A stretch of DNA of 64,000 bases from an uncultured Trueperaceae bacterium (lineage in GTDB: Bacteria > Deinococcota > Deinococci > Deinococcales > Trueperaceae): positions 1 to 64,000 of the forward strand of contig CALMXZ010000010.1 in assembly GCA_937873495.1 (NCBI GenBank), in the 5' to 3' direction. Positions 1 through 64,000 of the stretch are shown here, one piece after another; the first letter of the stretch is position 1, and every line of letters starts with the position of its first letter. The notes under the pieces were generated by a model that was given only the letters and a program-made list of their open reading frames with translations, searched no databases and was not told the origin of the DNA. A program made the position numbers and the translations under genes.

Positions 1-1079
1 CCGTGCTGCTCGGCACCCTCAACACCCACGAGTTCCACATGGGCCCGACCATCGACTTCCCGTACGGCACGCCGCGCAACCCGTGGAACTTGGAGCGCAA
101 CCCGGGCGGTTCGTCGAGCGGCTCGGCGACCTCGCTGGCGACGGGCCTGGTGAGCGCGGCGCTCGGGGGCGACACGGGCGGCTCGATCAGAGGACCGGCC
201 GCGTCGTGCGGCGTCGTCGGGATGAAGCCGACGTGGTCGCTCGTCAGTCGTGACGGGGTCTTCCCGCTGGCCTGGACGCTCGACTGCGTCGGACCGCTCG
301 CGCGGACGGTCGAGGACGTCGCCGCGGTCTTGCAGGTCATCGCCGGTCGCGATCCGCTCGATCCCACGACCAGCAGAGAGCCCGTACCCGATTACTCCGC
401 CGCCCTGACCGACACGTCGTTGAAGGGCTTGCGCGTCGGCGTCGTCGAGGAGATGGTAAGCGACGACATCACCGGCTCGGATGCCATCGCCGCCGTCGAC
501 AGGGCCCTGGAATTCTTCACGGCCCAGGGGGCAGTCCTCGCGCGCGTGAGCCTTCCCCTGATGCGCGAGACGCGCTTCGTCTCGCCCGGGTTGACCATGC
601 CGGAGGCGGCCGCCTACCACCGGCGCAACCTGCTCGAGAATTACCTCGACTTCGACTACAACACGCGTGTGAACTCGATGGTCGGCGCCATCCTGCCCGC
701 CGGCCTCGCCAACCTGGCGCAGCGCGCCAGGCTCGTCATCGGCCAGCAGGTCCTCGACGCCTTCGAGGGTGTTGACGTGCTGGTGGGAGCCAGCGCGGCG
801 GGCGGTTCGGTGCCCATCGCCGATCGGCCACCGATAAAGACCAAACAGGAAGCCCTCGAGAAGATCTACGGCGTCGGCAAGGCGGCCGGCCAGTACACCC
901 GCGCCTTCAGCCTGGCGGGGGTGCCGGCCATCTCCGTGCCGGCCGGCTTCGACCACGAGGGCCTGCCGCTCGGCCTGCACATCGCGGCCCGGCTCTTCGA
1001 CGACGCGACCGTGCTGCGCGTCGGCAACGCCTTCCAGCAGGCGACCGACTGGCATGGGAGGCGGCCGCCCGTCGCGTGA
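1..1079 (+). CDS. Amidase signature family enzyme, 5'-truncated by window edge
   Basis: C-terminal part of an amidase-signature hydrolase acting on amide bonds; the start and the catalytic lysine lie before base 1. The visible portion opens with the family core: the Gly/Ser-rich stretch NPGGSSSGSA (cis-serine) followed by GGDTGGSIRGPAA, whose last serine is the expected nucleophile, then GVVGMKPTW. The remainder has the usual C-terminal half ending in GLPLGLHIAARLFDD, typical of the family. GatA is possible by family, but no gatB or gatC is adjacent, so a stand-alone amidase is more likely. A second, distinct amidase lies at 57381-58964. The family call is firm; the substrate cannot be read from the sequence. 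Confidence 0.85.
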   Translation, partial: VLLGTLNTHEFHMGPTIDFPYGTPRNPWNLERNPGGSSSGSATSLATGLVSAALGGDTGGSIRGPAASCGVVGMKPTWSLVSRDGVFPLAWTLDCVGPLARTVEDVAAVLQVIAGRDPLDPTTSREPVPDYSAALTDTSLKGLRVGVVEEMVSDDITGSDAIAAVDRALEFFTAQGAVLARVSLPLMRETRFVSPGLTMPEAAAYHRRNLLENYLDFDYNTRVNSMVGAILPAGLANLAQRARLVIGQQVLDAFEGVDVLVGASAAGGSVPIADRPPIKTKQEALEKIYGVGKAAGQYTRAFSLAGVPAISVPAGFDHEGLPLGLHIAARLFDDATVLRVGNAFQQATDWHGRRPPVA

Positions 1080-1090
1080 GACCGCCGGGG

Positions 1091-1207
1091 GTGAGAGCCG
1101 CCGACGCTGGCGCGGCTCCTCATTGCCCCGCTGCTCCATCGAACGGTTTCGCCCGCGGCTCGGTTCGGCGCCGCGGGCGAAACCTTGTGCGTCGCCGCGG
1201 CTCTCAC
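1091..1207. terminator. Nested inverted repeats between convergent genes
   Basis: An inner perfect 15-bp stem (arms 1145-1159 and 1170-1184, 10-base loop) lies inside an outer perfect 11-bp stem (1091-1101 and 1197-1207). It separates the convergent amidase and carbohydrate-binding genes. There is no clear U-tract on either side, so it may be a bidirectional GC-rich terminator or an mRNA 3'-end stabiliser. Confidence 0.6.
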
Positions 1208-1226
1208 AGCCGCGCCGCAGATCGGG

Positions 1227-2384
1227 TCATGGCCTGCCCGGCGTGCCCCCGCGGCCGAAGCCCGGTCCGAAGCCGCCCCCGCCCTGCGAGCTCTCGGTGG
1301 TGACCGTGACTATCGCCGTGCCGGGATCGGAGGCGCCGTCCGCGTAGCGGCCGTCCACCGCGCTACCGATAGGCGTGCCGCCCGAGTAGACGGTGTAAGA
1401 GACGCCGTCCCGGAGGTCCGGCGAGCTGAAGATGAGCTGCTGGTAGCCGTTGGCCGGGGCGAAGGTCAGGAGGTCGTTGCCGTCCTCGTCCCGCACCACG
1501 ATGACGGCGCCGGCGGCCTGGTTCGCGCCGTAGTTCACGATGATGCTCTCCTGGGCGGAGCCGGTCGCAATCGAGCCCATCATCGCGCCGCCCGTCGCCA
1601 CGACCAGGCCGCCGTCGATGGTGACGGCGCCGTCGGCATCCAGGCCGCTGTTGGCATCCACCAGGGCCGCCTGGGTGACGACGACGCCACCCGTGATGGT
1701 GATGGTCCCGTTCGAGTCGATGCCGTCGCCCGTCTCGGTCTGAACGTAGACGTACCCACCGCTGACGGTGATGCGGCTCACGCCGTCCTGGTTCGCGTTG
1801 ATGCCGTCCTCCGCAGCGTAGATCCTGATGGCGCCGCCCTGGATGTCGATGTGCGACGTGCTCGAGATCCCCTCGTAGACGGCGTGCACATCGAGGGCGC
1901 CGTCACCGTCAACGACGAGGGGGGCGTCGCTGTAGAGGGCGGCGTCGAACTCGCTCGAGCCCCCGTCGGCGATGACGTTGGTCGAGCCGGAGGCCAGGGT
2001 CACGGTAGCGGAGTCTGCGGCGGCGACGTAGATGGCGGGACCCGCCGGGTTGCTGAGGTCAACGCCGTCCAGTACGAGCGTCACATCCGCGCCGGCGGCA
2101 TCGACCGTCAGGGAGCCGTCGCTCGTCTGCCCCGTCACTACGTAAGTGCCGCCGGCCGTGACGATCACGTGGCCGCCGGTGGCGGTGGCGCCGCTGCCAT
2201 CGACCGTCGTCTGGTCGGCGAACGTTATGGTTGCGCCCCCCGACGGCTGAGCCATGACCGGCAACGTGGCGCAGGCGGCGAGCAGGGCGAGGATCGGGGC
2301 GGTGAGCAGCTTGCCGAGCCTGGCGAACGGGCGTGGCCCGCGTCGGATCGGTCCGCTGGTGGTGGTCATGCCGAAGTCAGTCAT
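1227..2384 (-). CDS. Secreted carbohydrate-binding-domain-type beta-helix protein (DUF4353-like)
   Basis: Exported 385-aa protein. The N-terminus has a basic region, a hydrophobic stretch (ILALLAACATLPVMAQ) and either a signal peptidase site or a possible lipobox cysteine. The body is a long run of short beta-strand repeats rich in G, D, T and V (for example GDGALDVHAVYEGISS, GGAIRIYAAEDGINAN, GDGIDSNGTITITGG), resembling the parallel beta-helix of the DUF4353/Cthe_2159 carbohydrate-binding family. The C-terminus ends in a Gly/Phe/Pro-rich tail. The start is fixed by AGGAGGG six bases before ATG, but this SD lies inside a 17-bp hairpin (separate entry). Role probably extracellular or cell-surface; ligand unknown. 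Confidence 0.65.
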   Translation of the reverse strand: MTDFGMTTTSGPIRRGPRPFARLGKLLTAPILALLAACATLPVMAQPSGGATITFADQTTVDGSGATATGGHVIVTAGGTYVVTGQTSDGSLTVDAAGADVTLVLDGVDLSNPAGPAIYVAAADSATVTLASGSTNVIADGGSSEFDAALYSDAPLVVDGDGALDVHAVYEGISSTSHIDIQGGAIRIYAAEDGINANQDGVSRITVSGGYVYVQTETGDGIDSNGTITITGGVVVTQAALVDANSGLDADGAVTIDGGLVVATGGAMMGSIATGSAQESIIVNYGANQAAGAVIVVRDEDGNDLLTFAPANGYQQLIFSSPDLRDGVSYTVYSGGTPIGSAVDGRYADGASDPGTAIVTVTTESSQGGGGFGPGFGRGGTPGRP

Positions 2385-2391
2385 GATGTTC

Positions 2392-2441
2392 CCTCCTGGT
2401 GGCGCGCTCGTGAAGGCCGCTAGCGCGCCTACACCAGGAGG
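2392..2441 (-). promoter_or_regulatory. SD-sequestering 5'-UTR hairpin of the secreted beta-helix gene
   Basis: In the minus-strand transcript the arm CCTCCTGGT (2441-2433) pairs with ACCAGGAGG (2400-2392), and GGCGCGCT (2429-2422) pairs with AGCGCGCC (2408-2401). This gives 17 bp with a three-base bulge (2430-2432) and a 13-base loop (2409-2421). The AGGAGG ribosome binding site is wholly inside the stem, so translation should be off unless the hairpin opens. A further inverted repeat, CGGTTC-AG-GAACCG, lies at 2453-2466. The pairing is read directly; the regulatory role is inferred. Confidence 0.65.
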
Positions 2442-2593
2442 CTAGTGGGGGGCGGTTCAGGAACCGTTTGTGGTTCGTTTGCTTCGCGTTTAGGGGCGGG
2501 TGCCGCTCCGGAGCGCGCTCCTGCGGGCTCGCGCGGTCGGCCGCTGCTCCAGCCCGGGACGTCCGCAACTCCCACGCGGGCCGCGCCCCCGCC

Positions 2594-2599
2594 TAACCT
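2594..2599 (+). promoter_or_regulatory. -10 box of fhs, possible leaderless start
   Basis: TAACCT ends 9 bases before the fhs ATG, and no Shine-Dalgarno-like sequence lies between them. The spacing is at the long end for a leaderless mRNA. Confidence 0.35.
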
Positions 2600-2608
2600 G
2601 GTCTCACC

Positions 2609-4243
2609 ATGACGACCAGACTGAGAGCGATAGAGAACGTCGCCGCCGAGATCGGCCTCGACCCGGAGGCCGTCCTGCCGCTCGGCCGGCACAAGGCCAA
2701 GATCGAACTCGACTGGGCGGGCGCGGAGCCCGCGGCGGCCGTCGGACCAGGCGCCGGCAGGCTCGTGCTCGTGAGTGCCATCACCCCGACGAAGGCTGGC
2801 GAGGGCAAGACGACCGTGAGCGTCGGGCTCACGGACGGCCTCAGGCGCCTGGGCGTGCGCGTGGCGCTGTGCCTGCGTGAGCCGTCCATGGGACCCGTGT
2901 TCGGAATCAAGGGCGGCGGCACGGGTGGCGGCAAGGCGCAGGTCGAGCCGGCCGATGACATCAACCTGCACTTCACGGGCGACCTGCACGCCATCACGGC
3001 CGCGCACAACCTGCTCGCCGCCCTGATCGACAACGACCTGCACTTCGGGGGCGCGTCGGGCCTGGCGCCTGAACGGGTGACGTGGTCGCGCGCCCTCGAC
3101 GTCAACGACCGCGCGCTGCGCAGCGTCGTCGTCGCGGCGGGGGCGAGGGGAGAGCGCGCCTCGCGCTTCGACATCACGGCGGCCAGCGAGATCATGGCCG
3201 TGATGGCCCTCGCGGACTCGCTGCCCGACCTGCGGGCGCGCCTCGCGCGGATCGTCGTCGGCACGCGGGAGGACGGCAGCCCGGTGACGGCGCGGGACCT
3301 CGGGGCCGTCGACGCCATGCTTGCCCTCCTGAAGGACGCGCTGAAGCCCAACCTCGTCCAGACGCGCGAGGGCGCGCCGGCCTTCGTCCACCTGGGGCCG
3401 TTCGGCAACATCGCGCACGGCTGCTCCAGCGTCGTGGCGACGAAGCTGGCCATGCGGCACGCCGACGTGGTCGTCACGGAGGCCGGCTTCGGGTTCGAAC
3501 TCGGGGGCGAGAAGTTCCTCGACATCAAGGCGCGCCAGGCGGGCGTGTGGCCGCGCGCGGTCGTGCTCGTCGCGACCGTCCAGGCGCTCAAGGCGCACGG
3601 TCACGGCGACCTGACACGCGGCTTGGCGCATCTCGATCGGCAGCTCGCCAACATCGGCGTCTTCGGCCTGCCCGCCATGGTCGCGGTGAACGTCTTCCCG
3701 ACCGACACGCAAGCCGAGCTGGAGGCCATCGAAGCGCGCGCCGGCGCGCTCGGAGTGGCCGCGGCGCGCGTCACCTCGTTCGTGGACGGCGGCGAAGGGG
3801 GCGAGGAGCTCGCCCGGCGCCTGCTGGCGCTCCTCGCCGCCACGGACGCGGCCCCGCCGCGCCCGCGCTTCCTGTACGCGGAGGATGACGGCCTGCTGGC
3901 GAAGCTGACCGCCGTGGCGCGGAGCGTCTACGGCGCTGCGGAGGTGGTGCTGAGCGAGGCGGCGGAGCGCGATCTGGCCGTCCTGCGGGCTGCCGGGCAG
4001 GCGGGCTTGCCGGTCTGCATCGCCAAGACGCACCTGTCGTTCAGCGACGACCCCAAGGGCGACGGGTTGGCCGAGGGCTTCACGCTCACCGTGCGCGAAC
4101 TGCGCGCCTCGGCGGGCGCCGGGTTCATCGTGGCGTTGATGGGCGACATCATCACCATGCCGGCGCTGCCGCGCGAGCCGGCCGCCAAGCGCGTGCGGGT
4201 GACGGACGACGGCGGCGTCAGCGGGTTGATGCAAGGCGGCTGA
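2609..4243 (+). CDS. fhs: Formate--tetrahydrofolate ligase
   Basis: ATP-dependent synthesis of 10-formyl-THF from formate and THF, a cytoplasmic one-carbon enzyme. The 544 aa match the usual length of about 555. Seen: the N-terminal segment with GLDPEAVLPLGRHKAKI; the P-loop ITPTKAGEGKTTVSVGL near residues 52-68; REPSMGPVFGIKGGGTGGGKAQV; the FTGDLHAITAAHNLLAALIDN segment; and TEAGFGFELGGEKFLDIK. All are FTHFS landmarks. The ATG start is consistent with the family N-terminus and is preceded by a -10-like TAACCT without a clear SD. It stands as a single-gene unit ending in a strong hairpin; no folD is adjacent. Confidence 0.97.
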   Translation: MTTRLRAIENVAAEIGLDPEAVLPLGRHKAKIELDWAGAEPAAAVGPGAGRLVLVSAITPTKAGEGKTTVSVGLTDGLRRLGVRVALCLREPSMGPVFGIKGGGTGGGKAQVEPADDINLHFTGDLHAITAAHNLLAALIDNDLHFGGASGLAPERVTWSRALDVNDRALRSVVVAAGARGERASRFDITAASEIMAVMALADSLPDLRARLARIVVGTREDGSPVTARDLGAVDAMLALLKDALKPNLVQTREGAPAFVHLGPFGNIAHGCSSVVATKLAMRHADVVVTEAGFGFELGGEKFLDIKARQAGVWPRAVVLVATVQALKAHGHGDLTRGLAHLDRQLANIGVFGLPAMVAVNVFPTDTQAELEAIEARAGALGVAAARVTSFVDGGEGGEELARRLLALLAATDAAPPRPRFLYAEDDGLLAKLTAVARSVYGAAEVVLSEAAERDLAVLRAAGQAGLPVCIAKTHLSFSDDPKGDGLAEGFTLTVRELRASAGAGFIVALMGDIITMPALPREPAAKRVRVTDDGGVSGLMQGG

Positions 4244-4245
4244 GA

Positions 4246-4277
4246 GGCTCGGCGGCAGCGGTAGCGGCCGCCGAGCC
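4246..4277. terminator. GC-rich hairpin between convergent fhs and ABC permease
   Basis: Perfect 11-bp stem, arms 4246-4256 and 4267-4277, with a 10-base loop. It starts three bases after the fhs stop and ends five bases before the stop of the opposing permease gene. There is no U-tract; it may serve both strands. Confidence 0.6.
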
Positions 4278-4282
4278 CACCC

Positions 4283-4969
4283 TCACTGCGTTATCCGCCT
4301 GAGGGTGAGGTACGACGAGGCCGCCAGCACGACCACCAGTAGCAGCCCCCACGCGTCGAGCCCGAGCGCGCCCTGGGCAACGACCCATTCGGCGACGGCC
4401 TGCATGGCGCCGAACCGCACGAGGAGCAGCGCCGCGACCGTGAGCGCGATTGCCAGCCCAACGAGCACGTTGAGGAGGACCACCAAGCCCCAGCGTTTGA
4501 GGACGGCGCTGCTCCAGTACCCGATGAGGAACCAGAGCATGGCCAGGACGAAGTAGCTGGCGAACGCGGCCAGCGGAGCGTCGCCGTCGAGCCCGGGCGT
4601 GGCGAAGTAACCGTTCACGCCCCAGCCGTTGGTGGCCTTCTCGAGCAGCGCTATGACCAGGTAGATGAGGGCGAGCATGGCGGCCGTGAGCGCGGCCGTG
4701 AGGAGCGTGCCGATGTGGAAATCCCGGCGCGTCGCCCCCAGGGCCTGCGAGAACGGGAAGGACATGGTCAGGGCCTGCACGCCAACCACGAGGAAGGCCC
4801 ATAGGGGCGCCGCAGCGGCCATGACGGCGTACTTCGGCCCGTCGTAAGGGACGAGCAGGAAGATGGCGAGCGCGAGGAGCGCCGCGCCGCCGAGGACCAG
4901 CAGCGGGACGATCACGTAGGACTGGCGGTTCATGAGCTGCAACCGCATCACGTTGGTCACGCGCGTCAT
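4283..4969 (-). CDS. ABC transporter permease-like membrane protein
   Basis: Hydrophobic 228-aa protein with about six predicted membrane spans (for example VIVPLLVLGGAALLALAIFLLV, AALTAAMLALIYLVIALL, GLLLVVVLAASSYLTL). It is the last gene of a three-gene operon and its start overlaps the stop of the upstream ATPase by four bases. By context it is the membrane partner of that ATPase in a YtrA-type export or permease system. No substrate-defining motif was seen. The family is inferred from position and topology rather than a sequence signature. Confidence 0.7.
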   Translation of the reverse strand: MTRVTNVMRLQLMNRQSYVIVPLLVLGGAALLALAIFLLVPYDGPKYAVMAAAAPLWAFLVVGVQALTMSFPFSQALGATRRDFHIGTLLTAALTAAMLALIYLVIALLEKATNGWGVNGYFATPGLDGDAPLAAFASYFVLAMLWFLIGYWSSAVLKRWGLVVLLNVLVGLAIALTVAALLLVRFGAMQAVAEWVVAQGALGLDAWGLLLVVVLAASSYLTLRRITQ

Positions 4970-5916
4970 CTCGCGCCTCCGTTCCGAACGAGCTGTCTGG
5001 CCTCGACCTTGGCGGGCGGACCGTCCGTCCCCCAGGCGTCGCCTTTGTCCGGTTGGGCCGCGCTGCTCACGATGAACTGCTGCAGCGACACGGGCGCGAC
5101 CTCCACGCCGGAGCGCGCCAGGCGCACCTTGTCGCTCTCCGAGACCTGACCCTTGAGCACCACCGAGGTGACGTTGCCGAGGGTCTGCTTCCGCAGGACC
5201 TGCTTGCCGACGGCGAAGGCCGCGACCGCCGTGGCGTCGCCGACGATGTTGAAGGCCGAGCCGCGGATGTCGTCCGCGGCCGCGTCGATGACGACCCTGC
5301 CCCGGTCGAGCACGATCACGTGTTCCAGCAGGTTCGCGACCTCGTCGATGAGGTGGGAGGAGAGCACGATGGTGCGCGGGCTCTCGGCGTAGTCCTCGAT
5401 CAGGCGGTCGTAGAAGACCTGGCGCGCCACGGCGTCGAGCCCGAGGTACGGCTCGTCGAAGAAGGTCACGTCCGCGCGCGCCGCCAGTGCGATGACGATG
5501 CCGACGGCGGAGAGCTGCCCGCGCGACAGCCGCTGGATGGGGCGGTCGGTCGGGAGCTGGAACTCCTCGACCAGGCGCTCGGCGAGACGCTGGTTCCAGT
5601 TCGGGTAGAAGTAGCTCGCCGTGCGGAACGCCTGCGGAGGCGTCGCCCGCTCCGGGTACTTCTGGTTCTCACGCACGAAGCAGAGGCGCCCGAGCACGCC
5701 GGCGTTCTCGTACGGGTCCTCGCCGAACACCCGCACGCGCCCGGAGGTCGCGAAGTTCTGGGCCGTGAGGATCGACATCAGGGTCGTCTTGCCCGCCCCG
5801 TTCCGACCGAGGAGACCGTAGATCTTGCCCTCGTCGAGCGCCAGGCTCACGTCGTCGAGTGCCGTGGCCGTTCGGTACCGCTTGGTGAGGTGCTTCACCT
5901 CGATGATGCTCGTCAT
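4966..5916 (-). CDS. ABC transporter ATP-binding protein (YtrB-like)
   Basis: Nucleotide-binding subunit that powers the adjacent permease. The 316 aa include Walker A GLLGRNGAGKTTLM near residues 34-47, a Q-loop segment FVRENQKYPE, the signature-like LSRGQLSAVGIVIALAARADV (LSRGQ variant of LSGGQ), Walker B VTFFDEPYLGLD and an H-loop in VLSSHLIDEVANLLEHV. The last 80 or so residues form an extra C-terminal domain common in BcrA/YtrB-type ATPases. It overlaps both neighbours by four bases, showing tight translational coupling. Substrate unknown. Confidence 0.9.
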   Translation of the reverse strand: MTSIIEVKHLTKRYRTATALDDVSLALDEGKIYGLLGRNGAGKTTLMSILTAQNFATSGRVRVFGEDPYENAGVLGRLCFVRENQKYPERATPPQAFRTASYFYPNWNQRLAERLVEEFQLPTDRPIQRLSRGQLSAVGIVIALAARADVTFFDEPYLGLDAVARQVFYDRLIEDYAESPRTIVLSSHLIDEVANLLEHVIVLDRGRVVIDAAADDIRGSAFNIVGDATAVAAFAVGKQVLRKQTLGNVTSVVLKGQVSESDKVRLARSGVEVAPVSLQQFIVSSAAQPDKGDAWGTDGPPAKVEARQLVRNGGAR

Positions 5917-6284
5917 GCCTTGGTCCTTTCGGAGAACCGCTCCTTGAGTAGCTGGATCAGCTCGTCGACGTCGAGTCCGAGCTTGCGCGCCTCGGCCGCG
6001 AGGGGCTCGAGGTAGGTGGACGCGAACGCCGCGCGGCGCTCCTCGATGAGCGCGCGCCGCGCGCCTGGCGCCACGAACATCCCTATGCCCCTGCGCTTGT
6101 GCAGCACCCCCTTGTCCACCAGGAGGGCGATGCCCTTGGCAGCCGTCGCGGGGTTGATGCGGTAGAAGGCCGCCAGCTCGTTGGTCGACGGCGCCTGGGA
6201 GTCCTCGGCCAGGCTGCCGTCCACGATCGAGTCCTCGACGCGTTCGGCTATCTGGAGGAAGAGGGCTTTGCTGTCGTCGACCAC
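5913..6284 (-). CDS. GntR-family regulator, YtrA subfamily
   Basis: Short 123-aa regulator with an N-terminal winged helix (LAEDSQAPSTNELAAFYRINPATAAKGIALLVDKGVLHKRRGIGMFV) and a short C-terminal dimerisation segment, the YtrA layout with no large effector domain. The GTG start is supported by AAGGA six bases upstream. It is the first gene of an operon with an ABC ATPase and permease, as is usual for YtrA. Two overlapping inverted repeats cover its promoter, so autoregulation is likely. The inducer in related systems is often a cell-envelope antibiotic; here that is only an analogy. Confidence 0.9.
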   Translation of the reverse strand: MVDDSKALFLQIAERVEDSIVDGSLAEDSQAPSTNELAAFYRINPATAAKGIALLVDKGVLHKRRGIGMFVAPGARRALIEERRAAFASTYLEPLAAEARKLGLDVDELIQLLKERFSERTKA

Positions 6285-6295
6285 GTCTGGTCCTT

Positions 6296-6347
6296 CCTAG
6301 TGGTTAGTTACTCCACTAGGTAACCACCTAAGTGATAGGCCTGTCAA
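6296..6347 (-). promoter_or_regulatory. Promoter and operator of the YtrA-type operon
   Basis: On the minus strand, TTGACA (6347-6342) and TTACCT (6323-6318) are separated by 18 bases. Two overlapping perfect inverted repeats cover the -10 and the start site: CCTAGTGG (6296-6303)/CCACTAGG (6313-6320) and GTGGTTA (6300-6306)/TAACCAC (6321-6327). The layout is that of a repressor operator for the GntR protein encoded 12 bases downstream. Confidence 0.75.
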
Positions 6348-6357
6348 GTGCGGGCGG

Positions 6358-7695
6358 TCACCGCCCGAAGATCACGTCGCTGAAGAGCCGCGTATCGACG
6401 TCGGCGGTGCGCAGGTAGCCGAAGATCGAGGCGAGGTCCTCGGCCGCGTAGTAGGTGTCGTACCCGGACCCGGACGGCGCGACCTGGTGGAACACCAGGA
6501 CGAGCCAAGCGCGCTCCGACGCGGCGCGGTCGATCAGGGCCTTGACGACGCCGGGGCCGTCGCTCGGGACGATGCTGATGGCCCTGACGCGGTACGGGTC
6601 CGCCGGCGGGAACGTCTCGAGGCCCTGCGTGCGCATGATCGTCCGCCCGGCCGCGAAGTAACCGCTCACCTGTTCGAGCGAGGCGCCATCGAAACCGCCG
6701 TAAGGGTACGCGATCACGTCGGCGCCATGGCGAAAGCCGTTGTCGAGCAGCCACCCCTTGACCCCGGCCAGCTCGGCGGCGAGGTCCGCTGGCGCGAGGG
6801 TGTCGAAGCCGCCTTCCTCGAGGGGGGTCGTGTGATGGGCGATGACCTCCCAGCCGCCGAAGCGCTCCGCGATGCGGAGCTGTTCGACGGTCATGAACGT
6901 CGGCTGGCCGACCAGGTCGACGATGGCGGCGACGCTGGCCTGGATGCCGAGGCGCCTGGCGAGCGGGAGCGCGTAGTAGAAGACCCCGTCGCGCGCGTCG
7001 TCGAAGACGAGCGAGACGAGGCCGCGGGCCGGGGCGGGCACGGCCTCGAGGGCGGCGTACCAGACGGTCACCGGGCCGGCTCCGGAGTCGCGCAAGCTCA
7101 ACTGGATGTCGGTCACTTGACCGAGGTCGATGCTCGGGGGTCCGCCGGTCACCGTCGCGCCGAGGTTCGCCGTGATGGTGAACCATTCGTCGTCCTCCGT
7201 GTACGTCTCCTCGGACGGCCGTTGGCCGCCGAGCACGGGGAAGGCGTCGTAGGTCTCGAAGCCGTCCGTGCTCAGGTAGACGAGCAGGTAGTCGAGCGCG
7301 GCCACGCCGCGCAGCTTCAGGTCGAGCCGCAGGAAGGCGTGGCTGAGATCGAACGGGCCGACGTTGGTAGCGCGCAGGTTCACCTGTTTGCCGTCGCCGT
7401 CCGACGTCGCCCTGAGCGAACGGGTGCCGATGAGCACGTCGTCCAGGACCGACTCGGCGCTCCCGGCCGTGCTCTGTTTGACGAAGGCGGTGTCGTACTG
7501 GAAGAGGTCGAGCACGGTTCCCTCGGGTCGCGCTGGCACGGCGATGGGCCGCAGCGCGGTGGGGGCGGTGGGGGTAGAAGAGCCGGTGGCCTGCCCGCCT
7601 TGGGCGAACGCCACTGCGCCAACACCTAGCAGCAGGGTCGCGGTCACGGCCACGAGACGCAGAGCGGTGCTACCGGCGTGTTCTGACAGGTTCAT
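6358..7695 (-). CDS. Secreted polysaccharide deacetylase (NodB-homology) family protein
   Basis: 445-aa exported protein. A signal peptide (ALRLVAVTATLLLGVGAVAFAQ) is followed by an all-beta N-terminal region (about 60-210) and a C-terminal NodB-like domain. Recognisable elements are LVSLVFDDARDGVFYYALPLARRLGIQAS (Asp pair of motif 1), EVIAHHTTPLEEGGFD (the HxxxH/T region of motif 2) and VIAYPYGGFD (motif 3). Such enzymes remove N- or O-acetyl groups from surface polysaccharide. The ATG overlaps the TGA of the upstream regulator by four bases, so the two are one unit. The catalytic motif is variant (FDD/HHTT), so activity should be treated as probable. Confidence 0.75.
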   Translation of the reverse strand: MNLSEHAGSTALRLVAVTATLLLGVGAVAFAQGGQATGSSTPTAPTALRPIAVPARPEGTVLDLFQYDTAFVKQSTAGSAESVLDDVLIGTRSLRATSDGDGKQVNLRATNVGPFDLSHAFLRLDLKLRGVAALDYLLVYLSTDGFETYDAFPVLGGQRPSEETYTEDDEWFTITANLGATVTGGPPSIDLGQVTDIQLSLRDSGAGPVTVWYAALEAVPAPARGLVSLVFDDARDGVFYYALPLARRLGIQASVAAIVDLVGQPTFMTVEQLRIAERFGGWEVIAHHTTPLEEGGFDTLAPADLAAELAGVKGWLLDNGFRHGADVIAYPYGGFDGASLEQVSGYFAAGRTIMRTQGLETFPPADPYRVRAISIVPSDGPGVVKALIDRAASERAWLVLVFHQVAPSGSGYDTYYAAEDLASIFGYLRTADVDTRLFSDVIFGR

Positions 7696-8399
7696 CGTCC
7701 CCCCTCGGCGCGCTGGGCGAAGACGCAACTGCGCTGGCCCTCGGCCATGCAGGACGTCAGGCGTACTTCCGTGCCAAGCAGGCGCGAGAGCAGGCGCTCG
7801 TCGAAGCGGCAGACGGCGCGCGTCTCCTTTGCGACCCGGTGGTACACGCAGTTGATCGCCTCTATGGACCCGCCGTCGGCCGTCAGGCGCGCATGGTAAC
7901 CGAGCTCGCTCAGCTTCTCGACGACGGCCGCCTTGCGGGCCTCCGGCTCCAGCCCAGCGATGGCCGCCAGCCAGCGCTCGGCCAGGTCGTCGGCCATGGC
8001 GAGGAGTACGGCCTCGGCAGCCTCGTCGCCCTGCGACTTGCGCAGCGCCTGGAGCATGCTCAGGGACAACAGGTCGTAACGCCGCGGGAACGACTCGCGC
8101 CCCAACTCGGTCAGTCCGTACGTGCGGCTGGGTCGCCGGCCGCTCGGCCGGAGGCCGTTGGGTGCCACGAGCCCGTCGCGCTCCAGGGAAGCGACCTGTT
8201 GCCGTACGGCGGTCCTCGTCACCCCGAGCCGAGCCGCCAGCTCGTCCAGGGCCAAGCCCTCCGGCTTGGCAGCGAGGAGCTCGTGCATGAGCGCTTCGCG
8301 CGTCGTCTTGGGAGCGGAGTAACCGCCCGTGGTGGCCTGGTCCTGCGTCTCGCACCCACTTCCTTGAACGGCTTGGCGTGAAACCGCGGTCGGAGCCAC
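7692..8399 (-). CDS. SufR-like winged-helix regulator with C-terminal cysteine cluster
   Basis: Up to 235 aa. An N-terminal DeoR/ArsR-type winged helix (GLALDELAARLGVTRTAVRQQVASLERDGLV) is followed by a C-terminal domain with four cysteines (INCVYH, AVCRFD, TSCMAE, RSCVFA) spaced C-x12-C-x19-C-x7-C. This resembles SufR, which senses Fe-S status through a bound cluster. No suf genes are nearby; it is translationally coupled to a polysaccharide deacetylase and divergent from a small secreted protein. An AT-rich inverted repeat in the divergent region is a candidate operator. The start is uncertain: GTG at 8399 is used because the predicted first helix begins upstream of the next ATG at 8288. 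Confidence 0.75.
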   Translation of the reverse strand: MAPTAVSRQAVQGSGCETQDQATTGGYSAPKTTREALMHELLAAKPEGLALDELAARLGVTRTAVRQQVASLERDGLVAPNGLRPSGRRPSRTYGLTELGRESFPRRYDLLSLSMLQALRKSQGDEAAEAVLLAMADDLAERWLAAIAGLEPEARKAAVVEKLSELGYHARLTADGGSIEAINCVYHRVAKETRAVCRFDERLLSRLLGTEVRLTSCMAEGQRSCVFAQRAEGGR

Positions 8400-8437
8400 T
8401 CTACCCGGTCAAGCGCCGCGCCTCGGGTCGAATAATA

Positions 8438-8460
8438 ACAATTATGGCTTGCATTATTGT
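8438..8460. promoter_or_regulatory. AT-rich inverted repeat in divergent promoter region
   Basis: ACAATTATG (8438-8446), gcttg, CATTATTGT (8452-8460): arms match at 8 of 9 positions around a 5-base spacer, in an AT island within GC-rich DNA. It lies between the SufR-like gene (minus) and the 8527 gene (plus), where an operator for the former would be expected. Confidence 0.6.
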
Positions 8461-8526
8461 CGTCAAGGAGTATCCTGTCCGAGTCGGGATGAGGCCTCAC
8501 CCGGTCGAGCGAAAGAAAGGACCATC

Positions 8527-9003
8527 ATGCATACGACCCCAACCAACACACCACCCCGGACTCGGCGGCATCCTATGACCGCCCTCGTCGCGCTCGTCGC
8601 AACCCTGGTCGCGGCGACAGCCGCGGCACAGGACGGCGACCTGCTGCAGTCGCCTCCGCCGGCGCCGTACGTCGCCGTCTCCGCGATCCTCCCCCTGCCT
8701 GACTTCATCCCCGGCGCCGGCGCGCTCTACATCGACCCGGCCGACGCCCCGGTCGGTCCGTGGCTGGCTTACGGCAAGGACGGCGGACTCGTCGAGATCC
8801 TCTTCATGGTGCCCCTCAGCGAGATGCAGAAGGCGACCAACTGGAGCGACCTGGCCGCCGGGCTGCTGGCGCGCCTCGGCAAGACCGTCGATCACGTCGA
8901 CATCTCGTACAACGGCGGGCACCCCGGCATGGCCGAGCCGCACTATCACGTCAGGCTCGCGCTGGTCGACGCCCAGACGCAGGAGGCGCAGCTCAGCCAG
9001 TGA
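8527..9003 (+). CDS. Small secreted protein of unknown function (HPGMAEPHYH motif)
   Basis: 158 aa. The ATG at 8527 is preceded by GAAAGG. An N-terminal hydrophobic signal (TALVALVATLVAATAAAQ) is followed by a compact mature domain with LYIDPADAPVGPWLAYGKDGGLVEILFMVPLSEM and a striking histidine motif, GHPGMAEPHYHVRLALVD. The motif recalls small periplasmic proteins of the TTHB210/DUF5602 type known from Thermus, but this is a visual resemblance only. The histidines could bind a metal. It is divergent from the SufR-like regulator. Its TGA abuts the stop of the opposing protease gene with no gap. Confidence 0.7.
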   Translation: MHTTPTNTPPRTRRHPMTALVALVATLVAATAAAQDGDLLQSPPPAPYVAVSAILPLPDFIPGAGALYIDPADAPVGPWLAYGKDGGLVEILFMVPLSEMQKATNWSDLAAGLLARLGKTVDHVDISYNGGHPGMAEPHYHVRLALVDAQTQEAQLSQ

Positions 9004-11055
9004 TCAGGGGACCCGCGCGACGAACACCGTCACGCGGTTGTCAGCATCCGGTGCGGTGAGCCCGAACCGCACGGTCACGGTGGCAGCGCCGTACCACTCC
9101 CCAGGCTCGCCCAGGATCCCGTTGCCGTTGTCGTCGCTGCCGACTTCGACGGCCAGCGGTCCTGGCGCGGCCTCCAGCAAGGTGAACGCCAGGTCGGCGT
9201 CCAGGAGCGTGTCCGGGTAGCCTGGCACCCGCAACATGAGGCCCGTGACCGGTTCGGGTGGGTCGGGCGGTGCGCCGACGAGCTCGGTGTACGCCCCTTG
9301 CGCGTCGACGAAGCCGTAGCCGTACCACGGGTCGTGGCCGGGGGCGCCAAGGTCCAGGGCCGTGTCGGCAATGGCTTGCGCCACCTGGGAGGCGCTCGCG
9401 CTCGGCACGGCGCCGCGTAGCATGGCGATGACCGCGGCCACGACCGGGGAGGCCATGCTCGTGCCGGCCATCACGCCGTAACCGTTGCCGGCGACGGTGC
9501 TGAGGACCTGGGCGTCGGCCGGGGTGCCGGGCCCTGCACCGCCGGGCGCCGCTACGAACATCTCCGGGCCCGCGTGGCTGTAGCAGGCGCGCGTCCTACC
9601 CGGCCGCGTGGCGGCAACGGCGATGACCTGCGGGTACCTGGCCGGGTACATGATCGTCTGGGTGGTGAAGCCGCTTGGACATGCGCTGGCGGTGTTGCCG
9701 GCCGCCGCCACCAGGCTCACGCCCGCGGCCGCCGTGGCCTGGATGGCCGCCCTCACGCCGGGTCCGAGATCGGCGCCGGTTGCGTCGCCGAGGCTCATGT
9801 TCACGACCAGCGCTCGCGCGGCGCCGCCGTTCGCCACGTACTGGAGGGCCTTGATCAGCCACAGCGTGTTCATGGCGCAGTTCGCTTGCGCGGCGTTACC
9901 GACGTTCACGAGCAGGAGCTTCGCGTGCGGGGCCACCCCGGCGATGCCCTCGCCGTTGTTCGCGACCGCCGCCGCGATGCCCGCGACGTGCGTTCCGTGC
10001 GCGCCGCAGTTGGTGAAGGTCACGGCGCTCCCGCCCGTCACCGCGTCGTAGGTGCCGACGACGTTGGCGAACAGGTCGGGATGGGCGGGGAAGAACCCAG
10101 AGTCGATGACGGCGATGGTGGCGCCCGCCCCGCTCGCGCTGTACCAGAGGGGTTCGACGGCCAACTCGTCGAGGTTCCACTGCTCGGAGCGGCGGGGGTC
10201 GTTGCTCGCCGGGTAGAGCGGCCGCGGGAAGTCGACGTAGCTGACGCCTGGCGTGGCACGCAGCGTGGCCGCCGCGGCCGCGGCCGAGCCGGTTGGCACC
10301 TCGACGAGGGTCAGGTTGGCCGCCTCGAACGCGTCCGTCTTGGCGCGGCCGAGGCCCATGCCGGCGAGCGCGTCGGCGACGGCCAGCGCGGGCGAAGCCC
10401 GCTGCCATGCCGCGCGGCCGTTCTGGTCGAGCACGATGCCGCGCGGTTCGAGGCCGACGATGAGGGTGGTCGTCGGGGCGGCGGGGTCGAGCAGCTCGGC
10501 GAGGTCGAAGGCGTCGACCCCTGGTGCGTCTACCGGGGTGCTGGTGCCGCGTGCCGCGGTGGTGAGGCCGGGGCCGAAGAGCCCTCCGGGCCCCGCCCCC
10601 GCCCCCTCGGGGACCACCTCGACGGCCCCCACCACGTCGGGGTAGGAGAACGTGACGGCATCGCTCGTCCTCACGACCTCGCCGCCCCGCACCTTCGCGA
10701 TCAGGCGCAGCTGGAACGCCTGGTCGATGCGCGGCATGGCGGTCGGGTCGACGTTCACGTCCACGCTCGTGGAGCCGCTACCGCTGGAGCGCGACAGGCT
10801 GATGGCGCCCAGCACCGTCGGGTCGGCCGGGACGACGTCGATGGTCCAGGCGCCCGGCGCCGTCACCCCTACGCTCGAGCGGGTGAAGCCGTTCATCTCG
10901 AGGACGGGCACGGCGAACTCCACCACCTGGGGCGTCGTGTCGAAGCAGCCGATCAGGGTCAGGAGCAGCGCCCCCAGGAGGAGCCTGGCGCCGAGGCGTC
11001 GCGCGGCCGGTGCTCCTCCGCGTTCGGCTTCGGGGTGCTCAGCGGGCTGGTCCAA
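9004..11055 (-). CDS. Subtilisin-like (S8) serine protease lipoprotein
   Basis: 683 aa from a TTG start at 11055 (GGAG nine bases upstream; no ATG lies nearby, so the start is uncertain). A hydrophobic N-terminus ends in the lipobox LIGC (Cys about 37), predicting an acylated surface protease. A region of about 60-130 looks like a BACON/Ig-like sandwich. The S8 catalytic triad is intact: Asp in IAVIDSGFFPAHPD (about 316), His in GAHGTHVAGIAAA (about 353) and Ser in GTSMASPVVAAVIAML (about 533). The propeptide-like segment before it and a C-terminal beta domain after about 600 complete the protein. It stands alone between the 8527 gene and pgi. Confidence 0.9.
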   Translation of the reverse strand: MDQPAEHPEAERGGAPAARRLGARLLLGALLLTLIGCFDTTPQVVEFAVPVLEMNGFTRSSVGVTAPGAWTIDVVPADPTVLGAISLSRSSGSGSTSVDVNVDPTAMPRIDQAFQLRLIAKVRGGEVVRTSDAVTFSYPDVVGAVEVVPEGAGAGPGGLFGPGLTTAARGTSTPVDAPGVDAFDLAELLDPAAPTTTLIVGLEPRGIVLDQNGRAAWQRASPALAVADALAGMGLGRAKTDAFEAANLTLVEVPTGSAAAAAATLRATPGVSYVDFPRPLYPASNDPRRSEQWNLDELAVEPLWYSASGAGATIAVIDSGFFPAHPDLFANVVGTYDAVTGGSAVTFTNCGAHGTHVAGIAAAVANNGEGIAGVAPHAKLLLVNVGNAAQANCAMNTLWLIKALQYVANGGAARALVVNMSLGDATGADLGPGVRAAIQATAAAGVSLVAAAGNTASACPSGFTTQTIMYPARYPQVIAVAATRPGRTRACYSHAGPEMFVAAPGGAGPGTPADAQVLSTVAGNGYGVMAGTSMASPVVAAVIAMLRGAVPSASASQVAQAIADTALDLGAPGHDPWYGYGFVDAQGAYTELVGAPPDPPEPVTGLMLRVPGYPDTLLDADLAFTLLEAAPGPLAVEVGSDDNGNGILGEPGEWYGAATVTVRFGLTAPDADNRVTVFVARVP

Positions 11056-11126
11056 CGGTCGGCGCTCCGTTCGTGGCGAGGGTGAAGACGGCTTCGCTCC
11101 GGCTTCGCTCCGGCTGGGCCCTGTGC

Positions 11127-12809
11127 TCAGGGCGCCCGCAGCTGAGCGATGTGCGCCAGCAGCCCCGCGGTCGACGCGTCGTGCGCGCCGGGCTCCGGGG
11201 CGCCGGCCCGCACCTCGCCGAGGAGCTTGGTAGCCAGCTCCTTGCCGAGCTCGACCCCCATCTGATCGAAGCTGTTCACGTCCCAGACGACGCCTTGCAC
11301 GAAGATGGAGTGCTCGTACATGGCGATGAGGTTGCCGAGGGCATGAGGGGTGAGCTGAGGCATGAGGATGGAAGTCGTCGGCCGGTCGCCCGGGAACGCC
11401 TTGGCCGCCGCGAGGAGCTCGAGGCGCGCGCCGGTCAGGCCCTGGCTCGCGAGCGAACGGAGCGTCTCCTCGACGGTGCGGCCGCGCATGAGGGCTTCCG
11501 TCTGGGCGAGGAAGTTGGAGAGCAGGATGTCGTGGTGGTCGGTGAGGGCGTGGAGCGGCCTCGCCGGTACGATGAAGTCGGCCGGGATCAGCTTCGTGCC
11601 CTGGTGGAGCAGCTGGTAGAACGCGTGCTGCCCGTTCGTGCCTGGCGCGCCCCACACCACGGGGCCTGTCTGCCACGTCACGCTCTCGCCGGCGCGGTCG
11701 ACGTCCTTGCCGTTGCTCTCCATCGACGCCTGCTGCAGGTAGGCGGGGAGGTAGCGCAGCGACTCGTCGTAAGGCAGGACCGCCCAGCTCTCGGCGCCGA
11801 GGAAGTTGCCGTACCACACGGCGAGCAGGCCGTGGAGCAGCGGCACGTTGCGTTCGGGAGCGGCGTCAAGGAAGTGGCGATCCAGTTCGTGCGCCCCCTC
11901 GAGCAGCTCGACGAAACGTTGGAAGCCGACGGCCAGTGCGATCGACAGGCCGATCGCCGACCAGAGCGAGTACCGGCCGCCCACCCAGTCCCAGAACGCG
12001 AACGCGTTGGCCTGGTCGATGCCGAAGGCGGCCACTTGCTGGAGGTTGGTCGACACGGCGACGAAGTGCCGCGCGACGGCCGCCTCGTCCTGCAGACGCT
12101 CCACCAGCCAGCGGCGCGCGGTGTGGGCGTTGGTCATCGTCTCCTGGGTAGTGAAGGTCTTGGACGAGACGATGAAGAGGGTCGACTCGGGGCGCAGGTC
12201 TTCGAGCACGCCGGCGATGTCGGCGCCGTCGACGTTGGAGACGAAGTGCGTGCGCAGCGCGCGCGTCGTGTATGGCCGCAGGGCGGTGACGACCATCTGC
12301 GGCCCCAGGTGCGAACCGCCGATGCCGATGTTCACGACGTCCGTGATGCGCTCGCCCGTATGCCCCCGCCAGGCGCCGGAGCGCACGGCGTCCGCGAAGC
12401 GCTCCACCTGGGCGAGCACGGCGTTCACCTCGGGCATGACGTCGTGCCCGTCGACGTACATGGGGCCGTTCGAGCGGTTCCTGAGCGCGACGTGCAGTAC
12501 GGCGCGGTCCTCCGTCGTGTTCACGTGCTCGCCGGCGAACATGGCGCGCTTGCGCTCCTCGACGCCGCTCGCCGCCGCCAGGCGCAGGAGCAGCGTCAGC
12601 GTCTCGGGCGTGACGCGGTTCTTGCTGAAGTCGACGAACAGCTCGCCCGCCTGGAGGGCGAGGCGTTCGAAGCGCTCGGCGTCGCCGGCGAAGAGGTCGG
12701 TGACGCGCACGTGGCGGAGGCGCTCCCGGTGCTCGCGCAGGGCCGCCCAAGCGTCCGCCGCTCCGCCGGGGGCGCCGGCGGCCACCGCCCGCTCCGGCAC
12801 GCCGGCCAC
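11127..12809 (-). CDS. pgi: Glucose-6-phosphate isomerase
   Basis: Interconverts glucose-6-phosphate and fructose-6-phosphate in the cytoplasm. 560 aa, close to the standard 550. Landmarks: [65 protein letters not shown] and the second PGI signature [12 protein letters not shown]. The GTG start at 12809 has GGAG six bases upstream and begins two bases from the stop of the preceding aldo/keto reductase gene. The two are therefore probably cotranscribed, linking glycolysis with a glyceraldehyde-phosphate-type reductase. Confidence 0.95.
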
Positions 12810-12811
12810 CT

Positions 12812-13873
12812 TCAGCTCCGCGCTTCCGCGGGGCGCTCCCCGCCGGCCTCGCTCGACTTCCGCCAGATGTTGATGTTGCCTTCCACGGCGAGCTCGTCGA
12901 TCTCGGCCAGCTCGGCGGCGCTCAACTCGAGGTTGGCGAGCGTCCCGACGTTCTCCTCGAGCTGCGCCACGCTTGACGCGCCGATGAGGACCGACGTCAC
13001 CCGCTCGTCGCGCAGGCACCACGCCAGGGCGAGCTGGGCGAGCGTCTGCCCGCGGCGCTCGGCGAGCGCGGCGAGGGCGTGGATGCGCTCCAACTTCTCC
13101 GGCGTGAGCGAGCCGGCTTTGAGGGAGCCGCCCTCCGTGGCGCGGGAGCCGGGCGGCAGGGTGCCCTCGACGTCGGACGCCTTCACCCCCAGGTAGCGCG
13201 AGGTGAGCAGGCCCTGGGCCAGCGGCGAGAACGCGATGCAGCCGACGCCCTCATCGCCGAGCGCGTCCAGCAGGCCGTCCTCGATCCAGCGGTTGAACAT
13301 GGAGTAGGAGGGTTGGTGGATGAGGAGCGGGGTGCCAGACTCGCGCAGGACGCGCGCCGCCTCCCGCGTCGTGGCGGCCGAGTACGAGGAGATGCCGGGG
13401 TAGAGCGTGAGGCCCTGCTGGACGGCGCTCGTGAGCGCGCCCATCGTCTCCTCGAGGGGGGTGTCCGGGTCGTAGCGGTGGCTGTAGAAGATGTCCACCC
13501 AGTCGAGGCGCATGCGATCCAGGCTCTCCTCGAGGCTAGAGAGGAGGTACTTGCGCGAGCCCCACTCGCCGTAAGGCCCCGGCCACATGTAGTAGCCGGC
13601 CTTCGTCGAGATCACGAGGCGGTTGCGCAGCCCGGCGAAGTCGGTCGCGAGGATCTCGCCGAAGTTCTTCTCGGCCGCGCCCGCCGGCGGGCCGTAGTTG
13701 TTGGCGAGGTCGAAGTGCGTGATCCCGAGCTCGAAGGCGCGCTGCAGGACGGCGCTCATCGAGGCCAACGGGCGGTCGTTTCCGAAGTTGTGCCAGAGGC
13801 CGAGGGAGACCTTCGGGAGGAGCAACCCGGAGCGGCCGGTGCGGGCGTACGTCATCGCTGGGGCGTCGGTCAC
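12812..13873 (-). CDS. Aldo/keto reductase, YghZ/L-glyceraldehyde-3-phosphate reductase type
   Basis: NADPH-dependent carbonyl reductase of 353 aa. The AKR catalytic tetrad is visible: Asp and Tyr in [10 protein letters not shown], Lys in [16 protein letters not shown] and His in DIFYSHRYD. The [19 protein letters not shown] stretch and [21 protein letters not shown] are characteristic of the YghZ/GPR subgroup, which reduces L-glyceraldehyde 3-phosphate and methylglyoxal. The GTG start is preceded by TATAAC ending seven bases upstream, suggesting a leaderless mRNA. It is upstream of, and probably cotranscribed with, pgi. Confidence 0.9.
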
Positions 13874-13880
13874 GCCCTAG

Positions 13881-13886
13881 GTTATA
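13881..13886 (-). promoter_or_regulatory. -10 box for leaderless aldo/keto reductase transcript
   Basis: TATAAC on the minus strand ends exactly seven bases before the GTG start at 13873. There is no SD-like sequence between them, so transcription would begin at or next to the start codon. Confidence 0.55.
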
Positions 13887-13897
13887 GCGCCTCGCGC

Positions 13898-14398
13898 TCA
13901 GGCGTCGGCGTTCACGCGCCCCGCCGAGTGAGGCCCGACGCCGGCGCTCGAGCGCGTCCCGGCGCGCGGTGGGTCGATCAGGTGCGCGAGCCGCACGCCC
14001 GCCAGCACTTCCCGGATGGCGAGGGAGGCGTTCACCCACGTCACGTTCAGGCGGCAGTAGCCCTTGCGCTCCTGGGTGGCGCAGCGGGTCTTCGTTTGGC
14101 ACGTGTCGACGATGAGCGGGCCCGACATGGTCTCGATGACGTCGAGCAGGGAGACGTTCGTTGGGTCTACTATCAGTGTCACGCCGCCGGTCCGCCCTTG
14201 GCGGTTCTCGACGTAGCCGACCTGGGCGAGGCGCCTCAACACCTTGGCGAGGAAGGCCGGTGGGATCTTCAGATCGCCGGCGATCCTTGCCGCGGCCGCA
14301 CCCGGGTTCTCCGAGGCGTAGATGAGCGCGTGGATAGCGTAGCTTTCCTCGCGGCGGAGGAGGGTCCGGTACGGCGAGAGGTCGATGGGCTCAGCCAC
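13898..14398 (-). CDS. Rrf2-family regulator, NsrR-like
   Basis: 166 aa. An N-terminal winged helix (YAIHALIYASENPGAAAARIAGDLKIPPAFLAKVLRRLAQVGYVENRQGRTGG) is followed by three cysteines (VDTC, TRC, GYC; C-x5-C-x8-C) that in NsrR/IscR ligate an Fe-S cluster. NsrR senses nitric oxide and represses NO and nitrite metabolism genes, which fits its position divergent from nirK. Two inverted repeats lie in the shared intergenic region. The GTG start follows TACCCT by six bases. The NO-sensing role is inferred from family and context; IscR- or RirA-type roles are alternatives. Confidence 0.85.
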   Translation of the reverse strand: MAEPIDLSPYRTLLRREESYAIHALIYASENPGAAAARIAGDLKIPPAFLAKVLRRLAQVGYVENRQGRTGGVTLIVDPTNVSLLDVIETMSGPLIVDTCQTKTRCATQERKGYCRLNVTWVNASLAIREVLAGVRLAHLIDPPRAGTRSSAGVGPHSAGRVNADA

Positions 14399-14473
14399 GC
14401 ATCCAGGGTAGCAGGTGAATCGGACCCGCGCATCCTGGAATGCACCTTGGGCCGGATACGCTGTCTGGAGCTA

Positions 14474-14547
14474 CGGTTAATCGGTTTACCGCAGGACGGG
14501 AGACAGGACATCTGTCCTTGGAGAGACGGCCTCCCGAGGACTAATTT
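14474..14547 (+). promoter_or_regulatory. nirK promoter with two inverted repeats
   Basis: TTGGAG (14518-14523) and TAATTT (14542-14547), 18 bases apart, form a plausible promoter. The inverted repeat AGGACA-TC-TGTCCT (14505-14518) abuts the -35 element, and a second imperfect repeat CGGTTAA-tcgg-TTTACCG (14474-14491) lies further upstream. One or both are candidate operators for the divergent Rrf2/NsrR-like regulator. Confidence 0.6.
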
Positions 14548-14619
14548 GGACTCAGTTATCCGGGTTTGGTGGTGAGCCCCGCCGCCGAACGGCAAGACCG
14601 GAGCCCAGGAGGAAAGAGC

Positions 14620-15816
14620 ATGCGAGACGAACGCGGTAACGTCCCTATCGGAGCGATCTACGGTCTGGTGGCCCTCTTCGTGGCGCTCGCCGTTGGCGTG
14701 GCCCTGTTCGGCAGCCGGGTCGACGCCGCCACTGCCACCGAGGCCGCTCACGCCGCGCACGGCGCGTCGAGCGCGACCGACCACTCCCACGAGCTGACCG
14801 TCAACATGCCCACGACCAGGAAGGCGTTCCTCGACGCCCCCGAGGACCTGGTCCCGGTGTCCGAGCTTCCGCTGATCAAGGGCGTGCTCGGCTACGCCCC
14901 CAACGTCGCGCCGCCCGTAGAGCGCGACTACCGCGCCCACGTCGAGATCGAGCTCGAGGTCACCGAGGAGGTCATGCGCCTGGCCGACGGCGTCGAGTAC
15001 CGCTTCTGGACCTTCGGCGGCTCCGTCCCCGGCCCCATGATCCGCGTCCGCCAGGGCGACTTCGTCACCTTCACCCTGCAGAACCATCCGTCGAGCCTCA
15101 TGCCCCACAACATCGACCTGCACGCCGTGACCGGCCAGGGTGGCGGCGCCGAGGCCACCCTCATCTCGCCTGGCCAGCAGGCGACCTTCTCCTTCACCGC
15201 TCTCCAGGCCGGCGTGTACATCTACCACTGCGCCACCGCGCCCGTCGGCATGCACATCGCCAACGGCATGTACGGTCTGATCGTCGTGGAACCCAAGGAG
15301 GGCTACGCGCCCGTCGACAAGGAGTTCTACGTCGTGCAGGGCGACTTCTACACCAAGGGCGACTTCGGTGAGCGCGGCCTGCAGGACTTCGACATGCAGC
15401 GCGCCATCGACGAGGACGCCGCCTACGTGGTCTTCAATGGCTCCGTCGGCTCCCTGGTCGGCCAGAACGCCATCTTCGCCGAGACGGGCGACACCGTCCG
15501 CATCTTCTTCGGCAACGGCGGCCCCAACCTCACGAGCTCCTTCCACGTCATCGGCGAGATCTTCGACAACGTCTACGTCGAGGCGGGCGGTCTCGTCAAC
15601 CACGACGTGCAGACGACGCTGGTCCCCGCCGGCGGGGCGACCGTCGTCGAGTTCAAGACGGACGTGCCCGGCACCTACAACCTCGTCGACCACGCCATCT
15701 TCCGCGCGTTCAACAAGGGCGCCGTCGGGCAGCTCGTGGTGACCGGCGAGCACGACCACGTGGTGTTCACCGAGCGCACGGACATCCGCCCGTACGTCCC
15801 CGCTGACGGCCAGTAA
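14620..15816 (+). CDS. nirK: Copper-containing nitrite reductase (NO-forming)
   Basis: Reduces nitrite to nitric oxide outside the cytoplasm. 398 aa from an ATG with AGGAGG upstream. An N-terminal hydrophobic anchor or signal (about 9-31) and a His-rich linker precede two cupredoxin domains. Metal ligands are complete: MPHNIDLH gives His163 (type 1 Cu), Asp166 and His168 (type 2 Cu); YHCA gives His203 (type 2) and Cys204 (type 1); [11 protein letters not shown] gives His212 and Met217 (type 1); [11 protein letters not shown] in domain 2 gives the third type 2 His (about 309). It is followed by nirV and an SCO-type copper chaperone, and regulated probably by the divergent NsrR-like protein. 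Confidence 0.97.
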
Positions 15817-15902
15817 GAACCTGCCGCGCAAGTTGGGTCGCCCGGCAACACCGCTCACCGTGAAGGTTCGAGCGCGAGGGTGCACGACCCCCAGAAGCTA
15901 GA

Positions 15903-15931
15903 CGGCGGCGCGCCGGACGAGCGCGCCGCCG
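15903..15931. repeat. Intergenic hairpin between nirK and nirV
   Basis: Perfect 11-bp stem with arms 15903-15913 and 15921-15931 and a seven-base loop, all G/C. Probably an intra-operon mRNA stabiliser or attenuator; there is no U-tract. Confidence 0.55.
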
Positions 15932-15950
15932 ACCCTACCGGAGAAGCGCG

Positions 15951-16727
15951 ATGACGATGTCCACCAGCATCCGCCACAAGCTAGCGAAGCTCATGCTCCT
16001 CGTCGCGGCCTGCGCCTGCGGCCTCGCCGCCGCGGCGAGCATGGCGGCGGTCGACGGCGGCCTGGTGGAGCCCCTCTTCCCGATCGAGGGCGAGGGGGCG
16101 ACCGTGGTGGCCGCGTTCAGGATCGACGTCCTGCCGGTTACGAACGCCGAGTTCCTCGCCTTCGTCGAGGCGAACCCGGAGTGGCAGCGGGGCAACGTCC
16201 CCCAGGTGTTCGGCGGCGCAGCGTACTTGCGCGGCTGGGCCTCCGGCACGGACTTCGGCACCCTCGACCCCACCGCCCCCGTCACCAACGTGACCTGGTT
16301 CGCCGCCGCGGCGTACTGCGAGGCGCGCGGCGCGCGCCTCCCGACCGAGGCCGAGTGGGAATTCGTCGCCAACGCCGGCTTCTCGAGCGAGCTCGGCAGG
16401 AACGAGCCCGGCTACAACGAGCGGGTCCTCGCGCTGACGGCCAACCGCAACCCGGTGCCCGGCCCGGTCGGGCTCGGCACGGTCAACTACTACGGCGTGT
16501 ACGACATGCACGGCCTCGTGTGGGAATGGGTGTTCGACATCGGCGCGAGCTTCAACACGGGCGACAGCCGCAGCGACGGCGACCGCCGCCTGCAGCTAGT
16601 CTGTGGGGGCGGCAGCGCCGGGGCCGTCGACAAGAGCGACTACGCCGCCTTCCTGCGCTACGCGTTCCGCAGCGGCCTGACCGGCGACTACTCGAGCGGC
16701 GGGCTCGGGTTCCGCTGCGCCAACTGA
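15951..16727 (+). CDS. nirV: NirV-like SUMF1/FGE-fold protein lacking catalytic cysteines
   Basis: 258 aa with a signal peptide (MLLVAACACGLAAAA) and one FGE-sulfatase-type domain: VLPVTNAEFLAFVEANPEW, VTNVTWFAAAAYCEARGARLPTEAEWEFVA, VYDMHGLVWEWVFD and a terminal GGLGFRCAN. The region that in true formylglycine-generating enzymes carries the two copper-binding cysteines reads GGGSAGAVDKSDYAAFLRYAFRSG here, without them. It therefore should not make formylglycine. It matches NirV, found next to nirK in many denitrifiers, whose biochemical role is not settled. A GGAG-like SD precedes the ATG. Confidence 0.85.
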   Translation: MTMSTSIRHKLAKLMLLVAACACGLAAAASMAAVDGGLVEPLFPIEGEGATVVAAFRIDVLPVTNAEFLAFVEANPEWQRGNVPQVFGGAAYLRGWASGTDFGTLDPTAPVTNVTWFAAAAYCEARGARLPTEAEWEFVANAGFSSELGRNEPGYNERVLALTANRNPVPGPVGLGTVNYYGVYDMHGLVWEWVFDIGASFNTGDSRSDGDRRLQLVCGGGSAGAVDKSDYAAFLRYAFRSGLTGDYSSGGLGFRCAN

Positions 16728-16737
16728 GGAGATCGGC

Positions 16738-17493
16738 ATGAGACACTTCGAAGACTCGAACGCTTCCCGGGGCGCGCGCCGCCCTCGCGGCGGCTGGGCG
16801 AAGTGGGGCGCAGCGCTGGCACTGGCGGCCGCCGTCCTCTTGACGGCTTGTGACGCGAAGCGCGAAGCGGCTGGCGCCACCGCCGCGGACGCGGTGGCCG
16901 TCCACGCCGGGCACGCCGAGCACGCCGCGCAGCAGGCCCAGGAGCCGGATGCCCACGCCGGGCACGCCGGACACCAGGAGGCCCTCGCCGCCGCCGCGCT
17001 CCCAGGCACCTCGCTCTTCCATATGACCGGGGCGTTCACGGCTCAGGACGGGGCCGAGTTCAGGCTCCCCGAGCTGCGCGGCCACCCTTCCGTCGTCGTC
17101 ATGTTCTACGGCGACTGCACCACCGCGTGCCCGCTCCTCGTCAAGTCCGCGCAGGACATCGAGGCGGCCTTGCCTGCCGACGTCGCGGCCGCCACCCAGT
17201 TCGTGATGGTGTCGTTCGACACGGACCGCGACACGCCGGACAAGCTACGCGCCTACGCGGACGAGAAGGGCCTCGACAAGGACCGGTGGCACTGGCTGAT
17301 AGGTGGCCCGCTCCTCACGCGCCAGCTCGCCACGCTGCTCGGCGTCCAGTACCGCGACGGCGGCAACGGCGTGTTCGCCCACAGCAACCTGGTGACCGTG
17401 CTGGATGCCGACGGCGTTCCGACCGCCAGGCTCGAGGGCCTTGGGGTCGAGTTGGATCCGGCGTTGGCGGCGATCAGGGCCGCGCTCGACTGA
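16738..17493 (+). CDS. SCO1/SenC-family copper chaperone lipoprotein
   Basis: 251 aa; membrane-anchored thioredoxin-fold protein that delivers copper to extracytoplasmic copper enzymes, here most plausibly NirK or an oxidase CuA site. A lipobox LLTAC (Cys38) is followed by a histidine-rich linker with repeated HAGH units (about 56-80). The SCO motif FYGDCTTACP (Cys126, Cys130) and the distal ligand His in GVFAHSN (about 214) are all present. It begins ten bases after nirV stops. The HAGH linker is encoded by imperfect DNA repeats and may itself bind copper. Confidence 0.93.
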   Translation: MRHFEDSNASRGARRPRGGWAKWGAALALAAAVLLTACDAKREAAGATAADAVAVHAGHAEHAAQQAQEPDAHAGHAGHQEALAAAALPGTSLFHMTGAFTAQDGAEFRLPELRGHPSVVVMFYGDCTTACPLLVKSAQDIEAALPADVAAATQFVMVSFDTDRDTPDKLRAYADEKGLDKDRWHWLIGGPLLTRQLATLLGVQYRDGGNGVFAHSNLVTVLDADGVPTARLEGLGVELDPALAAIRAALD

Positions 17494-17547
17494 CGTAGGT
17501 AAGGCCCGCTCGCGCCGCGAACGGCCGAGGGGCCGCGAGGACGCCTG

Positions 17548-18513
17548 CTAGCCAACTCCCAGGCTCTTGAGCGCCGCTCGCACGTTCCCGCCATGCTCGC
17601 TCAACGCCGAGCGCGCCGTGCCGACGCCCACCCCGGCCTTGGCGCTGACTATGGCGCAGCGGATGTCGCCGTTCGCGGCCTCGAGCGCCGCGCCGGCCAC
17701 CGCCTCGCTCACCCCCGCCCCCTGGGCCACGATCTTCACCGCCCGCACGCGCAGCTTGGCGTTCACCGGCCGCATGCCCACCATCAGGTTCTCGTACGCC
17801 CCGCCGAGACGCACGAGCGCGGTGGTCGAGAGGGCGTTCAGGGCGGCCTTCTGCGCCGTGCCTGCCGCCAAGCGCGTGCTGCCGGCGAGGACCTCCGGGC
17901 CGGTCTCGAGCAGGACGCCGACGTGCGGGACCTCTAGGAGCGGCGTGCCGCGGTTGTTGGCGATGCCTACCGTGAACGCGCCGAGCTCCCTTGCGCGCCT
18001 CACCGCGGCGACCGTGAAGGGTGTTGCACCGCTCGCCGCGATGCCGACCACGGCGTCGCGCGGGCCGACCTTGGCGGCGTCGACGTCGTGCACGGCCGCG
18101 GCGACATCGTCCTCGGCCCCTTCCTTGGCCCGGCTCTGCGCCGCGTCGCCGCCGGCTAGGAGCGTCGTGGCGTCGTCGAACCCGAAGGTGGGAGCGAGCT
18201 CGGCCGCATCCTGGAGGCCGAGGCGCCCGGATGTGCCTGCCCCGACGTAGATGAGGCGTCCGCCCGACCGCAGCCGCTCCTCGACGCCAACCGCGGCGCG
18301 CTCCAGCTCGGGGATGGCGCGTTCGACGGCCTCTACGGCCCGCCGGTTCGAGGCCGTTATCGCCGTCAGGATGGCGCCGGTCGACCAGGCGTCGAGGCCA
18401 GAGTAGTCGGCGGCCGCCGCTTCCGTCTCGCCGGTCGCGACCGGCGCGACCGGCGCGAGGTGGCCGCCCTCGCGGTCGCCTGCGCTCACGCCCTCGCGCT
18501 CATCGGCCCTCAC
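17548..18513 (-). CDS. murQ: N-acetylmuramic acid 6-phosphate etherase
   Basis: Cleaves the lactyl ether of MurNAc-6-phosphate to give GlcNAc-6-phosphate and lactate, a cytoplasmic step of peptidoglycan sugar salvage. 321 aa from GTG 18513, which has GGAGG upstream and overlaps the stop of the preceding gene (GTGA). Seen: the SIS domain with LIYVGAGTSGRLGLQDAAELAPTFGFD, LAGGDAAQSRAKEGAEDD, VGIAASGATPFTVAAV and AGTAQKAALNALSTTALVRLG, then a C-terminal UBA-like helical tail. A GTG at 18489 would give 313 aa. It sits with a GntR regulator and opposite a peptide-type importer and NagZ. Confidence 0.95.
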   Translation of the reverse strand: MRADEREGVSAGDREGGHLAPVAPVATGETEAAAADYSGLDAWSTGAILTAITASNRRAVEAVERAIPELERAAVGVEERLRSGGRLIYVGAGTSGRLGLQDAAELAPTFGFDDATTLLAGGDAAQSRAKEGAEDDVAAAVHDVDAAKVGPRDAVVGIAASGATPFTVAAVRRARELGAFTVGIANNRGTPLLEVPHVGVLLETGPEVLAGSTRLAAGTAQKAALNALSTTALVRLGGAYENLMVGMRPVNAKLRVRAVKIVAQGAGVSEAVAGAALEAANGDIRCAIVSAKAGVGVGTARSALSEHGGNVRAALKSLGVG

Positions 18514-19490
18514 AGCGGCCCCTCCGCGCGCTGGTACGTGCGCCACACCCGCGCCCCGAGCTTGCCGTAGAAGGTCGTCAGCGTCGTCCAGTTGATCACG
18601 ACGTCCGTGAAGCCGCGTCCCTTCAGCCAGTCTGCGCCGGCCCTGACGATGGCGAGACCGAGCCCGCCCCCGCGGGCCGAGTCTGCCAGGCCGAGCGGTC
18701 CCATGCCGCCGACGCGCGCGCCCGGCGCCTGCACCGACCGGCGCCAGTAGAGCTGCGGGCCGACGAGCCGCTCGTCGCCCGTGAAGACGGCGCAGAACCC
18801 GGCGGTCGCCGGTGGGCCGCCGCGGCTCGCGTCGCGCTCGTCGACGAGGGTAAGGACGGTGCCGCCCGCGGCGAGGTAGGCGTCGACCTCGTGCGTCCAC
18901 CGGCCCGGGAACGCGCTCGCGACGAAGGCCAGCGCGCCCTCCTTGTCGTCGTCGCGCACGCGCCAGCCGGCGGGTAGTGGCGCGGTTGGCAAGGGGGGCC
19001 TTAGGTCGAGGATGAGGTCGTGCTCGGCGGCGGTGAAGCGCGCTCCGGCGCGCCTGGCCAGACGCCAGGCGGCGGCGGGAGCTTCCTGCGGCAGGCCGGG
19101 CAGGAGGTGGTTGGCCTCGCTGCCCAGCCTGAAACGCCTCGCCCCCGCCGCGCGCAGGCGCTCGGACAGCTCGGCCAACAGCCGCGTGCCGACGCCGTTG
19201 CCCTGCCAGGCGCCGACCACGGCGAGGAGCGCCACCCAGCCGACGTCGCTCGGCAGCCACGGCGCGGTCGGCAGGCGCCCGTAGGCCACCCCGATCAGCT
19301 CCGACCCCGCGAAGGCGCCGAGGAGTAGACGGGGGTCGTGGTGCGAGGCGAGGCGGTCCTGCCAGACGCGCTCCTCGAGGGGGTAGAGCAGGCCAGGCGC
19401 CCAGGCGGCGTTCCAGACCGCCGGCACCAGCCCGGCCTCGTCAGCGGTGAGCGTGCGGACGACGAGCTGGTTTGCTTGGCCGCCCGTCAC
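18510..19490 (-). CDS. Tandem GNAT N-acetyltransferase
   Basis: 326 aa with two GNAT-like halves. The first carries VALLAVVGAWQGNGVGTRLLAELSERLRAAGARRFRLG, a good acetyl-CoA pyrophosphate-loop motif (Q-x-x-G-x-G). The second has GFCAVFTGD, then MGPLGLADSARGGGLGLAIVRAGADWLKGRGFTDVVINW. Proteins of this layout acetylate small amines or amino sugars. It is locked into an operon by four-base overlaps with gntR upstream and murQ downstream, so its substrate may be an amino sugar or muropeptide, but that is inference. The GTG start at 19490 shares bases with the gntR stop. Confidence 0.8.
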   Translation of the reverse strand: MTGGQANQLVVRTLTADEAGLVPAVWNAAWAPGLLYPLEERVWQDRLASHHDPRLLLGAFAGSELIGVAYGRLPTAPWLPSDVGWVALLAVVGAWQGNGVGTRLLAELSERLRAAGARRFRLGSEANHLLPGLPQEAPAAAWRLARRAGARFTAAEHDLILDLRPPLPTAPLPAGWRVRDDDKEGALAFVASAFPGRWTHEVDAYLAAGGTVLTLVDERDASRGGPPATAGFCAVFTGDERLVGPQLYWRRSVQAPGARVGGMGPLGLADSARGGGLGLAIVRAGADWLKGRGFTDVVINWTTLTTFYGKLGARVWRTYQRAEGPL

Positions 19491-20233
19491 GAGGCCCTCA
19501 GGTCGAGGGCGAGGCGGTAGCTGTCGCCGCGGTACGCGCTGCGCACGTACTCGAACGGGCGCTCCTCGGCGTCGTAGGTCGTGCGCTCCAGGGCCAGCAC
19601 GGGCACGTCGCGGCCGATGCCGAGGGTGACGCTCTCCGCGCGCGTCGGCAGGCGGGCCCCGATCGTCTGGCGCGCCCGCACCGGCTTCACCCCGAACTGC
19701 TCCTCGAGGCTGCGGTAGAGCGAGCCGCGGAGCTGCAGGGCGTCGAGCGAGAGCCCGGACAGGTGGGTGGCGAGGTGCGCCTCCTGCAGCGCGAGCGCCT
19801 CGTCGTTCGCCGTGCGCAGCCTGGTCAGCCTCAGGACCGTCGTGCCCGGCTCGATGCCGAGGGCGGCCGCGGTGGCCTCGTCCGCCCCGATCTGTTCCGC
19901 CTTCAGGAGCTTCGTCCCTGGGCGTAGGCCGAGGCGTTTCGCCTCGTCCGTGAAGCCCGTGAGGCTGTCGATGATCTGCTCGACGCGCTGGCCGCGCACG
20001 TAGGTGCCGGAACCCTGCCGCTGCTCGACGCGGCCGTCCACCTCGAGCTCCTCGAAGGCCCGCCTCACGGTCATCCGCGAGAGCCCGAGGCCGAGCGCCA
20101 GGCCCCGTTCGGACGGCAGGGCGCTGCCCGGGGTGAGTAGGCCCGAGTCCATCGCGTGGCCGAGGGACTCCTTCAACTGCAAGTACGCTGGAGTCGGTAG
20201 GGCCTTGTCGATCTGGATGTCGGTGAGCCTCAT
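19487..20233 (-). CDS. GntR-family regulator with UTRA domain (HutC/NagR type)
   Basis: 248 aa. An N-terminal winged helix (LPTPAYLQLKESLGHAMDSGLLTPGSALPSERGLALGLGLSRMTVRRAFEELEVDGRVEQRQGSGTYV) precedes a UTRA ligand domain (VLRLTRLRTANDEALALQEAHLA, ERTTYDAEERPFEYVRSAYRGDSYRL). Members of this branch (NagR, DasR) sense GlcNAc-6-P or related sugar phosphates. As first gene of the gntR-GNAT-murQ operon and divergent from the importer/nagZ operon, it is the likely local regulator of wall-sugar salvage. TGGTCT-type half-sites lie inside both divergent promoters. The effector is inferred. Confidence 0.92.
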   Translation of the reverse strand: MRLTDIQIDKALPTPAYLQLKESLGHAMDSGLLTPGSALPSERGLALGLGLSRMTVRRAFEELEVDGRVEQRQGSGTYVRGQRVEQIIDSLTGFTDEAKRLGLRPGTKLLKAEQIGADEATAAALGIEPGTTVLRLTRLRTANDEALALQEAHLATHLSGLSLDALQLRGSLYRSLEEQFGVKPVRARQTIGARLPTRAESVTLGIGRDVPVLALERTTYDAEERPFEYVRSAYRGDSYRLALDLRAS

Positions 20234-20297
20234 GATCGCGGTTCTAGTCCTTCCGGGGCGCCCGGCGCCACCGAAGTCCGTTGCGGGTCGCACACTG

Positions 20298-20326
20298 AAT
20301 GTACCTCTGCTATACCAGTCGGTCAA
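20298..20326 (-). promoter_or_regulatory. gntR promoter with half-site in spacer
   Basis: Minus strand TTGACC (20326-20321), 17-base spacer, TACATT (20303-20298). The spacer contains ACTGGTATA (20319-20311), an inverted match to the ACTGGTCTA element in the divergent promoter, so the GntR protein probably represses its own gene here. Confidence 0.65.
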
Positions 20327-20381
20327 CGGTCTTGGCGGAACCCCGAGGTCGGCCCGCTTCCGGCGGCCCCGGCAGGCGCCC

Positions 20382-20410
20382 TTGCGGGTGGTCTCCAACT
20401 GGTCTATCCT
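20382..20410 (+). promoter_or_regulatory. Importer operon promoter with tandem TGGTCT sites
   Basis: TTGCGG (20382-20387), 17-base spacer, TATCCT (20405-20410). Two TGGTCT copies, 20389-20394 and 20400-20405, lie 11 bases apart, about one helical turn, inside the spacer. The motif resembles half of the TGGTCTAGACCA site known for DasR/NagR-type regulators. Confidence 0.6.
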
Positions 20411-20452
20411 GTGGGCGTACAACGGAGCAGCACGTAAGACAAGGAGGCACGA

Positions 20453-22219
20453 ATGCCGCGCAAGATGCTGATGACGCTTGCCCTCGCCACGGTGATCGCC
20501 GTGGGAGGCGCAGCCTTCGCCCAGCCCAAGGTAGTCAGCTACCCGGGCCTTGGCATGGAGCCGGGAACGGTCGGCGGGACCCTGACGCTCAGCTTGGCCG
20601 ACTCGCCCCCGACGTTCATGTACTACGGCCAGATCGACAACAACACGCAGACCCTCACGGGCGTCGTCTTCGACTCGCTCGTGGAGTTCAACCTCGAGAC
20701 GTACGCCATCGAGCCCGCGCTGGCCGCCAGCTGGGACGTTAGCGCCGACGGCACCGTCTACACCTTCCACCTGCGCGAAGGCGTCAAGTGGCACGACGGC
20801 ACGCCGTTCACCTCGGCCGACGTCGTGTTCACGTACACGCAGATCATCACCAACCCCGAAGCGCGCGCCGGCGACGCCGCCCAGTTCGTCTACACGGTCG
20901 ATGGCGAACAGCGCGCGGTCACGTTCGCCGCGCCCGACGACCACACGGTCGTCATCACGCTGCCTGCGCCGTCCGCCGCCTTCCTTCTCCAGCAGCGCTT
21001 CCCGATGATGCCGAAGCACAAGCTGCTCCAGTACTCCGTCGAGGGTGGCGCTGCCCAGGCCGACATCAACAACGCCTGGTCGACCGACACGGCCCTCAGC
21101 GACGTCGTCGGCACCGGCCCCTACAAGTACGACTCCTACGTGGCCGGCCAGAAGGTCGGGCTCGTGCGCAACGCCGACTACTGGAAGGTCGACGCCAACG
21201 GCACTTCCCTGCCCTACGCCGAGCGGCTCGACTACCTCGTCGTCCGCGGCAACGAGGCGCAGGCCGCCCAGTTCCTCGCCGGCAACCTCGACACGCTCAA
21301 CATCTCCGGCGCCCAGTTCCCCGACTTCAAGAGCCGCGAGGTGGCCGGCGCCGACTTCCGCGTGATCACGAGCCCCGCGCTCTTCGGCTCCCCGCCGCAC
21401 GTCGCCTTCAACTTCGACGACCCCACCTTCGGCGCCTGGTTCTCCGACGTGGCCTTCCGCCGCGCCATGGAGCAGGCCGTCGACCGCCAGCGCATCATCG
21501 ATGACGTCTACAACGGCCTCGCCGAGATCCCCGGCACCCCGACCGCCCCGGCCGACGGCACCTTCTACGAAGACACGAAGTCGTTGATGCTGCCGTTCGA
21601 CCTCGCGGCCGCCGGCGCCGCCCTCGACGCCCTCGGCATCAAGGACACCGACGGCAACGGCATCCGCAACGTGCCGGGCGGCAAGGACCTCGAGTTCTCG
21701 CTGACCTACAACGTCGACTCCGGCACCTTCACCGACATGGCCACGATCTTCCAGAACGACTTCGCGAAGATCGGCGTCAAGGCCAACCTCGTCGGCGTCT
21801 CCGGCTCCGCGCTCCTCGGCACGGGCCTCGCCGGCGACTACCAGGCGATCATCATCGCCCTCGGCAACCAGCCCGACCCGGAGCTCCGCAAGCCCATCTG
21901 GCAGCCGGGCGGCTCGCTGTACTACTGGCACCGCGCCACGCAGCCGGCCGAGCCGGGCGGCGCGCCGAACTTCGACGCCATGGCCACGTGGGAACGGCGC
22001 GTCTACGACATCTTCGACCAAGGCACCACGCTGGTCGACAGGGACGCGCGCGTCGCGCTCTACAAGGAGTGGCAGCGCCTCAACGCGGTGAACGTGCCGG
22101 TCATCATGGTGGCCAAGCCGGCCAACATCGCGGCCGTCCACGACCGCGTCGGCAACTACGTCTACAACCTCGGGGTCATCCCCGGCTACAACCCGGTCCC
22201 GCTCTACTACGTGAAGTGA
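20453..22219 (+). CDS. ABC transporter substrate-binding protein, peptide/nickel (family 5)
   Basis: 588-aa exported solute receptor. A signal peptide (LMTLALATVIAVGGAAFA) is followed by the SBP_bac_5 layout: TLTLSLADSPPTFMYYGQIDN, VYTFHLREGVKWHDGTPFTSADVVFT (the family signature), VVGTGPYKYDSYVAGQKVGLVRNADYWK and FRRAMEQAVDRQRIIDDVYNG. Such receptors bind oligopeptides, dipeptides or muropeptides. An AAGGAGG precedes the ATG. The two permease genes and nagZ follow, and the divergent operon encodes murQ, so a muropeptide or wall-peptide ligand is a reasonable inference. It is separated from the permease by a strong hairpin. Confidence 0.92.
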   Translation: MPRKMLMTLALATVIAVGGAAFAQPKVVSYPGLGMEPGTVGGTLTLSLADSPPTFMYYGQIDNNTQTLTGVVFDSLVEFNLETYAIEPALAASWDVSADGTVYTFHLREGVKWHDGTPFTSADVVFTYTQIITNPEARAGDAAQFVYTVDGEQRAVTFAAPDDHTVVITLPAPSAAFLLQQRFPMMPKHKLLQYSVEGGAAQADINNAWSTDTALSDVVGTGPYKYDSYVAGQKVGLVRNADYWKVDANGTSLPYAERLDYLVVRGNEAQAAQFLAGNLDTLNISGAQFPDFKSREVAGADFRVITSPALFGSPPHVAFNFDDPTFGAWFSDVAFRRAMEQAVDRQRIIDDVYNGLAEIPGTPTAPADGTFYEDTKSLMLPFDLAAAGAALDALGIKDTDGNGIRNVPGGKDLEFSLTYNVDSGTFTDMATIFQNDFAKIGVKANLVGVSGSALLGTGLAGDYQAIIIALGNQPDPELRKPIWQPGGSLYYWHRATQPAEPGGAPNFDAMATWERRVYDIFDQGTTLVDRDARVALYKEWQRLNAVNVPVIMVAKPANIAAVHDRVGNYVYNLGVIPGYNPVPLYYVK

Positions 22220-22238
22220 CCGCCTAGTTTCGCCCACC

Positions 22239-22272
22239 GGTCGGGCCGACACGCTCGTGTGTCGGCCCGACC
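22239..22272. repeat. 14-bp perfect hairpin between receptor and permease genes
   Basis: Arms GGTCGGGCCGACAC (22239-22252) and its exact complement (22259-22272) with a six-base loop. The position after a substrate-binding-protein gene is typical of stabiliser hairpins that allow excess receptor over permease. Confidence 0.65.
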
Positions 22273-22293
22273 TATCTAAACTGGGAGTATCTC

Positions 22294-23265
22294 GTGTTCG
22301 CCTACCTGATCAGGCGCGTCGCCATCATGATCCCGACCATCCTCCTGGTGTCGGTCGTGTGCTTCGTGGTCATCCAGGCCGCGCCGGGCTCCTTCACGGA
22401 CCGCTACCTCGAGGACCCGCGCATGGGGCCGGAGGCCGTGGCGCGCATCAACGCCCAGCTCGGCCTCGACAAGCCCCTCTATCAGCAGTACCTGCGGTGG
22501 ATCACCGGCATCGTCACGAAAGGCGACTTCGGCTTCAGCTTCTTCGCCAACCGCCCCGTCTCGACGGTGATCGGGGAGCGGCTCTTCTGGACCGTGGTCA
22601 TCGCGGGCATAACCATGCTGTTCTCGTGGGTCGTCGCGGTGCCCCTCGGCATCGTCACGGCGCTGCGGCGCAACGGCTTCACGGACGCCGTCTCGAGCTT
22701 CATCGGCTACGTCGGGCTCGCCGTGCCGGACTTCTTGATCGCACTCCTCCTGATTGCGCTCGTCCTGCAGACGGGCGGCACGCAGGTCGGCGGCCTCTTC
22801 AGCCCCAAGTACATCGGCGTGCCGTGGAGCTGGGAGAAGTTCCTCGACTTCCTCAACCACATGTGGATCCCGATCCTGGCCATCGGCACCACGGGCGTGG
22901 CGTCCGTCATGCGCCAGATGCGCGCCAACCTGCTCGACGTGCTCAACGCGGACTACGTGCGCACCGCCCGCGCCAAGGGGCTCTCCGAGCGGCGCGTCGT
23001 CAACCGCCACGCCGTGCGCACCGCCATCAACCCGCTCGTCTCCATGCTCGGCCTCAGCCTGCCCGAGCTCATCAACGGCACGATCATCGCCAGCATCGTG
23101 CTGAACCTCCCCACCATCGGACCGCTGCTCTACGACTCGCTCCTCGCCAAGGACCAGTACGTCGCCATGACGCTCCTGCTCCTGGCCAGCGCGCTCCTCA
23201 TGGTCGGCAACCTGTTGGCGGACGTCGCGCTCGCGTGGGTCGACCCGAGGATCCGCTATGACTGA
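22294..23265 (+). CDS. ABC transporter permease, DppB type
   Basis: 323-aa inner membrane subunit of the peptide importer. The N-terminus AYLIRRVAIMIPTILLVSVVCFVVIQAAPGSF is the characteristic first span of DppB/OppB, followed by GLDKPLYQQYLRWI. The cytoplasmic EAA loop is near DYVRTARAKGLSERRVVNRHAVRTAINPLV. About six spans are present. GTG start with GGGAG upstream. It overlaps the next permease gene by eight bases. Confidence 0.93.
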   Translation: MFAYLIRRVAIMIPTILLVSVVCFVVIQAAPGSFTDRYLEDPRMGPEAVARINAQLGLDKPLYQQYLRWITGIVTKGDFGFSFFANRPVSTVIGERLFWTVVIAGITMLFSWVVAVPLGIVTALRRNGFTDAVSSFIGYVGLAVPDFLIALLLIALVLQTGGTQVGGLFSPKYIGVPWSWEKFLDFLNHMWIPILAIGTTGVASVMRQMRANLLDVLNADYVRTARAKGLSERRVVNRHAVRTAINPLVSMLGLSLPELINGTIIASIVLNLPTIGPLLYDSLLAKDQYVAMTLLLLASALLMVGNLLADVALAWVDPRIRYD

Positions 23266-24370
23266 CGCGCCCCCCGCGACCCCCGCCATGCGCAAGCCGG
23301 ACGACGTCGGGCCCAGCCCGCTCCGCCTGGCCTGGCGCCGCTTCACGCGCTCGCGCACGGGCGTGCTTGGCGGCATCATCCTGCTGCTCCTCTACCTCGT
23401 GGCGCTCCTGGCGCAGTTCATCGCGCCCTTCGACGTGACCACGCAGCACCGGGCCGTCTACCAGCCGCCCCAACCCTTGAGCATCTGGTTCGAGGGGCGC
23501 CTCGCCTGGCCGCACACGTACGCCATGACCCAGGAGCGCGACCCCGTCACCTTCAGGCGCATCTTCGTCGCCGACGAGGAGCTGCCGCTGCCGGTGCGCC
23601 TCTTCGTCAAGGGCGAGCGGTACAGGTTCCTCGGCCTCTTCGAGACCGACAGGCACCTGTTCGGCGCCGTCGGCGGCGACTACTACCCGCTCGGCACCGA
23701 TCGGTTCGGGCGCGACCTCTTCTCGCGCATGCTCGTCGGCTCGCAGGTGTCGCTCACCGTCGGCCTCATCGGCATCCTCATCTCGTTCAGCATCGGCATC
23801 CTGGTCGGCGGCGTGAGCGGCTACTACGGCGGCTGGATCGATCAGGTCCTGCAGCGGCTCATCGAGGTGCTCCTGAGCTTCCCGCGCATCCCCATCCTCC
23901 TCGCGCTCGCCACCGTCATCCCCACCACCTGGCCGTCGACGGCCGTGTACCTTGGCATCGTCGCGGTGCTCGCCATCATCGGGTGGGCCGGCCTCGCGCG
24001 GGTCGTGCGCGGCCAGGTGCTGGCCGTACGGGAGACGGAGTTCGTTACGGCGGCCAAGGCCCTTGGGGTCCGCGACCTCACCGTCATCGTCAAACACGTG
24101 GTGCCGAACCTCACCTCCTACCTCGTCGTCGCGGCGACGCTCGCCCTGCCCGGCTACATCCTGGGCGAGAGCGCCCTGTCGTTCCTCGGCCTCGGCGTGA
24201 AGGAGCCCATGACGTCGTGGGGCCTCCTCCTCAAGGACGCGCAGAACTTCGAGTCGCTCCGGCTCTACCCGTGGCTCCTCGCGCCAGGGGCGCTCATCGT
24301 CCTCTCCGTCCTGGCCTTCAACTTCGTCGGCGACGCCCTCCGCGACGCCGCGGACGTCAGGTCCAGATGA
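23258..24370 (+). CDS. ABC transporter permease, DppC type
   Basis: 370-aa second permease. An N-terminal span (GVLGGIILLLLYLVALLAQFIAPFD) is followed by a long extracytoplasmic insert (about 60-140), as in OppC relatives that carry GTDRFGRDLFSRMLVGSQVSLTVGLIG. The EAA loop is TEFVTAAKALGVRDLTVIVKHVVPNL, and the C-terminal spans end in FNFVGDALRDAADVR. Together with the DppB-type subunit it forms the channel. No ATP-binding partner (DppD/F) is encoded in this operon or elsewhere in the window, so the motor must be supplied from another locus. Confidence 0.92.
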   Translation: MTDAPPATPAMRKPDDVGPSPLRLAWRRFTRSRTGVLGGIILLLLYLVALLAQFIAPFDVTTQHRAVYQPPQPLSIWFEGRLAWPHTYAMTQERDPVTFRRIFVADEELPLPVRLFVKGERYRFLGLFETDRHLFGAVGGDYYPLGTDRFGRDLFSRMLVGSQVSLTVGLIGILISFSIGILVGGVSGYYGGWIDQVLQRLIEVLLSFPRIPILLALATVIPTTWPSTAVYLGIVAVLAIIGWAGLARVVRGQVLAVRETEFVTAAKALGVRDLTVIVKHVVPNLTSYLVVAATLALPGYILGESALSFLGLGVKEPMTSWGLLLKDAQNFESLRLYPWLLAPGALIVLSVLAFNFVGDALRDAADVRSR

Positions 24371-24425
24371 GCCGAGCGCCAGTGGGCCGAAGCCCGACTC
24401 GGCCGCAGAGCGAGGTGACCGAAGC

Positions 24426-25949
24426 GTGAGCAAGCTGCCCCTGATGGGCGACCTCTCGAGCACCGCCATCACCCCTGACGAGCGCGAGCTGTTGGGCGAA
24501 CGCCGGCTGGCCGGGGTCTGCCTCTTCGGACGCAACATCCAGGACCGCTACCAGCTCGCCGACTACCTCGCCGAGGCGCGGTCGTTGGCCGGCGACGACC
24601 TCATCGTCGCCATCGACCAGGAAGGCGGCGGCGTCCTGCGGGTGCTCGACGTGCCCTACCCGCCGCCCGCCATGGCCTTGGGCGCGGCCGACGACGTGGC
24701 GCTCACGGAGACGGTGGCTGCGGCCACCGGCCGCGCCCTGGCCGGCATCGGCATCAACCTCGACTTCGCCCCGGTGGCTGACGTCAACTCCAACCCCCTC
24801 AACCCCGTCATCGGCGATCGCTCCTTCGGGGCGGACCCGGTCCTCGTCGGGCGTCACGTCGCCGCGTTCGTGCGCGGCCTCCAGTCGGCCGGCGTCGGCG
24901 CCACCCTCAAGCACTTCCCCGGTCACGGCGACACGAGCCTCGACTCCCACCTGGCGCTCCCCACGGTGGAGCGCTCGCTCGACGAGCTGAGGCACCTGGA
25001 GTTGCCGCCGTTCCAGGCGGGGTTCGGGGCCGGCGCGGCGGCCGTGATGAGCGCGCACATCGTGCTCCCCGCCCTCGAGCCCGGCCTACCGGCCACCCTG
25101 TCGCGCCGGGCCATGCACGGCCTCCTGAGGCGCGAGCTCGGCTACCCGGGTCTGGTGATCACCGACGCGCTCGACATGAAGGCTGTCTCGGAGCGTTACG
25201 ACTCCGGCACGGCGGCCGTGCTGGCCCTGCGGGCCGGCGCAGACCTGCCGCTCGCGCTCGGCCCGGTCGACGTGCAGCGGCGGACGCTGGCCGCCATCGA
25301 GGCCGCCTGGGCGGCCGGAGAGCTCGACGGGGAGGAGTACGCGGCCACACTAGAGCGGCTCGCGAGCTTCGCGCGACGTTTCCCGCCGCGCCCTTCCGCC
25401 GCCCAGCCGCGCGAGGCGGCCGACTACGCCACGATGGCGGAGGCCACCAGGCGGGGGCTCGTGGCGCTTGGCGCGCTCCCGCGGCTGGCGCCCGGCGACC
25501 GGGTCGCGCTGATAGCCACCACGGCCGTGCGGGCCAACGCCGCCAGCCAGCTGAGCGCGCGGCCGGCAGACGGGCTCGTGAGCGAGTTGGAGCGCCGGGG
25601 CCTCACCGTAGAGCGCATCCACCTGACGTGGGGCGAGACGGCCGACGTGACCCCGAGCCTGGGCGGCATGAACCCCTTGCCGGACGCGGTCATCTACGTC
25701 TCGACGAGCCGTACGCGCGTGGCGGACGGCGAGGTCGCTTCGGCGCTGCGCGCGGCGGAGTGGGCTCGGTACGCCGGCGTGCCGTTCGTGCACGTGGCGC
25801 TCTGGAACCCGTTCTCGGCGGAGCTGGTGCCCGGTCCGGCGCTGCTCGCGTTCGGCTACCGGGGCAGCGCGCCCCAGGCGGTGGTCGACGCGCTGTTGGG
25901 AGGCCCGGTCACGGGCACGTTGCCCGTGGCCATCGACACGCTCGCCTAG
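24426..25949 (+). CDS. nagZ: Beta-N-acetylhexosaminidase, GH3 family (NagZ-like)
   Basis: Removes GlcNAc from GlcNAc-(anhydro)MurNAc muropeptides. 507 aa, longer than the 340-aa single-domain enzymes, so an extra C-terminal domain (about 350-507) is present as in Bacillus-type NagZ. Motifs: LAGVCLFGRNIQD, VAIDQEGGGVLRV, GINLDFAPVADVNSNP, the NagZ loop KHFPGHGDTSLDSH that supplies the Asp-His dyad, and VITDALDMKAVSE carrying the nucleophile Asp. GTG start after a GAGGTGA-type SD, 55 bases behind the permease gene. No clear signal peptide, so action is probably cytoplasmic on imported muropeptides. Confidence 0.93.
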   Translation: MSKLPLMGDLSSTAITPDERELLGERRLAGVCLFGRNIQDRYQLADYLAEARSLAGDDLIVAIDQEGGGVLRVLDVPYPPPAMALGAADDVALTETVAAATGRALAGIGINLDFAPVADVNSNPLNPVIGDRSFGADPVLVGRHVAAFVRGLQSAGVGATLKHFPGHGDTSLDSHLALPTVERSLDELRHLELPPFQAGFGAGAAAVMSAHIVLPALEPGLPATLSRRAMHGLLRRELGYPGLVITDALDMKAVSERYDSGTAAVLALRAGADLPLALGPVDVQRRTLAAIEAAWAAGELDGEEYAATLERLASFARRFPPRPSAAQPREAADYATMAEATRRGLVALGALPRLAPGDRVALIATTAVRANAASQLSARPADGLVSELERRGLTVERIHLTWGETADVTPSLGGMNPLPDAVIYVSTSRTRVADGEVASALRAAEWARYAGVPFVHVALWNPFSAELVPGPALLAFGYRGSAPQAVVDALLGGPVTGTLPVAIDTLA

Positions 25950-25977
25950 CGGCCGTCTGGCGCGCGACGGCGAGGGG

Positions 25978-27213
25978 CTACGGTTGCCGCTGGGCCGAGC
26001 GCGAGCGCATGGCGAAGGTGAGGGTCGCCGCCGTGATCGCCATGCTCACGGCCACGGCCGGTAGGAGCACGCCGTTGCCGAGCAGGTCCATGGCCGCGCC
26101 GACCGAGCTGGGCGCCAGGATCGACGCCGCCGAACCGAACAGGTAGTAGATGCCCGTGTAGAAGCCGACCCGGTCATCGCCCCCCTGGTTGACCACCAAC
26201 GGGTACGCCGGCACCAGGACGAACGCCCACGAGGCGCCGCCGAGGCCGAGCCAGAGGGAGAGGGTGGTCGGGTCGGCCGTCAGGGTGGCGACGAGCAGCC
26301 ACAGGGCGAGGAGGCCGGCCCCGAGGCGCATGGTGTTCAGCTCGCCGAGGCGGCGCGCGAGCCGGCCGGCCGGCAGCGCCATGACGACGAAGCCGGCGAT
26401 GGTGGCGCCCATGATCATGCCTGAGCTCCCGCCCGACAGGCCGAACTCCTCCGTCGCGAAGGTGCTGAACTGCGCCTCCAGCGCCGAGTAGCCGAAGAAG
26501 GCGAAGAACACGGCGACGAGGATGAGCAGGACTCCGCCCTGCCTGTTCCTCAGGACGGTCGCGGCGTCGCGAACGAGGCCGCTAAGCAGCGGCGCGTCCT
26601 CCTGGATGACCCCGGCGGCCACGTAGCGCGGATGCGGCTCCGTGGCCAGGAGCACCGCGAACAGGGCCACGGCGATGACGGTGCCGGCAACGAGGAAGGG
26701 GAACCAGAGCGCCACGTCGGCCATCGGGGCAACGAAGAGGAGCCCGATGGCGCCGCCTATCGCGCCGAGCATGGTGAGGACCGCGTTCGCATGCGACCTA
26801 CCGTCGGGCGGGACATGGTCGGGCATGAGCGCGGCCAGGGGCGCCCGGAACGCCGTCATGGCGAGGAGGAACGCGATGTCGACGGCCATGAGCGTCCAGA
26901 ACGCCGCCTTCGCGAAGGGCAGGAGCGCGAACAGTATCGCGGCCAGCGGCATGCTCACCACCAGGAACGGCAGGCGCTTGCCGAGCCGCCCGTCGATCCT
27001 GTCCGACCAGGTGCCGATGAGCGGGAGGAGGACCATGGCCATGACGTTGTCGATGCCCATGATCGCGCCGCGCATGCCGCTCGAGCGCACGTAGTCGCGT
27101 AGGAGCAGGGGCATGAAGTTGTTGTAGAGCCCCCAGGTGATGGCCAGGCTCGCCGCACCGACCCCGAGGCCGAGGAGCTGCCAGCCGCTCAGGCCGACCC
27201 TGGCACGGGTCAC
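25978..27213 (-). CDS. MFS transporter, SLC45/GPH-like sequence motif
   Basis: 411-aa, about 12-span secondary transporter. The loop after span 2 reads LPLIGTWSDRIDGRLGKRLPFLV, resembling the D-R-x-G-K/R-R-x-P-F motif of sugar/cation symporters of the SLC45/GPH type. A second loop (GRLARRLGELNTMRLGAG) follows span 8. The GTG start at 27213 overlaps the stop of mrpG by four bases (GTGA), so it is translated with the Mrp operon. A Na+- or H+-coupled sugar uptake role is plausible from this linkage, but the substrate is unknown. It converges with nagZ. Confidence 0.8.
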   Translation of the reverse strand: MTRARVGLSGWQLLGLGVGAASLAITWGLYNNFMPLLLRDYVRSSGMRGAIMGIDNVMAMVLLPLIGTWSDRIDGRLGKRLPFLVVSMPLAAILFALLPFAKAAFWTLMAVDIAFLLAMTAFRAPLAALMPDHVPPDGRSHANAVLTMLGAIGGAIGLLFVAPMADVALWFPFLVAGTVIAVALFAVLLATEPHPRYVAAGVIQEDAPLLSGLVRDAATVLRNRQGGVLLILVAVFFAFFGYSALEAQFSTFATEEFGLSGGSSGMIMGATIAGFVVMALPAGRLARRLGELNTMRLGAGLLALWLLVATLTADPTTLSLWLGLGGASWAFVLVPAYPLVVNQGGDDRVGFYTGIYYLFGSAASILAPSSVGAAMDLLGNGVLLPAVAVSMAITAATLTFAMRSRSAQRQP

Positions 27214-27731
27214 GTTCCGCCGCCGGGCGGATCGGCTTCCGGGGAGGACGCCTTCGCGCCCCTACCCTGCGCCGTGGCGCTCTCGTCCGCGTCGTGCCCG
27301 GCCCCGTCGTGCCCACCGCCCGACCCGCCCGTGGCGACCGCCTGCTGGCGAGCCGCCTCGGCCTGGGCGCGGCCGAGCTCATCGACTTCCCGCAGCCAGT
27401 CCTCGTCAGCGCTGCCGGCCGCCGCGGCGCGCCGTTTCGCCCTGTCGCGCGCCAGCGCCGCGCGCGCCAGCAGCATCGTCGTCACCGGGCTGACGAGGGG
27501 GATGAACACGATCAGGAGCAGCGCTTTCGGCAACACCCTCCCCGCTGAGGCGGAGAAGAAGATGAACGCCGCGAGGAGGATGGACGTCGCGCCGAGGGTC
27601 GCGCCGAGCGTGGCCGGGTGGGCGCGCTCGTAGAAGGAGCGGAGCCGCAGCAGCCCCAAGGAGCCGACGAGCGCGAGCGACGCGCCGAAGAGCGCGAGCA
27701 GCACCACGACGACGGCGACGAAGAGGGTCAC
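27210..27731 (-). CDS. mrpG: Na+/H+ antiporter subunit MrpG
   Basis: 173 aa. Three N-terminal spans (LFVAVVVVLLALFGASLALVGSLGLLRL, ATLGATLGATSILLAAFIFF, LPKALLLIVFIPLVSPVTTMLLARAA) match the MnhG/PhaG family; RLRSFYERAHPATLGAT is its signature. The roughly 70-residue Ala/Gly/His/Asp-rich tail after residue 95 is longer than usual. GTG start overlapping the mrpF stop. Sixth gene of the operon, coupled to the MFS gene after it. Confidence 0.9.
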   Translation of the reverse strand: MTLFVAVVVVLLALFGASLALVGSLGLLRLRSFYERAHPATLGATLGATSILLAAFIFFSASAGRVLPKALLLIVFIPLVSPVTTMLLARAALARDRAKRRAAAAGSADEDWLREVDELGRAQAEAARQQAVATGGSGGGHDGAGHDADESATAQGRGAKASSPEADPPGGGT

Positions 27732-28009
27732 TCGATGACCTCGCCGCGCATGAGGAACTTGGCCAACGCCGAGCTGCTCGCGAAGCCGAGCAGCGTCATG
27801 ACGAGTGCGGCCTCCAGGTAGCCGCTCTCTCCGAACCGCATGCCGAACATGACGATCTGCAAGGCCGCGTTGAGGTACACGGCGTCGAACGCGAGGACCC
27901 GGTCCTGCGCGCGCGGACCCCTGATGAGGCGCGTGGCGGCCAAGGCGAGGCCGACGGCCAGCAGCGCGTGCGCCGCCAGGAGACCCCAATGGAGGAGCGC
28001 TTCCGTCAC
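27728..28009 (-). CDS. mrpF: Na+/H+ antiporter subunit MrpF
   Basis: 93-aa three-span subunit. The family core RLIRGPRAQDRVLAFDAVYLNAALQIVMFGMR is clear, with a hydrophobic first span and a C-terminal span. GTG start, four-base overlaps with both neighbours. Confidence 0.92.
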   Translation of the reverse strand: MTEALLHWGLLAAHALLAVGLALAATRLIRGPRAQDRVLAFDAVYLNAALQIVMFGMRFGESGYLEAALVMTLLGFASSSALAKFLMRGEVIE

Positions 28010-28491
28010 TCGAACACCGCCTGCAGGCGCCGCTCGTAACGTTGGGTGACGATCCTCACCCAGTAGTCGGGGTCGACGAGGTCGAGCACGTGGATCGTCA
28101 CGACGTTGGTCCGGGTGTCGTACGCGGCCCAGAACGTGCCGGGCGTGGTGGTGATGATCGTGGCGAGCGCCGCCAGGGCGTAGGGGCTCGTGATGGTGAG
28201 GGGCACGTTCACGAAGCCGGAATGGGCCTTGCGACGCTTGTCCAACGTGATGGCGACCACCGCGAAGTTCGAGCGGACCACGTCGTAAGACACGACGAAG
28301 AAGAGCCCGATGGCCACGAGGGGCCGCTTGATGCTCGGCGCCTGCTGCTCGAGAGCGTCCATCACGCGCGAGAGCAGCAGGCTGAGGACCACGCCGAGCG
28401 CTATGTCGGCCGGCGCCAGCGACTCCTGGAGCATGAGCCACATGACGGCGAGCAGGACGGCGAGGAGAGGGTGGGGGACGATGCGCCTCAC
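28006..28491 (-). CDS. mrpE: Na+/H+ antiporter subunit MrpE
   Basis: 161 aa. Two N-terminal spans (LLAVLLAVMWLMLQESLAPADIALGVVLSLLLSR and RPLVAIGLFFVVSYDVVRSNFAVV) are followed by the MnhE cytoplasmic domain with LTITSPYALAALATIITTTPGTFWAAYD and the conserved VTIHVLDL segment. GTG start overlapping mrpD stop. Confidence 0.93.
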   Translation of the reverse strand: MRRIVPHPLLAVLLAVMWLMLQESLAPADIALGVVLSLLLSRVMDALEQQAPSIKRPLVAIGLFFVVSYDVVRSNFAVVAITLDKRRKAHSGFVNVPLTITSPYALAALATIITTTPGTFWAAYDTRTNVVTIHVLDLVDPDYWVRIVTQRYERRLQAVFE

Positions 28492-30119
28492 GGCTCTTGC
28501 TCCCCCTCGGGGGCCTGCAGGACACCGCTGAGGTAGCTCGCCCGCGCCTCGAGGCCGGCGCTCGCCGCGGCCGTGTAGCGCAAGGTCGGCCGCGCCAGCA
28601 CGGTTAGCGCGACGAGCATGGCGATGAGGAAGGCGACGGGGACGGCCTCGAGCGGCCTGACGACCCGGGTGGTCGCGGACGGCTCGGCCCAGAACACGCT
28701 CACGCCCTTGCGCATGAGCGCCACCAGCACGCAGAAGCCGGAGAAGACGATGACGCCGACCACCCACCAGGCCGCCCCGGCCGGCGCGTTCGCGTAGCCG
28801 CCGGTGCCGGCCTCCACGACGGCGGCGAGCATGCCGAACTTGGCGATGAACCCCGAGAGCGGCGGCAGCCCCACGAGCTGCAACGCCACGAAGAAGAACG
28901 CGGCGGCGAGCAGGGTGGTGGCGAGCGGCAGGGTGACGCCCAACTCGACCCCTTCGAACTCGTTGCGAAGCTGCGTCTCGAAGTCGTCGTGGAAGACGGG
29001 GCCGACGACCTGGGCCGCCTCGCCGTCGCGCCGGTTCACGAGCTCGCAGAGGAGGAAGATGACGCCGATCCCGATCGTGGAGCCGATGAGGTAGTACAGG
29101 GCGCTGGAGAGGACGACGGGCTCGCCGCTCGCAATGACGGCGAGGAGCGTGCCGGACGAGATCATGGTGAGGTAACCCGCCATGCGGGGGAGTTCCGAGC
29201 TGGCCAGCACCCCGAACGTTCCGAAGAGGACGGTGGCGAGACCGACGTAGAGCAGCCACGAGCTGCCGAAGAAGGCGAGGGCCTCGCCCCCCGGCCAGAG
29301 GAGCGCCGCGAGGCGCAGGATCACGTAGACGCCCACCTTGGTCATCACGGCGAAGATCGCTGCGACGGGTGCCGCCGCGGCCGAGTAGGTCGTCGGCAAC
29401 CAGAACGCCAGCGGCCAAGCGCCCGACTTCACGAGGAACGCCACGCCGAGGACCGATAGGCCGGCCTTGAGGAGCACGAGGTCGTCCGGGCCGAGCTGAC
29501 CGGCCTTGACGGCTAGGTCGGCCATGTTCAGGGTGCCGGTCACCGCGTACACGAGGCTCACGCCGACCAGGAACACGACCGAGGTGGCCAGGTTGATGGC
29601 CACGTAGTGCAGCCCGGCCTTCACGCGCCGCTTGCCGGAGCCGTGCAGGGCGAGGCCGTAGGAGGCGGCGAGGAGCACCTCGAAGAACACGTAGAGGTTG
29701 AAGAGGTCGCCGGTCAGGAACGCCCCGCACAGCCCCATGAGCAGCAGCAGGTAGAGGCTGTGGAAGCGCGGCCCGAGCGTCGCCCAGCGCGCCAGCGCGT
29801 ACGTCAGGCCGGCGGCGCCGAGGAGGACGGTCACGATCACCATGAGGACCGAGAGCCGGTCGGCGACGAGCACGATGCCGTACGGCGCGCCCCAGTCGGC
29901 CAGACGGTAGACGACGATCTCCGGCGTGCTCGGGTCGGCGACGACGGCGAGGAGCCGCACGGCGGCCGCGAGCATGGCCGCGAGCGTGAGCGAACCGATC
30001 ACGGCCTTGGTGCGCCGCCTGCGCTCGTGCAGCAGGAGCATCGTCGCGCTGGCCACCAACGGCAGGAGGATCGGCAGGATGCTCACGTGCCGGTCCAGGG
30101 CCTCGAGCACCCCGCTCAT
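28488..30119 (-). CDS. mrpD: Na+/H+ antiporter subunit MrpD
   Basis: 543-aa proton-translocating subunit homologous to complex I ND5/ND4-type antiporters. Fourteen or so spans, with the conserved region LYLLLLMGLCGAFLTGDLFNLYVFFEVLLAASYGLALHG (Glu in FFEVL on TM5), AFLVKSGAWPLAFWLPTTYSAAAAPVAAIFAVMTKVGVYVILR (Lys) and further polar residues in the later spans. ATG start overlapping the mrpC stop. One of the two ion-conducting subunits of the complex. Confidence 0.95.
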   Translation of the reverse strand: MSGVLEALDRHVSILPILLPLVASATMLLLHERRRRTKAVIGSLTLAAMLAAAVRLLAVVADPSTPEIVVYRLADWGAPYGIVLVADRLSVLMVIVTVLLGAAGLTYALARWATLGPRFHSLYLLLLMGLCGAFLTGDLFNLYVFFEVLLAASYGLALHGSGKRRVKAGLHYVAINLATSVVFLVGVSLVYAVTGTLNMADLAVKAGQLGPDDLVLLKAGLSVLGVAFLVKSGAWPLAFWLPTTYSAAAAPVAAIFAVMTKVGVYVILRLAALLWPGGEALAFFGSSWLLYVGLATVLFGTFGVLASSELPRMAGYLTMISSGTLLAVIASGEPVVLSSALYYLIGSTIGIGVIFLLCELVNRRDGEAAQVVGPVFHDDFETQLRNEFEGVELGVTLPLATTLLAAAFFFVALQLVGLPPLSGFIAKFGMLAAVVEAGTGGYANAPAGAAWWVVGVIVFSGFCVLVALMRKGVSVFWAEPSATTRVVRPLEAVPVAFLIAMLVALTVLARPTLRYTAAASAGLEARASYLSGVLQAPEGEQEP

Positions 30120-30454
30120 GTCGTCATCCCGTCGCCGTCGACGTGGTCGGTGCCCGTCAGGCCGCGCGCCGCGAGCAGCACCACGAGGAAGAGGGCGGTC
30201 ATGGAGAAGCTGATGACGATGGACGTGAGCACCAGCGACTGCGGCACCGGGTCGGCGAACTTCCCGGGGTCGGCGCCCTCCGTCAGGAGCGGGGCGCCGC
30301 CGACGACGAGCCTGCCCATGGCCAGGATGAAGAGGTTGACGGCGTAGGTCAGGAGCGACAGGCCGATGATCACCTGGAACGTGCGCGGCCTGAGGAGCAG
30401 GTAGACGCCCGTCGTCGTGAGAACGCCGATGCCGATCGCGACGACGATCTCCAT
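30116..30454 (-). CDS. mrpC: Na+/H+ antiporter subunit MrpC
   Basis: 112-aa NuoK-like three-span subunit: VVAIGIGVLTTTGVYLLLRP, TFQVIIGLSLLTYAVNLFILAMG and DPVPQSLVLTSIVISFSMTALFLVVLL. The DPVPQALVLTAIVI-type stretch is diagnostic of MrpC. The ATG shares one base with the TGA of the upstream fused mrpAB gene. Confidence 0.95.
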   Translation of the reverse strand: MEIVVAIGIGVLTTTGVYLLLRPRTFQVIIGLSLLTYAVNLFILAMGRLVVGGAPLLTEGADPGKFADPVPQSLVLTSIVISFSMTALFLVVLLAARGLTGTDHVDGDGMTT

Positions 30455-33450
30455 CAGTCGCCTCCCGCTTCCCCGCCGAGCTTCGGCGTGCGCTCGGGGC
30501 CTGGGGCGCTGGTCGCGCCCTCCAGCTCCTCCGCGGAGTGACCACTGCGGGCGCTGCGGATCGACTGGTGCGCGAGGGCGATGAGCATGATCACCGTGGC
30601 GCCGATCACGAGGCTGAACACGCCAAGGTCGAAGAGGGTCGCGGAGGCGAGGCTCAGCTCGCCGAGCAGCGGGACGTGCACGTGGCCGTGGGCGGACGTC
30701 AGGAAGGGCCGCCCGAAGAACCAGGCGCCGAGGCCCGTCGCGGCCGCCAGCAGGAGGCCGAGCCCGATCCAGATGAGCGGGAGCACGCGCAGCCGCTCCT
30801 CGACCCAGCGGGTGCCGCGCGCCATGTACTGGATGATGAAGGCGATGGCCATCGCCACCCCGGCGGCGAAGCCCCCGCCCGGCTCGTCGTGCCCGCGCAT
30901 GAACAGGTGTATCGCCAGCAGCGTGATCATCGGGAAGAGCAAGTGCATGACGACGCGCGGCACGAACAGGTAGTCGCGCGCCGTGTCGCCGACTTCGCGG
31001 TCGGCCCGCGCCTCGTCGTAGGCGTCCTGGCGCCGCTGCTGGCGCGTGCTGCCGACGACCTCGCGTGCGGGCCTGAAGCGCCTCAGCAGCGCGAAGACGG
31101 TGAGCGCCACGATGGCGAGCACCGTGATCTCGCCCATGGTGTCGAAGCCGCGGAAGTCGACGAGGATGACGTTCACGACGTTGCGTCCGCCGCCACCCTC
31201 CAAGGCGTTGGCGTTGAAGAACTGCGCGATGCCGCCCGTCGGTGGGCGCGTCATGGCCGCGAGGGCGAGCGCCGCCATGCCGCCGCCCGCCAGCAGCGCC
31301 AGCACGAGGTCGCGCCCGCGCCTGACGACCACCGCGGCCTTCGCGCGCTCCAGGTCCTCCTTCGAGGCCACCCGGGCCGGCAGCCAGCGCAGGCCGAGGA
31401 GGAGAAGCACCGTCGTCACGATCTCCACGAGGAGCTGCGTGACCGCCAGGTCCGGCGCGGAGAGCCACACGAACGTGAGGCAGACCGCCAGGCCGGCGCC
31501 CCCGGTGAGGATCAGGGCGGCGAGGCGATGGAACTTGGCGAGGATGGCGGCGCCGGCGGCGCTGGCGATGCCGAAGGCCCACACGACGACGAACGGTACG
31601 GAGATCGGGGTGAGGGGCCGGTTCCCGAGGGTCAGGCCGGCGCCGGCCTGGGTCAGGGCGTGGTACGCGAACGGCGCCGCGCCGGCGGCGACGGCCGCGA
31701 GCACGACGAGGAAGAGCTGGGGCTGGAGCCGCACGGTGCCGGCCAGGCGCGTGATGAAACCGGCGCCCGCGAACAGCCCGTCCATGATGCCGTCGAAGAT
31801 GCGCCTGGCGCGCACGCGACCCGCCCACGGGCGGTCGCGTGCTTCCCGGTTGGCCAGGCGGCGGTAGAGGGCGAAGTAGAGGCCGGCGCCCAACGCCATG
31901 GCGACGAGGCTGAGCATGAACGCGGGGGTGAACCCGTGCCAGAGCTCGAGGTGGAAGCGGGGCGCCTCCGGGCCGAGCACCGCGACCACCGCCGTACGCA
32001 GCAGCGGCCCGACTGAGAGGTTCGGGATGATGCCGACGACCAGGCAGATCAGGACGAGCAGCTCGATGGGCAGGCGCATCCAACTGACGGGCTCGTGAGG
32101 CTTGCGCGGCAGGTCGGTGGCTTCAGGGCCGAAGAAGACCTGGTGGATGAACCGCACGGAGTAGAGCACGCTGAAGGCGCTCCCCAACGTGGCGATGAGC
32201 GGCAGGAGCCGGTCGAGCAGGGAGCCCGTGTGGAACGCGAGCGTCTCGGTGAGGAACATCTCCTTGGAGATGAAGCCGTTGAGTAGCGGCACGCCCCCCA
32301 TGGCGCCGGCCGCGACGATGGCGAGGGTGCCCGTGTACGGCATGTGCCTGAGGAGGCCGCTCAGGCGCCGGATGTCGCGGGTGCCCGTCTCGTGGTCGAT
32401 GACGCCGGCGGCCATGAAGAGCGACGCCTTGAACGTGGCGTGGTTGAGGGTGTGGAAGATGGCGGCCACCGCGGCCGCCGGCGTCGAGAGGCCGAGCAGC
32501 AGGGTGATGAGGCCCAGGTGGCTGATGGTGGAGTAGGCCAGGATGCCCTTGAGGTCGTACTGGAAGGCGGCGGCGATGCCGCCGAGCAGGAACGTGACGA
32601 GGCCGGCCAGGCTTACGACGTAGTACCAGGTGTCGTTGCCGGCCATGAGGGGCCAGAGGCGCATCATCAGGTAGATGCCTGCCTTGACCATGGTGGCGGA
32701 GTGCAGGTAGGCCGAGACGGGCGTCGGCGCCGCCATGGCGTGGGGCAGCCAGAAGTGCAAGGGGAACTGCGCGCTCTTGGCGAAGGCCCCGGCGAGCAGG
32801 CACAAGATGGCGGGCGTCACGAGTGGACTGGCCATGAGCACGTCGCGGCTCGCGATCACCGCGTCTATGTCGAAGCTGCCGACCACGTGGCCGACGATCA
32901 GCACCCCGACCAACAGCAGGAAGCCACCGAGGCCCGTGACTGTGAGGGCCATGCGCGCGCCGTCGCGCGCGTTCTCGTTGTGGTGCCAGTAGCCGATCAG
33001 CAGGAAGGAGAGGAGGCTGGTGAGCTCCCAGAAGAACAGGAGCTGGATGAGGTTCCCCGACAGCACCAGGCCGAGCATGGAGCCCATGAACGCCAGCAGG
33101 TAGGAGAAGAAGCGCGGCACCGGGTCCTCGGCCGCCATGTAGTAACGCGCGTACAGCACGACCAGAGCGCCGATGCCCGTCACGAGGAGGGTGAACAGCC
33201 AACTCAGGCCGTCGAGCCGCCAGGTGAGCTCCAGCCCGATGTCGGGCAGCCAACTCCACGTCTGGCGTAAGACGGCGCCATCAGTGACCTTCGGGTAGAG
33301 CAGCGCCGTGATGAGCACGCCCGCGAGCGCCGTGCCGCCCGCCAGGGCGGCGGCTCCGTTGCGGGCGTGCCGCGGCAGGAACATGACCAACATGCCGACC
33401 ACGAAAGGCAACAGGGCCAAGACGGGTAGGTATGAGGCAGCTGCGGTCAT
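30454..33450 (-). CDS. mrpA: Fused Na+/H+ antiporter subunits MrpA and MrpB
   Basis: 998 aa. Residues 1 to about 620 are the ND5-like MrpA core (GNLIQLLFFWELTSLLSFLLIGYWHHN; LLAGAFAKSAQFPLHFWLPHAMAAPTPVSAYLHSATMVKAGIYLMMR). About 620-800 holds the MrpA C-terminal spans with the DUF4040-type region (FVWLSAPDLAVTQLLVEIVTTVLLLLGLRWLP). About 830-960 is a MrpB domain (VVMHLLFPMITLLAIHLFMRGHDEPGGGFAAGVAMAIAFIIQYMARG). The fusion explains the absence of a separate mrpB and matches the six-gene type of Mrp operon. The complex exchanges cytoplasmic Na+ (or K+) for protons. No convincing promoter was read in 33451-33560. Confidence 0.95.
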   Translation of the reverse strand: MTAAASYLPVLALLPFVVGMLVMFLPRHARNGAAALAGGTALAGVLITALLYPKVTDGAVLRQTWSWLPDIGLELTWRLDGLSWLFTLLVTGIGALVVLYARYYMAAEDPVPRFFSYLLAFMGSMLGLVLSGNLIQLLFFWELTSLLSFLLIGYWHHNENARDGARMALTVTGLGGFLLLVGVLIVGHVVGSFDIDAVIASRDVLMASPLVTPAILCLLAGAFAKSAQFPLHFWLPHAMAAPTPVSAYLHSATMVKAGIYLMMRLWPLMAGNDTWYYVVSLAGLVTFLLGGIAAAFQYDLKGILAYSTISHLGLITLLLGLSTPAAAVAAIFHTLNHATFKASLFMAAGVIDHETGTRDIRRLSGLLRHMPYTGTLAIVAAGAMGGVPLLNGFISKEMFLTETLAFHTGSLLDRLLPLIATLGSAFSVLYSVRFIHQVFFGPEATDLPRKPHEPVSWMRLPIELLVLICLVVGIIPNLSVGPLLRTAVVAVLGPEAPRFHLELWHGFTPAFMLSLVAMALGAGLYFALYRRLANREARDRPWAGRVRARRIFDGIMDGLFAGAGFITRLAGTVRLQPQLFLVVLAAVAAGAAPFAYHALTQAGAGLTLGNRPLTPISVPFVVVWAFGIASAAGAAILAKFHRLAALILTGGAGLAVCLTFVWLSAPDLAVTQLLVEIVTTVLLLLGLRWLPARVASKEDLERAKAAVVVRRGRDLVLALLAGGGMAALALAAMTRPPTGGIAQFFNANALEGGGGRNVVNVILVDFRGFDTMGEITVLAIVALTVFALLRRFRPAREVVGSTRQQRRQDAYDEARADREVGDTARDYLFVPRVVMHLLFPMITLLAIHLFMRGHDEPGGGFAAGVAMAIAFIIQYMARGTRWVEERLRVLPLIWIGLGLLLAAATGLGAWFFGRPFLTSAHGHVHVPLLGELSLASATLFDLGVFSLVIGATVIMLIALAHQSIRSARSGHSAEELEGATSAPGPERTPKLGGEAGGD

Positions 33451-33708
33451 CGTTGAAGTTGGGCGCGTACCCGACGGCAGCCCGGGCGCGGTGCTCCATT
33501 GTGACACTCTGCACCGGCTTCCCGATGCGTCCTGCCTCACGTCTGCCGCAGCTTCCAGGGCGTCGGTTGTCGTCCGCCGCGTCGATCGAACGCCGGATGC
33601 GGCTTCGTGCCGACCTTCGCTTGGCCACGCCGGAACCCGTCCTGCCACGCTGTCATCGAGGGGCGTCCCGAGTCAGCCGGGCCGCGGGGCAACCGCGGCG
33701 GGCAGTGG

Positions 33709-33714
33709 TGTAAT
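33709..33714 (+). promoter_or_regulatory. -10 box for leaderless serine hydrolase transcript
   Basis: TGTAAT ends seven bases before the ATG at 33722, with no SD in between. The rest of 33451-33700, upstream of both this gene and the mrp operon, shows no other feature I can support. Confidence 0.45.
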
Positions 33715-33721
33715 TGGCGGC

Positions 33722-35215
33722 ATGCCTGCCTTCCCCACCGGCCTCGCCGGAACGCTGGCCGAGGTCGCCGAGTCGGTTCGCTCCGAGTCCGGCAGCCCGG
33801 GCCTCGGCATCAGCGTCTTCACCGCCGCCGACGTCGTCCTCGAGCGGGGCTTCGGTCACCGCGACCGCGAGTCCGGGCTGCCGGTCACGCCCGAGACCGT
33901 CTTCGGGGTCGCCTCGATCACCAAGTCGTTCACGGCGCTCACCGCGCTGGCGCTGCACGAGCGCGCCCTGCTGAGCCTCGAGGACGACGTGACGCGCTAC
34001 CTACCGTTCGAGCGCCTGTGGTCGGAAGGGGCGCCGGCGCGCCTCCACCACTTCCTGAGCCATGCCAGCGGCCTGCCGCCGACGCCGAGCATGACGTGGC
34101 TGCGCCACGCCAGCCAGGCCGGCGATCCGGTCTCCGCCGCGCCGACGCTGGCCGAGACCAAGCTGACGCTCGTGCCGGGCGGCATGGGCATGCCCGGAAC
34201 CCCGGTCCGGTCACTGGCGGACGTCGACGCGCTGGCCGCCGCCATCCCCGACGACGACGCGGAGCGCCGCACCGCGGCCCTCTCCTCCGAGGTCGCCTCG
34301 TTCGCGGGCCTGAGCGCGTGGCTCGATGCGCACGCCTTGCCGCTTGCCGCCCCGGGCGAACTCTACTCGTACAGCAACGACGCTTTCTGCCTGATCGGCG
34401 GCGTGATCGAGCAGGTCTCCGGCGAGCCTTACGCTGAGGCGGTCAGGCGCGAGGTCCTGGCGCCCCTCGGCATGCGGCGCTCGCGCTTCGACGTGCACGC
34501 GGTGCTCGCCGACCCGGACCACGCCACCATCTACGCGCGCGACGCGAGCGGGGCGGTCGTGCGCTCGCCGGCCTGGCAGACGACCGGCCGGATGCAGGCG
34601 AGCGGCATGCTCAAGAGCACGCTCGCGGACCTGCGCGCCTACGTCCGCCACCTCATGGCCGGCGGCGGCCCGGCTCGCGAGCTGGCCGAGCCCCGCATCG
34701 CGAGCGGCCCCGGCGCGACCTACGGCCTCGGCCTGGCACGCCGCGACGACTATCACGGCCTCACGCTCGTCAGCCACGGCGGCAGCCTCAAGGGCGTCTC
34801 GAGCGCCATCGGCTACTCGCCTCAGCTGGGCGTCGGCCTAGTGGTCCTGGCGAACCTCGAGGGCGTGCCGGCGGAGCAGCTCCTCGTGACCCTCCTCAAC
34901 GCGTGCGCCGGCCTGCCGCTCACGACGACGCCTTACGACCCGGTGCCCTCGCCCTCGGCGCCCGAGGAGGCGCGGCCCATCCTGGGCGACTACCTCTCCG
35001 GCGAGCCGTACGGGCGGACGCGCCTCTACCTGTCCGGCGCGGGGGAGCTGCGGGCCGAGGTCGGCTGGCCGCCGCTCGACGTGCCGGCGTTCATGGCGGG
35101 CCCGGACGAGCTGGTGCTCGTCTACCCCGCCAGGAAGGCGGCCGCGCGGGTGTTGCGTGGCGGCGGCGGGGAGGCGTGGGGGCTGCAGTCGGGGCGCGTG
35201 ATGCGGAGGCTGTAG
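33722..35215 (+). CDS. Serine hydrolase, beta-lactamase class C/PBP4* family
   Basis: 497 aa with the three penicillin-recognising motifs: SxxK in GVASITKSFTAL (Ser65, Lys68), YxN in LYSYSNDAFCLIGGV (about 215) and HGG in LVSHGGSLKG (about 350). Such proteins include D-aminopeptidases, esterases, D,D-peptidases and true class C beta-lactamases. A C-terminal domain (about 400-497) is extra relative to AmpC. No obvious signal peptide. The location near anmK, nagZ and murQ is compatible with wall-peptide handling, though this is inference. The catalytic family is secure, the substrate is not. Confidence 0.88.
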   Translation: MPAFPTGLAGTLAEVAESVRSESGSPGLGISVFTAADVVLERGFGHRDRESGLPVTPETVFGVASITKSFTALTALALHERALLSLEDDVTRYLPFERLWSEGAPARLHHFLSHASGLPPTPSMTWLRHASQAGDPVSAAPTLAETKLTLVPGGMGMPGTPVRSLADVDALAAAIPDDDAERRTAALSSEVASFAGLSAWLDAHALPLAAPGELYSYSNDAFCLIGGVIEQVSGEPYAEAVRREVLAPLGMRRSRFDVHAVLADPDHATIYARDASGAVVRSPAWQTTGRMQASGMLKSTLADLRAYVRHLMAGGGPARELAEPRIASGPGATYGLGLARRDDYHGLTLVSHGGSLKGVSSAIGYSPQLGVGLVVLANLEGVPAEQLLVTLLNACAGLPLTTTPYDPVPSPSAPEEARPILGDYLSGEPYGRTRLYLSGAGELRAEVGWPPLDVPAFMAGPDELVLVYPARKAAARVLRGGGGEAWGLQSGRVMRRL

Positions 35216-35294
35216 GTGATGTACGGGCCTGATCCTCGCGGGGCTCCTACCCTCACGCTGCGCGGGTCCGTGATCTTGGCGCGCCGGAGCGGGT

Positions 35295-35705
35295 CTATGG
35301 GCGCAGCGCGTCGCGTTCGGCCAAATAGGCCTTGACGAGCGCCTTCGGCGCCTGCGCGGCCCAGGCGTGCTCGACCAGCTCGTGCAGCGACGCTGCATCG
35401 GCAGCGTCCAGATGCCGCACGCGCATGAGTACTGCGGGCCAGCCGTCGAAGTGGGGCGTGGTGAAGAGCGGGAGGGCGGGGTCGCCCAGCCACCGGCTCT
35501 TGCCGGCCTGACCTTGGGTCCTGAACACGAGCACGTCGTCAAGCAGCGCGCCTGTCTCTGGATCGACGGCGTCCTTGCGGGGCGGCCTCAGCAGCAGGAA
35601 GCTCTTGCCCCTGACGCGGTACTCGGGCCGCCCGGCGGCGGACAGGCGGGCGGCGGCCTCCCGCATGGCGGGCGCGAGCCGGTCCAGGTCCTCGAAGGTG
35701 GGCAT
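35295..35705 (-). CDS. MmcQ/YjbR-family protein
   Basis: 136-aa small cytoplasmic protein. FEDLDRLAPAMREAAARL near the start, a central YRVRGKSFLLLRPPR, then FTTPHFDGWPAVLMRVRHLDAADAASLHELVEHAWAAQAPKALV fit the YjbR (CyaY-like, double-wing) fold; the GWPAVLMR and C-terminal helix are typical. Function of the family is unresolved. It starts 11 bases after the upstream secreted-protein gene on the same strand, so the two may be cotranscribed. Confidence 0.8.
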   Translation of the reverse strand: MPTFEDLDRLAPAMREAAARLSAAGRPEYRVRGKSFLLLRPPRKDAVDPETGALLDDVLVFRTQGQAGKSRWLGDPALPLFTTPHFDGWPAVLMRVRHLDAADAASLHELVEHAWAAQAPKALVKAYLAERDALRP

Positions 35706-35716
35706 GGCGTTTACCC

Positions 35717-36451
35717 CTACTCGAACAGGCTCTCGTCCAACACGACGTTGTAGGCGATCGCCTCGACGCGCGAGCGGCTGACGATGTTCCAGGTGCCGTC
35801 GTCCAGCAGGTAGGTCGTCGAGTCGTAGCCCAGCAGCGCCTGCGTGTCGACCGCGGTGTCGTAGGCGACGAGCATCTCGCCAGATGAGTCCATGTCCATG
35901 TGCATGCCGATGATCTTGCCGTCCTGGAAGAGGTACTGGATGGTCGTCGGCTCGCCGCTCTCGTCGTGGAAGGTGTACGTGACCTGTTCGCCCGAGACGA
36001 TGCCGCCGTAGTCGACCTCGCCGTCGTACGTGGCGGTGTCACCGTCCTTGAGGAGGATGGGCTCGTTCTGGTCGAACATCTGCTCGAGTTGGGCGGCCGA
36101 CTCCGGCGGGGCCGGCAGCGTCATCGGCAACCCCGGCATGCTCATGGTGACCTGACCGTCTTTGAGGAGGAGGCGCGTCGACATGCCTGGCGCGACCTCG
36201 GTGAGCATCACGAGCCGCCTGCCCTCGAAGTCGATGACGATGCGGGCGTTCGTCTCCATCTCGTCCCCGTCGACGTAGATCGTGTTGACGACCGTCTGGT
36301 CGACGTTGCGGACCTCCTCGGTGGTCACGGGCTGCAGCCCTTCGAGGAGCGCGCGGGCGCGGGCGTCGACCTGCGCCGAGGCGGTCGCCAGCATGGTGGC
36401 GAGGAGAAGTGAGGCGACTAGCGCGGCCGTACGTCGGGTAGTCGTTGTCAT
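35717..36451 (-). CDS. Secreted LolA-fold-like protein of unknown function
   Basis: 244 aa. A signal peptide (AALVASLLLATMLATASAQ) precedes a beta-rich domain resembling outer-membrane lipoprotein-sorting or DUF4412-type proteins: TIYVDGDEMETNARIVIDFEGRRLVMLTEVAPGMSTRLLLKDGQVTMSMPG, then IQYLFQDGKIIGMHMDMDSSGEMLVAYDTAVDTQALLGYDSTTYLLDDGTWNIV. No catalytic motif seen. Exported, possibly binding a hydrophobic ligand by analogy with LolA. Upstream of, and probably in an operon with, the YjbR-like gene. Confidence 0.65.
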   Translation of the reverse strand: MTTTTRRTAALVASLLLATMLATASAQVDARARALLEGLQPVTTEEVRNVDQTVVNTIYVDGDEMETNARIVIDFEGRRLVMLTEVAPGMSTRLLLKDGQVTMSMPGLPMTLPAPPESAAQLEQMFDQNEPILLKDGDTATYDGEVDYGGIVSGEQVTYTFHDESGEPTTIQYLFQDGKIIGMHMDMDSSGEMLVAYDTAVDTQALLGYDSTTYLLDDGTWNIVSRSRVEAIAYNVVLDESLFE

Positions 36452-36524
36452 GCCCCGAGTCTAGGGGTAACCGGTCCTAAGGCGTGTGAGGGACGGCGCA
36501 AGCTTCCTTTACGCGGCCGGGTGC

Positions 36525-36530
36525 TACTCT
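36525..36530 (+). promoter_or_regulatory. -10 box for leaderless serine hydrolase/anmK operon
   Basis: TACTCT ends five bases before the ATG at 36536 and no SD precedes that ATG. This is the promoter candidate for the serine hydrolase-anmK pair. Confidence 0.4.
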
Positions 36531-36535
36531 CCCTC

Positions 36536-37672
36536 ATGAAGCGAGACCCGACAGAGCCGCCCGGGGCTACCGCGTCCGCCGCCATCGGCACGGCCGCCGC
36601 CGCCGCGGCCGAGCGTGCCGCCGCCGCCTGCGCCCCGCTCCTCGAGCAGGCCGTCGCCGAGCGCGTCACTCCCGGGGCCGTCCTCCAGGTGGCCGGTCCA
36701 GAGGGTAGCGGCGCCCTCGTCGCGCGCGGCGCCACCGCCTACGGCGGCGCGGCCGTCGGGGCAGGCACGCGCTACGACCTCGCGTCCGTCACGAAGGTGA
36801 CGGCGTGCCTACCCAGCCTCCTCGGCCTCATGCAGTCCGGCGAGGTCGCGCTGAGCGACAGGGTCGACCGCTTCTTCAGCAACGCCGGCTGGATGCAGGA
36901 GCCGTCGCTCGGCGCCGTCACCCTCGAGGACCTGGCGCTCCACCGCTCCGGCCTGCCCGCGTGGCGGCCCCTCTTCGCGCTCACGAACGACCGCCGGGTC
37001 GCGCTGGCCAACGCGCTGCAGTCGAGCCTCACGGAGCCGGCGGGCGTGCACCTCTACTCCGACATCGGCGTCATCGTCCTCACGGCCGTGATCGAGCGCG
37101 TCACCGGCAAGCGCATCGACGAGTACGCCGAGGAGACCGTCTTCGGACCGCTCGGCATGCGGGGAGCCGGCTACGGGCCCCTGACCGGCGACGCGCTGCT
37201 CGACGTCGCCGCCACCGAGGACGACGGCCTGCGAGGGCTCCTCGTCGGCCGCGTCCACGACGAGAACGCCGACGCCCTCGGCGGCGTGTCCGGGCACGCC
37301 GGTCTCTTCGCCACCGCGGCAGACCTCACGCGCTACGCCCAAGCGTGGCTGCGCCTGGAGGCGCCGTTCGCCGGGCCCGACCTCATGCGCTCGGCGGTCG
37401 GCGATAGGTCCGGCGGCGAAGGTGCGCGGCGCGGAGTCTTGTGGCGCTGCGCCGAAGCCGGGTGGCCGTTCGGCCCCGGACCCTCCGCGAGCGCCTACGG
37501 GCACACGGGCTTCACGGGCACGAGCGTCGTGGTCGACCCAGGGTACGGCTGCGTCGTCGTCGTCCTCACCAACCGCGTGCACCCGCGGCGTGCCTCGGCT
37601 GAAGGCGTGATGCGCTTGCGGCGGGCGGTGCATGCGGCCGTCGCCGCGGCGTTCGAGGAGGAGGGCGCGTGA
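36536..37672 (+). CDS. Serine hydrolase (beta-lactamase/PBP fold) upstream of anmK
   Basis: 378 aa, with SxxK in YDLASVTKVTACL (Ser84, Lys87), a YSD variant of the YxN motif in LYSDIGVIVLTAVIERVTGKRIDEY (about 173) and GHTGFTGTSVVVDP (about 321) in place of the KTG box. The motif set fits the class C beta-lactamase/esterase EstB group. The stop overlaps the start of anmK (GTGA), so it is translated with a peptidoglycan recycling kinase and likely acts on wall-derived peptides or sugars. No signal peptide; an Ala-rich N-terminal 45 residues precedes the domain. Confidence 0.87.
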   Translation: MKRDPTEPPGATASAAIGTAAAAAAERAAAACAPLLEQAVAERVTPGAVLQVAGPEGSGALVARGATAYGGAAVGAGTRYDLASVTKVTACLPSLLGLMQSGEVALSDRVDRFFSNAGWMQEPSLGAVTLEDLALHRSGLPAWRPLFALTNDRRVALANALQSSLTEPAGVHLYSDIGVIVLTAVIERVTGKRIDEYAEETVFGPLGMRGAGYGPLTGDALLDVAATEDDGLRGLLVGRVHDENADALGGVSGHAGLFATAADLTRYAQAWLRLEAPFAGPDLMRSAVGDRSGGEGARRGVLWRCAEAGWPFGPGPSASAYGHTGFTGTSVVVDPGYGCVVVVLTNRVHPRRASAEGVMRLRRAVHAAVAAAFEEEGA

Positions 37673-38847
37673 ACCCGCGGTCCGCTAAGCCCGACCTCCC
37701 GCCTGCCACCGTCGTCGGCGTCATGTCCGGCACGTCGCTCGACGGCGTCGACACCGTCACGGTGCGGCTCGAGCGCGTGGGCGGCGCGTTGCGCTGGGAG
37801 GTCATCGGCCGCTCCGCGCACGTCTACCCTGACGAGCTCGCGACGCGCCTGCACGCGGCGCTCAAGCCGGCGACCTCGGACGTGGTCCTCCTGACCGAGC
37901 TGCACCAGGAAGTCGGCCGGTTCTACGCCGAGGTCGTCGCGGCCGCGCAGGCGCGCGAGCGCGTCGACCTCGTGGCGCTCTCCGGTCAGACCGTCTACCA
38001 CATCCCGCGCGTCGAACCGCAGCGCGGCTGGCGCGTGAAGAGCACCTTGCAGCTGGGGGAGGCCACGGTCGTCACGGAGCGCTGCCGCGTGACCACGGTC
38101 TCGGACTTCCGCCAGTCTGACCTCGCGGCCGGCGGTCAGGGCGCCCCCCTGGTCAGCTTCCCCGACTCCGTCCTGTACGCCGCGCCTGGCGTCTCCCGCG
38201 CCGTGATCAACCTGGGCGGCATCGCCAACGTCACCTACCTGCCGGCGAGCGGCGACGAGGACGGCGTGCTCGCGTTCGACACCGGCCCCGCGACCTGCTT
38301 GCTCAACGAGGCCGCGGCGCGGTTCGCGGGGGAGCCGTTCGACCGGGATGGCCGACTGGCGCTGGCCGGCGCGGTGGACGACACGGCGCTGAGGCGCTTG
38401 TTGGCCGACCCGTACTTCGCGCTCAGGCCGCCAAAGACCACGGGCCGCGAGCACTTCCACCTGGACGCGGCCATGGCGCGCGGCTGGCCGGACGGCGCCC
38501 CCGACCTCCCCGACCTCATGACCACCCTCGCCGAGCTGACCGTGCGGACCGTCGACGACGCTGTCTACGCCCACCTGGTGCCGCTCGGCGTCGACGAGGT
38601 GCTCGTGGCCGGCGGTGGCGCGCGGAACCCGGCGCTGCTCGAAGGCCTGCGGCGCGGGCTGCCTGCGCCGGTACGAGGCTTCGCCGAGCTCGGCTTCGAC
38701 GACAAGGACCGCGAGACCCTCGCCATGGCGGTCATGGGCTACTTCTGCGTCAACGGCGAGCCCAACGTCCTGCCGTCTGCCACGGGGGCGAGCTGGCCGG
38801 TCGTGGCGGGCAAGGTCTCGCGGCCGTGGTCGGGGAGGACCGGCTAG
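37669..38847 (+). CDS. anmK: Anhydro-N-acetylmuramic acid kinase
   Basis: Hydrolyses and phosphorylates 1,6-anhydroMurNAc to MurNAc-6-phosphate, the substrate of MurQ. 392 aa. Signatures: VVGVMSGTSLDGVDTVTVRLE at the N-terminus, DFRQSDLAAGGQGAPLVSFPD, AVINLGGIANVTYLP, AFDTGPATCLLNEAA and EVLVAGGGARNPALLEGLRRGL. All parts of the ASKHA fold are present. GTG start inside the stop of the preceding serine hydrolase gene. With NagZ (24426) and MurQ (17548) it completes an anhydro-muropeptide salvage route within about 21 kb. Confidence 0.97.
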   Translation: MNPRSAKPDLPPATVVGVMSGTSLDGVDTVTVRLERVGGALRWEVIGRSAHVYPDELATRLHAALKPATSDVVLLTELHQEVGRFYAEVVAAAQARERVDLVALSGQTVYHIPRVEPQRGWRVKSTLQLGEATVVTERCRVTTVSDFRQSDLAAGGQGAPLVSFPDSVLYAAPGVSRAVINLGGIANVTYLPASGDEDGVLAFDTGPATCLLNEAAARFAGEPFDRDGRLALAGAVDDTALRRLLADPYFALRPPKTTGREHFHLDAAMARGWPDGAPDLPDLMTTLAELTVRTVDDAVYAHLVPLGVDEVLVAGGGARNPALLEGLRRGLPAPVRGFAELGFDDKDRETLAMAVMGYFCVNGEPNVLPSATGASWPVVAGKVSRPWSGRTG

Positions 38848-38985
38848 GCGAGGCTGTCGCCCCGAGCGCCTGAGCCGACCGTGAGGCCCACCACCGGCCG
38901 TCTGGTGTGACGCAACACCCACAGGCGCCGGTGTGATCGTCTGCCAGAATGGGACTGACCGAGGCGGGGGCGCCCGGGTGTTCAC

Positions 38986-41457
38986 ATGGAGACCATCCGT
39001 TCCCCACACGACCGGCGCGCCGATGGGAACAAGGCGCGGCTGTTGCAGTTGACGCAGAGCCGGGTGCTCGAGATGATCGCCCGCGGCGCCGACCGGAGCT
39101 CTGTTCTGACCGAGATCATGCTCTTCCTCGAGCAGCAGCTCGAAGGGGTGCGCACCTCGGTCCTCCTGACGGACCGCGCCGGCGAGCGCCTCTACCACGG
39201 CGCCGCCCCGAGCCTGCCGGACAGCTACAACGAACACATAAACGGCCTCCTGGTAGGGCCGCGCGTCGGGTCGTGCGGCACGGCCGCCTACTACGGCGTG
39301 GAGGTCGTGGTCACCGACATAGCCACCGACGAACGGTGGGCCGGGGTGAGCGAGTTGCCGCTGTCGCACGGCCTGCGGGCGTGCTGGTCGACACCGCTGC
39401 TCAGCCCGGAGGGGAAGGTCGTCGGCACGTTCGCCGTCTACTACCTCGAGCCGCGGGGACCGACGGAGGAGGAGCGCTCGTTCGTGCGGGTGGCGGCCCA
39501 CCTGGCGGAGGTCGCCGTCACCAACCACCGGCGGCTGGAGGACCTCCAGGAGCGTGAGCGCAGCATCGGACGCATGGCCGAGTTCCGCCGCGGCATCATC
39601 CGCATGATGGAGCAGGGCATCCTCACCGCTTACGGCCCCGACCTCTACCAGCACATGCTCGACCAGGCCGTCGCCTCCATCCCTGGCGCGCAGGCCGGGT
39701 CGCTCCTCCTCAGGAACGACGACGGGTACTACGCCCTTGCCGCCACGAACGGTCACGACCTCCGCGACCTCCGCGGCATCCGCTTCTCGCCGAGCGGCGT
39801 CGGCTTCGGCGTGTCCGTCGACGACTCGCGCCCACAGATCGTCGTCAACCCCGAGATGGACCCCGGGCTGACCCCTCGCGAGCGGGAGACCCTCATACGC
39901 CACGGGCGCGCGGCCGAGATCCGGTCCGTGCTCGTGGTGCCGGTGCTCATGAGCGAGAAGGGCGCGACGGCCTTCCTGACGCTCGACAACTTCACCTCGA
40001 CGGACGAGTTCACCGGCGAGTCGGTGGAGGCGGCGCGCGTGTACGCCGGTTACGCCGCGCAGCTCATCAACCGCGCCTCGCTCGAGCAGCGCCTCGAGCG
40101 GCTGGCGTTCACCGACTCGCTCACCGGGCTGCCGAACCGGGAACGCTTCAGGGAGCTGCTCGCCCAGGCGGTGAGCACCGCGGAAGCGCAAGGGAGCGAG
40201 GTGGCCGCGCTCTTCCTCGACCTTGACAACCTCAAGCTCGTCAACGACTCCCTCGGTCATTGGGCGGGCGACCAGGTGCTGGTGGCGGTGGCGGAGCGGT
40301 TGACCAGCTGCCTCGAACCCGGTCAGGCGTTGGCGCGGCTCGGGGGCGACGAGTTCATGCTGCTCGTCGTAGGCCGGAGCGTGCGCACCGAGGCGGACGA
40401 GCTCGCGCGGCGCGTCTCCGCGGCCTTGGGCGAGCTGTTCCGTGTAGGCGACCACCTCGTCAACGTCACGGCTAGCGTCGGCATCAGCCTCTTCCCGCAG
40501 GACAGCGACGGTCCCGAGAACCTCCTGCGCCGGGCGGACATCGCCATGTACCACGTCAAGCAGGGCGGCAAGGCGCACTACGGTTACTTCGAGCCTGACA
40601 TGGAGACGGCGTCGGCGAGCCGCATGCAGCTCGAGGAGGCGTTGCGGCGCGCGCTCGCCGGCGACGAGATCCTGCTCCACTACCAGCCCCGCATCGACAT
40701 CCGGACGGGCCGGATCGTCTGCCTCGAGGCGCTGGTGCGCTGGCAGGACGGCGAGCGGGGCCTCGTGCCGCCGAGCGACTTCATCCCGTTGGCGGAGAGG
40801 ACGAACCTCATCCATCCGCTCGGCCGTCGGGTCCTGGAGCTCGCCACGCGCCAGCTCCGCGCCTGGCGCGACGCCGGGCTGCACGACCTGCGCGTGGCCG
40901 TGAACCTGAGCGCGAGCCAAGTGGCCCGCCCCGAGCTGGTCGACGAGGTGGGAGCGGCTCTCGCCGCCGTCGGACTGCCGCCGTCTGCCCTCGAGATCGA
41001 GGTCGTGGAGCGCGCCGCGATGACCGACGTGGTCGGCAGCGCCATGAAGCTCTCCGTGCTGCGGGGGATGGGCGTCCGGGTCGCGCTGGACGACTTCGGG
41101 GTCGAGTACTCGAGCCTCGCCTACCTGCGGAGCTTCCCCATCGACACGCTGAAGGTGGATGGAGCGTTCGTGCGGGGCCTCGGGGGCGCCGCGCCGATCG
41201 CCCCGGCCACGCGCGCCGAAGTCCACCCCGACGCCGACGGGGCCATCGTTCGCGCCATCGTCACGCTCGGCAACAGCATGGGCTTGAGGGTGGTGGCCGA
41301 AGGCATCGAGACGCTGGCGCAGTGGCGCGCCGTGCGCGCCCTCGGTTGTGAGGAGGCGCAGGGCTTCCTCATCTGCCGCCCAGCGCCGCCCGAAGCGCTA
41401 GGCGACCTGCTGGCGCGCGGCCGCGTGGTCGGCTGGGACGAGCTCGCCGAGCGGTGA
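38986..41457 (+). CDS. GAF-GAF-GGDEF-EAL cyclic-di-GMP enzyme
   Basis: 823 aa. Two GAF domains (about 25-180 and 200-365) are followed by GGDEF (about 375-530) and EAL (about 550-815). The cyclase motif is intact (LARLGGDEFMLLV, about residue 453), but the RxxD inhibitory site normally upstream is EPGQ here, so product feedback is not expected. EAL residues: CLEALVRW (about 580), NLSASQ, EVVERAAMTD, KVDGAFV and VVAEGIET are kept. Loop 6 reads DDFGVEYSS instead of the usual DDFGTGYSS, which may affect phosphodiesterase activity. No membrane span, so it is a cytoplasmic sensor. The ATG lacks a clear SD. Region 38848-38985 holds two TGTGA elements of unclear meaning. Confidence 0.93.
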   Translation: METIRSPHDRRADGNKARLLQLTQSRVLEMIARGADRSSVLTEIMLFLEQQLEGVRTSVLLTDRAGERLYHGAAPSLPDSYNEHINGLLVGPRVGSCGTAAYYGVEVVVTDIATDERWAGVSELPLSHGLRACWSTPLLSPEGKVVGTFAVYYLEPRGPTEEERSFVRVAAHLAEVAVTNHRRLEDLQERERSIGRMAEFRRGIIRMMEQGILTAYGPDLYQHMLDQAVASIPGAQAGSLLLRNDDGYYALAATNGHDLRDLRGIRFSPSGVGFGVSVDDSRPQIVVNPEMDPGLTPRERETLIRHGRAAEIRSVLVVPVLMSEKGATAFLTLDNFTSTDEFTGESVEAARVYAGYAAQLINRASLEQRLERLAFTDSLTGLPNRERFRELLAQAVSTAEAQGSEVAALFLDLDNLKLVNDSLGHWAGDQVLVAVAERLTSCLEPGQALARLGGDEFMLLVVGRSVRTEADELARRVSAALGELFRVGDHLVNVTASVGISLFPQDSDGPENLLRRADIAMYHVKQGGKAHYGYFEPDMETASASRMQLEEALRRALAGDEILLHYQPRIDIRTGRIVCLEALVRWQDGERGLVPPSDFIPLAERTNLIHPLGRRVLELATRQLRAWRDAGLHDLRVAVNLSASQVARPELVDEVGAALAAVGLPPSALEIEVVERAAMTDVVGSAMKLSVLRGMGVRVALDDFGVEYSSLAYLRSFPIDTLKVDGAFVRGLGGAAPIAPATRAEVHPDADGAIVRAIVTLGNSMGLRVVAEGIETLAQWRAVRALGCEEAQGFLICRPAPPEALGDLLARGRVVGWDELAER

Positions 41458-41564
41458 CGCTTGTGTTCGGGGGCGTGGGCGAGCACCGCGTGGGGCTATC
41501 TTTAGGGTCACGGCGCGGCGGACTCCGGTAGCGTCGGAGTCGATACCTCGTGAAGGAACTACCC

Positions 41565-43193
41565 ATGGACCAGCTGTTCGTGACCATCCGGCCGACCGCG
41601 GAGGTGACCATCAAGTCGCGCACGACGCGCGCGACCTTCCTCCGCAAGTTGCGTTTGGCGGTGAAGGACGCCCTGCAGCGCTCCGGCCTCGAGGCGCGCG
41701 CCTTCGTGCGCGGCAACCGCGTCATGGCCGAGGTGACGCTCGGTGACGCCTCCGGTGCCGGTGGCGACGGGGGCGAGCGCGCCGAACGGGCGACAGGAGG
41801 CGCCGGTGCCGACGCCGTCACCTCCCTGGCGACCGGTGCCCTCGAGCGCGTGTTCGGCATCGGCACGTTCTCGTTCGTCGAGGCGGTGGCCGCGCCCGAC
41901 CTCGCCGCCATCGTCACCCTCGGCACCGAGCTCTATGCCGAGCGCGTGCGGGGCAGGACCTACGCCGTGCGCTGCAAGCGGGTCGGGCGGCACGCGTTCG
42001 GGTCGATGGACGTGGAGCGCAAGCTGGGCGCCGCCCTCAACCCAGGCGCCACGGTGGACTTGGCGCACCCGGACGTGACCGTCGAGATCGAGGTCGACGA
42101 GCGCCAGGCGCTCTTCTTCAGCCGGCGCCACCAGGGCCCCGGCGGGCTGCCGCTCGGCACGGGCGGCCACGCCCTCGCGCTCCTGTCCGGCGGCTACGAC
42201 TCGATCGTCGCCGCCTGGTCGCTGATGCGCCGCGGCGTCGAGGTCGATTTCGTGCACTTCCGCCTGGGCGACCTGGAGTCGGAGCGCCTGGCGCTGCGGG
42301 TGGCGAAGCTCCTGTCGGACACGTGGGGCTCCGGTTCGCGGCCCGAGGCGCACGTCGTCGACCTGCGGCCCGCCATGCGCGAGATGCAGGGCCACCTCGA
42401 CACCAACCTGTGGCAGGTCGGCCTCAAGCGCCTCATGGTGAAGGCCGCCGATGGCGTGGCCGACGCGCTCGAGGCGCACGCGTCCGCCGCCGCCGGACCT
42501 GGTGAGGAGGGGCCGCGCCAGCGGGGTAGGCGCACGGCGCGCCGCCGCGTCGACGCCCTGGTGACCGGCGAGGCCATCGGGCAGGTGTCGTCGCAAACGC
42601 TCTCCAACCTGCGCACCATCGACGCAGCTGCCGCGCGGCCCGTCCTGCGACCGCTGATCGCCTACGACAAGCTGGAGATCATCGCGCTGGCCGGCCGCAT
42701 CGGCACGGCGGAGCTCTCCGCCAAGGCCGTGGAGGAGTGCAACATCACGCCCGTGCGGCCGGCGACCTCCAGCAGGGTGGAGAGGCTCGAGCGGCAGGAG
42801 GGCGGCATGGACGGCTCGGCGCTCGCCGCCGAGTTCGCCCGCGTCGAGCGGGGCGATAGCCGCATCCCGCTCCGCGCCATGCGCGACGGCGAAGGCGTGC
42901 TCGTGGCCGCGGCGGCCGACGACGGCCTGCGCGTCTCGGCCCTCCCCGCAGGGGCCGTCCTCATCGACTGCCGCGACGAGGCCATGCGCGCGTGGCTCCC
43001 CGACTGGCCGGAGGTCGTCGCCGTGCCGAGCGACCTGTCCGGCCGTGGTCTCGAGCCGGGGCGCGTCTACGTTGCGTTCTGCCCTATGGGCCAGCGCAGC
43101 GCCTACGTGGCGGAGCGGTTGCGCGAAGGCGGCGTGCGCGCGCATAGCTTCAAGGGGGGAGAGGGCGCGCTGCGCGCTTATCTGGAGGGGTGA
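41565..43193 (+). CDS. thiI: tRNA 4-thiouridine sulfurtransferase with rhodanese domain
   Basis: Makes s4U in tRNA and can supply sulfur for thiazole synthesis. 542 aa: an N-terminal ferredoxin-like plus THUMP region (about 1-185), PP-loop adenylation motif LLSGGYDSIVAAW (about 207), a conserved EECNITPVRPATSS segment (about 391) and a C-terminal rhodanese domain with catalytic Cys in VAFCPMGQRSAYVAERL (about 505). The presence of the rhodanese Cys makes it the E. coli-type two-part enzyme. An Arg-rich insert (RQRGRRTARRR) interrupts the PP-loop domain near residue 320. The ATG at 41565 is preferred over GTG 41550 because AAGGA lies seven bases before it. A 7-bp hairpin lies at 41521-41541. 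Confidence 0.93.
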   Translation: MDQLFVTIRPTAEVTIKSRTTRATFLRKLRLAVKDALQRSGLEARAFVRGNRVMAEVTLGDASGAGGDGGERAERATGGAGADAVTSLATGALERVFGIGTFSFVEAVAAPDLAAIVTLGTELYAERVRGRTYAVRCKRVGRHAFGSMDVERKLGAALNPGATVDLAHPDVTVEIEVDERQALFFSRRHQGPGGLPLGTGGHALALLSGGYDSIVAAWSLMRRGVEVDFVHFRLGDLESERLALRVAKLLSDTWGSGSRPEAHVVDLRPAMREMQGHLDTNLWQVGLKRLMVKAADGVADALEAHASAAAGPGEEGPRQRGRRTARRRVDALVTGEAIGQVSSQTLSNLRTIDAAAARPVLRPLIAYDKLEIIALAGRIGTAELSAKAVEECNITPVRPATSSRVERLERQEGGMDGSALAAEFARVERGDSRIPLRAMRDGEGVLVAAAADDGLRVSALPAGAVLIDCRDEAMRAWLPDWPEVVAVPSDLSGRGLEPGRVYVAFCPMGQRSAYVAERLREGGVRAHSFKGGEGALRAYLEG

Positions 43194-43245
43194 GGTCGGT
43201 GGCGCCGCCTCGGTTATGGTCCGACTCCGGGCTTCGGCCGGCGCC

Positions 43246-44145
43246 TCAACCCTTGGCCAGCGCCGCCGCAGCCTCGACGGGCTCGCGTGTGCTCACGTTG
43301 AAGCGGGTCCCTGACGGCAGTTCGGCTGCCATGGCGGAGGTGAGCGGTGCGCCGCAGCGCGCCACACCCCCGGCCAGCGCCACCGGTAGCACGAGCCCGA
43401 GCCGACCGCTGACGACGCGTGCCAGCCGCGCGAGCTCGGCGCCCGCGGCCGCCAAGACGGCCCGCGCGTCTTCATCGCCCCGCGCGGCCGCCAACGCGAC
43501 CACCCTGGTCAGGGCGGCCACGCGCGCGCGACCGCCTTCGTAGACGGCGCGGCGGATCGCGTCCCAGTCGCTGCCGCCGAGCGCCGCGTACAGGCCGGTC
43601 GCCAGCGCACCACCGGCGGGCGCCCCCTGCTCGTCCGCGCGGCGCAGCACGCGTTTGAGGGCCTCGCGGCCGATCCAGAAGCCGCCACCGGCGTCGTCGA
43701 TGAGGTAGCCGTGTCCGCCCGCCCGCGTGCCGACGCCGCCGGCGGTCAGATGGAAGGCGATGCTCCCCGTTCCCGCGTACACGAGCACCCCCGCTCCCGG
43801 GGCGAAGGCGCTGAGGTAGGCCACCTGGATGTCGGGCAGGACGCGCACGGCGGGCTCGCGCAACGCCAAGGCTCGCGCCGCCGTGGCGGCCAGCGTCTGC
43901 GCGTCGGACGAACCGGGCTCGAGCCCGGTGACCCCGGCGACCACGCGCACGGGGCTCGCGACCGACACGACCTCGGCCAGGAGCGCCGCTAGCCGGCCAA
44001 GCGTAGCTTCCCGCTCGTCGGTGCGCAGCTGGATGGCCGAGATGGGCCCGCCGCTGCCGCGCGCCAGCTCCTCGCCCGACTCGCCAAGGAGGAGCCAGCG
44101 GGTGCTGGAGCCACCGGCGTCGAGCCCCAGGAAGGTGTCAGCCAC
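43246..44145 (-). CDS. BadF/BadG-type amino-sugar kinase (GlcNAc or MurNAc kinase)
   Basis: 299-aa ASKHA kinase. Phosphate-1 motif FLGLDAGGSSTRWLLLGESGEEL, connect region PVRVVAGVTGLEPGSSD, phosphate-2 GVLVYAGTGSIAFHL, GHGYLIDDAGGGFWIGREAL and adenosine loop PVALAGGVARC. This is the N-acetylglucosamine kinase/MurK branch of the BadF family, which phosphorylates GlcNAc and/or MurNAc imported or released in salvage. It overlaps the LysR gene upstream by eight bases, forming an operon. GlcNAc versus MurNAc preference cannot be told by eye. Confidence 0.85.
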   Translation of the reverse strand: MADTFLGLDAGGSSTRWLLLGESGEELARGSGGPISAIQLRTDEREATLGRLAALLAEVVSVASPVRVVAGVTGLEPGSSDAQTLAATAARALALREPAVRVLPDIQVAYLSAFAPGAGVLVYAGTGSIAFHLTAGGVGTRAGGHGYLIDDAGGGFWIGREALKRVLRRADEQGAPAGGALATGLYAALGGSDWDAIRRAVYEGGRARVAALTRVVALAAARGDEDARAVLAAAGAELARLARVVSGRLGLVLPVALAGGVARCGAPLTSAMAAELPSGTRFNVSTREPVEAAAALAKG

Positions 44146-45028
44146 GCATGGCCTCCGTCGCCAGGTCCGTGAGGCTCTCGGTCAGGTCTTCACCCAGCGC
44201 GTCGGACGCGACGAGCCAGACGCTCACGACGTCGTCGCCCTCCGCCCCGAAGGGGAGCGGCGCGAGGCTGAGCCAGCCAGCGGCGGCTTCCGCCGCGAAC
44301 TCTGAGCGCAGGGCGACGCCGCTGCCGGCCCCGGCCAACACCGCGGCGCGCAGCGCGGCCGGGCTGGGGACGGGGGTCTGCGCCACGGCGGCCAGGCCGG
44401 CGCGCCGCAACAGCGTCCTGGCGCGTTCGCCGACGACGCTCGGCGCGGCCGGCAGGAGCCACCTGACGAGCCAAGGCGCCGCGCCGCCACCGGGCAGCGC
44501 CGCCGCGGTGCCGCCTGGTAGCGCCGCGAGCACGAGCCGCTCCTCGCCGACGCGCGCCACGCGCAGGCCCGGCTCGCCGCCGGCAGGCGCGCTCAACGTG
44601 AGGGCGGCAGACAGCTCGCCGCGCCGCACGGCGTTCACCAGGGCGTCGGAATGGCCCTCCACCAGCTCGACCTCGGCCCGCGCGGCGGTAGCCGCGGCGC
44701 CCACGAAGCGCCCGACGAGGTGCGGGCTCACGCCGCAGCGGACCTTGCTCGGGCGGCCGGCGGTCGGGTCGAGGAGGCTCTCGGCTTCTAGCAAGGCGGC
44801 CTTCAGCGCGCGCGCCGGCCCGAGCAGGGCGATACCGGCGGCGGTGAGGCGCGTGCCCGTGGCCGCCCTGTGCGTCAAAGGTGCCTCGGAGAGCTTCTGG
44901 AGAGCGGCCAGCCTGCGGCTGACGGACGACTGGCCGACCCCGAGGCGCTCCGCGGCGGCGCTCTCGTTACCCGCCTCGGCCACGGCGAGGAGCGTGAGGA
45001 GTTGGTCGGCGTCCGGTGAGGCTGGCAT
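44138..45028 (-). CDS. LysR-family transcriptional regulator
   Basis: 296 aa. N-terminal LysR helix-turn-helix (LLTLLAVAEAGNESAAAERLGVGQSSVSRRLAALQ) and a periplasmic-binding-like effector domain, though with less typical sequence than most. The start is taken at ATG 45028, not the upstream GTG 45052, because CATAAT lies six bases before that ATG and the HTH begins normally after it. Coupled to the amino-sugar kinase; unusually for LysR it is cotranscribed with, not divergent from, its probable target. Confidence 0.85.
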   Translation of the reverse strand: MPASPDADQLLTLLAVAEAGNESAAAERLGVGQSSVSRRLAALQKLSEAPLTHRAATGTRLTAAGIALLGPARALKAALLEAESLLDPTAGRPSKVRCGVSPHLVGRFVGAAATAARAEVELVEGHSDALVNAVRRGELSAALTLSAPAGGEPGLRVARVGEERLVLAALPGGTAAALPGGGAAPWLVRWLLPAAPSVVGERARTLLRRAGLAAVAQTPVPSPAALRAAVLAGAGSGVALRSEFAAEAAAGWLSLAPLPFGAEGDDVVSVWLVASDALGEDLTESLTDLATEAMRG

Positions 45029-45034
45029 GAAGCC

Positions 45035-45040
45035 ATTATG
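45035..45040 (-). promoter_or_regulatory. -10 box for leaderless lysR-kinase operon
   Basis: CATAAT on the minus strand ends six bases before the ATG at 45028, with no SD in between. Confidence 0.5.
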
Positions 45041-45190
45041 CACGCAGCGCATACGGTCCTGTGACCGCTAGGTCCGTGAGTGGCGGGTGGCATCACCCGC
45101 GCGGTACGCCGCCCGCCCCCCGGGCGCCGCCACAGGCATTAACCTGGGTTGAAGGGTCGTTCGGGACGGGCGGCTCGGCTCGGCGCCTGC

Positions 45191-45262
45191 GACCTCGTCG
45201 ACGACCTAGCCACGGACCTAGCCGGCTACCTAGCTAGCGACCTTGCCACCTACCTAGGCGGC
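45191..45262 (+). repeat. Six-unit 12-bp tandem repeat rich in CTAG
   Basis: Units of 12 bases: gacctcgtcgac, gacctagccacg, gacctagccggc, tacctagctagc, gaccttgccacc, tacctaggcggc. CTAG occurs five times in 52 bases (45206, 45218, 45230, 45234, 45254). In one frame it would encode a tetrapeptide-like series (DLVD, DLAT, DLAG, YLAS, DLAT, YLGG) within an open frame from TTG 45149 to 45337. It ends 31 bases before the MBL-rhodanese start, inside the probable 5' leader. Confidence 0.85.
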
Positions 45263-45293
45263 GGCAGGGACTCCCGGGCGCGAAGGGACGGAA

Positions 45294-46712
45294 GTGTACT
45301 TCCAACAGTTCTACGACCACGACTTGGCGCAAGGTAGCTACCTGATCGGCTGCCAGGCGACCGGCGAGGCGATCGTCGTCGACCCGCGGCGCGACGTCGA
45401 CGTCTACCTCGCGGCCGCCGCGTCCGAGGGCATGCGCATCGTCGCAGTGACCGACACCCACATCCATGCCGATTACGTCTCCGGCGCCAGGGAGCTGGCG
45501 GCGGCCGGTGCCGAGCTCTACCTGTCCGACGAGGGCGGCCCTGACTGGCTTTACGCCTTCGAGCATCGCGGTTTGACGCATGGGAGCGTCATACGGGTGG
45601 GCAACGTCGTGCTCGAGGCGTTGCACACGCCCGGCCACACGCCGGAGCACCTCGCGTTCCTAGTAACGGACGGCGCGCGCTCCGCGCTGCCTTCCCACCT
45701 CCTCAGCGGCGACTTCGTGTTCGTAGGGGACGTCGGGAGGCCGGACCTGCTCGACGCCGTCGCCGGCGGCGCAGGCACCCGCTTCGAGGGCGCCAGGCGC
45801 CTCTTCGCCAGCCTCCGCGACCGCTTCCTCACCCTGCCGGACCACGTGCAGGTCTGGCCAGGACACGGCGCCGGCAGCGCCTGCGGCAAGGCCCTCGGCG
45901 CGGTGGCGAGCAGCACCGTTGGTTTCGAGCGCCTCACTGCCTGGTGGGCGCCGTACCTGGCGGCGGGCGACGAGGCCGGCTTCGCGGCCGCCCTGCTCGA
46001 GGGCCAGCCGGACGCCCCCACCTACTTCGGGCGCATGAAGCGCGTCAACCGCGACGGACCGCCCATCCTCGGCGGCCGCGGGCGGCTGCGCCCCTTCGCC
46101 CCGGGCGAGCTGCGCGGTCGGGTGAACAGGGACGTCGTCCTGGTCGACGCGCGCCCGCTCGCGGAGCAGCGCTCCGGCACCGTTCCGGGCGCCCTGACCG
46201 TGCCCGGCGGCTCGTCCTTCGCCACTTACGCCGCCTGGGTCATCGACCCGGACGTCGAGAGGCGCGACATCGTCCTCCTGGCCGCCGGCGCCGAGCGCGC
46301 CGAGGAGCTCGGCGATCGGCTGACTCGCGTCGGCATCGACTCGACCACGGGCTACGTGACTTCGCTGGAGGGTCTCGAGACCGCGCCGCCGCCCGTCCTG
46401 AGGCCCGGCAGCGACTCCCTGGCCGGGGCGGACGTGCTGGACGTGCGCACCGCGACCGAGTACGCCGCCAAGCACCTCCCCGGCGCCAGGCAGCTCGCTG
46501 CCGGCAACGTGCTGGCGCGGCTGCATGAGCTGCCGCGCGGTCGGAAGCTCGTCGTCCACTGCCAAGGCGGCGGGCGGGCGGCCGCGGTCGCCAGCGCGCT
46601 GCGTAACCGGGGCTTCGCCAACGTCGTCGAGCTCGAAGGCAACCTGGACGTGTGGCTCGAGCACGTCGGTAACGCAGTTGGCGCCGCTGCGCAAGGGGTG
46701 AGCACGCCATGA
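45294..46712 (+). CDS. MBL-fold hydrolase with two rhodanese domains (persulfide dioxygenase-like)
   Basis: 472 aa. N-terminal metallo-beta-lactamase domain of the ETHE1/CstB type: VTDTHIHADYVSGARELA (metal ligands His, His, Asp near residue 56), LHTPGHTPEHLAFLV, SGDFVFVGDVGRPDLL and VWPGHGAGSACG. Two rhodanese domains follow (about 275-365 and 380-460). Only the second has the catalytic Cys (VVHCQGGGRAAAVASALR); the first has LLAAGAERAEELG at that place. Likely role: oxidation or transfer of low-molecular-weight persulfide sulfur. GTG start. It overlaps the LiaF-like gene by four bases. Confidence 0.9.
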   Translation: MYFQQFYDHDLAQGSYLIGCQATGEAIVVDPRRDVDVYLAAAASEGMRIVAVTDTHIHADYVSGARELAAAGAELYLSDEGGPDWLYAFEHRGLTHGSVIRVGNVVLEALHTPGHTPEHLAFLVTDGARSALPSHLLSGDFVFVGDVGRPDLLDAVAGGAGTRFEGARRLFASLRDRFLTLPDHVQVWPGHGAGSACGKALGAVASSTVGFERLTAWWAPYLAAGDEAGFAAALLEGQPDAPTYFGRMKRVNRDGPPILGGRGRLRPFAPGELRGRVNRDVVLVDARPLAEQRSGTVPGALTVPGGSSFATYAAWVIDPDVERRDIVLLAAGAERAEELGDRLTRVGIDSTTGYVTSLEGLETAPPPVLRPGSDSLAGADVLDVRTATEYAAKHLPGARQLAAGNVLARLHELPRGRKLVVHCQGGGRAAAVASALRNRGFANVVELEGNLDVWLEHVGNAVGAAAQGVSTP

Positions 46713-47614
46713 CCGAACCGACCGGAAGACCCACGCCGCGCGGCGGGAACTGGTGGCCGCTCGCCCTGATCGCCATCGGGGTCGTGATACTCGCGGGCAA
46801 CCTCGGCCTGGGCCTCGGCCCCGTCTGGCGTTTCCTAGGCGACCTGCTCGCCTACTGGCCCATCGCGCTCATAGCCTTCGGGGCGGACATGCTCACGCGG
46901 GGTCGATACCGGCTGCTCATCGCGTCGATCGCCATCGGAGTGGTCGTGGTGCTCGCCGCCTACGGGAGCCGGGGCGGAGAGACCATCTCCATCCACGAGT
47001 CGACCGCGGGGGCGACGAGCGCTCGGGTCGTGCTCGACGTCGGTGTCAGCCCGCTGCGCCTGAGCACCGCGCAGGGCGGCGACTTGGTGCGGGGCACCGT
47101 GAGCCAGGCGGCCGGCGAACGGGTCGAGCATACGGCCTCGCTCCGCAACGGCCGCGCCGAGGTGACCATCAGGGCGCGCCAGCGCAGCTGGGTGCCGTTC
47201 TCGTGGGGCGGCGGTAGGGGCGGCCTCTGGGACCTCACGCTCGCTCGGGGCGTACCGACCGAGCTGGTGATAGACGGCGGGGTAGGCAACATCGAGCTTG
47301 ACCTGACCGAAGCGCGCTTGACGAGCCTCGAAGTGGACTCAGGGGTTGGGAGCCTCACTCTGACGCTGCCGCGTTCGGGCGGCTTCCAGGGCGAGATCGA
47401 CGGCGGGGTCGGGAGCGTCACGCTGCTGGTGCCGGAGGGTTTGGCGCTGACGTTGGAGGTCGATACGGGCATCGGCTCCGTGCGCGTGGGATCCGGGTTC
47501 GAGCGTAACGGCAACGTCTATACGAGCCCCGCCGCGGCAGCCGGCCTTTCCCCGGTGGCGCGTTTGCGCCTCGACGTCGGGGTCGGCAGCGTGGACGTGA
47601 GGACGGTCAGGTAA
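46709..47614 (+). CDS. LiaI/LiaF-like membrane protein with beta-rack domain
   Basis: 301 aa. A short N-terminus is followed by a paired-span membrane region of the DUF5668/LiaI type (WWPLALIAIGVVILAGNLGLG, YWPIALIAFGADMLTR, RLLIASIAIGVVVVLAAYGS). A C-terminal repeated beta domain follows with the recurring motif DGGVGNIELDL, DSGVGSLTLTL, DGGVGSVTLLV, DTGIGSVRVGS, DVGVGSVDVRT, as in toast-rack or LiaF-like proteins. Family members take part in envelope-stress sensing; here no LiaRS pair is adjacent. Coupled to the MBL-rhodanese gene by an ATGA overlap. Confidence 0.75.
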   Translation: MTEPTGRPTPRGGNWWPLALIAIGVVILAGNLGLGLGPVWRFLGDLLAYWPIALIAFGADMLTRGRYRLLIASIAIGVVVVLAAYGSRGGETISIHESTAGATSARVVLDVGVSPLRLSTAQGGDLVRGTVSQAAGERVEHTASLRNGRAEVTIRARQRSWVPFSWGGGRGGLWDLTLARGVPTELVIDGGVGNIELDLTEARLTSLEVDSGVGSLTLTLPRSGGFQGEIDGGVGSVTLLVPEGLALTLEVDTGIGSVRVGSGFERNGNVYTSPAAAAGLSPVARLRLDVGVGSVDVRTVR

Positions 47615-47674
47615 GCGGGTCGGCGGCGGGTTTTGTTCACTTCGGGTCGGCCGATGGCCCACTATCGTGGCGCC

Positions 47675-49057
47675 ATGCACGCTGACCATGCCATACGTCT
47701 CTCACCATCGACGCGCGCGTTCTCTCACAAGCTCCTTGCTCTGGTGGCGGTGCTCATCTTGGCTACCGCCGCGTTCGGCCAGGCGGTACTCCACGACAAC
47801 GGGCCGCTGATCACGAACCCTGGCGAGGGCGCCGGGGGCACGGACCTGAGCGCTCTTCAGTCCGCGTTGGGCCTGGACGTGTACGGTGGCGGGGTCAAGC
47901 CGGGTAACGGCCTCTCGTTGGCCGACGAGTTCGAGGTCACGACCGACGGCGGCTGGCAACTGGCGGGCTTCGAGATCCCCGCGTACCAGACGAACTCGGG
48001 CCTCGACTCCACCCTCACGGGCGTCTACTTCCAGATCTGGGACGGCCCGCCTGGAGAAGCGGGCAGCACGGTCCTGTACGGCGACCTGGCCGTGGATCGG
48101 CTGGTGGACAGCATCTTCTCCGGCATCTACCGCGTGCGCGATACCGACCTTGCGAACACCACCCGTCCGATCATGACCAACGTGGTCGCGGCAGACGAGG
48201 TCTACCTGCCGCGCGGCACGTACTGGCTGGAGTTCCAGGTCGACGGCGACGGCACCCTCACCGGGCCGTGGGTGCCGCCGGTCACGGTGCTGGGCGAGAC
48301 GACCACCGGCGACGCCTATCAGCGAACTCTGGGAGCCGGGTGGAACCCTTGGGTCGACACCGGGACGGCGGCGACCGCCCAAGGCGTCCCCTTCGTAGTA
48401 CTCGGGCAAGATGCGGGCGCCGCGTTGACCCCGAGGTCGAGTTCCCCGCTCGCGGCGGAACCCGGCGACGCGGGTGTGCCCGTGCTGGCCTTCTCGGCTT
48501 CGGCGAACATGGCGCCGGCGCTCGACCTCACGTTGGGCGTAGTGACCCTGAACCACCAGGGTACGGGGCCGGCGTCCGCCAGCCCGGGCGCCGCGGTCAG
48601 CTTGTTCCTCGACGCCAACGGCGACGGAGTGGCCGACGACCCGACGGCGCCCCTGGCCACGGCGCCGCTGGGTGCCGACGGCACCGGCACCCTCACTCTC
48701 GCGAACGCCGGCTTGATCGCCGGCGCCGGCAGCGGCTTCGTGCTCGCCCTCGACCTCAAGGACTCGCTCGCCGACGCGGCCCTGCCGGTGGTGGCAGCGA
48801 GCCTCGCGCTCCTGCTCCCCGGCTGGTGGCTGGCGCGGCGCGGCAAGCGCGGGCTGCTGGCGGCTCTCGCCGCCGTCGCCCTGCTGGCGACGGCCTGCGG
48901 CACTCCGACGCCACCAGCGAAGAATTCCGTGCAGTTCCGGGCCGCTATCGCGGCGGCCAACGTGACGGTGGCGAGCGGTCCGTTCTTCGGAGAAGTGCTG
49001 CCCGTCGACATCGCCGGTGCGCAGGCTGTCGGGCCGGTTATAACCGTCGAGTACTGA
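47675..49057 (+). CDS. Secreted protein of unknown function with internal membrane hairpin
   Basis: 460 aa. Signal peptide (LLALVAVLILATAAFGQ), then a beta-rich ectodomain with GLSLADEFEVTTDGGWQLAGFEIPAYQT and YFQIWDGPPG, and an FLDANGDGVADDP calcium-type loop. At about 369-406 two hydrophobic segments flank WLARRGKRG, and the second ends in LLATACG, an internal lipobox look-alike (Cys about 408). About 50 residues follow. No family recognised. The ATG at 47675 is preceded by TATCGT ending six bases upstream. Confidence 0.6.
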   Translation: MHADHAIRLSPSTRAFSHKLLALVAVLILATAAFGQAVLHDNGPLITNPGEGAGGTDLSALQSALGLDVYGGGVKPGNGLSLADEFEVTTDGGWQLAGFEIPAYQTNSGLDSTLTGVYFQIWDGPPGEAGSTVLYGDLAVDRLVDSIFSGIYRVRDTDLANTTRPIMTNVVAADEVYLPRGTYWLEFQVDGDGTLTGPWVPPVTVLGETTTGDAYQRTLGAGWNPWVDTGTAATAQGVPFVVLGQDAGAALTPRSSSPLAAEPGDAGVPVLAFSASANMAPALDLTLGVVTLNHQGTGPASASPGAAVSLFLDANGDGVADDPTAPLATAPLGADGTGTLTLANAGLIAGAGSGFVLALDLKDSLADAALPVVAASLALLLPGWWLARRGKRGLLAALAAVALLATACGTPTPPAKNSVQFRAAIAAANVTVASGPFFGEVLPVDIAGAQAVGPVITVEY

Positions 49058-49105
49058 GCGCGCGCCGGCTGGTCGTGGCGGCCGCTCGGAGAAGGGCGGT
49101 CGGCC

Positions 49106-50071
49106 ATGCAGTACAGGCAGCTAGGGCGCACGGGGGTCAAGGTGTCGAGCGTCTGCCTCGGCACCATGACTTTCGGCGCAGAGGCGAGCGAGGCGGAGGC
49201 GGCGCGCATCTTCGAGCGCAGCCTGGAGGCCGGCGTCAACTTCGTCGACACGGCCGACGTCTACAACGCCGGCCGTACCGAGGAGATCGTCGGCCGGCTC
49301 ATCCAAGGCAGGCGCGACGAACTCGTTCTCGTCAGCAAGGTGTTCGGGCGCACCTTCGCCGAGCCGAACCCGGGCGGCTCGTCCCGCCGCCACATCGTGC
49401 GCGCCGTCGAGGCTTCGCTCGAGCGCCTCGGCACGGACAGGCTCGACGTCTACCTGCTGCACCAGTTCGACGAGAACGTGCCGCTGGAGGAGACGCTGCG
49501 CGCGCTCGACGACCTCGTGCGCCGCGGGCTCGTCCTGTACGTAGGCGCCAGCAACTTCGCGGCGTGGCAGTACATGAAGGCCCTCGGCGTCTCCGAGCGC
49601 GCCGGACTCGAACGCTTCTCCGTCATACAGCCCATGTACAACCTGGTGAAGCGCCAGGCGGAGGTCGAGATCCTACCGCTGGCCCGCTCGGAAGGGTTTG
49701 GCGTCATGGCGTTCAGTCCGCTCGGCGCCGGGCTCCTGTCCGGCAAGTACCTTGGCGCCTCCGCGAGCGGTCGCCTGGTGGACAACGACCGTTACCACCG
49801 GCGTTACGGACAACCCGGCTACGCGGAGACGGCCGAGCGTTTCGTAGCATATGCGGGGCGCCTCGGCGTCGACCCGGTCACCCTGGCCGTCGCGTGGTGC
49901 TCCTCGCACCCGGCCGTCACGGCGGCCATCGTGGGGGCGCGGAGCGTCGAGCAGCTGGAGCCCTCCCTGGCGGCGGCCGAGTTCGAGATGAGCGAGGCGC
50001 TGCGGGCTGAGATAACGGCGCTCTCCCCGGAGCTGCCGTTGGCTCACGACCGGCGCGAGGAGGCCAGGTAG
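49106..50071 (+). CDS. Aldo/keto reductase, KCNAB/YajO-like
   Basis: 321-aa NADPH-dependent reductase. Tetrad: Asp and Tyr in NFVDTADVYNAG, Lys in LVLVSKVFGRTF, His in DVYLLHQFDEN. GVSNF-type segment LYVGASNFAAWQ, MYNLVKRQAEVEILPLARSEGFGVMAFSPLGAGLLSGKY and AIVGARSVEQLE complete the fold. Substrate unknown. Distinct from the YghZ-type enzyme at 12812. ATG start; it stands between unrelated genes. Confidence 0.92.
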   Translation: MQYRQLGRTGVKVSSVCLGTMTFGAEASEAEAARIFERSLEAGVNFVDTADVYNAGRTEEIVGRLIQGRRDELVLVSKVFGRTFAEPNPGGSSRRHIVRAVEASLERLGTDRLDVYLLHQFDENVPLEETLRALDDLVRRGLVLYVGASNFAAWQYMKALGVSERAGLERFSVIQPMYNLVKRQAEVEILPLARSEGFGVMAFSPLGAGLLSGKYLGASASGRLVDNDRYHRRYGQPGYAETAERFVAYAGRLGVDPVTLAVAWCSSHPAVTAAIVGARSVEQLEPSLAAAEFEMSEALRAEITALSPELPLAHDRREEAR

Positions 50072-50166
50072 GCGCTGCGGGCGACGACGGCGCGCCGCCC
50101 GAGTCGGGCGCCGCGTGGATGGCCGACTGGAGGCGCGGCCGGCCCGCCCAGACGCTGGAGCTCGAG

Positions 50167-50889
50167 ATGACTAGCGCGAAGGTACTGATAGTCGAAGACG
50201 AGGCCGCCCTGGCGGCGGTCCTGAAGGACAACCTCGAGGCCGAGGGGTTCGACGTCCGCCACGCTCCGGACGGCCAGGTCGGGGCGGCGGCGTGGCGCGA
50301 CGAGCGCCCCGACCTGGTCGTCCTCGACGTCATGCTGCCGTACAAGGACGGCTACACGCTCTGCCGCGAGCGACGCAAGGCCGGCGACGCCACTCCCGTC
50401 CTCTTCCTCTCGGCCAAGGGGAGCCCGGAGGAGCGCGTGATGGGGCTCGAGGCCGGCGGCGACGACTACCTCGCCAAACCCTTCCACCTGCCCGAGTTCC
50501 TGCTGCGCGTGAGCAAGCTCCTCGACCGCTCGGGCGCGCTACGCGCCGTGAACGCGCGACTCGTGTTCGGCGAGAACACGGTCGACCTGCTGTCCTGGAC
50601 GGCGAGGGCGGCCGACGGCCACGAGTTCCTACTCGGCGAGCGCGAGGTGGGCATCCTGCGGTTGCTCGCGAGCCGGGCCGGCGAGGTCGTGAGCCGCGAC
50701 GAGATCCTCGACGCCGTGTGGGGCGAAGGCGCGTTCCCAAGCAGCCGTACGGTCGACAACTTCGTGGTGCGCCTCAGGCGCCACTTCGAGCCCGACCCGG
50801 CGCAGCCCATCTACTTCCACACCGTGTGGGGCGTCGGTTACCGCTTCACCCCGCTCACCAACCGCCAGCGCCGCGCCCGCGGCCGATGA
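50167..50889 (+). CDS. OmpR-family response regulator (orphan)
   Basis: 240 aa. REC domain with KVLIVEDEAAL acidic pair, phospho-Asp in LVVLDVMLPYKDG (about 55), Thr/Ser and Lys (LFLSAKGSPEE; DYLAKPF). C-terminal winged helix: LGEREVGILRLLASRAGEVVSRDEILDAVWGEGAFPSSRTVDNFVVRLRRHFE and the terminal VWGVGYRFTP. ATG at 50167 has GGAG six bases upstream. No histidine kinase is adjacent; its 3' end overlaps the opposing hemin permease gene by 35 bases. Confidence 0.93.
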   Translation: MTSAKVLIVEDEAALAAVLKDNLEAEGFDVRHAPDGQVGAAAWRDERPDLVVLDVMLPYKDGYTLCRERRKAGDATPVLFLSAKGSPEERVMGLEAGGDDYLAKPFHLPEFLLRVSKLLDRSGALRAVNARLVFGENTVDLLSWTARAADGHEFLLGEREVGILRLLASRAGEVVSRDEILDAVWGEGAFPSSRTVDNFVVRLRRHFEPDPAQPIYFHTVWGVGYRFTPLTNRQRRARGR

Positions 50890-51901
50890 GCCAGAAGAAG
50901 AGCGGACCGCCGACGACCGTCGTCAGGACACCGAGCGGTAGCTCCATGGGGGCGATGAGGTTGCGCGCGAGCGCATCGCCGACGGTGACGACGGCTGCGC
51001 CCCCGAGGACGGCCGCCGGCAGGAGCGAACGGTGGTCGTCCCCGATGAGCAGGCGCACCGCGAACGGCACGATCAGCCCGACGAACGCGATGCTGCCTGC
51101 ATAGCCGACCACCGTGCCTGTCGCCACGCCCGCCAGGCAGGCGAGCGCCAGGCGGACCCTGCCGACGTCGACGCCGAGCGCCTGGGCCGTCCCCTCGTCG
51201 AGCAGCAGGATGTTGAGGACCCGTGCCCGCCGCGCGAGCAGGATGGCCGTCGCCAGCACGAGGGTCGCTGCCACGCCGACGTCCTGCCAGAAGACGCCGG
51301 TGAGCGCCCCCAAGGTCAGGGAGGTCGAGTCCGGCATGCCCGGCTTGCGGAACGCGCTCACGAGCAGGGTCACGAGACCGGCCAGGAACAGCTGTAGCGC
51401 CACGCCGGCGAGCACGAGGGTGAGGCGGTCGGAGCGACCGTGCCGCCGCGCGAAGCGGCTGAGCCAGGCCACGCTCGCGACGGCCGCCAACGAGCCGGTA
51501 ACCGGCAGCGTCCAGCGCCCGAGGCTCGTCAGGCCGAGGACGTAGGCGACCACGACGCCGAGCGTGGCGGCGCCGCTCACCCCGAGGAGCGTCGGTTCGG
51601 CCAGCCGGTTGCGGAAGGCGACTTGGAGGGCGACGCCGGCGAGGGCGAGCGCCGCGCCGACCACCACGCCCATCAGGACGCGTGGCAGGCGGATGTTCCA
51701 GAGGACCGCGCTCTGCTGCCGCGAGAACTCGATGCCGGTCTGGACGCCGGCCTTCTCGAGCGTGATCCCCAGGACCTGGGCGGGCGCGATCTTGACGGCG
51801 CCCCAGCCGAGCGAGAGCATGAGCCCGCCCAGCAGGAGCGCCGCGAGGATGGTGAAGGTGAGCCGCCGCCGAGAGGCGGCGCGCTCGCCTCGGGTGGTCA
51901 C
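50855..51901 (-). CDS. FecCD-family ABC permease, hemin/siderophore type
   Basis: 348 aa, about nine or ten spans. Motifs: TLEKAGVQTGIEFSRQQSAVLWNIRLPRVLMGVVVGAALALAGVALQVAFRNRLAEPTLLGVSGAATLG and the coupling loop ALGVDVGRVRLALACLAGVATGTVVGYAGSIAFVGLIVPFAVRLLIGDDHRSLLPAA, typical of BtuC/HmuU/FecD. GTG start overlapping the stop of the HmuT-like gene. No ATP-binding subunit is encoded next to it. The C-terminal GRGRGAGGW runs 35 bases into the response regulator gene on the other strand. Confidence 0.92.
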   Translation of the reverse strand: MTTRGERAASRRRLTFTILAALLLGGLMLSLGWGAVKIAPAQVLGITLEKAGVQTGIEFSRQQSAVLWNIRLPRVLMGVVVGAALALAGVALQVAFRNRLAEPTLLGVSGAATLGVVVAYVLGLTSLGRWTLPVTGSLAAVASVAWLSRFARRHGRSDRLTLVLAGVALQLFLAGLVTLLVSAFRKPGMPDSTSLTLGALTGVFWQDVGVAATLVLATAILLARRARVLNILLLDEGTAQALGVDVGRVRLALACLAGVATGTVVGYAGSIAFVGLIVPFAVRLLIGDDHRSLLPAAVLGGAAVVTVGDALARNLIAPMELPLGVLTTVVGGPLFFWLIGRGRGAGGW

Positions 51902-52743
51902 TGCAGCGAGTACAGGTAGTCGACCAGCTCGGTCAGGGCGTCGCCGGTGCGGAGGCCGAGGCCGAGGAAGTAGAGGTCCTCGAAGACGATGAGGTGCTTG
52001 CCGGCCGCGGCCGGGGTATCGCTGATGCCGGGGATCTCGAAGACGGCGTCTTCGCTCCCGAGAGCGGCGATGCCACGCTCGGTGACGATGAGCGCGTCCG
52101 GCGCGGCGGCGGCGATGGCCTCGGGCGTGAACGGGGCGTAACCGGTGAAGCCGAGTTCGGCACCGACGTCGATGGCGCCGGCCGCCTCGATCAGGACGTT
52201 GGAGGCGGTGCCCGTACCGCCCGCGAACTGCATGCTGCGCGCGCCGAGGTACAGGAAGAGGACGCGAGGCTTCGGATCGAGCTCTGCGCCGCGCGCGGCC
52301 GCGGCGGCCAGCTTGGCGTCAAGGGCCTCGGCGACCTCCTCGCCCTTCGCCTGGGCGCCGAGGAGTTCGGCGACGAGGCGGACGTTGGCGGCCGGGGTCT
52401 CGAGCGACGGCTCGTCACCGACGTGAACGACGCGGACGCCGGCGGCTTCGAGCTGGGCGAGGACCTCGGGCGGTCCGGCTTGGTTGTTGGCGATGACGAG
52501 CGTCGGCTCGAAGGCCATGAGGGCCTCGGCCGAGAGGCGGCCGTAGAAGCCGACGTTGGGGAGGCCGTTCGCCTCGGCCGGGAAGACCGAGGTGGCGTCG
52601 ACGGCGACGAGCTGGTCCTGCGCGTCGAGGGCGTACACGATCTCGGTGACCTCGCCCGCGAGCGAGATGATCCGCTCGGCGGCGGCCTGGGAGGCGAACA
52701 GGAGTGCCGCCGCGAAGAGGGCGACGAGGGTACGTAGTTTCAT
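51898..52743 (-). CDS. Hemin-type ABC substrate-binding protein (HmuT-like)
   Basis: 281 aa. Signal peptide (TLVALFAAALLFASQAAA) then a class III binding protein: ERIISLAGEVTEIVYALDAQDQLVAVDATSVFPAEANGLPNVGFYGRLSAEALMAFEPTLVIANNQAGPPEVLAQLEAAGVRVVHV and FLYLGARSMQFAGGTGTASNVLIEAAGAIDVG, as in HmuT hemin receptors. GGAAGGAG precedes the ATG. Operon with the FecCD permease. No Fur or DtxR box was recognised in 52744-52942. Confidence 0.9.
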   Translation of the reverse strand: MKLRTLVALFAAALLFASQAAAERIISLAGEVTEIVYALDAQDQLVAVDATSVFPAEANGLPNVGFYGRLSAEALMAFEPTLVIANNQAGPPEVLAQLEAAGVRVVHVGDEPSLETPAANVRLVAELLGAQAKGEEVAEALDAKLAAAAARGAELDPKPRVLFLYLGARSMQFAGGTGTASNVLIEAAGAIDVGAELGFTGYAPFTPEAIAAAAPDALIVTERGIAALGSEDAVFEIPGISDTPAAAGKHLIVFEDLYFLGLGLRTGDALTELVDYLYSLQ

Positions 52744-52931
52744 GACTGCTCCTTCCGGGAGTGCCGGTTCATGGGGTCGTGGGTCGCGTCCGGGCGCACT
52801 TGCGGCTCGGTAGCGAGCTGACGTGCGCGGGCGGCTCCCGCGGGCGACGGGGCATTATCGCCAGGGAGCTAGTGCGAACTGTCACGAATCGGTAAGGGCG
52901 CGCGCGAGCCAGGACGTCCGCCGCGACCCGG

Positions 52932-52937
52932 TAGCAT
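52932..52937 (+). promoter_or_regulatory. -10 box for leaderless VOC-protein transcript
   Basis: TAGCAT ends five bases before the ATG at 52943 and no SD is present. Confidence 0.35.
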
Positions 52938-52942
52938 CTGCC

Positions 52943-53932
52943 ATGCCAGCCGCCCACTCGGCCACTACCGACGCCGTCCGTCTGCTGCCCGAAGGTACGC
53001 GCCTCGGCGCGGTCAGCCTGGCCGTTACCGATCGGGAGCGGACGCTGAGGTTCTGGACCGGCGTGCTCGGGTTGGTCGAGGTCGGCGGCGACTCTCGTAA
53101 CGGCGCCGACCGTGACGGCGTCGACGCCGGCGCCGTCGCCCATGGCGGTGGCGATCCCATCTACCTTGGCTCGGTGGCCTCCGGCGGCCGCCCCTTGGTC
53201 GTGCTGCACCCGGGTGCCGCCGCCCCGGTCGTCGCCCGTCGCACGGGGCTCTATCACGTGGCGCTCCATATACCCACCCGCAAGGAGTTGGCTCGGGTCA
53301 TAGCGCGGTTGTTCACCCTGCGCTACTCCAACTCTCCGACCGATCACCTCGTCAGCGAGACCACCTACCTCGACGATCTCGATGGGAACGGCATAGAGCT
53401 CACGCTCGAGACGCCAGACCGCGGCGACTTCCTGCCGGAGCCGATCGGTCAGATGATGGCCCGCACCAAGGACGGGGAACTGAGAAGCGGCCGCGACCCG
53501 GTCGACCTAGATTCCCTCTTCGCCGAGCTGGACCAGGGCGACGACCTCTCGGCTCCGCTGGTCACTGACCGTGTGCACCACGTGCACCTGCACGTGGGCG
53601 ACATCGAACGAGACGGCGCCTTCTACCGCGACCTCATCGGCTTCCCGCAGCAGCTCTACGTGCCCGGCTTCCAGATGATCGACTTCTCGCTGAGCGCTGA
53701 TACCGTTGTGCACACGCTCGCGCTCAACGCCTGGTCGGGGCCGGGCGCGAAGCCGGCGCCGCCCGGCACCGCCGGGCTTCGGTACTTCACGCTCGAGGTT
53801 CCCGATCAGGCAACGGTAGATGCCATGGCGGGCCGCTTGGCTACCAGCGGTTGGCCGTTCGAGCGGGTAACGGGTGGGTTACGGGTAGCCGACCCTTCGG
53901 CCAACGTGCTCGTGGTCCGGGTGATCGAATGA
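52943..53932 (+). CDS. Double VOC-domain protein, CatE-like extradiol dioxygenase family
   Basis: 329 aa with two vicinal-oxygen-chelate modules (about 18-170 and 205-328). First: LGAVSLAVTDRERTLRFWTGVLGL, LYHVALHIPTRKELARVIARL and a metal-type Glu in GNGIELTLETP. Second: VHHVHLHVGDIERDGAFYRDLIGFP and HTLALNAWSG. The His/His/Glu pattern suits a divalent-metal enzyme of the catechol-2,3-dioxygenase/CatE group. Reaction unknown. Probably leaderless. Confidence 0.82.
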   Translation: MPAAHSATTDAVRLLPEGTRLGAVSLAVTDRERTLRFWTGVLGLVEVGGDSRNGADRDGVDAGAVAHGGGDPIYLGSVASGGRPLVVLHPGAAAPVVARRTGLYHVALHIPTRKELARVIARLFTLRYSNSPTDHLVSETTYLDDLDGNGIELTLETPDRGDFLPEPIGQMMARTKDGELRSGRDPVDLDSLFAELDQGDDLSAPLVTDRVHHVHLHVGDIERDGAFYRDLIGFPQQLYVPGFQMIDFSLSADTVVHTLALNAWSGPGAKPAPPGTAGLRYFTLEVPDQATVDAMAGRLATSGWPFERVTGGLRVADPSANVLVVRVIE

Positions 53933-53965
53933 TGCGTCTTCAGTGCGCATGCCGGTCGCGTGTCG

Positions 53966-53995
53966 TTGACTAGTGCCACGGCATGCCGGTAACCT
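53966..53995 (+). promoter_or_regulatory. tRNA-Val promoter
   Basis: TTGACT (53966-53971), 18-base spacer, TAACCT (53990-53995), ending 18 bases before the tRNA 5' end. A 10-base direct repeat GCATGCCGGT occurs at 53948-53957 and 53981-53990. Confidence 0.6.
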
Positions 53996-54013
53996 GTTGA
54001 ACGCTGGCGGTAA

Positions 54014-54088
<75 letters not shown>

Positions 54089-54093
54089 CGAAT

Positions 54094-54116
54094 AACCCCC
54101 GATGCTGTCGGGGGTT
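54094..54116 (+). terminator. Rho-independent terminator of tRNA-Val
   Basis: Nine-bp stem AACCCCCGA/TCGGGGGTT (54094-54102, 54108-54116), five-base loop TGCTG, followed by TCTC. It begins five bases after the tRNA CCA. Confidence 0.88.
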
Positions 54117-54637
54117 TCTCAGTTCGACTCACCCCTCACGAGGCTGGGTGCCGAGGTCGTACCCCCGGCTTGTACCCCCGCGCGCTCCGCTGAGTCCGTC
54201 ACTTAGGCCAGCGCGAGAGCCTTGTAAACCCGTCGCGCTGATCCGAGGCGACCGCTGAGGAACTCGTTGGTAAAAAGTATCTCTTTCTGATGTATACGCA
54301 GACATTCCAACGTGGCTCATCCCGAATGCGCCTTCGACGACCTGAGAATCCGATTTGGAAGGGCCGGGCCTACAGGCACCAACCTTAAGAGTGAGGTGCC
54401 TACTAAGGGGACACGTCGATGCGACATGTCGATGTTTCAGCTTTTCATCGACATGTTGGCGGCACGTATACACTCGCTCGACACGTCCGAACGACTTCGC
54501 TGTCTTCTAGGTCCTGATGCATCGGCGGACCGGCCCGCCGAGGAGAAAGACCGTTCAGATCGAGGAAAATCGACTCTTAACGTCCGGGAGTAACCGTTCT
54601 CACGGTGCGGAGACAAGCCCGCGCCTACGGTGACCTA
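54117..54637. other. Gene-poor stretch downstream of tRNA-Val
   Basis: About 520 bases with no gene I can support. Base composition is visibly less GC-rich than the surroundings, especially 54260-54500. It holds a perfect 11-bp inverted repeat (separate entry) and a weak open frame 54312-54593 (93 codons; inner ATG at 54426) with no recognisable domain. No integrase or clear attachment-site duplication of the tRNA 3' end was found, so a decayed element is only a possibility. Confidence 0.5.
54424..54456. repeat. Perfect 11-bp inverted repeat with extra direct copy
   Basis: ACATGTCGATG (54424-54434), 11-base spacer, CATCGACATGT (54446-54456). A third near-copy ACACGTCGATG lies directly upstream (54411-54421) in direct orientation. 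The layout fits a protein-binding site; no U-tract follows. Confidence 0.75.
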
Positions 54638-55636
54638 ATGACCTTCAACACCTCCCAGCTATCACGAGTCAGCAGGTCTTACCTCCTCGCCCTGGCGGCC
54701 CTGGCCGCCGTCCTTCTGGCCGCCTGCTCGACGCCACAGCCACCGGCGCCGTCCGTTACGAGCGTTTCGGTCACGGCACCGGCGACGCTCGTCGCCGGTC
54801 GGACGGCCCAGGCGCTCGCCGACGTGGTCGTCACGAACGGCGCGAGCACCGACGTTGACTGGAGCACGTCGGACGCTACCGTCGCCACCGTGAGTTCTAC
54901 CGGCCTGGTCGCGGCACTTGCTGATGGCGACGTCACCATCACGGCGACGAGTCGGTTCGACGCGACGAAGAGCGGCTCCGTGGATATCGCTGTTTCAAAC
55001 GTGCTTAGGGGAGCGACGGTTCTCTACTACGTAGATGACCTGGTAGGCACGGACGCGGCCCTGACAGCGCTCAACGATGCCGCCGCTCGGTTCGATGCCG
55101 TCGTGGTGCAGACCGACGATGCGAACTTCGTTGCTGACCTCGAGGACGAGCCCGATCTGGTCGTCTATCTACGACAAGACGACGATGGCATCCCGGATGA
55201 CGCCGAGGTCGCGCTCCTGGACTGGGTGGATAACGGCGGTGCGCTTGTGTTCACGAGCTGGGACTACTTCGGGACTGACGTCGCCACCCAACTCGCGGCC
55301 ATGGAGGCCGTGGCGACAGGCTCGGAGAACTACTCGTCGATGGAGGTCGAGGAGCCTGCACTCGGCGCCGGTCTGAGCACGTCGACCATCTCCGTCGTCA
55401 ACCCTGATGATATGTGGGGGACGTTCTCCATGGGGCTGCAAGCGACCGGGGGCGGCGTTGAACTCGCCCACTTCTACGACGGCGCACCCGAGTTGACGAC
55501 CGGTGCAGCGCTCGTCTCCGGTAACGGCGGCAAGACGATGGTGATCGGCTTCCTGAGTGACACGGTCGATGGCATCGATGGCGCGAGGCTTCTGCGCAAC
55601 ATCTTCGAGTACGTGATGCTGGCTGCGCTGCCTTAA
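54638..55636 (+). CDS. Lipoprotein with Big2-type Ig-like domain
   Basis: 332 aa. Lipobox LLAAC (Cys about 31) then a bacterial Ig-like (Big2) domain at about 45-130 (VTSVSVTAPATLVAGRTAQALADVVVTNG, DWSTSDATVATVSSTGLVAALADGDVTITATS). A C-terminal region of about 200 residues resembles a flavodoxin/GATase-like fold (ATVLYYVDDLVGTDAALTALNDAAARFDAVVVQTDD; LLDWVDNGGALVFTSWDYFG). No catalytic residues identified. TACGGT ends six bases before the ATG. Followed by a good terminator. Confidence 0.75.
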   Translation: MTFNTSQLSRVSRSYLLALAALAAVLLAACSTPQPPAPSVTSVSVTAPATLVAGRTAQALADVVVTNGASTDVDWSTSDATVATVSSTGLVAALADGDVTITATSRFDATKSGSVDIAVSNVLRGATVLYYVDDLVGTDAALTALNDAAARFDAVVVQTDDANFVADLEDEPDLVVYLRQDDDGIPDDAEVALLDWVDNGGALVFTSWDYFGTDVATQLAAMEAVATGSENYSSMEVEEPALGAGLSTSTISVVNPDDMWGTFSMGLQATGGGVELAHFYDGAPELTTGAALVSGNGGKTMVIGFLSDTVDGIDGARLLRNIFEYVMLAALP

Positions 55637-55655
55637 CCTTGAATCGCTTCCTAGG

Positions 55656-55693
55656 CGTGTGGGGTGCGGATCGTCTGACCCGCGCCCCACACG
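55656..55693. terminator. Hairpin terminator between convergent genes
   Basis: Stem CGTGTGGGG (55656-55664) with CCCCACACG (55685-55693), continued inward by a G-T wobble and GCGG/CCGC, ten-base loop. A TTTT run lies eight bases beyond on the plus strand. It lies between the Big2 lipoprotein and the RhaM-like gene. Confidence 0.75.
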
Positions 55694-55786
55694 TGAGGCG
55701 TTTTCACCACGGCCGCATGTCACGGACGACCTCCAGGGGTCCCCGTTCAAGCTGATCGGGTGCGCCTTCGCCGACCGAGAGGCCCT

Positions 55787-56140
55787 TCACTCGTTCAAGT
55801 ACACACGCTCCATCAGGCTCCACGAAGCCTGTCCAGGCAGCGGCACCTGCATCGGGTCGCAGCGCGCCAGCCAGGCGCGGTTGCGCGGCTCGGCGTCGAG
55901 AGCTGCCAGATCGGCCGCAAGGTCGTCGCCGCGGTACTCGTAGTACGCGAACTCGTACAGACGCCCGTCAGGGAGTCGGTGGAGGAAGATCGAGAAGTTG
56001 GTGATGTGGTGCTTCCGTAGCAGGTCGCGGACGCCTGGTTCATCGTCGGCGTGGAGGCGCCGGTACTCGTCGACCGCGTCGTCTCGTAGGCCGATCACCA
56101 TACCGACGCGTTGGACTCTGGGCTGGTCTGGTTCTGACAT
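55787..56140 (-). CDS. L-rhamnose mutarotase-like (DUF718) protein
   Basis: 117 aa, alpha/beta barrel dimer family. RVGMVIGLRDDAVDEYRRLHADDEPGVRDLLRKHHITNFSIFLHRLPDGRLYEFAYYEYRGDD matches the RhaM/RhaU pattern, including the His in RRLHADDE used for anomer interconversion, a downstream NFSIFL strand and the EY-x-GDD segment. Mutarotation of rhamnose or a related sugar is likely, but no rhamnose pathway genes are nearby. The upstream gap 56141-56256 is shared with the divergent membrane protein gene. Confidence 0.82.
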   Translation of the reverse strand: MSEPDQPRVQRVGMVIGLRDDAVDEYRRLHADDEPGVRDLLRKHHITNFSIFLHRLPDGRLYEFAYYEYRGDDLAADLAALDAEPRNRAWLARCDPMQVPLPGQASWSLMERVYLNE

Positions 56141-56206
56141 GCTGGTCCTCCTTGCGATGGGCGGCGTGGTCGATGCTAACGCTGGAGTAGGGGCAGGCGA
56201 GGCCGG

Positions 56207-56231
56207 CCGGACCGGTCCGGGGTCCTATACT
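56207..56231 (+). promoter_or_regulatory. Promoter with palindromic operator for the membrane protein gene
   Basis: TATACT (56226-56231) is a strong -10. A perfect 14-base palindrome CCGGACCGGTCCGG (56207-56220) occupies the -35 region, arguing for a repressor or activator site. An AGGA SD lies before the ATG at 56257, so this transcript has a leader. Confidence 0.65.
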
Positions 56232-56256
56232 CTGCTCTGACCAACGAGGATCCTGC

Positions 56257-57276
56257 ATGCCCACGGTCCCTGCCTACTCCCCCCGCTGGCTCTGGCAGAT
56301 CTATCGCTTCTTCGAGCGACTGCCGGTTCCGTACTGGTTGTTGTCGCTGATCGTGGTCGCTGCGCTAGGCGTCTCGAAGCACCTCATCGCGTGGGACCTC
56401 GGACTGGTGCCGAGAGGGCGAATCAACGCCTATCTGGGCGCGGGCGGCGTCTACCTCGTGGCCGTGCCGTTCGTCTGGCAGCTCCTGAACTATCACGCGG
56501 TCAACGCCTTCGCGGAGCTTCGCGGCAAGGTCGATAAGCAGCAGCTGAGCGTCAGCCTGCCGCAGTTCCTGTCGTTGCCGGCCGTGCCGGCGCTGCTCCT
56601 CGCGCTCGTGGGCGCGTTAGTCGGCTACTCCGAGTTCAAACGGTCGGCAGCCGCCTTCGAGCCGCTGTCGGCCGAGGTCCTACCGGCGGTCGGCGCCGCC
56701 GAGTGGTCGGTGACCTACCTGATCCTCGCCCTGGTCGCCCTCAGGGTCGTCGTCCAGGTAGGCCTCATACGCAAGATCCTGAACGGCCTCGACCTCGACG
56801 TCTTCAACCCCAGTCCGATCTACACCCTGTCGCGCTACTGCGCCGCCTACACCGCGACGGTCCTCTTCGCCTTCCACGGACTGATCCTGCTGTCGTTGCC
56901 CACCTACTACCTCTCTCCCAGCGGGCTGGTCTTCATCCTCGCGCTGAGCGCCGGCGCCCTGCTCACCTTCATCGCTCCGCTGACGGCGATCAACGCCCGC
57001 CTCGGACGGGCCAAGGAGGCGTTGCTGTGCCACATCGGCGAGGACCAGCGCCGGATCAACGACCGCCTGCATCACGCCGTCAGCGCCGGCTCCCTCGGAA
57101 GCCTGGCCGAACTGCGCATCGCCGTCGGCGTGCTGAAGGAGCAGCGTGAGGTGCTCGAGCGGTTGCCGACCTGGCCATGGCTAGGGCAGACCGTCAGGGG
57201 AGTGGCGCCGCCCTTGCTTGTGCCGGTGGTCGTCTACCTGACGCAGCGTCTCTTGAGCCTAATCCTGGGGCTGTAG
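56257..57276 (+). CDS. Multi-span membrane protein of unknown function
   Basis: 339 aa with about six or seven hydrophobic segments (PYWLLSLIVVAALGVSK, AYLGAGGVYLVAVPFVWQLL, FLSLPAVPALLLALVGALVGY, VTYLILALVALRVVVQVGLI, YTATVLFAFHGLILLSLPTYYL, LVFILALSAGALLTFIAPLTAI). A charged cytoplasmic helix (LGRAKEALLCHIGEDQRRINDRLHHAVSAGSLGSLAELRIAVGVLKEQREVLERL) precedes a last span. No family recognised; the helix looks like a coiled-coil or signalling linker. Promoter with a palindromic operator. Confidence 0.65.
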   Translation: MPTVPAYSPRWLWQIYRFFERLPVPYWLLSLIVVAALGVSKHLIAWDLGLVPRGRINAYLGAGGVYLVAVPFVWQLLNYHAVNAFAELRGKVDKQQLSVSLPQFLSLPAVPALLLALVGALVGYSEFKRSAAAFEPLSAEVLPAVGAAEWSVTYLILALVALRVVVQVGLIRKILNGLDLDVFNPSPIYTLSRYCAAYTATVLFAFHGLILLSLPTYYLSPSGLVFILALSAGALLTFIAPLTAINARLGRAKEALLCHIGEDQRRINDRLHHAVSAGSLGSLAELRIAVGVLKEQREVLERLPTWPWLGQTVRGVAPPLLVPVVVYLTQRLLSLILGL

Positions 57277-57366
57277 ATCGCTGCTCCCCATGCTTGCTTA
57301 GGGAAGACGCACCGCCGCGCTGCCGTACGCGTCCGGCCGTGGGACGTGTAACGCGGTTGGCGAACG

Positions 57367-57372
57367 TAGACT
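57367..57372 (+). promoter_or_regulatory. -10 box for leaderless amidase transcript
   Basis: TAGACT ends eight bases before the ATG at 57381 with no SD. Confidence 0.45.
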
Positions 57373-57380
57373 AGGCCTTC

Positions 57381-58964
57381 ATGGACAGCTCCGCGAACCG
57401 CAGTGGCGCATCAGGCAGCGAAGGCGCCGCCTCCGAACTCGGCAGCGAAGTCTTCGAGCGTTCGATCGCCGACCTCGGCGCGGCGATGGCCTCCGGCGAC
57501 CTCACTGCCGAGGCGGCCGTCCAGGCCTACTTGGAGCGCATCCGGGCCCTCGACCAGGGTGGCCCCCGTCTCGGCTCGGTCATAGAGCTCGACCCCGACG
57601 CCCCGGCCATCGCCCGTGAACTCGACGCCGAGCGACGCACCAAGGGCCCGCGTGGCCCGCTGCACGGAGTGCCGATCCTGCTCAAGGACAACATCGACAC
57701 CGTCGACGGCACCCGCACGGCCGCCGGCTCCCTCGCGCTGGCAGACTCCACTCCGTTGCGAGACAGCGGCGTGGCGGCACGGCTGCGCGAGGCGGGCGCC
57801 GTGTTGCTCGGCAAGGCCAACATGTCGGAGTGGGCGAACTTCCGCTCCACCCGCTCTAGCTCCGGCTGGAGCGGTCGGGGTGGTCAGTGCCGCAACCCCT
57901 ACGCCTTGGATCGTAGTCCGGCCGGCTCGTCGAGCGGTTCCGGTGCCGCCGCTGCCGCCAGCCTTTGCGCCGCCGCGGTCGGCACGGAGACGGACGGCTC
58001 CATCGTCAGCCCCGCCTCGCACAGCGGGGTGGTCGGCTTCAAGCCAACCGTCGGCCTGGTCTCACGCGCCGGTATCATCCCAATCGCCCACAGCCAGGAC
58101 ACCGCCGGTCCGATGGCGCGCACCGTCGAGGACGCGGTGCTGCTGCTGACCGCCATGCAAGGGCCGGACGAGCGCGACCCAGCTACGGCCGGGATCCCGT
58201 CGGGGACCCTCGTCGATCCAACCGCCGTGCTGCTCCCGGACGGTCTGCAAGGTGCCCGGCTGGGCGTGGTGAGGAACCTGGTGACTTGCCACCCGGAGAT
58301 GGCGCGCCAGTTCGAGGCCTCGCTGGACGCTCTGCGAGCATCCGGTGCCCAAGTCGTCGATGGTCTCGAGATGCCGCGGCTGGGGGAGTGGCGGACTGCC
58401 GAGACCGAGGTGCTCCTCTACGAGTTCAAGCATGGCCTGAACGCCTACCTGGCCAGCCTGCCGGATCGGGGGCAGCCGCGCGACCTGGCCGAGGTCATCG
58501 CGTTCAACCTGGCCAACGCAGAGCGGTCGATGCCCATCTTCGGGCAGGAGCTGTTGGTCGCCGCTCAGGCCAAGGGCCCGCTCAGCGAGCCCGCCTACTT
58601 GGAGGCGCTCGCGAGCATACAGAGGATGTGCCGTGAGGACGGCATAGACGCTTTGCTGACTGAGCACGGGCTCGATGCTCTTGTCTCGCCGACGGGGAAC
58701 CCAGCCGATCTCATCGACCATGTCCATGGAACTAAGCGAACCGGCGGCTCGGCGGCCGGCCCGGCCGCGGTGGCGGGCTACCCGCACGCGACCGTGCCGG
58801 CTGGGCTGGTGCACGGCCTGCCATGGGGGCTGTCCATCTTCGGAACCGCTTGGAGCGACGCCAAGGTGTTGCGTTATGCCTACGCGTTCGAGCAGGCGAC
58901 GAGGGCGCGGCGAGCGCCACGGTTGCTGCCGACGGTGGAGATACGACCGGGCACGGCAGTCTGA
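57381..58964 (+). CDS. Amidase signature family enzyme
   Basis: 527 aa, complete. Ser-cisSer-Lys triad: Lys in HGVPILLKDNIDTVDG, cis-Ser in RSPAGSSSGSGAAAAASL and nucleophile in ETDGSIVSPAS; then GVVGFKPTVGLVSRAGIIP and GPMARTVEDAVLLL. Long C-terminal half with GLVHGLPWGLSIFG. Resembles stand-alone amidases rather than GatA, as no gatB or gatC is present. Hydrolyses an unknown amide, perhaps a peptide amide. Paralog of the 1-1079 amidase in family only. Confidence 0.92.
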   Translation: MDSSANRSGASGSEGAASELGSEVFERSIADLGAAMASGDLTAEAAVQAYLERIRALDQGGPRLGSVIELDPDAPAIARELDAERRTKGPRGPLHGVPILLKDNIDTVDGTRTAAGSLALADSTPLRDSGVAARLREAGAVLLGKANMSEWANFRSTRSSSGWSGRGGQCRNPYALDRSPAGSSSGSGAAAAASLCAAAVGTETDGSIVSPASHSGVVGFKPTVGLVSRAGIIPIAHSQDTAGPMARTVEDAVLLLTAMQGPDERDPATAGIPSGTLVDPTAVLLPDGLQGARLGVVRNLVTCHPEMARQFEASLDALRASGAQVVDGLEMPRLGEWRTAETEVLLYEFKHGLNAYLASLPDRGQPRDLAEVIAFNLANAERSMPIFGQELLVAAQAKGPLSEPAYLEALASIQRMCREDGIDALLTEHGLDALVSPTGNPADLIDHVHGTKRTGGSAAGPAAVAGYPHATVPAGLVHGLPWGLSIFGTAWSDAKVLRYAYAFEQATRARRAPRLLPTVEIRPGTAV

Positions 58965-59083
58965 GTCGAAGCGGAGGACGTTGCCAGCCAGCTGACATGA
59001 ACCATGCGCTCGACGATGTGACCGAGTGGGCAGGCAACGAACCCGTAGAGTTGCAGGACGCCGGCGAAAGAGGCGAAGCGCGC

Positions 59084-59089
59084 GATACT
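59084..59089 (+). promoter_or_regulatory. -10 box for leaderless aminotransferase transcript
   Basis: GATACT ends seven bases before the ATG at 59097, the same arrangement as the ArsR gene at 63199. Nothing else is seen in 58965-59083. Confidence 0.5.
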
Positions 59090-59096
59090 GTCTCCC

Positions 59097-60290
59097 ATGC
59101 CATCATCGGCTGACAGATCCGTTGTTAACGCCTTAAGCACGCTGCCGATAAGGCCAGATCTGTGGCTGCTAGACCCAGCAGTCGCCCACCTCAACCACGG
59201 CTCGTACGGCGCGGTGCCCAGGCCCGTGCTGGAGGCCCAACGCCGGGCCGCCGAGGCCATAGAACGCAGCCCGGAGAAGTTCTACCGAGCCGAGCTGGCG
59301 CCCGCCATCGACGAAGTGCGAAGTCGTGTAGCCGGCTTCCTCGCCGCCGACCCGGACGGCCTTGTGCTCCTGCAGAACGCCACCGAGGCCGTGCAGGTAG
59401 CTCTGAACGCCATGCGGTTCGAGGCTGGCGCGGAGATCGTTCACACCGACCACGCCTACCCGTGGGTCAAGGCCGCCATCGCGCGCACGTGCGCCGAGCG
59501 AGGCGCGGTGGCGCGGTGCGTGGAGCTGCCGGACCCGGAGGGCCTGACCGAGGCCGAGTTCGCGGCCGTGCTCATCACGATGCTCAAGGGTGCGCTTAAC
59601 AGGCGCACGGCGCTAGTGGTCCTGGACCAGATCACTTCGGCTTCCGCCCGGAGGTTGCCGGTCGAGGCCGTGTGCGCCGAGTTGGGCGACACGGTTCCCA
59701 TCCTCGTGGACGGTGCGCATGGTCCAGGCCTCATCGATACGCCGGTCCCCGCTGGAGCCGCGTTCTGGCTGGGCAACCTGCACAAGTGGGCCTTCGCGGC
59801 CCGCACCGCCGCCGCGCTCGTCGTGGCTCCGGCGTGGCGCGAGCGCGTGCGACCGCTCGTCACGAGCGCCGGCGAGGCGCGCGGCTTCCCGGGTTCGTTC
59901 AGCTACTTGGGCACGCAAGACCCCACGGCCTACCTGGCGCTCCCGGCGGCGCTCGACTTCCCGGTCGAACACCTCGGGATGACGTTCCGCCAGTTGCGCG
60001 AGCGTAACGCGGCCGTGCTGGAGCTCGGCATCCAAGGGCTGGCGGCGGCGCTGGGGGTGCGACCGCCGCTCGCCACCGGCCTCCCCATGCGGGTCGTGCC
60101 GCTCGGGCGGCCCGGAGGCGACGCCGAGGCGGGGGAGTTGGGCGGCCGCCTACGGGAGCTGGGCGTAGAGGCGGCGATCACCTCGGTGGGTGGTCGGCTG
60201 TACGCTCGGCTTTCCGTACAGGCCTACGTCGGCCTAGGGGAGTTCGCCAGGTTGTCGGAAGCCCTGACCAGGTTGGGGTTCGCGAACTAA
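59097..60290 (+). CDS. PLP-dependent class V aminotransferase-fold enzyme (isopenicillin N epimerase-like)
   Basis: 397 aa. HLNHGSYGAVPRPVLEAQRRAAE at the N-terminus, VLLQNATEAVQVALNAMRF, IVHTDHAYPWVKAAI, VVLDQITSASARRLPVEAV, VDGAHGPGLIDTPVPAGAAFWLGNLHKWAFAARTAAALVV (the PLP lysine is in NLHKWAF) and FSYLGTQDPTAYLAL are hallmarks of the CefD/EgtE-like branch. It may be an epimerase, lyase or C-S lyase; no pathway context discriminates. Confidence 0.88.
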   Translation: MPSSADRSVVNALSTLPIRPDLWLLDPAVAHLNHGSYGAVPRPVLEAQRRAAEAIERSPEKFYRAELAPAIDEVRSRVAGFLAADPDGLVLLQNATEAVQVALNAMRFEAGAEIVHTDHAYPWVKAAIARTCAERGAVARCVELPDPEGLTEAEFAAVLITMLKGALNRRTALVVLDQITSASARRLPVEAVCAELGDTVPILVDGAHGPGLIDTPVPAGAAFWLGNLHKWAFAARTAAALVVAPAWRERVRPLVTSAGEARGFPGSFSYLGTQDPTAYLALPAALDFPVEHLGMTFRQLRERNAAVLELGIQGLAAALGVRPPLATGLPMRVVPLGRPGGDAEAGELGGRLRELGVEAAITSVGGRLYARLSVQAYVGLGEFARLSEALTRLGFAN

Positions 60291-60317
60291 GCCCAGCTTC
60301 ACGAGTTCGTTCGTGCC

Positions 60318-61589
60318 TTACGCGACTTCGCTCCTGCCTAAGGCGCTAGCGTGCATAGGCAGGACGATGGTGAACACCGCGCCCCCATCAGGGTGATTCG
60401 TAGCTTCGAGGCGCCCACCGTGGCCCTCGGTGATGGCCTTGGCGATGGATAGCCCGAGCCCGGACCCCGTGTCGTTGCGAGTGCGCGACGGGTCGCCGCG
60501 GTAGAAACGCTCGAGCACGCGCGCCTCGTCGCCCGGAGGTAGGCCTTGCCCGTGGTCGCGCACGGTGATGCGCAGCTCGTCGCCCTCCTGCCGGGCGCTC
60601 ACGTCGATCGCCCCGGGCGTGGCGTAGTTGAGCGCGTTGTCGAGCAGGTTGCCGAGCACGCGGGCGATGCGGTCAGGGTCGAAGGCGGCGCTCAGGTCCT
60701 CGGGCACCGGTTCCAGGTGGATGGCAGCGCCGGCTTCAGCGGCCCGGCTGGCGAGGCTGTCGAGCAGCCCGCGTAGGTAGTCGGCTACTCGAACCGGGGT
60801 GGGCGTGAGCTCCAGATGACCGCTCTCCGCGGTCGAGAGGGTCCGGAGGTCGTCGACGAGGCGAGACAGCAGCATGACCTCGCGGTGCAGGCGCGCGAGC
60901 CCGGCGTCGTCGAGGGGGCGCACGCGGTCCTGCATGGCCTCGAGTTCGCTGCGGAGCACGGCGAGTGGGGTGCGCAGGTCGTGGGCTATGTCCGCGACCA
61001 TGCCGCGCCGCCACTCTTCCTGCCGCTCCAGGCCGCCGACCAGGGCGTTGAACGCTCCCGTGAGGCTGCGGAGCTCGTCGCGGTCGGGCGGGAGGTCGAG
61101 CCTCAACCCGCGCTCCCCGGCGGCTAGCCGCCGCGCGCCCCGTTCGAGCGCTAGCAGCGGTCGGGTGAGGCGGCGCGTCACGAGCCCCGCCACGGTCGTG
61201 GCCAGTAGGAAGGCCAGGAAACCGGCCAGCATGGCGGTGCGGGTCACCGTGCGGAAAGCGTTGCGGGCCGTACCAGTGGAACCGCCATCGATAGTGTGGT
61301 CGGTGGCCGACCAGCCTTGGAACCCGGGCTCGCTCGCCGGTGTCTGCGCGAACAGGTCGCGTTGTGCGTTGAGCACGGCCCCGAGGGTGAGCCAGGCGGT
61401 GAGCGCCACGGCGGCGAGCGCCACGAACGCGAACGTCACGGTGAGGCGGCGGCGCAGGCCCCAGCGGCGCCGGTGCGCTCGCCAGCCGGGGTGATGCCTC
61501 GGCCACGGGTGCCCGGGGTGGCGTCGCTCCCAACCGTTCCCGGCGTGCCGTTCGTTCCACAGGGGGCCGGGGCGGCGATGACGGCTCAC
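60318..61589 (-). CDS. Sensor histidine kinase
   Basis: 423 aa. A cytoplasmic His/Arg/Trp/Gly-rich N-terminus (about 1-48) precedes span 1 (TFAFVALAAVALTAWLTLGAV), a short periplasmic loop, span 2 (MLAGFLAFLLATTVAGLVTRRL) and HAMP. The H-box MVADIAHDLRTPLAVLRSELEAM has phospho-His about 200; N-box VLGNLLDNALNYA; G-boxes DHGQGLPP and GSGLGLSIAKAI. GTG start in GTGA overlap with the regulator upstream. The short periplasmic loop suggests envelope or membrane sensing. Confidence 0.92.
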   Translation of the reverse strand: MSRHRRPGPLWNERHAGNGWERRHPGHPWPRHHPGWRAHRRRWGLRRRLTVTFAFVALAAVALTAWLTLGAVLNAQRDLFAQTPASEPGFQGWSATDHTIDGGSTGTARNAFRTVTRTAMLAGFLAFLLATTVAGLVTRRLTRPLLALERGARRLAAGERGLRLDLPPDRDELRSLTGAFNALVGGLERQEEWRRGMVADIAHDLRTPLAVLRSELEAMQDRVRPLDDAGLARLHREVMLLSRLVDDLRTLSTAESGHLELTPTPVRVADYLRGLLDSLASRAAEAGAAIHLEPVPEDLSAAFDPDRIARVLGNLLDNALNYATPGAIDVSARQEGDELRITVRDHGQGLPPGDEARVLERFYRGDPSRTRNDTGSGLGLSIAKAITEGHGGRLEATNHPDGGAVFTIVLPMHASALGRSEVA

Positions 61590-62266
61590 CGCTGGTCTCG
61601 CAGCCGGTAGCCGACGCCCCTGACGGTCTCGATCATCTCGCCGCACGCTCCCAGCTTGCGGCGGAGGTTCTTGACGTGTGCGTCGACGGTGCGCTCGTCC
61701 GCGAAGCTCTCTCCCCCGCCCACGCTCGCGAGGAGCTCCGCCCGGCGCTTCACGCGCCCCGGTTCGCGCGCGAGTTCGGCCAGCAGGCGGAGTTCGCTGG
61801 CCGTGAGGTCGATCCGCTCGTCGCCGCACTCGACCACGTAGGCGCCGAGGTCGACGCTCAGGTCGCCCACGGTGAACCGGTCCGGCGTTGGCATGGCGCC
61901 GCCCGCGCGGCGCAGCACGGCCTTGACGCGCGCGACCACCTCGCGGGGGCTGTATGGTTTGACCACGTAGTCGTCCGCGCCGATGCCCAAGCCGACGAGC
62001 TTGTCGACCTCGGCGTCGCGGGCCGTGAGCATGATGATCGGCACCGCGGACTCGCCACGGATGCGCCGGGCGACCTCGAGTCCGTCCACGCCGGGAAGCA
62101 TGAGGTCGAGGAGGACCAGGTCGGGGCGGGCGGCGCGCCACAGCTCGAGCCCGCGCGCGCCGTCGAACGCGCTCTCCACCCGGTAACCCTCGCGCCTCAG
62201 GTAATCGGTGAGGATGCCTACCAGGTTCCGCTCGTCTTCGATGATGAGGAGCGTGCCCGTCGCCAT
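61586..62266 (-). CDS. OmpR-family response regulator
   Basis: 226 aa. REC domain (LLIIEDERNL, phospho-Asp in LVLLDLMLPGVDG about residue 51, IIMLTARD, DDYVVKPYSPREVVARVKAVLRR) and a C-terminal winged helix (LTASELRLLAELAREPGRVKRRAELL, DERTVDAHVKNLRRKLG, ETVRGVGYRLRD). The start is taken at ATG 62266, since TAGAGT lies seven bases upstream (leaderless), instead of GTG 62275. Operon with the histidine kinase. Confidence 0.93.
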   Translation of the reverse strand: MATGTLLIIEDERNLVGILTDYLRREGYRVESAFDGARGLELWRAARPDLVLLDLMLPGVDGLEVARRIRGESAVPIIMLTARDAEVDKLVGLGIGADDYVVKPYSPREVVARVKAVLRRAGGAMPTPDRFTVGDLSVDLGAYVVECGDERIDLTASELRLLAELAREPGRVKRRAELLASVGGGESFADERTVDAHVKNLRRKLGACGEMIETVRGVGYRLRDQR

Positions 62267-62273
62267 CTTCTCC

Positions 62274-62279
62274 ACTCTA
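62274..62279 (-). promoter_or_regulatory. -10 box for leaderless two-component operon
   Basis: TAGAGT on the minus strand, seven bases before ATG 62266. CCGCC-caa-GGCGG (an inverted repeat) lies directly upstream of it. The best spacing places no good -35 sequence, so activation by a regulator is possible. Confidence 0.45.
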
Positions 62280-62363
62280 GCCGCCTTGGGCGGTGCGGCC
62301 GGACGTGCCGGCCGTTAGCGAGTCGGCGCCGGCTTCTTGCCAAGGTATGGGTGACATAGGCGG

Positions 62364-62402
62364 ATCGAGCATCCACGCCTTGACGGTGCGCAGATGCTCG
62401 AT
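62364..62402. repeat. 10-bp inverted repeat upstream of the two-component operon
   Basis: ATCGAGCATC (62364-62373) and GATGCTCGAT (62393-62402), spacer 19 bases. It lies between the SHOCT-protein gene and the response regulator gene and could be a regulator-binding site or the 3' hairpin of the SHOCT gene. Confidence 0.6.
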
Positions 62403-62455
62403 TCGGGCGCGGGACGTCTAGCTTGCTCCAACGCCCGGCCCGGCTCCGGTGATGG

Positions 62456-62938
62456 CTAGGCTTGCGCCAGCGCCCGCTTGATCGCCTCTAGGTCCTCGAG
62501 GCTGATCTCGCCCTTCGCGAAGCGCATGCGTGCCAGGTTCAGCGCCTTGTCGAACCGCGGCTGGCCTTCGCCGTAGTGGGCGAGCCCGCGCTTCAGGGTC
62601 TCGAACTCCTGTGGGGTCACCTCGCCGTTGGCAAGACGCTCGCGGGCGGTCTGCCAGGCCTGGTCGTGTCCCGGTACGTCGTGCCCAAATCTACCGTGCC
62701 CCGGGCCGAACGGCTCTCCCGCGCGGCTCCTGGCGTCGGGTCCCCACCTGAACCCCCAGCCATCGTCGTCGGGGCGTTCGCCGCGCCTGCCGCCCCATCC
62801 GCCCCGCCAGCCACCGCGCACCACCGTCTTGATCAGGAACACGATGAAGAGGAAGAACAGTAGGGTACCGACGAGGTTCAAGAACCCCAGTCCGAACCCC
62901 AAGCCGGCCCCGTGGCCGAATCCGAAAGCGTATGCCAT
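62456..62938 (-). CDS. Membrane protein with two SHOCT domains
   Basis: 160 aa. A Gly/Phe/His-rich N-terminus with one span (LNLVGTLLFFLFIVFLIKTVV) and a Gly/Arg/Trp-rich linker are followed by two short C-terminal SHOCT helices: ARERLANGEVTPQEFETLKRGL and ARMRFAKGEISLEDLEAIKRAL. SHOCT units are thought to promote oligomerisation. AAAGGAGCG precedes the ATG. It lies upstream of the two-component operon, which could regulate it; region 62939-63198 holds only its leader and the ArsR promoter. Confidence 0.75.
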   Translation of the reverse strand: MAYAFGFGHGAGLGFGLGFLNLVGTLLFFLFIVFLIKTVVRGGWRGGWGGRRGERPDDDGWGFRWGPDARSRAGEPFGPGHGRFGHDVPGHDQAWQTARERLANGEVTPQEFETLKRGLAHYGEGQPRFDKALNLARMRFAKGEISLEDLEAIKRALAQA

Positions 62939-63162
62939 ACAGGATCGCTCCTTTCGCCAGTCGGGCCGTTTGGCCCCCGGTCTGGAGCGAGGTTAGGGCG
63001 GGCGCTATGAAGGTCGAGGGTTCGCCGTGTGAACGTCGCGTGAAGGAGGAATCGCGCTAGGAGCGCGGTGGTGGCGAGCGCCGCGTGCCGGCGACGGCGG
63101 CCGGCGCGGGGGGCGCCACCGCCTGTCAGTGCGGGCCCTGGTCCGGGCCGACCGCGGCTCCC

Positions 63163-63208
63163 TTGACAAGCCCGACCGACCGGCGGATACTAAACCAGAT
63201 GGTTCAGT
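63163..63208 (+). promoter_or_regulatory. arsR promoter and operator spanning the start codon
   Basis: TTGACA (63163-63168), 17-base spacer, GATACT (63186-63191) is a near-consensus promoter whose -10 ends seven bases before ATG 63199, so the mRNA should be leaderless. The inverted repeat ACTAAACCA (63189-63197)-GA-TGGTTCAGT (63200-63208), matching at 8 of 9 positions, covers the end of the -10, the start site and the first codons, the expected operator for the encoded ArsR repressor. Confidence 0.85.
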
Positions 63209-63540
63209 ATCAGGTGCAAGCGCCCCTCCACGAGACGTTCGCCGCCTTGGCGGACCCGACCCGCATCGCGTTCTTGGAGCGGCTGGAGCGCGCCGACGCG
63301 ACCATCACGCAGCTCGCCGACCGGGCGGGCATCTCGCTGCCTGGCGCGAGGAAGCACGTCAGGGTGCTGGAGGGCGTCGGGCTCGTCAGCACCCGCAAAC
63401 AGGGCAGGGCGCGCGTCTGCACGTTGGGGCCGCGCCGGCTGGAGCGGGAGGCCGCCTGGATCGAGGGCTACCGGCGCGTTCTCGAGGAGCGCTTCGACCA
63501 TCTCGGCAAGCTACTGGACCGCCTCAAGGAGGAGTCATGA
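63199..63540 (+). CDS. ArsR-family regulator coupled to SRPBCC gene
   Basis: 113 aa. Winged helix ETFAALADPTRIAFLERLERADATITQLADRAGISLPGARKHVRVLEGVGLVSTRKQGRARVCTLGPRRL, with a C-terminal helix ending in LGKLLDRLKEES. This is the type that pairs with an AHSA1/SRPBCC protein. No metal-site cysteines are visible, so it may not be a metal sensor. It is probably leaderless and autorepressed through the palindrome over its start. The TGA overlaps the ATG of the next gene. Confidence 0.92.
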   Translation: MVQYQVQAPLHETFAALADPTRIAFLERLERADATITQLADRAGISLPGARKHVRVLEGVGLVSTRKQGRARVCTLGPRRLEREAAWIEGYRRVLEERFDHLGKLLDRLKEES

Positions 63541-64000
63541 CCGCGCAAGGAAAGAACTACAAGCACACGGCCGCGACCATCGATGACCGCACCATCCGCG
63601 TGGAGCGCATCTTCGACGCCCCGCGCGACCTCGTATGGCGTGCCTACTCCGAACCCGAACTCGTCGCGCAGTGGTGGGGCCGCGGCAACAAGGTCGACGT
63701 CGAGAGGTTCGAGTTCCATAGGGGCGGCCACTGGCGCTTCGTCGAGCACCACGAGGGCGGCTCCGACGGCTTCGAGGGGCGCTTCCGCGAGATCGAACCG
63801 AAGACGCTCATCTCCCAGACCTTCGAATGGGACGGCATGCCCGGCCACCCGAGCATCGACACGGTGGAGTTCAGCGACGCTAACGGCGGCAGCGCCACGA
63901 AGATCTCGACCACGTCGCAGTTCTTCAACCAGGAGGAGTGCGACGGCATGGCCGCGGCCGGCGCCGAGGCCGGCATGGCCCAGAGCTATGCGGCGCTGGA
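63537..64000 (+). CDS. SRPBCC/AHSA1-domain protein, truncated by window end
   Basis: Open from ATG 63537 (sharing ATGA with the arsR stop) to the window edge, 154 codons so far. The translation has the AHSA1 pattern: RVERIFDAPRDLVWRAYSEPELVAQWWG, GHWRFVEHHEGG, GRFREIEPKTLISQTFEWDGMPGHPSIDTVEF. Such START-like folds bind hydrophobic ligands or act as co-chaperone-like proteins; typical length is 140-170 aa. Frequent partner of this ArsR type. Confidence 0.9.
   Translation, partial: MTAQGKNYKHTAATIDDRTIRVERIFDAPRDLVWRAYSEPELVAQWWGRGNKVDVERFEFHRGGHWRFVEHHEGGSDGFEGRFREIEPKTLISQTFEWDGMPGHPSIDTVEFSDANGGSATKISTTSQFFNQEECDGMAAAGAEAGMAQSYAAL

Follow-up and report, generated by a model that had tools for sequence, protein, structure and literature searches.

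A four-cysteine relative of SufR and ArnR adjoins the gene for a TTHB210-like exported protein in Trueperaceae and may act as its local repressor

The window, which is the whole stretch of 64,000 nucleotides analysed here from an uncultured Trueperaceae bacterium, contains a regulator gene that is flanked on one side by a divergent gene for a small exported protein (exoprotein) and on the other by a gene for a deacetylase-like protein. The features of this locus are:

6358 to 7695, minus strand: deacetylase-like secreted protein, sharing an ATGA overlap with the regulator stop
7692 to 8399, minus strand: SufR-like regulator with four cysteines (ORF; TIGR02702, 43.1 bits)
Within the regulator, by model and alignment: winged helix-turn-helix (wHTH), residues ~30-105; V4R/TRAPPC3-like sensor, residues ~106-234; C184, C197, C217, C225 and H187
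8430 to 8459, no strand: proposed operator, a 30-bp palindrome (12-6-12) with the core AATAAT-N16-ATTATT at 8431-8458
8439 to 8468: alternative, overlapping register of the operator
8449 to 8476, plus strand: probable exoprotein promoter, with -35 TTGCAT (8449-8454), a 16-bp spacer and -10 TATCCT (8471-8476)
8527 to 9003, plus strand: exported TTHB210/DUF5602-like protein, start ATG at 8527, with conserved DHV, GHPG and PHYH

As originally predicted, the ORF divergent from the regulator gene has a signal-peptide-like N-terminus and contains GHPGMAEPHYH; its start is preceded by the Shine-Dalgarno sequence AAAGGA. The N terminus of the regulator is uncertain: GTG at 8399 is the earliest in-frame start, and the homologous start in a related genome (G093) is GTG ACG, for which the window has GAG ACG. 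The window also contains nirK at 14620-15816 (TIGR02376, 355.7 bits), and nirK, a gene for an Rrf2 regulator and an SCO1 gene lie 5-9 kb from the regulator-exoprotein pair.

The NCBIfam model closest to the regulator is SufR_cyano (TIGR02702), which aligns to residues 33-226, i.e. nearly the whole length. The predicted likeness to SufR stands as a relationship by profile but not as equivalence, the score being 43.1 bits against an equivalog cut-off of 178.8 bits; the regulator relative encoded by L083, a betaproteobacterial metagenome-assembled genome (MAG), scores 82.7 bits. Moreover, the regulator gene does not, as proposed, lie with the suf operon: sufB is located at position 565789 of contig C10 and the regulator at position 7695, ~557 kb away. 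By the profile score and this distance, we rejected that the regulator is SufR proper.

The four-cysteine C-terminus was also correctly predicted, and consists of C184, C197, C217 and C225 in the pattern C-x12-C-x19-C-x7-C. All four cysteines are invariant in the 14 close relatives aligned (seven orthologues including that of the window, and seven second copies) as well as in every one of the 69 rows of a wider alignment comprising the window and 68 loci, mostly from Pseudomonadota; the objection that orthologues might lack them fails. The wider set goes back to 80 returned loci, in 69 of which the regulator was gene-called while it was missed in 11; one of the 69 was removed before alignment as a duplicate or short sequence. 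The strict pattern NC-x12-C-x19-C-x7-C-x-F matches 67 of these 69 regulators, and the other two still have the four cysteines with longer gaps.

C184, C197 and C225 are spaced 13/28, which is the spacing of the SufR ligands in Mycobacterium tuberculosis Rv1460. According to PMC6034842, Rv1460 is an Fe-S-cluster-binding protein that needs C203, C216 and C244 to function; similarly, PMC11995493 gives residues 171, 175, 188 and 216 as presumed ligands in SufR of Corynebacterium glutamicum, and 175/188/216 are again spaced 13 and 28. Thus, the regulator shares with cyanobacterial and actinobacterial SufR a wHTH, a C-terminal cysteine domain and the 13/28 spacing; by contrast, it has a fourth invariant cysteine (C217), sits away from suf and has an exported protein as its apparent target. 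ArnR of Corynebacteria, as described in PMC12343034, consists of a wHTH, a dimer helix and a TRAPPC3-like sensor with C-terminal cysteines that carries a [4Fe-4S] cluster; its DNA binding is lost with NO, and some bound Zn is reported. The predicted architecture of the regulator is the same; however, ArnR has only three cysteines (179/193/223, spaced 14/30) and targets narKGHJI and hmp, whereas the regulator has the 13/28 spacing and no nar or hmp genes were recognised beside it. In total, we conclude that the regulator is related to SufR and ArnR without being a SufR equivalog, and that it has a fourth conserved cysteine and an apparent target other than suf. The ligand geometry makes Fe-S binding by the regulator plausible.

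In an AlphaFold2 model of the regulator built from the 69-row alignment (mean pLDDT 86.8), residues 30-105 fit the winged helices of MarR/ArsR proteins, while residues 106-234 fit the sensor domains of MopR, DmpR and PoxR (Z ~12 over 128-131 residues at 3.0-3.7 Å). For the C-terminal domain, the match to MopR 5kbg has a Z of 12.5 with an rmsd of 3.6 over 129 residues, and that to Bet3/TRAPPC3 1wc9 a Z of 11.2; by structural match, this domain has a V4R/TRAPPC3-like fold. Foldseek by itself gave weaker E-values for the model (2.6e-3 for MopR), and the Pfam V4R profile scored below threshold on the regulator (14.7 vs 31 bits). MopR, DmpR and PoxR thus have the same sensor fold as the regulator; unlike the wHTH regulator, they are AAA+ sigma-54 activators, and they are not known to have the SufR cysteine triad. 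A fold that the model predicts to be common with V4R sensors does not establish the regulator's cofactor.

The exoprotein, originally taken to belong to an unknown family, is homologous to TTHB210 of Thermus thermophilus (PDB 3vg8, E 3.2e-27 over residues 56-152), and HPG..EPHYH is found in both proteins. A search with Pfam PF18197 (DUF5602) returned no row for the exoprotein at E up to 0.1, and the L083 homologue scored 26.2 vs 26.6 bits. All 12 homologues aligned share the histidines of DHV and GHPG and the first histidine of PHYH, an invariance by which metal binding is only suggested. TTHB210 is a homodecamer and is under sigma-E control. Its gene is located on pTT27 in T. thermophilus HB8 and is likewise divergent from regulator genes, but these encode a sigma factor and an anti-sigma factor instead of a SufR-like repressor. 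In a literature search outside which most subscription journals lay, we found no work on TTHB210, TTHB210-like or DUF5602 proteins, and nothing on TTHB210 in the literature on the sigma factor of Thermus. In three annotated alphaproteobacterial plasmid records, a TTHB210-like gene is followed by a plastocyanin/azurin-like gene, and in two of the three a sigma factor gene lies within ~3 kb; in Roseibium, the TTHB210-like gene is near genes for a cbb3 oxidase. Four proteobacterial TTHB210-like loci have a cupredoxin-like neighbour, three a sigma-factor-like and one a cbb3-like oxidase neighbour, the cupredoxins and sigma factors having been identified by eye.

Among 111 Deinococcota genomes, 18 contain TTHB210-like genes and seven, from three genera, contain an orthologue of the regulator (G000, which is the window's own genome, G091-G094, G082 and G083). 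In all seven, the regulator gene adjoins the exoprotein gene divergently; G000, G092 and G094 are near relatives and therefore not independent. Neighbourhoods were read for 13 of the 18 genomes with a TTHB210-like gene, and in the six of these lacking an orthologue no regulator relative was called beside the exoprotein gene. In L083, which is also genome G111, the regulator lies beside a TTHB210-like gene in the same direction. TTHB210-like genes were found in 2 of 369 genomes of its class, 4 of 300 of its order and 1 of 4 of its family, G111 being counted in each, and in the neighbourhoods read a regulator adjoined in G111 only. Similarly, of 14 genomes with distant relatives of the regulator, G111 alone has a TTHB210-like gene. 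In trees of both proteins, which carry a long-branch warning, the deinococcal regulators form a clade that excludes L083, as do the exoproteins from the seven genomes with the pair; because L083 falls outside in both, regulator and exoprotein probably came together more than once.

The third member of the predicted trio fared differently. The ORF adjoins the regulator gene as described, but its profile support as a polysaccharide deacetylase is weak (16.0 bits vs a Pfam PF01522 gathering score of 23.1, and 32.3 vs 400 bits for the HfsH model). Motif 2 of CE4 polysaccharide deacetylases is HSxxH; FDD is present in the deacetylase-like proteins, and the second histidine of motif 2 is missing in all five aligned. 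The gene directly follows the regulator gene in G000, G091, G092 and G093, with a 4-bp overlap in G092 too, i.e. in four of the six pair-bearing genomes with that side visible (the contig of G094 ends there), all of the window's genus. A gene for a VWA protein takes this place in G082 and one for a DinB-like protein in G083, and the congener G090 has lost the pair while keeping the deacetylase gene and a C-terminal relic of the regulator. Thus, the regulator and exoprotein co-occur beyond the window's genome, in seven of seven genomes and one betaproteobacterium, whereas adjacency of the deacetylase does not extend beyond the genus; since this is so, the proposed link of the regulator to the exoprotein is strong and that to surface polysaccharide weak. 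We conclude that the deacetylase is a genus-level companion outside the conserved core, and on the neighbourhood comparison we rejected control of polysaccharide as the core function.

The AT-rich inverted repeat predicted at 8438-8460 exists (arms ACAATTAT / ATTATTGT, 7/8 paired). However, only the closest genomes, G092 and G094, retain its left arm, which is gone in G082, G091 and G093, and we therefore rejected this repeat as the conserved site; the conserved element is instead the core at 8431-8458 within 8430-8459, and a sequence like AATAAT-N16-ATTATT is common to the intergenic regions of the pair. Allowing ≤2 mismatches, the core occurs at one place each in the window's own genome, G082 and G092, always between the paired genes, and in G093 and G094 there and at one other place each; the same genome search returned none in G091 and G090, and two places in G083, both elsewhere than the pair. 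With the pattern reversed as a control, each genome had 0 to 1 matches on each strand. A large regulon was rejected, the core having no second place in the window's own genome at ≤2 mismatches, although weaker sites could exist.

Among 54 relatives examined, 40 have a 12-6-12 palindrome upstream of an unnamed exported gene, with the consensus CAATTAAAGCAT-N6-ATGCTTTAATTG. A matrix of 22 distinct sites, from Pseudomonas relatives only, has its two best matches in the 64-kb window at 8439 (-1.5) and 8430 (-2.8), the next scoring -15.3. The best match also lies in the promoter region of the pair in G082, G091, G092, G093, G094 and L083, though not in that of G083, and in 17 of 18 non-Pseudomonas relatives the top match anywhere in the locus falls within the promoter region of the regulator or its partner, the exception being L130. 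Because promoter regions are AT-rich, the matrix columns were permuted as a control. This gave p values of 0.011 for the window, 0.0004 for G082 and 0.0028 for L083, with G093 (0.059) and G091 (0.081) borderline and G083 having the pair without a matching site (0.48). Of 25 promoter regions, many of them related, 14 pass 0.05 and 11 do not; the test was not passed in Methylomonas/Methylococcaceae, where the neighbour is a truncated globin gene, or in L101, L117, L127, L130 and L153. Finally, the promoter has the same layout in G000, G082, G091-G094 and L083, its -35 element lying inside the site at the same position and reading TTGCAT, TTACAT or TTGCTA.

A second copy of the regulator gene is present in the window's own genome at C7:145819, adjoining a transporter-like gene. 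At seven loci with a second copy, the best matrix scores range from -4.9 to -32.2, mostly far from its promoter; the match in L064 (-4.9), upstream of the second copy and little under the window's -1.5, does not look like the site.

The conserved ligands, the predicted architecture, the divergent pairing and the site over a conserved -35 element are established here. On balance, and with a little more confidence than doubt, we favour the reading in which the regulator represses the exoprotein as its dedicated local target, senses through an Fe-S cluster and acts on the palindrome at 8430-8459. A regulator dimer would bind this palindrome, cover the -35 element TTGCAT and block RNA polymerase, repressing the exoprotein promoter and probably its own gene too. 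The V4R/TRAPPC3-like domain would hold an oxidant- or NO-sensitive cluster via C184, C197 and C225, with C217 or H187 as a possible fourth ligand, and once the cluster is damaged or lost the repressor would be released and the exoprotein made. A dimeric repressor that hides the -35 element and is released on cluster damage appears to be the most economical reading; binding, repression, the cluster, the signal and the function of the exoprotein are what we infer in it. In the window's genus, the ATGA overlap suggests that the deacetylase is co-transcribed with the regulator. NO is a reasonable signal because nirK, the Rrf2 gene and the SCO1 gene are nearby and SufR and ArnR respond to NO; the nirK region does not adjoin the pair in the neighbourhoods read for G082 and G083. 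Against this explanation, TTHB210-like genes occur elsewhere without the regulator, together with sigma factors and cupredoxins, and the proteobacterial pairing with TTHB210 rests on one MAG. The missing site at the G083 pair, the borderline values for G093 and G091 and the 11 promoter regions that fail the permutation control also count against it.

MopR, DmpR and PoxR hold Zn near the ligand pocket by residues that include a C-x7-C pair. C217 and C225 of the regulator also form a C-x7-C pair and these three sensors are its top structural matches, which, together with the ability of four cysteines to bind zinc equally well and the Zn reported for ArnR (PMC12343034), would fit a rival reading in which the cysteines form a Zn(Cys)4 site with a structural or sensory role, as in MopR, DmpR and TRAPPC3, in a domain that senses a small molecule or zinc without Fe-S chemistry. 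We consider this rather unlikely, as C184/C197/C225 have exactly the spacing of the SufR Fe-S triad and the TIGR02702 alignment covers nearly all of the regulator. If the regulator were instead an activator that recruits polymerase from a position at or just upstream of the -35 element, loss of the cofactor would turn expression off; some activators would also be compatible with a position over the -35 where the promoter is weak, and the -10 elements are imperfect (TATCCT). Nevertheless, the site covers the -35 itself, and SufR and ArnR, the wHTH Fe-S relatives that have been characterised, repress their targets, making activation improbable.

It is quite improbable that the trio works as a circuit at the envelope, with the regulator acting chiefly on the deacetylase, and thereby on surface polysaccharide, together with the exoprotein. 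The overlapping genes in the window and G092 and the adjoining deacetylase in four of six assessable genomes fit such a circuit, but the different genes after the regulator in G082 and G083, the retention of the deacetylase in G090 and its incomplete CE4 motif 2 speak against it.

What is known of cluster-sensing repressors of the SufR type mostly concerns control of their own suf operons, and for ArnR control of nitrate respiration. Returning to the local repressor, it may represent a widespread class of four-cysteine wHTH-V4R repressors, present in at least Deinococcota and Pseudomonadota, that read the cytosolic Fe-S, NO or oxidant status and control small exported proteins rather than suf via a cross-phylum operator, CAATTAnnGCAT-N6-ATGCnnTAATTG, while the partner is swapped; we put this forward tentatively, as possible and somewhat short of probable. 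If true, a sister class with a fourth invariant cysteine and a cross-phylum operator would tie the Fe-S or NO status of the cytosol to the envelope and would offer a testable physiological setting for the TTHB210/DUF5602 family and for the unnamed Pseudomonas exported protein, and the predicted operator makes this idea checkable in a laboratory Pseudomonas.

A small exported protein without a Pfam/NCBIfam match, as judged from two members scanned, is encoded within four genes of the regulator, nearly always adjacent, in 55 of the 69 wider relatives. The exported partners seen are TTHB210-like proteins, an unnamed helical protein in Pseudomonas, and a DUF4142 protein with a cupredoxin in Marinicaulis; in Methylococcaceae, the neighbour of the regulator is a truncated globin.

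In 55 of the 69 wider relatives of the four-cysteine regulator, the regulator gene is coupled to a gene for an unnamed exported protein, which lies upstream of or divergent from it. This protein has histidine conservation, and the two members scanned had no match in Pfam or NCBIfam. At the Pseudomonas loci with this arrangement, the predicted palindromic operator is near-perfect. One relative (L093) comes from a GC-rich locus whose record title, Oceanobacillus sp. HTM 045, is a Bacillota name; despite this label, its regulator falls among the Pseudomonadota relatives, and the record is possibly mislabelled or contaminated. The features discussed here are as follows.

L137:5331-5963 and L140:5164-5784, examples of the unnamed exported-protein gene (loci L088-L154)
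L063:8769-9413, second copy of the four-cysteine regulator (homologues in L062, L064-L067 and L074)
L061:9467-9592, regulator relic in the congener G090, downstream of the deacetylase gene
Window 13898-17493, nitrite-reduction cluster (Rrf2 regulator, nirK, FGE-sulfatase-domain protein and SCO1)

The second regulator copy is adjoined in six of the seven loci, as read by eye, by a transporter-like gene (430-457 aa); a clear AT-rich operator was not found for it in L062-L067 and L074. In G090, the regulator/exoprotein pair is lost and the locus is rearranged.

Elsewhere, in Thermus and Proteobacteria (L157, L161-L167), ECF-type sigma factors, cupredoxins and cbb3-like oxidases are recurrent companions of TTHB210/DUF5602 genes.

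In the nitrite-reduction cluster, the Rrf2 regulator (- strand) bears a C-x5-C-x7-C motif and is divergent from nirK (TIGR02376 profile match, 355.7 bits), the gene for the FGE-sulfatase-domain protein and SCO1. The whole cluster is kept across the genus.
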